A DNA stretch of 14,330 nucleotides from Chalciporus piperatus (Eukaryota; Basidiomycota; Agaricomycetes; Boletales; Boletaceae), in assembly GCA_038093975.1 (NCBI GenBank), contig JBBPTG010000425.1, positions 1 to 14,330 on the forward strand. The letters run 5' to 3'. Shown here one piece after another: positions 1-14,330 of this stretch (within the stretch, counting starts at the first letter, position 1; the number at the start of each line of letters is the position of its first letter). The notes under the pieces were generated by a model that was not told where the DNA came from, did no database searches, and saw only the letters and a program-made list of their open reading frames with translations. Position numbers and translations under genes: made by a program.

Positions 1-230
1 AATGATGATCTATAAATAGCAAATGCCAATGAAGGTAATGTAGGATATTTAAATACATTAATAGAAAATTTATCAAAAATTAAATTATTAAATTTAATTA
101 ATATTTCATATAAAGATATACAATCTAACATATTATAATTTAGTAACTCATTTCTAAAATTCCAAATATTTAATATTTCTAGTACATAATCATTATATTC
201 TTGAATATTAATATCTTTAAAATATTTCAT
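1..230 (-). pseudogene. Mitochondrial linear-plasmid-type family B DNA polymerase (dpo), truncated fragment
   Basis: The reverse strand is open from an ATG at 230 to the left edge (76 codons). It reads like the exonuclease/polymerase junction of protein-primed family B DNA polymerases (DNA_pol_B_2) of fungal mitochondrial linear plasmids: a Y-x3-D Exo III-like motif (YNMLD, followed by CISLYEI), then PTLPSLAFAIYRS, which is characteristic of this family. An in-frame TAG directly precedes the ATG and the several hundred residues expected upstream are missing, so the 5' part is truncated or frameshifted. A possible vestige of an upstream FPY motif lies on the same strand near 405-430 in another frame. 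The gene continues beyond the window. Composition is far more AT-rich than everything to the right, as in organellar plasmid DNA. Recognition is from memory of the family; no search was run. Confidence 0.72.
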
Positions 231-308
231 CTAATATTGAAGTTAATATTTCAATGTTTAAATTTTTAGTTGTTATAACTAGTTTTTTCATGTTTTTATG
301 TTATATAG

Positions 309-348
309 TAATAAGGATGGTTACTTCTTAATAGGAATGGTTACCTCA
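309..348. repeat. 20-bp imperfect direct repeat in AT-rich DNA
   Basis: Two adjacent 20-nt copies (309-328 and 329-348) differ at four positions and share ATGGTTAC. They lie just upstream, in the minus-strand sense, of the dpo fragment. No function is apparent. Confidence 0.5.
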
Positions 349-464
349 AGATTATTGTTAATAATGTATATACTAATAAAGGAGTGTTATATATTCCAAT
401 ATAAGAAAATATATGGAAAATACCTCTCTGTAAAGGTGAATACAAAATTGATAATATAAAAGAA

Positions 465-818
465 TTATATATATAATATAAAATTACATATTGTAGGAAT
501 TAATATACATAATAAAATATATAATTCTAACAATATTAAAAATACGATTAAACTTAATGAAAAAGTAAATCCGTAAATATATCTCATATTATATTTATTT
601 AATGACCTATCGTTTGAAAAACAAAAAGTAAATATTAAAAAATAATTTATTATTAATAATATAGAAAATATAGGTAATACTATATCTAACATATTTTCAC
701 ACATATATAAAATTACTGGAAAAGTTGTTAACAACCTTTCAAAGTGCCAATAATAAAATATTAATGGTATAGGTCTATCTCTATAAATAAAGGAAATTAA
801 AGTTTTGATAATGTGAAA
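465..818 (-). CDS. Hydrophobic multi-pass membrane ORF in plasmid-like AT-rich DNA
   Basis: This minus-strand frame is open from 818 to a TAA at 465-467. The first in-frame ATG is at 704 (79 aa, beginning MCENMLDIV); upstream in-frame candidates would be TTG at 734 or an ATT/ATA start. The product is almost entirely hydrophobic, with two to three likely membrane helices around IFSILLIINYFLIFTF and SLSLIVFLILLELYILLCI. It lies next to the dpo fragment on the same strand and points inward from the AT-rich/telomere junction, as genes near the ends of linear mitochondrial plasmids do. I do not recognise the family. In such AT-rich DNA a chance hydrophobic ORF is possible. Confidence 0.35.
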   Translation of the reverse strand, partial: FHIIKTLISFIYRDRPIPLIFYYWHFERLLTTFPVILYMCENMLDIVLPIFSILLIINYFLIFTFCFSNDRSLNKYNMRYIYGFTFSLSLIVFLILLELYILLCILIPTICNFILYI

Positions 819-826
819 TTAAAATT

Positions 827-950
827 AACCCTAACCCTAACCCTAACCCTAACCTAACCCTAACCCTAACCTAACCTAACCCTAACCCTAACCCTAACCT
901 AACCCTAACCTAACCCTAACCTAACCCTAACCCTTAACCTAACCCTAACC
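827..950 (+). repeat. Telomeric repeat tract (CCCTAA/CCTAA), unit 1 5' side
   Basis: About 120 bp of mixed CCCTAA and CCTAA repeats with one CCCTTAACC variant. The C-rich strand reads 5'->3', so the chromosome end should lie to the left. The AT-rich DNA joins it through a shared TTAA. The last ~20 nt before 951, including the variant, recur before unit 3 and may belong to the element. Confidence 0.95.
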
Positions 951-1014
951 GTGAGTGTTGCTTTCGTAGAGCTTTTCGTTAAAAGCTGAATTATAGTGAC
1001 GTGTTCTGGTATAG
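951..1014 (+). other. 64-bp leader block between telomeric repeats, intron-like ends
   Basis: A non-telomeric block beginning GTGAGT and ending GTATAG, flanked on both sides by CCCTAA repeats. It contains a 7-bp hairpin (AGCTTTT/AAAAGCT). It recurs at 9943-10006 in unit 3 with only a loop change (CGTT versus CGAT) and is absent from unit 2, where continuous telomeric repeats run through the site. It could be the true 5' end of the element or a short intron. Confidence 0.6.
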
Positions 1015-1032
1015 CTAACCCTAACCCTAACC

Positions 1033-1551
1033 CTAACCTTTAACCTTAACCGAACCTTAACAGTGGGGCCCTCCGGCTTACGTAAGTGTTCTAGACCCGG
1101 CCGTTTCCGGACAGCTCGGTGTCTATAATGTTATCGCGATAAGAAATAAGGTTTGACACGTCATGGGATTTGAAATATCTAATATTGGATAAGGTACCCG
1201 TGTGTGGCTTCGGCCCCCGGGCTAAGTCGGCCGCCCTGCCTTGGCAGGAACGCTCTGTATTTTTATACAGGAACCATTCCCACGTCATTGTGAAACAGGA
1301 CCGCAGCAGGGGCAAACTGCGCCGCAGCAGAACTCTATGTGACGTGTCTCTCCCACTCCCTCGGAGCTACTAATTCGCCGTTTTATTCCCACCAGCCACT
1401 CATTGTCTATTTAAGCTGACCAGGTTGAGACAAGTAAGTCTCAACACTGTTACCCGGTGTTAACTCCTCTTCAGCGTTAAGTCCCTTTCGTGAGAAAGTC
1501 CCCCCTAACCCCTTTTATACGCTACCTTCACCCCCCATCTTCTTGTTTACA
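1033..1551 (+). promoter_or_regulatory. PLE unit 1 5' UTR / leader
   Basis: A roughly 520-nt leader shared by all three units. Two consecutive hairpins occur near 1230-1275: CCTGCC-TT-GGCAGG, then CTGTAT-TTTT-ATACAG. Units 2 and 3 change one C to T in each stem, which keeps G.U pairing. A TATA-like TATTTAAG lies at 1408-1415 (5899-5906 in unit 2, 10400-10407 in unit 3). The 3' half of the hammerhead ribozyme follows at 1424-1459. A telomere-like CCCCCCTAACCCC lies at about 1500-1513, shortly before the start codon, and is where unit 3 is truncated. Which segment is the promoter cannot be decided from sequence. Confidence 0.5.
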
Positions 1552-2728
1552 ATGTCCAACGCTCAGATGCTCCGCGCTATGTCTCCCCTCCTCTCGCATG
1601 ACCTTATGGGCGCCCCGCTCATGACAGAAACCATGGACGGAGAGTACGTGCTCAACCCTTCTGCTCTTTCTCGTCACGCGGCTTTGCAAGCCGCGTCTTC
1701 AGTTGACGAGGTCATCGCGATGATTCCACAGGATTTCCGTACTGTCCTCCGCGATCCGCTTAAAGCGGTCGCTAGTACGGCTACCAAGCTGTCTAGCGCG
1801 CGGTCCACTTTGGAGAAGTGGCGGTCACATCAAGTGGCCGGGACTGTCCCTCCCTTCATGTCTCAGAAGGGCGCCGAGGCTCAATTTACCTTGGCGTTCG
1901 AGGAGGACGCAACCGGCAAAGCCCATCGGGTTAAGCTGGCCGAGTCCCACGTCGCTCATCTCAAAGCGACGTTAGATAACTTTGTCCGCGCTAAAACGGA
2001 CGAAGTATCTTTCCTCGAGAGGGCTCTCGCCCATACGGCGATTTTCGATATCCTTAGACCACTTGTGGTCGACAGGACGGCTTTCTTGACGCGCGAGCGC
2101 AAGATCCCCCGCATCAAGCACAAAGATGGTGCGGAGATCGAGATCGTCGATTGGATCGAGGACACAAGCATCATGAACCTTGGAAGACAGGTTCTTGATG
2201 ATTGTGTGCTGTACGCGTACCGAGTTCGAAACATCGTCGACTCGGCTCTGTTGGTTCAGGCCGAAAGGCTTGAATCTAAGAAACGCTTGCACAAGTCCGC
2301 TGACGTTGAAATGAAGGACGGTACAGGATCTTCGGTTCCTGAAGGCGCCACCTTCCAGAGCATGTTCGATAAAGCAGTCAACACGGCGGTCTCACGGTTA
2401 TCCGGCAAAGTAAGTTCCTTCATCGAGTGTTCCCTCGATGACGAACTGATTCCTTCCTCCATAGGGCCAATCAGGCGGAGGAAAGAATGCTGGGACCAAG
2501 GGAGGGAAAGGTGGCAAAGCAGGAAAGCCCTCCAGCGCCAGAATTCAGACCAACCAACCCAAGCAGCCACAGCCCAAGCCATCCGGATCAGGAAAGGGAA
2601 AGGGAAGAGCGCGATCAGAGACGCCTCCTCCATACGTCCCGCCTCCGGTCAAGGCTCGCCGGCGTCAAGCCGAAGGGGCCCTACGGAAGGCTGCTCAAAA
2701 GGGGAAGAAAGCTGTTACGGGAGCTTGA
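1552..2728 (+). CDS. PLE unit 1 ORF1 (Gag-like), spliced or frameshifted product
   Basis: Joining 1552-2409 to 2465-2728 (removing a 55-bp GTAAGT...ATAG segment) gives a 373-aa protein. Its last 87 residues are Gly/Lys/Pro/Arg-rich: GQSGGGKNAGTKGGKGGKAG, then KPKQ-like stretches, SGSGKGKGRARSE, TPPPYVPPP and an Arg/Lys-rich end, with TGA at 2726-2728. Such a tail suits nucleic-acid binding by a Gag-like protein. Support comes from unit 2: in this frame codon changes include synonymous Ser TCC/AGC and Arg AGA/CGA swaps, whereas the colinear long frame changes at 11 of about 40 residues just downstream of the junction. A +1 frameshift near 2464 would reach the same tail. The N-terminal 286 residues are rich in helix formers and may be coiled-coil. 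Function is inferred from composition and position only. Confidence 0.55.
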
Positions 2729-5070
2729 GAGAGGAAGTCGCGTGGACAGACGTAAATAAAGCCATGAAGGACTTTGTTTACGGTAAACCTAGCTCTATCC
2801 CTGACGTACTACTATGTGTATCTCCCCTACTCGCAATACGGACTATTATCGCGCATACGCCCATTGAGTTTATTGAGGCAGCCAAGTTTCGTGACCACAT
2901 TCATGTGGGTCCAAACGTGAGTATACCTACTGAGATCGAATATGACCTGTCGGTTGGTATGAAATATCTATTTCATCAACCCCGTCGCACTGAGTTAATC
3001 AGCGACGCCTGGAGCGACTTTATACGCCGTTTCAGATGGAGAGTCAAGTTTCTATTCGAAGGCGACGACGCCACTTATGACCCAGACTACGACGTGCGCG
3101 CGCCTTCCATCAAGGAGCCGCCACGTCTACCGCACTATGTTGAATTAGCTATCATCGAGGGGCGGAGGTACGTGCGTGACACGATCTCCAAAATACCCGA
3201 TGACGGCGGCGTGGACGACACCTTTAGACCGCTCGGTCCTAAGCTATCACAAATTCGACAGTTCTTGATCGACAATGACTACGTTGTTACAGCGACCGAT
3301 AAGAACCTTGGTATCGCGGTGTCAGAGCGGACCTGGATAATGAGTAAAAGTCTAGATTGCATCAGTAACCCAGCCGAATACAGACGGCTGACTGATATAG
3401 AAGCTAAAATCATACTAGACCGGAAATGCAATGAAATGTTGCTGTTGTCACATGAAGCGGATCACTGCCTTGATTGGCAGTTCGGCACTGTATCGGAATT
3501 CTTTCGTAGTAAAATAACGCCCCCGGGGAAAGAACATCATATTCCGAAATTCTATGGTATTCCTAAGATCCATAAGGAACCGGTCAAATTTAGACCGATA
3601 TTACCCTGCCATTCGGCGATACAGAACCCTGCCGCGAAATTCGTTTCCAAAATCCTCAAACCGATTGTTGAGTCGGCGCCAACCATTATACATGGTACCA
3701 AAGATCTGGCGATAAAATTGAGTCAGCTTAAATATATACCTCGAAAGCAAATATACATCGTTACCGGTGACGTGGTCGCTTTCTACCCAAACATTCCTCT
3801 TAGGAAGTGCTTAGACCGTGTCTTTGACATGTACATGGAGCACTACTGGAATATCCCTGACCATGACGACGAGTTCAATGTGAGACAACAGAACGCGTTT
3901 AAACGATGCCTAGAGGTGGGCAACACAGAGCTGATAACGCAGTTTGATGGCGTACCTTATCTTCAACTTAAAGGCCTAGCAATGGGCGTCGCGGACTCAC
4001 CCGATCTTGCAAATCTGTACGGGTGGTCATGTGAAAAACGCGACAAGGTACAACAACACCACAGTATTGTCTTTTACGGACGATATATCGACGACTGTCT
4101 GTCTATAGTTTACGCCGAATCTGAACATGAGGCGCTACAAATAGTTCAATCAGTAATACACGTCGATGACTGCGAATTAACCTGGGAGGTTGGAAAATAC
4201 TTACCGTTCCTGGACATGATGTTATACGTCGATGATAAAAACGTTCTCCAGCACATGCCCTACCGGAAAGTCCGATCAAACCAGGAAAGGATTCCATGGA
4301 TCTCTGCTCACCCGTTCGACGTCAAGCGTGGAACGTTTTATGGTGAAATGAGCCGTTTGGCCACGCTGAGTAGCACCTTTGAACACTACTCTGACGCCAT
4401 AAGGAGCTTGGTCGCTCTTTATGTAAAGCGGGGTTATCCACAAGCGCTGGTACGGAGTTGGGCTAGAGATAAGCTCACAGTACGATGGGAAAATCGTCTC
4501 CAAATACGAAATGAGGGGACCGCGGACGTGCTAGTCCTCAAAACCCACTTCAATACAGCATGGAATTACTTTAACGCACAAGAACTGAGCGACACTATGA
4601 TGGGATACATGCGCACTTGGCTAGATAAAGCTGAGCGTGGCGAATATTCTCGAAAATTCCCGCCGGCCCCTAGGTCCTATGTTGATTCTATATCTGGAAC
4701 TCACCACGCTGTAAAGCTGGTTGATGATTTCGGTGATGAACTCTGGGTCCCGGACGTCCGGAAGATCGGTATCCCTGACCGTCGGATGCTTGTGTCACGT
4801 AAGCGTACACAAAATTTATTCGACTTAACAGGTCTTTGGAAGAAAATAGTGTTGGAACAGCTAGACGAGCGTGAGTCCTCTGCGGATGCTATCCGTCCCT
4901 TTGATGAGCCTCACATTGTTCTCGGCGATGAAGCCTATCTTCGTCATCCATCAGGCCGTCTGATGGAACAAGGCGACGAAGAACTAAACTTACACCGCCG
5001 CTCGCCTACACCTTTAATGGTGGATCCGTCTGACTTGGCCGACACCCTCCTTCGGGTTGGGCTACGCTAG
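1552..5070 (+). CDS. PLE unit 1 polyprotein-length ORF: ORF1 region plus Penelope-type reverse transcriptase
   Basis: A continuous 1172-aa frame from ATG 1552 (context ACAATGT; a TTG nine bases upstream is not a credible eukaryotic start). Residues 1-286 form a helical ORF1 region with no family I can name. Residues ~305-400 are a low-quality linker that is probably out of frame. From about residue 405 comes the reverse transcriptase: DKNLG (583), YGIPKIHK (668-675), RPIL (681), catalytic Asp in DVVAFYPNIP (740), LAMGVADSP (about 809-817), YIDD (845-848, Asp 847/848), YLPFLD (883-888), and a thumb region with HPFDVKRG (from 920). These are Penelope-type RT motifs. No GIY-YIG nuclease follows; the C-terminus carries NLFDLTGLWKKIVLEQL near 1088. 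All catalytic aspartates are present. The RT may instead be translated from a conserved internal ATG at 2764 (768 aa). The whole ORF is compatible with activity. Confidence 0.9.
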   Translation: MSNAQMLRAMSPLLSHDLMGAPLMTETMDGEYVLNPSALSRHAALQAASSVDEVIAMIPQDFRTVLRDPLKAVASTATKLSSARSTLEKWRSHQVAGTVPPFMSQKGAEAQFTLAFEEDATGKAHRVKLAESHVAHLKATLDNFVRAKTDEVSFLERALAHTAIFDILRPLVVDRTAFLTRERKIPRIKHKDGAEIEIVDWIEDTSIMNLGRQVLDDCVLYAYRVRNIVDSALLVQAERLESKKRLHKSADVEMKDGTGSSVPEGATFQSMFDKAVNTAVSRLSGKVSSFIECSLDDELIPSSIGPIRRRKECWDQGRERWQSRKALQRQNSDQPTQAATAQAIRIRKGKGKSAIRDASSIRPASGQGSPASSRRGPTEGCSKGEESCYGSLREEVAWTDVNKAMKDFVYGKPSSIPDVLLCVSPLLAIRTIIAHTPIEFIEAAKFRDHIHVGPNVSIPTEIEYDLSVGMKYLFHQPRRTELISDAWSDFIRRFRWRVKFLFEGDDATYDPDYDVRAPSIKEPPRLPHYVELAIIEGRRYVRDTISKIPDDGGVDDTFRPLGPKLSQIRQFLIDNDYVVTATDKNLGIAVSERTWIMSKSLDCISNPAEYRRLTDIEAKIILDRKCNEMLLLSHEADHCLDWQFGTVSEFFRSKITPPGKEHHIPKFYGIPKIHKEPVKFRPILPCHSAIQNPAAKFVSKILKPIVESAPTIIHGTKDLAIKLSQLKYIPRKQIYIVTGDVVAFYPNIPLRKCLDRVFDMYMEHYWNIPDHDDEFNVRQQNAFKRCLEVGNTELITQFDGVPYLQLKGLAMGVADSPDLANLYGWSCEKRDKVQQHHSIVFYGRYIDDCLSIVYAESEHEALQIVQSVIHVDDCELTWEVGKYLPFLDMMLYVDDKNVLQHMPYRKVRSNQERIPWISAHPFDVKRGTFYGEMSRLATLSSTFEHYSDAIRSLVALYVKRGYPQALVRSWARDKLTVRWENRLQIRNEGTADVLVLKTHFNTAWNYFNAQELSDTMMGYMRTWLDKAERGEYSRKFPPAPRSYVDSISGTHHAVKLVDDFGDELWVPDVRKIGIPDRRMLVSRKRTQNLFDLTGLWKKIVLEQLDERESSADAIRPFDEPHIVLGDEAYLRHPSGRLMEQGDEELNLHRRSPTPLMVDPSDLADTLLRVGLR
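2410..2464 (+). other. Candidate 55-bp intron inside unit 1 ORF
   Basis: It begins GTAAGT after a complete Lys codon and ends CATAG; a CTGAT possible branch site lies about 18 nt before the end. The length, 55 bp, is not a multiple of three, so splicing switches frame into the Gly/Lys-rich ORF1 tail. Against intron status, all four differences from unit 2 are at third positions of the unspliced frame and synonymous, so the segment also behaves as coding. Confidence 0.45.
2764..5070 (+). CDS. PLE unit 1 ORF2: stand-alone reverse transcriptase (alternative start)
   Basis: ATG 2764 is in frame with the long ORF, conserved in unit 2, and lies 35 nt after the TGA that ends the Gag-like frame. From here the two units become highly similar (22 of 768 residues differ by my count). 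The product carries the whole PLE RT: catalytic Asp at 336, YIDD Asp at 443/444, and the thumb and C-terminal region, without a nuclease. Translation could occur by reinitiation after ORF1 or from the unspliced fusion; the sequence does not decide between these. Confidence 0.5.
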   Translation: MKDFVYGKPSSIPDVLLCVSPLLAIRTIIAHTPIEFIEAAKFRDHIHVGPNVSIPTEIEYDLSVGMKYLFHQPRRTELISDAWSDFIRRFRWRVKFLFEGDDATYDPDYDVRAPSIKEPPRLPHYVELAIIEGRRYVRDTISKIPDDGGVDDTFRPLGPKLSQIRQFLIDNDYVVTATDKNLGIAVSERTWIMSKSLDCISNPAEYRRLTDIEAKIILDRKCNEMLLLSHEADHCLDWQFGTVSEFFRSKITPPGKEHHIPKFYGIPKIHKEPVKFRPILPCHSAIQNPAAKFVSKILKPIVESAPTIIHGTKDLAIKLSQLKYIPRKQIYIVTGDVVAFYPNIPLRKCLDRVFDMYMEHYWNIPDHDDEFNVRQQNAFKRCLEVGNTELITQFDGVPYLQLKGLAMGVADSPDLANLYGWSCEKRDKVQQHHSIVFYGRYIDDCLSIVYAESEHEALQIVQSVIHVDDCELTWEVGKYLPFLDMMLYVDDKNVLQHMPYRKVRSNQERIPWISAHPFDVKRGTFYGEMSRLATLSSTFEHYSDAIRSLVALYVKRGYPQALVRSWARDKLTVRWENRLQIRNEGTADVLVLKTHFNTAWNYFNAQELSDTMMGYMRTWLDKAERGEYSRKFPPAPRSYVDSISGTHHAVKLVDDFGDELWVPDVRKIGIPDRRMLVSRKRTQNLFDLTGLWKKIVLEQLDERESSADAIRPFDEPHIVLGDEAYLRHPSGRLMEQGDEELNLHRRSPTPLMVDPSDLADTLLRVGLR

Positions 5071-5425
5071 GTCCCTTGCAACGTAGGAAACGCAGTTTCG
5101 TCGGTCTGACGTCCTGGGTCTCCCTTGGAAACGCACGTTTGTAACTTTTTCTGCAAAGGTACTGAATGGTACCGCGCACCTCGGCTAAGTGGGTATTAGA
5201 GGCCCATCGTCTTCGGATGGAGCCATGAGGTACTAATGTGGAGGCCTTTTGGTCAAGTGAGTGTCTAGTACTTGGTTCTCGATTCGGTTGTACTGATGTC
5301 GTCAGAGCTGGACCGCTCCGCGTTTGCATTGTTTGGATCTCGCTGCTTGTGCGGGGAATATTACGGTAAGTAATACTGTATGTTATTTGGTAAAACGGAC
5401 ATACTAACCACGGTTTTTTGGGAAC
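5071..5425 (+). other. PLE unit 1 3' UTR
   Basis: 355 nt with no ORF. Only two bases differ from unit 2 (T/G in CGCGTTTGC and A/G in GGGAACC), a much lower divergence than in ORF1, consistent with an RNA element read by the RT or with recent conversion. It ends with a 5' splice-like GTAAGT (5366-5371), a perfect TACTAAC branch-like heptamer (5402-5408) and GGTTTTTTGGGAACC, directly against telomeric repeats. Confidence 0.65.
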
Positions 5426-5527
5426 CTAACCCTAACCCTAACCTAACCCTAACCCTAACCTAACCCTAACCCTAACCCTAACCCTAACCCTAACCCTAAC
5501 CTAACCCTAACCTAACCCTAACCCTAA
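5426..5527 (+). repeat. Telomeric repeat tract between units 1 and 2
   Basis: About 100 bp of CCCTAA with interspersed CCTAA, lying between the 3' end of unit 1 and the 5' end of unit 2. It has the same orientation as the other tracts and contains no AG dinucleotide on the plus strand. Confidence 0.95.
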
Positions 5528-6041
5528 CCTTTAACCTTAACCGAACCTTAACAGTGGGGCCCTCCGGCTTACGTAAGTGTTCTAGACCCGGCCGTTTCCG
5601 GACAGCTCGGCGTCTATAGTGTTATCGCGATAAGAAATAAGGTTTGACACGTCATGGGATTTGAAATATCTAATATTGGATAAGGTACCCGTGTGTGGCT
5701 TCGGCCCCCGGGCTAAGTCGGCCGCCCTGTCTTGGCAGGAACGCTTTGTATTTTTATACAGGAACCATTCCCACGTCATTGTGAAACAGGACCGCAGCAG
5801 GGGCAAACTGCGCCGCAGCAGAACTCTATGTGACGTGTCTCTCCCACTCCCTCGGAGCTACTAATTCGCCGTTTTATTCCCACCAGCCACTCATTGTCTA
5901 TTTAAGCTGACCAGGTTGAGACAAGTAAGTCTCAACACTGTTACCCGGTGTTAACTCCTCTCCAGCGTTAAGTCCCTTTCGTGAGAAAGTCCCCCCTAAC
6001 CCCCTTTATACGCTACCTTCACCCCCCATCTTCTGTTTACA

Positions 6042-7215
6042 ATGTCCAACGCTCAGATGCTCCGCGCCATGTCTCCCCTCCTCGCGCATGACCTTGTGGG
6101 CGCTCCGCTCATGACCGAAGATCTTGACGGAAAGTACGTGCTCAACCCTCCTGCTATCTCTCGTCACGCGGCTTTGCAAGCCGCGTCTTCAGTTGACGAA
6201 GTCATCGCGATGATTCCACAGGATTTTCGTACAGTTCTTCGCGACCCGCTTAAGGCGGTCGCTAGTACGGCTACCAAGCTGTCTAGCGCGCGGTCCACTC
6301 TGGAAAAGTGGCGGTCACATCAGGTGGCCGGAACTATCCCTCCCTTCATGTCTCAGAAGGGCGCCGAGGCACAGTTTACCTTGGCGTTCGAGGAGGATGC
6401 AACCGGTAAAGCCCATCGGGCTAAGCTGGCCGAGTCCCATGTTGCCCATCTCAAGGCAACATTAGACAATTTTGTCCGCGCAAAAACGGACGAAGTTGGC
6501 TTCCTCGAGAGGGCTCTCGCCCATGAAGCGATCTTTGATATCCTTCGACCACTCGTGATCGATAGGACGGCATTCTTGACGCGCGAGCGCAAGATCCCCC
6601 GCATCCAACATGATGGAGCGGAGATCAAGGTCATTGATTGGATCGAGGACACCAGCATCATGAACCTTGGAAGACAGGTTCTCGATGACTGTGTCGTGTA
6701 CGCTTACCGTGTTCGAAACATCGTCGACTCGGCTTTGTTGGTCCAGGCCGAAAGGCTTGAATCCAAAAAGCGCTTGCACAAGTCCGCTGACGTTGAGATG
6801 AAGGATGGCACAGGAGCTTCGGTCCCTGAGGGCGCTACCTTCCAATCCATGTTCGATAAAGCAGTCAACACAGCGGTTTCACGGTTATCCGGCAAGGTAA
6901 GTTCCTTCATTGAGTGTTCCCTCGATGACGAACTGATCCCTTCTTCGATAGGGCCAATCAGGTCGAGGAAAGGATGCTGGGACCAAGGGAGGAAAGGGTG
7001 GCAAAGCAGGAAAGTCCTCCAGCGCCCGAATTCACACCAACCAGCCCAAGCAGCCCCCGCCCAAGTCGAGCGGATCAGGAAAGGGAAAGGGAAGAGCGCG
7101 ATCAGAGACGCCTCCTCCATACGTCCCGCCTCCGGTCAAGACTCGCCGGCGTCAAGCCGAAGGGGCCCTACGGAAGGCTGCTCAAAAGGGGAAGAAAGCT
7201 GTTACGGGAGCTTGA
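6042..7215 (+). CDS. PLE unit 2 ORF1 (Gag-like), spliced or frameshifted product
   Basis: Joining 6042-6896 to 6952-7215 gives 372 aa and ends at TGA 7213-7215, at the position corresponding to unit 1. The 87-residue tail begins GQSGRGKDAGTKGGKGG and retains the PPPYVPPP motif and the basic end. It differs from the unit 1 tail at seven residues. The stretch coding the last ~48 residues is identical to unit 1 apart from one base. The functional call (nucleic-acid-binding Gag-like protein) is inference from composition. Confidence 0.55.
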
Positions 7216-9557
7216 CCGAGCCGGTCGCGTGGACAGACGTAAATAGAGAAATGCGAAACTTTATTTACGGTAAACCTAGCTCTATCCCTGACGTACTTTT
7301 ATGTGTATCAACCCCTCTCGCAATACGGACTATCATCGCGCACACGCCCATTGAGTTTATTGAGGCTGCCAAGTTTCGTGACCACATTCATGTGGGTCCA
7401 AATGTGAGTATACCTACTGAGATCGAATATGACCTGTCGGTTGGTATGAAATATCTATTTCATCAACCCCGTCGCACTGAGTTAATCAGCGACGCCTGGA
7501 ACGACTTTATACGACGTTTCAGATGGAGAGTCAAGTTTCTATTCGAAGGCGACGACGCCACTTATGACCCAGACTACGACGTGCGCGAGCCTTCCATCAA
7601 GGAGCCGCCACGTCTACCGCATTATGTTGAATTAGCTATCATCAAGGGGCGGAAGTACGTGCGTGACACGATTTCCAAAATACCTGATGACGGCGGCATG
7701 GACGACACCTTTAGACCGCTCGGTCCTAAGCTAAAACAAATTCGACAGTTCTTAATCGACAATGACTATGTTGTCACAGCGACCGATAAGAACCTTGGTA
7801 TCGCGGTGTCAGAGCGGACCTGGATAATGAGTAAAAGTCTAGACTGCATCAGTAATCCTGCCGAATACAGACGGCTAACTGATATAGAAGCTAAAATCAT
7901 ACTAGACCGGAAATGCAACGAAATGTTGCTGTTGTCGCATGAAGCGGATAACTGTCTTGATTGGCAGTTCGGCACTGTATCGGAATTCTTTCGTAGTAAA
8001 ATAACGCCCCCGGGGAAAGAACATCATATTCCGAAATTCTATGGTATTCCTAAGATCCATAAGGAACCGGTCAAATTCAGACCGATATTACCCTGCCATT
8101 CGGCGATACAGAACCCTGCCGCTAAATTCGTTTCCAAAATCCTCAAACCGATTGTTGAGTCGGCGCCAACCATTATACATGGTACCAAAGATCTGGCGAT
8201 AAAATTGAGTCAGCTTAAATATATACCTCGAAAGCAAATATACATCGTTACCGGTGACGTGGTCGCTTTCTACCCAAATATTCCTCTTAGGAAGTGCTTA
8301 GACCGTGTCTTTGACATGTACATGGAGCACTACTGGAATGTCCCCGACCATGACGACGAGTTCAATGTGAGACAACAGAACGCGTTTAAACGGTGCCTAG
8401 AGGTGGGCAACACAGAGCTGATAACGCAGTTTGATGGCGTACCTTATCTTCAACTTAAAGGCCTAGCAATGGGCGTCGCGGACTCCCCCGATCTTGCAAA
8501 TCTGTACGGGTGGTCATGTGAAAAACGCGACAAGGTACAATCACACCACAGTATTGTCTTTTACGGACGATATATCGACGACTGTCTGTCTATAGTTTAC
8601 GCCGAATCTGAACATGAGGCGCTACAAATAGTTCAATCAGTAATACGCGTCGATGACTGCGAATTGACTTGGGAGGTCGGTAAATACTTACCGTTCTTGG
8701 ACATGATGTTATACGTCGATGATAAAAACGTTCTCCAGCACATGCCCTATCGGAAAGCCCGATCAAACCAAGAAAGGATTCCATGGATCTCTGCTCACCC
8801 GTTCGACGTCAAGCGTGGAACGTTTTTTGGTGAAATGAGCCGCCTCGCCACGCTGAGTAGCACCTTTGAACACTACTCGGACGCCATACGGAGCTTGGTC
8901 GCTTTGTATGTAAAGCGTGGTTATCCAGCGGCGCTGGTACGAAGTTGGGCTAGAGATAAGCTCACAGTACGATGGGAAAATCGTCTCCAAATACGAAATG
9001 AGGAGAACGCGGACGTGCTAGTCCTCAAAACCCACTTCAATACAGCATGGAATTACTTTAACGCACAAGAACTGAGCGACACTATGATGGGATACATGCG
9101 CACTTGGCTAGATAAAGCCGAGCGTGGCGAATACTCTCGAGAATTCCCGCCGGCCCCTAGGTCCTATATTGATTCTATATCTGGAACTCACCATGCCGTA
9201 AAGCTGGTTGATGATTTCGGTGATGAACTTTGGGTCCCGGACGTCCGGAAGATCGGTATCCCTGACCGTCGAATGCTTGTGTCACGAAAGCGTACACAAA
9301 ATTTATTCGATCTAACAGGTCTTTGGAAGAAAATAGTGTTGGAACAGCTAGACGAGCGTGAGTCCTCTGCGGATGCTATCCGTCCCTTTGATGAGCCTCA
9401 CATTGTTCTCGGCGATGAAGCCTATCTTCGTCATCCATCAGGCCGTCTGATGGAACAAGGCGACGAAGAACTAAACTTACACCGCCGCTCGCCTACACCT
9501 TTAATGGTGGATCCGTCTGACTTGGCCGACACCCTCCTTCGGGTTGGGCTACGCTAG
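6042..9557 (+). CDS. PLE unit 2 polyprotein-length ORF: ORF1 region plus Penelope-type reverse transcriptase
   Basis: A continuous 1171-aa frame from ATG 6042 (same ACAATGT context as unit 1). It is one codon shorter than unit 1 because of an indel in the ORF1 region (IQHDGAE versus IKHKDGAE). Catalytic Asp is at residue 739 and YIDD at 844-847, so the RT core is intact; no GIY-YIG domain follows. Differences from unit 1 are unevenly spread: about 18 substitutions plus the indel in the first ~286 residues, a poorly conserved linker, 22 substitutions in the RT part, and none over roughly the last 200 residues. As in unit 1, an internal ATG (7251) may start the separate RT. Confidence 0.9.
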   Translation: MSNAQMLRAMSPLLAHDLVGAPLMTEDLDGKYVLNPPAISRHAALQAASSVDEVIAMIPQDFRTVLRDPLKAVASTATKLSSARSTLEKWRSHQVAGTIPPFMSQKGAEAQFTLAFEEDATGKAHRAKLAESHVAHLKATLDNFVRAKTDEVGFLERALAHEAIFDILRPLVIDRTAFLTRERKIPRIQHDGAEIKVIDWIEDTSIMNLGRQVLDDCVVYAYRVRNIVDSALLVQAERLESKKRLHKSADVEMKDGTGASVPEGATFQSMFDKAVNTAVSRLSGKVSSFIECSLDDELIPSSIGPIRSRKGCWDQGRKGWQSRKVLQRPNSHQPAQAAPAQVERIRKGKGKSAIRDASSIRPASGQDSPASSRRGPTEGCSKGEESCYGSLTEPVAWTDVNREMRNFIYGKPSSIPDVLLCVSTPLAIRTIIAHTPIEFIEAAKFRDHIHVGPNVSIPTEIEYDLSVGMKYLFHQPRRTELISDAWNDFIRRFRWRVKFLFEGDDATYDPDYDVREPSIKEPPRLPHYVELAIIKGRKYVRDTISKIPDDGGMDDTFRPLGPKLKQIRQFLIDNDYVVTATDKNLGIAVSERTWIMSKSLDCISNPAEYRRLTDIEAKIILDRKCNEMLLLSHEADNCLDWQFGTVSEFFRSKITPPGKEHHIPKFYGIPKIHKEPVKFRPILPCHSAIQNPAAKFVSKILKPIVESAPTIIHGTKDLAIKLSQLKYIPRKQIYIVTGDVVAFYPNIPLRKCLDRVFDMYMEHYWNVPDHDDEFNVRQQNAFKRCLEVGNTELITQFDGVPYLQLKGLAMGVADSPDLANLYGWSCEKRDKVQSHHSIVFYGRYIDDCLSIVYAESEHEALQIVQSVIRVDDCELTWEVGKYLPFLDMMLYVDDKNVLQHMPYRKARSNQERIPWISAHPFDVKRGTFFGEMSRLATLSSTFEHYSDAIRSLVALYVKRGYPAALVRSWARDKLTVRWENRLQIRNEENADVLVLKTHFNTAWNYFNAQELSDTMMGYMRTWLDKAERGEYSREFPPAPRSYIDSISGTHHAVKLVDDFGDELWVPDVRKIGIPDRRMLVSRKRTQNLFDLTGLWKKIVLEQLDERESSADAIRPFDEPHIVLGDEAYLRHPSGRLMEQGDEELNLHRRSPTPLMVDPSDLADTLLRVGLR
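6897..6951 (+). other. Candidate 55-bp intron inside unit 2 ORF
   Basis: The same length and position as in unit 1, beginning GTAAGT after an AAG codon and ending GATAG, with CTGAT upstream of the acceptor. The AAG|GTAAGT donor is closer to consensus than unit 1's AAA|GTAAGT. Removing it shifts translation into the Gly/Lys-rich tail. Confidence 0.45.
7251..9557 (+). CDS. PLE unit 2 ORF2: stand-alone reverse transcriptase (alternative start)
   Basis: The in-frame ATG 7251 lies 35 nt after the ORF1-tail TGA (7213-7215), the same spacing as unit 1, although the bases between differ. The product is 768 aa with RT motifs as described for unit 1. It is an alternative to expression as part of the 1171-aa fusion. 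Confidence 0.5.
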   Translation: MRNFIYGKPSSIPDVLLCVSTPLAIRTIIAHTPIEFIEAAKFRDHIHVGPNVSIPTEIEYDLSVGMKYLFHQPRRTELISDAWNDFIRRFRWRVKFLFEGDDATYDPDYDVREPSIKEPPRLPHYVELAIIKGRKYVRDTISKIPDDGGMDDTFRPLGPKLKQIRQFLIDNDYVVTATDKNLGIAVSERTWIMSKSLDCISNPAEYRRLTDIEAKIILDRKCNEMLLLSHEADNCLDWQFGTVSEFFRSKITPPGKEHHIPKFYGIPKIHKEPVKFRPILPCHSAIQNPAAKFVSKILKPIVESAPTIIHGTKDLAIKLSQLKYIPRKQIYIVTGDVVAFYPNIPLRKCLDRVFDMYMEHYWNVPDHDDEFNVRQQNAFKRCLEVGNTELITQFDGVPYLQLKGLAMGVADSPDLANLYGWSCEKRDKVQSHHSIVFYGRYIDDCLSIVYAESEHEALQIVQSVIRVDDCELTWEVGKYLPFLDMMLYVDDKNVLQHMPYRKARSNQERIPWISAHPFDVKRGTFFGEMSRLATLSSTFEHYSDAIRSLVALYVKRGYPAALVRSWARDKLTVRWENRLQIRNEENADVLVLKTHFNTAWNYFNAQELSDTMMGYMRTWLDKAERGEYSREFPPAPRSYIDSISGTHHAVKLVDDFGDELWVPDVRKIGIPDRRMLVSRKRTQNLFDLTGLWKKIVLEQLDERESSADAIRPFDEPHIVLGDEAYLRHPSGRLMEQGDEELNLHRRSPTPLMVDPSDLADTLLRVGLR

Positions 9558-9913
9558 GTCCCTTGCAACGTAGGAAACGCAGTTTCGTCGGTCTGACGTC
9601 CTGGGTCTCCCTTGGAAACGCACGTTTGTAACTTTTTCTGCAAAGGTACTGAATGGTACCGCGCACCTCGGCTAAGTGGGTATTAGAGGCCCATCGTCTT
9701 CGGATGGAGCCATGAGGTACTAATGTGGAGGCCTTTTGGTCAAGTGAGTGTCTAGTACTTGGTTCTCGATTCGGTTGTACTGATGTCGTCAGAGCTGGAC
9801 CGCTCCGCGTGTGCATTGTTTGGATCTCGCTGCTTGTGCGGGGAATATTACGGTAAGTAATACTGTATGTTATTTGGTAAAACGGACATACTAACCACGG
9901 TTTTTTGGGAGCC
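9558..9913 (+). other. PLE unit 2 3' UTR
   Basis: 356 nt, nearly identical to the unit 1 3' UTR. It carries GTAAGT (9853-9858), TACTAAC (9889-9895) and, unlike unit 1, an AG at 9910-9911, so a complete 59-bp intron-like layout (9853-9911) exists at the very 3' end. Confidence 0.6.
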
Positions 9914-9942
9914 TTACCCTAACCCTTAACCTAACCCTAACC
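9914..9942 (+). repeat. Short telomeric repeat tract between units 2 and 3
   Basis: About 29 bp of CCCTAA-type repeats including the CCCTTAACC variant that also precedes unit 1. Confidence 0.85.
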
Positions 9943-10409
9943 GTGAGTGTTGCTTTCGTAGAGCTTTTCGATAAAAGCTGAATTATAGTGACGTGTTCTG
10001 GTATAGCTAACCCTAACCCTAACCCTAACCTTTAACCTTAACCGAACCTTAACAGTGGGGCCCTCCGGCTTACGTAAGTGTTCTAGACCCGGCCGTTTCC
10101 GGACAGCTCGGCGTCTATAGTGTTATCGCGATAAGAAATAAGGTTTGACACGTCATGGGATTTGAAATATCTAATATTGGATAAGGTACCCGTGTGTGGC
10201 TTCGGCCCCCGGGCTAAGTCGGCCGCCCTGTCTTGGCAGGAACGCTTTGTATTTTTATACAGGAACCATTCCCACGTCATTGTGAAACAGGACCGCAGCA
10301 GGGGCAAACTGCGCCGCAGCAGAACTCTATGTGACGTGTCTCTCCCACTCCCTCGGAGCTACTAATTCGCCGTTTTATTCCCACCAGCCACTCATTGTCT
10401 ATTTAAGCT

Positions 10410-10468
10410 GTGAGTGTAACGGTTGTTCAAATTACCATCGGGTCTGATGAGTTATTATAACGAAACAG
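10410..10468 (+). other. 59-bp spliceosomal-type intron in unit 3, precisely absent from units 1 and 2
   Basis: It begins GTGAGT and ends ACAG. Removing it restores AAGCT|GACCAGG, the exact sequence of units 1 and 2. The TTATAAC near its end is a possible branch site but also forms ribozyme stem II. Length and borders are typical of fungal introns. The segment carries the core strand of the hammerhead ribozyme. Confidence 0.75.
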
Positions 10469-10510
10469 GACCAGGTTGAGACAAGTAAGTCTCAACACTG
10501 TTACCCGGTG
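10436..10510 (+). ncRNA. Type I hammerhead ribozyme
   Basis: Stem I pairs CATCGGGT (10436-10443) with ACCCGGTG (10503-10510): eight pairs, one of them G.U. The core CTGATGA is at 10444-10450. Stem II is GTTA-TTA-TAAC (10451-10461), followed by GAAA (10462-10465). Stem III pairs ACAG (10465-10468) with CTGT (10498-10501) and is topped by a GTTGAGAC/GTCTCAAC hairpin (10475-10482 with 10489-10496). The cleavage residue H17 is T10502, so self-cleavage is predicted between 10502 and 10503. PLEs are known to carry hammerheads. The core strand lies inside the 59-bp intron, so splicing abolishes the ribozyme. Activity is untested; a GUU site is permitted, though GUC is commoner. Confidence 0.85.
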
Positions 10511-10553
10511 TTAACTCCTCTCCAGCGTTAAGTCCCTTTCGTGAGAAAGTCCC

Positions 10554-10581
10554 CCCTAACCCTAACCTAACCCTAAACCTA
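10554..10581 (+). repeat. Telomeric remnant at the inner edge of the array
   Basis: CCCTAACCCTAACC with slightly degenerate continuation, overlapping the element's own CCCTAACCC. It marks the ancestral telomere onto which unit 3 was added. Confidence 0.8.
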
Positions 10582-10632
10582 ATAAAATAAAATAAAATAA
10601 AATAAAATATTTTTATTTCTTTATTTATTTCT
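10578..10632. repeat. AATAA-type pentamer repeat and T-rich tract
   Basis: About six tandem AATAA/AAAAT pentamers, then TTTTTATTTCTTTATTT. A simple-sequence boundary between the telomeric array and subtelomeric DNA. Confidence 0.85.
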
Positions 10633-11249
10633 TTGTTTGCTTTTGTTTCCACCTTTGTATCCATAAACCCAACCCGACTATACTTTTCCCTTAATCACCA
10701 ACTCTACTGTCCACTGCCTATCTATTCTATCCGACACACTACACTGTCACTACACTATCTCAACTCTCTACATTACTACCGTATGTCACCTTATTGCCAA
10801 CACTCCTACTTCAGTGTCAACATTGCACTCAACTACCCATCTACCATTGTCCGTGCATACTACCCTTCACTCTCCTACTTCATGCTCAACACTTCACCTT
10901 ACACCCCTACTTGCACTTTCCATTACACTTCTGTCTTCCTTACCTTGTCACTTGTCCTAACCTCATCGTCTTACCTCTGGTTTACTTCAACATCCTTGCT
11001 ACACTCATTTCCTTGTCTTCTCATGTAACATCACCCTTGACTACACTTGGTTACACTTTTGCTAATCTCCACCGATGCTATATTTACTATATTTCCTTCA
11101 CTGTTCCTCAACATCTTTGCTCATAACGTCACTGCTGTGTCCATGATATTTCGTGGACCACTTGGTCACTTACTTTGATATCCATGTCCTTTCTGTTTGC
11201 TTCACAGCTTGGTCGACGTTTTCGCTGATAACTTGATCATCATGACCTT
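10633..11249. other. Non-coding, strongly G-depleted subtelomeric stretch
   Basis: No convincing gene. The plus strand is C/T/A-rich; between 10681 and 11040 I count about 25 G in 360 bases. Short words such as CACTACAC and TACTTCA recur without a clear period. Open frames here reflect the low density of stop codons. Towards 11050 the degenerate GTTTTTGCTAATAACTTGAC-type motif begins. Confidence 0.6.
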
Positions 11250-12310
11250 GAGACATGATACATATTGCTAGGACAACCACATTTGGCTCCTGATGACATC
11301 GTCGCCAATCTGTTTGCTAATGTCAATGAGGAGTTCAATGATATGCTGAGGATGTCATGTAGCTCACTCTTCAACAACGGAGGGCGTGATAGTTGAAGAA
11401 GAATGAAGGAAATCTTCGTTTCGTTCATGCACGCAAGGAAGTTGGCAAGTTCTAGCTGAAACACCTGCTTGGTGAAAACAGTGTTTGGGATTTCGATGGC
11501 AGGTCCAGGGTAGGAGCATATAAGTCTTCCTTGCACAGTTATGACACCCTGAGCCATTAAAGAGATTTCCATTGAATCACATATGATTACTTGTGGGCCC
11601 CTTTGAAGGATGACTGTTGTGTTCTGTTCTTGAACGAGAAACACAAGGATATCTACGCATCATCAGCATCAAAGATTGTGGTAATGATGATATCTTAACC
11701 CCTCCTTTCATGTTCTTCAGCTGCAATGCGACCTCATTGGCACATAGGTTGTTGAGCATTTTGTTTATGCTGTCTCACAGAGCCATTTCGGAGCTGCCAA
11801 CATCTTCGCTGAAGGCTTGAGCAATATCACCAACAGCTTCTGTGAGAGCATGATCATTTACCCTCCTTCAAGAATGTAGAGAAGTGTAGTAATGGGTGAT
11901 GATGCATCAAGTTCTATCATAACCAAGTTCACATGCTCATGCCACGCTAATCCTTGCATTCATTACACATATCTATCACATTAACTTCTCATTTGGTCCG
12001 ACACTTTTGCTAATAACATCTCACCATCTCCTTGACTCACACTTCATTTTTTTAGTAGTTTGACTACTTGACTTGTCCGTCAGACCAACATTGTTGCTCA
12101 TAATGGTCTTTGTGGTAGACATGAGCAATTTGGTACACATGTTCAGTATATTGCCTTTGACACATTGACCGATGTTTTGGCTAATAACTTGACTGGTAGC
12201 ACTTGAAATTGCTCACGTCATGCACTCAATGTTGGTTGATGTTTTTGCTAATAGCTTCACTACTTTGACTTGACAGGTTGGCCGACGTTTTTGCTACTCC
12301 CTTGACTACA
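11050..12310. repeat. Irregularly dispersed degenerate ~30-bp motif
   Basis: About ten degenerate copies of a motif close to TTGGYCGAYGTTTTTGCTAA followed by TAACTTGACT. Clearest copies start near 11212, 11993, 12081, 12166, 12235 and 12283; weaker ones are near 11054, 11109, 11300 and 11795. Spacing varies from about 48 to over 100 bp, with a long gap across the pseudogene. Confidence 0.45.
11250..11870 (-). pseudogene. DUF6606-like fungal gene, decayed
   Basis: The minus strand reads as three collinear pieces in different frames. From 11858: NDHALTEAVGDIAQAFSEDV, then an in-frame TGA at 11775-11777, then DSINKMLNNLCANEVALQL. After a frameshift near 11644: VQEQNTTVILQRGPQVIICD, and later GRLICSYPGPAIEIPN and LANFLACMN. 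After another shift near 11340: HPQHIIELLIDISKQIGDDV, soon followed by a stop. The order and motifs (AQN...ILRR, GRL..SYPGPAI.IP, HP..I.ELL) match my memory of the N-terminal DUF6606 region of very large fungal proteins of unknown function. Only a short segment of such a gene is present, with at least one stop and two frameshifts, so it is a relic. Confidence 0.68.
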
Positions 12311-12897
12311 ATGTTCTTCACAGTATATAGTGTAGTCTAATTCATTTGTTGTCGCACTCACAATTAAGCCTTGGCACTCTGCTGTACGTATTCATACCAG
12401 CGTTAAGATTATCTTGCACACTGTTGGACATGATTAGTCAGCAGCATTAGAGTTACTATGACCTCTTTCCAATCTGGCACCTACCCACCCTTTCAGCATC
12501 ACATATTTTGGTGGTTATTACTCAGCATGATGCTTGATAATAGGGTGTGCCGAAAGTTGGGTAGTTCTTAGTATTCATACTTCATGTACATCTAGGTCAG
12601 TGAAAAATATCAGATTTCTGGATTTCCGCCACGGGACGCGCGCTACACGACAGATGTCGCACTATGGACAAAATGATCTGTCATATTGATGACTTCCAGT
12701 ATGCTATCAGGGCTCATAAATGATTGGGTGTTTGGTAGCATGTCATCGACATACTTACGGATACTACTAAATATTATTTCAAAATGCTATATGCAGTGAA
12801 GGTATATTAGTTTTCGAAAAACGAACAAAGACTAAATATTAACAATGCTAATTGCAGTCGAGTTATTATGAAGGTATAGCTATAAATGATAACTGGG
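11871..12897. other. Non-coding subtelomeric DNA
   Basis: Apart from the dispersed motif (to about 12310) and an imperfect duplication (12766-12878), I see no gene, RNA gene or terminator here. Stops are frequent in all frames. Confidence 0.5.
12766..12878 (+). repeat. Imperfect ~65-bp direct duplication
   Basis: Two copies (about 12766-12806 and 12831-12878) share ACTAAATATTA, AATGCTA, TGCAGT and GAAGGTATA in the same order with indels between them. Confidence 0.5.
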
Positions 12898-13269
12898 TTA
12901 ATTATGGCGAGCACGCTTGTTCTGCGAGCGTATGTCGTTATTAGTGGCAGATATACCATCCATTGATGGCAACAGCTCGTCCAAGTTGTGTTTAAGGGAT
13001 GTACCTCCGAGAGTGGGTCTTGCTTTGAGATAACCACCGCTGACGAGCATATCCGCAGCGTTGGAGCCAGCAAGGAACTGTATGGCGTCCAAAGCACCAT
13101 AATCAGGGCTTGCTTTCATATAATCGACGGCGGTGTTGCAGATGGATTGAATGTCATCTTGGTTTTGGGGCATGATATCAATGCCCATTTGGGGGGCATG
13201 TAAAGCCCGTGAAGACGCAGGCTTGGCCAGGAGGAAACGGCAGAGCAACAATGGAGTTACGCCTTTCAT
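12898..13269 (-). CDS. Hypothetical 123-aa protein
   Basis: ATG at 13269 to TAA at 12898-12900. The N-terminus MKGVTPLLLCRFLLAKPASS is a hydrophobic stretch with basic residues, resembling a signal or mitochondrial targeting peptide. The rest is soluble and fairly acidic in the middle (NQDDIQSICNTAVDYMKASP, then SPDYGALDAIQFLAGSNAAD), ending in a basic NKRARHN. It has few cysteines and no motif I recognise. It lies on the same strand as the partial gene further right, so it could be an exon of a larger gene rather than a complete one. Composition is less skewed than the DNA to its left. Confidence 0.4.
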   Translation of the reverse strand: MKGVTPLLLCRFLLAKPASSRALHAPQMGIDIMPQNQDDIQSICNTAVDYMKASPDYGALDAIQFLAGSNAADMLVSGGYLKARPTLGGTSLKHNLDELLPSMDGISATNNDIRSQNKRARHN

Positions 13270-13470
13270 AGCTGTTATAATGTCGTGTTAGATCACTTGC
13301 GGAGACATGATTCGGAATAAATAACAATGAGAAAATGGAAATTGCGTGAAATCGTAAAAGAACGTCGGCATGATCTATGTTTGCATGCAAGGGACGGCGC
13401 CATGCCGAAATGTCACTCGACGAGATGACTCTGGCGCGATGTGTCCAAACGACGTCACAAACGTCAAACC

Positions 13471-13775
13471 ACCGAAACCGCGCAATTCCTGAAAATCAGG
13501 AATTGCGCGATATGACTACCCCACAATCTGTCACCGATCGAGTGACCACCGAAACCGCGCAATTCCTGAAAATCAGGAATTGCGCGATATGACTACCCCC
13601 ACAATCTGTCACCGATCGAGTGACCACCGAAACCGCGCAATTCCTGAAAATCAGGAATTGCGCGATATGACTACCCCCACAATCTGTCACCGATCGAGTG
13701 ACCACCGAAACCGCGCAATTACTGAAAATCAGGAATTGCGCGATATGACTACCCCCACCATCTGATACCGATATA
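13471..13775. repeat. Tandem repeat, 77-78 bp x 3.9, each unit with a 14-bp-arm hairpin
   Basis: Copies start at 13471 (77 bp), 13548 (78), 13626 (78) and 13704 (partial, decaying after about 13758). Each unit contains a perfect inverted repeat, CGCGCAATTCCTGA-AAA-TCAGGAATTGCGCG, and a second small one, GTCAC...GTGAC around CGATCG. In copy 4 one left-arm base is changed (ATTCC to ATTAC), breaking a single pair. Three copies are otherwise nearly identical, implying recent expansion or homogenisation. Confidence 0.95.
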
Positions 13776-13799
13776 GCGACGACGTAGCGAAACACTCAC

Positions 13800-14330
13800 A
13801 ATATTTTCCGATCCACGTTTTCCTCGGCCCGGGTTGAGAGAGAATAGGTGCAGATTTGTCATACATGACCGTGAACATCGCGAATACGAGGAAGATGAAC
13901 GGTCGCTTGTCCGTGACGCCCTTCCTATCCAAAGTGGTCCAATCCAATCGTCGAATATAGTCTTCGATTTGAGGAATCGATGCCTGCTTGGACGGTTTGT
14001 TCTGAATATCGGCGAAGATGTTGGGCAGCATGTACGATACCGCGAGCGCAACGAAGAGAACGATTTTGTGGACGTTATCGCTCGGGTTGAATTGCTCCAT
14101 CGACCATGCGTGCGTTTGAGTGATCTCCTTCGTGACCTTCATAGATGTAATCACGCTTGGCGTACATTCCGTTGGAAGGACCGACTTGTGCAGCATCGTA
14201 GCGAATTTCATTAGACCGACTTGGAGAATAGACCACTCCCCTCCAGGATTGTTCTCCACGATCCGCAGTGATGACTGTCGCACGATACGCAAGGAAGCGT
14301 CGGATTGGCTGACGTAGATGCCAGCGGAAG
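13800..14330 (-). CDS. Partial membrane-protein gene, exon running off the right edge
   Basis: The minus-strand frame is open from the right edge leftwards. Its 5' end is outside the window: no ATG is required, and SAGIYVSQSD precedes LRIVRQSS in frame. The sequence includes NNPGGEWSILQVGLMKFATM, a probable membrane segment around IVLFVALAVSYMLPNIF, EDYIRRLDWTTLDRKG, a second one around FIFLVFAMFTVMYD, and GPRKTWIGKY. A strong donor GTGAGT follows immediately (13799 leftwards), so the exon probably ends at 13800 and the frame's stop at 13729, inside the tandem repeat, is likely not used. The balanced codon use looks genuine. Family not recognised. Confidence 0.6.

Follow-up and report, generated by a model that had tools for sequence, protein, structure and literature searches.

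Hammerhead ribozymes have been reported across Penelope-like elements (PLEs), where their role has been called a mystery (PMC7761336). The described systems closest to the locus presented here are compared with it as excerpts of the cited articles portray them. In the Terminon and Athena elements of bdelloid rotifers, a reverse transcriptase (RT) without a recognised endonuclease domain is associated with telomeres, 5' ends lie in telomere repeats, and copies form head-to-tail arrays (PMC6431247, PMC12477314). A hammerhead is found directly ahead of the telomere-complementary 3' repeats of Terminons (work of Arkhipova et al. 2017, summarized in PMC6431247), and the ribozyme of telomeric PLEs is thought to expose such repeats for pairing with the overhang (PMC6431247, PMC12477314). 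PAc of Anolis, an example of the canonical Penelope/Poseidon elements, has a GIY-YIG endonuclease and a pseudo-LTR hammerhead near the ORF start; its reverse transcription begins at an internal site of the RNA close to the pseudo-LTR/ORF junction, which leaves a “tail” (PMC11167929). PLE hammerheads in general share a type I layout within pseudo-LTRs and are described as mostly without helix III and tertiary contacts (PMC6155905, PMC7761336). Self-cleaving RNA and splicing act on one transcript in the intronic hammerheads of RECK and C10orf118 (PMC3088659) and in the Cpeb3 ribozyme, for which a race between cleavage and splicing has been argued (PMC10919898).

We analyzed the whole of contig C425 (14,330 nt, hereafter “the window”) from a Chalciporus piperatus genome assembly of 35.5 Mb in 484 contigs. 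The element that it carries resembles Terminons and Athena in the RT, telomere association, 5' ends, arrays and hammerhead position described above. The catalytic strand of its predicted hammerhead is carried by a GT-AG segment of 59 bp that the 5' leaders lack, a feature of which we found no mention in the consulted descriptions of Terminons (PMC6431247, PMC12477314). It shares with PAc the position of the hammerhead and the tail, but its tail corresponds to telomere repeats, searches revealed no endonuclease domain in it, and the PAc hammerhead is, in the available part of that article, described without an intron (PMC11167929). Compared with PLE hammerheads generally, the type I layout in pseudo-LTRs is the same, whereas here a 4-bp stem III surrounds a hairpin and the core sits on an intron candidate (PMC6155905, PMC7761336). 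In RECK, C10orf118 and Cpeb3 the entire ribozyme lies in an intron, which is cut (PMC3088659, PMC10919898); here intron and exon each contribute a part, and the act of splicing would destroy the ribozyme. No description of a hammerhead split by an intron was found, by title or opening lines of the abstract, in full-text searches of an open-access collection, and an earlier description may exist.

A probable telomere-associated Penelope-like element

The window contains two nearly complete retroelement units (units 1 and 2) and a third leader (unit 3). Telomere repeats, which read as CCCTAA-type in the sense strand, stand ahead of the units and between them. “Core-less” below refers to leaders without the 59-bp segment.

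951..1551, + strand: core-less 5' leader of unit 1, with 5/450 differences from units 2 and 3
1552..5070, + strand: coding region of unit 1, with ORF1 (intron 2410-2464) and RT ORF2 (ATG 2764); a single open 1172-aa frame if unspliced
5511..6041, + strand: core-less 5' leader of unit 2, with 0/450 differences from unit 3
6042..9557, + strand: coding region of unit 2, with ORF1 (intron 6897-6951) and RT ORF2 (ATG 7251); a single open 1171-aa frame if unspliced
9912..10562, + strand: unit 3, the 3' pseudo-LTR of unit 2's element, with telomere-like repeats at its start; the leader from 10012 lies 458 bp behind the RT stop

The element is probably a telomere-associated PLE, at chromosome ends. 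It shows pseudo-LTRs in tandem with a tail at the pseudo-LTR/ORF junction, and an intron in ORF1 that is kept in 3/3 genomic copies. As expected of an endonuclease-deficient telomeric PLE, its telomere repeats are oriented for priming by a G-rich overhang, the sense strand carrying CCCTAA repeats. The RT has DKNLG, IPKIHKE and RYIDD motifs, which we take to be PLE-like. Both proteins match the Pfam family RVT_1 weakly (21.4 bits at E 2.3e-4 in one and 21.3 bits in the other, below the cut-off of 29.6), and neither of the two has a Pfam match up to E 1 to GIY-YIG or another endonuclease domain. A PDB search with the RT protein gave no match, and the structure model of the RT was unusable (mean pLDDT 28.1). 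A pattern search for relatives returned 1 match in viral contigs and 20 in genome contigs, none of them confirmed. In several copies the tail continues into CCCTAA-like repeats, while two copies (on C16 and C3) lie inside large contigs.

Further observations concern the surroundings of the element and the assembly. The left flank of the window (1-820) has about 18% G+C, is 100% identical to C159:29499-30318 and is joined to telomere repeats; it is either organelle-like DNA captured by the end of a chromosome or a join made in assembly. A repeat of about 78 bp stands in tandem in the right flank (13477-13770) and contains an inverted repeat (CGCGCAATTCCTGA...TCAGGAATTGCGCG). Contig C384 has the same RT stretch, with the same TAA, at both of its ends and in the same orientation (169-1410 and 16119-17360), which reflects either a tandem or an assembly overlap. 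Hydrophobin matches numbered 37 in this genome and none in 14 control genomes, which, together with the short introns modelled in its actin-family genes, suggests a filamentous fungus as host.

The 59-bp segment and the predicted hammerhead that it completes

Unit 3 aligns without gaps to both 5' leaders on either side of a single segment, 10012-10409 to 1020-1417 and 5511-5908, and 10469-10562 to 1418-1511 and 5909-6002. The intervening 59 bp (10410-10468) are cleanly missing from unit 1 at 1417/1418 and from unit 2 at 5908/5909. Outside them, unit 2 differs from unit 3 at 0/450 sites, which bears out the claim of the first-pass annotation of this DNA that these two leaders match by eye over about 500 bp save for one 59-bp GTGAGT...ACAG segment; the unit 1 leader differs from both at 5/450. 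The ends of the segment can slide by one base (G), GTGAGT...ACAG being one of two registers. Only 7 of 80,739 59-mers in eight contig stretches have the form GTRAGY...YAG, and all seven are copies of this segment; the eighth copy, on C420, is 60 bp long. The exact absence of a GT-AG segment is solid.

Judged by its letters, the segment is best read as a spliceosomal intron. It has the GT-AG ends and host-like length of a U2-type intron and a possible branch site, and two genomic copies lack exactly these 59 bp. Introns of 49-61 nt occur at 7/11 modelled junctions of host actin-family genes (the other 4/11, at 85-185 nt, look wrongly bounded). The CTGAT within the segment fits a CTRAY branch site, with A10447 lying 21 nt before the intron end, which is weak evidence because few of the modelled host introns have a strict CTRAY.

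When the 59 bp are present, and only then, the leader contains a complete predicted type I hammerhead, with three stems around a core and open at stem I: stem I of 8 bp, CTGATGA, stem II of 4 bp, GAAA, and stem III of 4 bp (10465-10468/10498-10501), with predicted cleavage after GTT.

10410..10468, + strand: 59-bp GT-AG segment, the intron candidate, which carries the hammerhead catalytic strand; exact presence or absence against 1417/1418 and 5908/5909
10436..10443, + strand: stem I, 5' strand; forms 8 bp with 10503-10510, including a single G-U
10444..10450, + strand: CTGATGA catalytic core, containing the branch-site-like CTGAT
10451..10461, + strand: stem II and its loop; 4 pairs in 7/8 copies, with T10453C in C344
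10462..10468, + strand: GAAA (10462-10465) and stem III 5' strand (10465-10468), whose CAG doubles as the candidate 3' splice site
10472..10500, + strand: retained hairpin within stem III, whose CAG (10472-10474) rivals the intron CAG for CTG 10498-10500 in the fold probabilities
10498..10510, + strand: substrate strand, that is, stem III 3' strand, cleavage site 10502/10503 and stem I 3' strand; kept in the core-less copies at 1447-1459 and 5938-5950
10551..10562, + strand: tail, CCCCCCTAACCC, complementary to TTAGGG telomere repeats

The first-pass annotation had assigned the stem I 5' strand, CTGATGA, stem II and GAAA to the segment and the cleavage site to the flank, which is correct, and had left the stem III strands wholly in the flank; the 5' strand of stem III (CAG) also belongs to the segment, which supplies everything but the substrate strand. 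All that would remain of the hammerhead after splicing is CTGTT, the cleavage site and ACCCGGTG. CTGATGA, GAAA and the GTT triplet are rightly placed in 8/8 core-bearing copies, and this anatomy is solid. One pair of the retained hairpin (10479/10492) is altered on both sides in the copy on C3.

A chance hammerhead is rejected. A descriptor requiring at least 5 bp in stem I and at least 3 in stems II and III, written after the motif had been seen, finds 7/8 copies (C344 is missed through T10453C in stem II) and nothing else on either strand of the contig stretches examined (162,438 bases for the two strands together); it finds nothing in 4,873,140 bases of first-order Markov sequence or in 20,000 random sequences of leader length. 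The same search bears on the idea that the 59 bp were inserted into the leader as a gained intron and made a hammerhead by chance. In units 1 and 2 the flanks alone do read through without a break, as an insertion would have it, but the partner strands of stems I and III lie in the flank and the arrangement never arose in 4.87 Mb of random sequence. We reject an intron gain that created the ribozyme. Core-bearing copies, moreover, occur on all backgrounds seen and core-less ones on one array, and hammerheads are reported in PLEs generally in the excerpted literature (PMC6155905, PMC7761336). We consider such a gain very improbable.

Covariance models do not confirm the hammerhead. No match at the gathering score was obtained with Rfam anywhere in the window, and a search of 10350-10560 returned only Hammerhead_3, at 12.4 bits and E 7.6. 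The first-pass annotation had named the lack of a significant covariance-model hit as grounds for giving up its claim, and that is the outcome here. The miss is likely caused by the 29-nt stretch inside stem III; since there is no Rfam match at gathering score, we call the structure hammerhead-like by anatomy rather than Rfam-confirmed. In thermodynamic folding, with a program that models neither the core nor tertiary contacts, stems I and II have probabilities of at least 0.71 in all four contexts and stem III has a probability near 0, the exon CAG taking the CTG strand from the intron CAG; forcing all three stems costs 5.1 kcal/mol.

These results leave room for a reading in which the segment is an intron but the hammerhead does not cleave in the cell, being either a relic or a fold with the purely structural task of presenting the tail that is complementary to telomere repeats. 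The silence of Rfam and the disfavoured stem III agree with it, as does the fact that the 3' copies are uncut in 8/8 cases. In the part of PMC11167929 that bears on the question, catalytic mutants of the anole Penelope are without effect on insertion in vitro and no reads end at the cleavage site. Against it, 8/8 copies have the same core, GAAA, cleavage triplet and stem I, which is weak evidence because the copies are 97-100% alike. We regard a relic or structural hammerhead as possible, while leaning somewhat away from it.

Position in the element and the number of losses

A census of the assembly with the core pattern (up to 3 mismatches) found 8 places, and a reversed-pattern control 0. 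The core-less junction was found exactly at 2 places, both in the window, and at 1 unrelated place with 2 mismatches (control 1). No ragged gap of the kind that the first-pass annotation had said would count against an intron was present among these 8 core-bearing and 2 core-less copies. All eight core-bearing leaders end at or just after CCCCCCTAA, mostly followed by telomere-like repeats and then by differing flanks. In 5/5 loci (unit 3, C420, C164, C384 and C149), a distance of 458 or 459 bp separates the RT stop from this leader, 59 bp included, and the telomere-like stretch that lies between the two is shared by all five; the copies on C344, C3 and C16 are 5'-truncated leaders with no ORF ahead. 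Because of this fixed spacing, unit 3 is identified as the 3' pseudo-LTR of unit 2's element, and the description of units 1-3 as sister copies, which the first-pass annotation had used, is rejected.

The presence of the segment tracks position in the element. It is found in 8/8 copies that end in the tail and in 0/2 leaders ahead of ORFs, these two being the only leaders so placed. The exact probability of such a split is 1/45, a value to be read with the proviso that the two core-less leaders are perhaps not independent, since they are neighbors. The position dependence is solid, and the absence of the core from the gene-fronting copies, together with its retention at the far ends, suggests that splicing may switch a putative self-cutting RNA off.

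Whether the segment was lost once or twice depends on how the leaders are related. Of the five sites at which unit 1 differs, four show states found in other copies, and at 10522 a C occurs in units 2 and 3 only, with T in the other 8 copies. At least two changes of core presence are needed on the flank tree, on which units 1, 2 and 3 form a clade with support of 92/95 from few informative sites and a bootstrap that had not settled. As the unit 2 leader is closer to unit 3 than to the unit 1 leader, the segment was either removed twice or its absence was spread by recombination; two identical losses are accounted for by precise splicing. Recombination is visible elsewhere in the element. The body of unit 1 resembles C420 (0-3 differences per 150 columns), and in ORF1 as many as 22 columns per 150 set it apart from unit 2. 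Since the elements are mosaic, a conversion tract within 10248-10521 could have moved one deletion; units 1 and 2 do not differ across these 274 bp, which is the upper bound of such a tract.

Other differences among the units were also seen. Between 1470-5420 and 5961-9912, the leader and the 3' region of units 1 and 2 are nearly identical and ORF1 differs by about 10%. Units 1-3 have common leader variants at 10251-10257 and 10281-10282 (TATTTTTATA; TTG for TAC) that occur in none of the other copies covering these positions; some of the variants preserve a short hairpin through changes on both sides.

A second intron, in ORF1, bears on how the core-less leaders arose. A 55-bp GTAAGT...ATAG segment is present in 3/3 copies (2410-2464, 6897-6951 and C420:8174-8228) and has CTGAT 15 nt before its end. 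A search of the genome with up to 2 mismatches found no spliced ORF1 junction. Of the 16 differences between units 1 and 2 behind this segment, 8 are synonymous when read in the spliced frame, 0 in the fused frame and 5 in the third, the remaining 8, 16 and 11, respectively, being nonsynonymous. It looks like a real intron because the substitutions favor the spliced frame. After splicing, ORF1 would encode a basic-tailed protein of 373 or 372 aa; without it, the frame continues into the RT (about 1172 aa). That this intron is kept in the core-less copies is the strongest fact against the idea that spliced RNA was copied.

Two more segments have an intron-like appearance. A 64-bp GTGAGT...ATAG segment lies between telomere-like repeats ahead of units 1 and 3 (951-1014 and 9943-10006) and is missing ahead of unit 2, an absence that cannot be judged because of the telomere-like repeats on both sides. 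In the 3' region (5366-5425 and 9853-9912), a GTAAGT...TACTAAC...TTTTTT stretch has the look of a third intron, with an ambiguous 3' splice site (GGGAA or GGGAG), and is kept in the copies examined.

The retained ORF1 intron also fits a competitor to splicing, in which a single DNA deletion, or a skip of the reverse transcriptase, occurred in a 5' leader and was inherited, the 3' repeats being a separate, hammerhead-keeping lineage and the GT-AG ends a coincidence. Only two core-less copies exist, adjacent in one array, the 5' and 3' repeats are consistently different, and the mosaic bodies attest to recombination. The ends, however, are an exact GTRAGY...YAG with one base of slide, and the unit 2 leader equals that of unit 3 and not that of unit 1, so that an additional conversion of about 274 bp or less is needed. 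We judge a single deletion unlikely.

A proposed link between splicing, self-cleavage and priming

Overall, we favor, with some reserve, a spliceosomal leader intron that carries one half of a hammerhead and whose splicing deletes the ribozyme from 5' leaders. The first-pass annotation had proposed that splicing and self-cleavage exclude each other and that splicing produced the ribozyme-less copies. Its proposal keeps the exactness of the GT-AG ends, the intron-like length, the dependence of the ribozyme on the 59 bp and the two or more changes on the tree; it loses the sister copies, and the retained ORF1 intron counts against simple copying of spliced RNA. Splicing, self-cleavage and their competition are what we infer from the sequences of these copies.

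In the mechanism that we propose, the intron would bring the stem I strand, CUGAUGA, stem II, GAAA and the stem III strand, and the exon behind it would keep the cleavage site and the partner strands. An unspliced leader would then fold into a type I hammerhead directly ahead of the telomere-complementary tail, where new copies begin, and a spliced leader would be an ordinary 5' UTR that has lost cleavage. Because the core contains CUGAU and the 3' splice site is the stem III strand, the spliceosome and the ribozyme would be in competition for the nucleotides that both need. RNA with a spliced leader would be the template for the leaders that reverse transcription places ahead of ORFs, and unspliced RNA the template for the 3' terminal repeats. 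The hammerhead fold may help the 3' tail to prime, and splicing may keep the 5' leader from priming; the unspliced leader would be a 3' priming, possibly cleaving, module, so that full-length copying would start at the 3' repeat only. The proposal is anchored in both published layouts, as that of the element fits the descriptions of Terminons and of the anole Penelope.

The kept ORF1 intron could be answered within this mechanism if RNAs retaining the leader intron cut themselves, in which case the surviving copies of 5' leaders would be those spliced there. Self-cutting of unspliced RNAs would in turn require that the 3' copies, uncut in 8/8 cases, be protected, for example by a bound element protein; their uncut state also indicates that cleavage would be inefficient in 3' copies. 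An origin of the 5' leaders from circular RNA was rejected by reasoning, since a repeat passage around an unspliced circle would bring the core back.

More tentatively, the hammerhead may be switched by splicing in a strict sense. With the branch site being the core and the 3' splice site being stem III, spliceosome and ribozyme would exclude each other, and splicing would make an ordinary 5' leader out of a module for cleavage and priming at the 3' end and so mark where the copy ends for the element; we hold this fuller version to be plausible, short of probable. In its boldest form, the excised 59-nt intron would be a complete trans-acting hammerhead, its substrate strand staying in the spliced RNA.

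The genome offers a natural contrast: leaders that are otherwise nearly the same either have or lack the catalytic strand, according to where they stand in the element. Should the intron interpretation be true, it would link what the ribozyme does in this element to splicing and to where priming starts, and the element would harbor a natural ribozyme under the control of the spliceosome.
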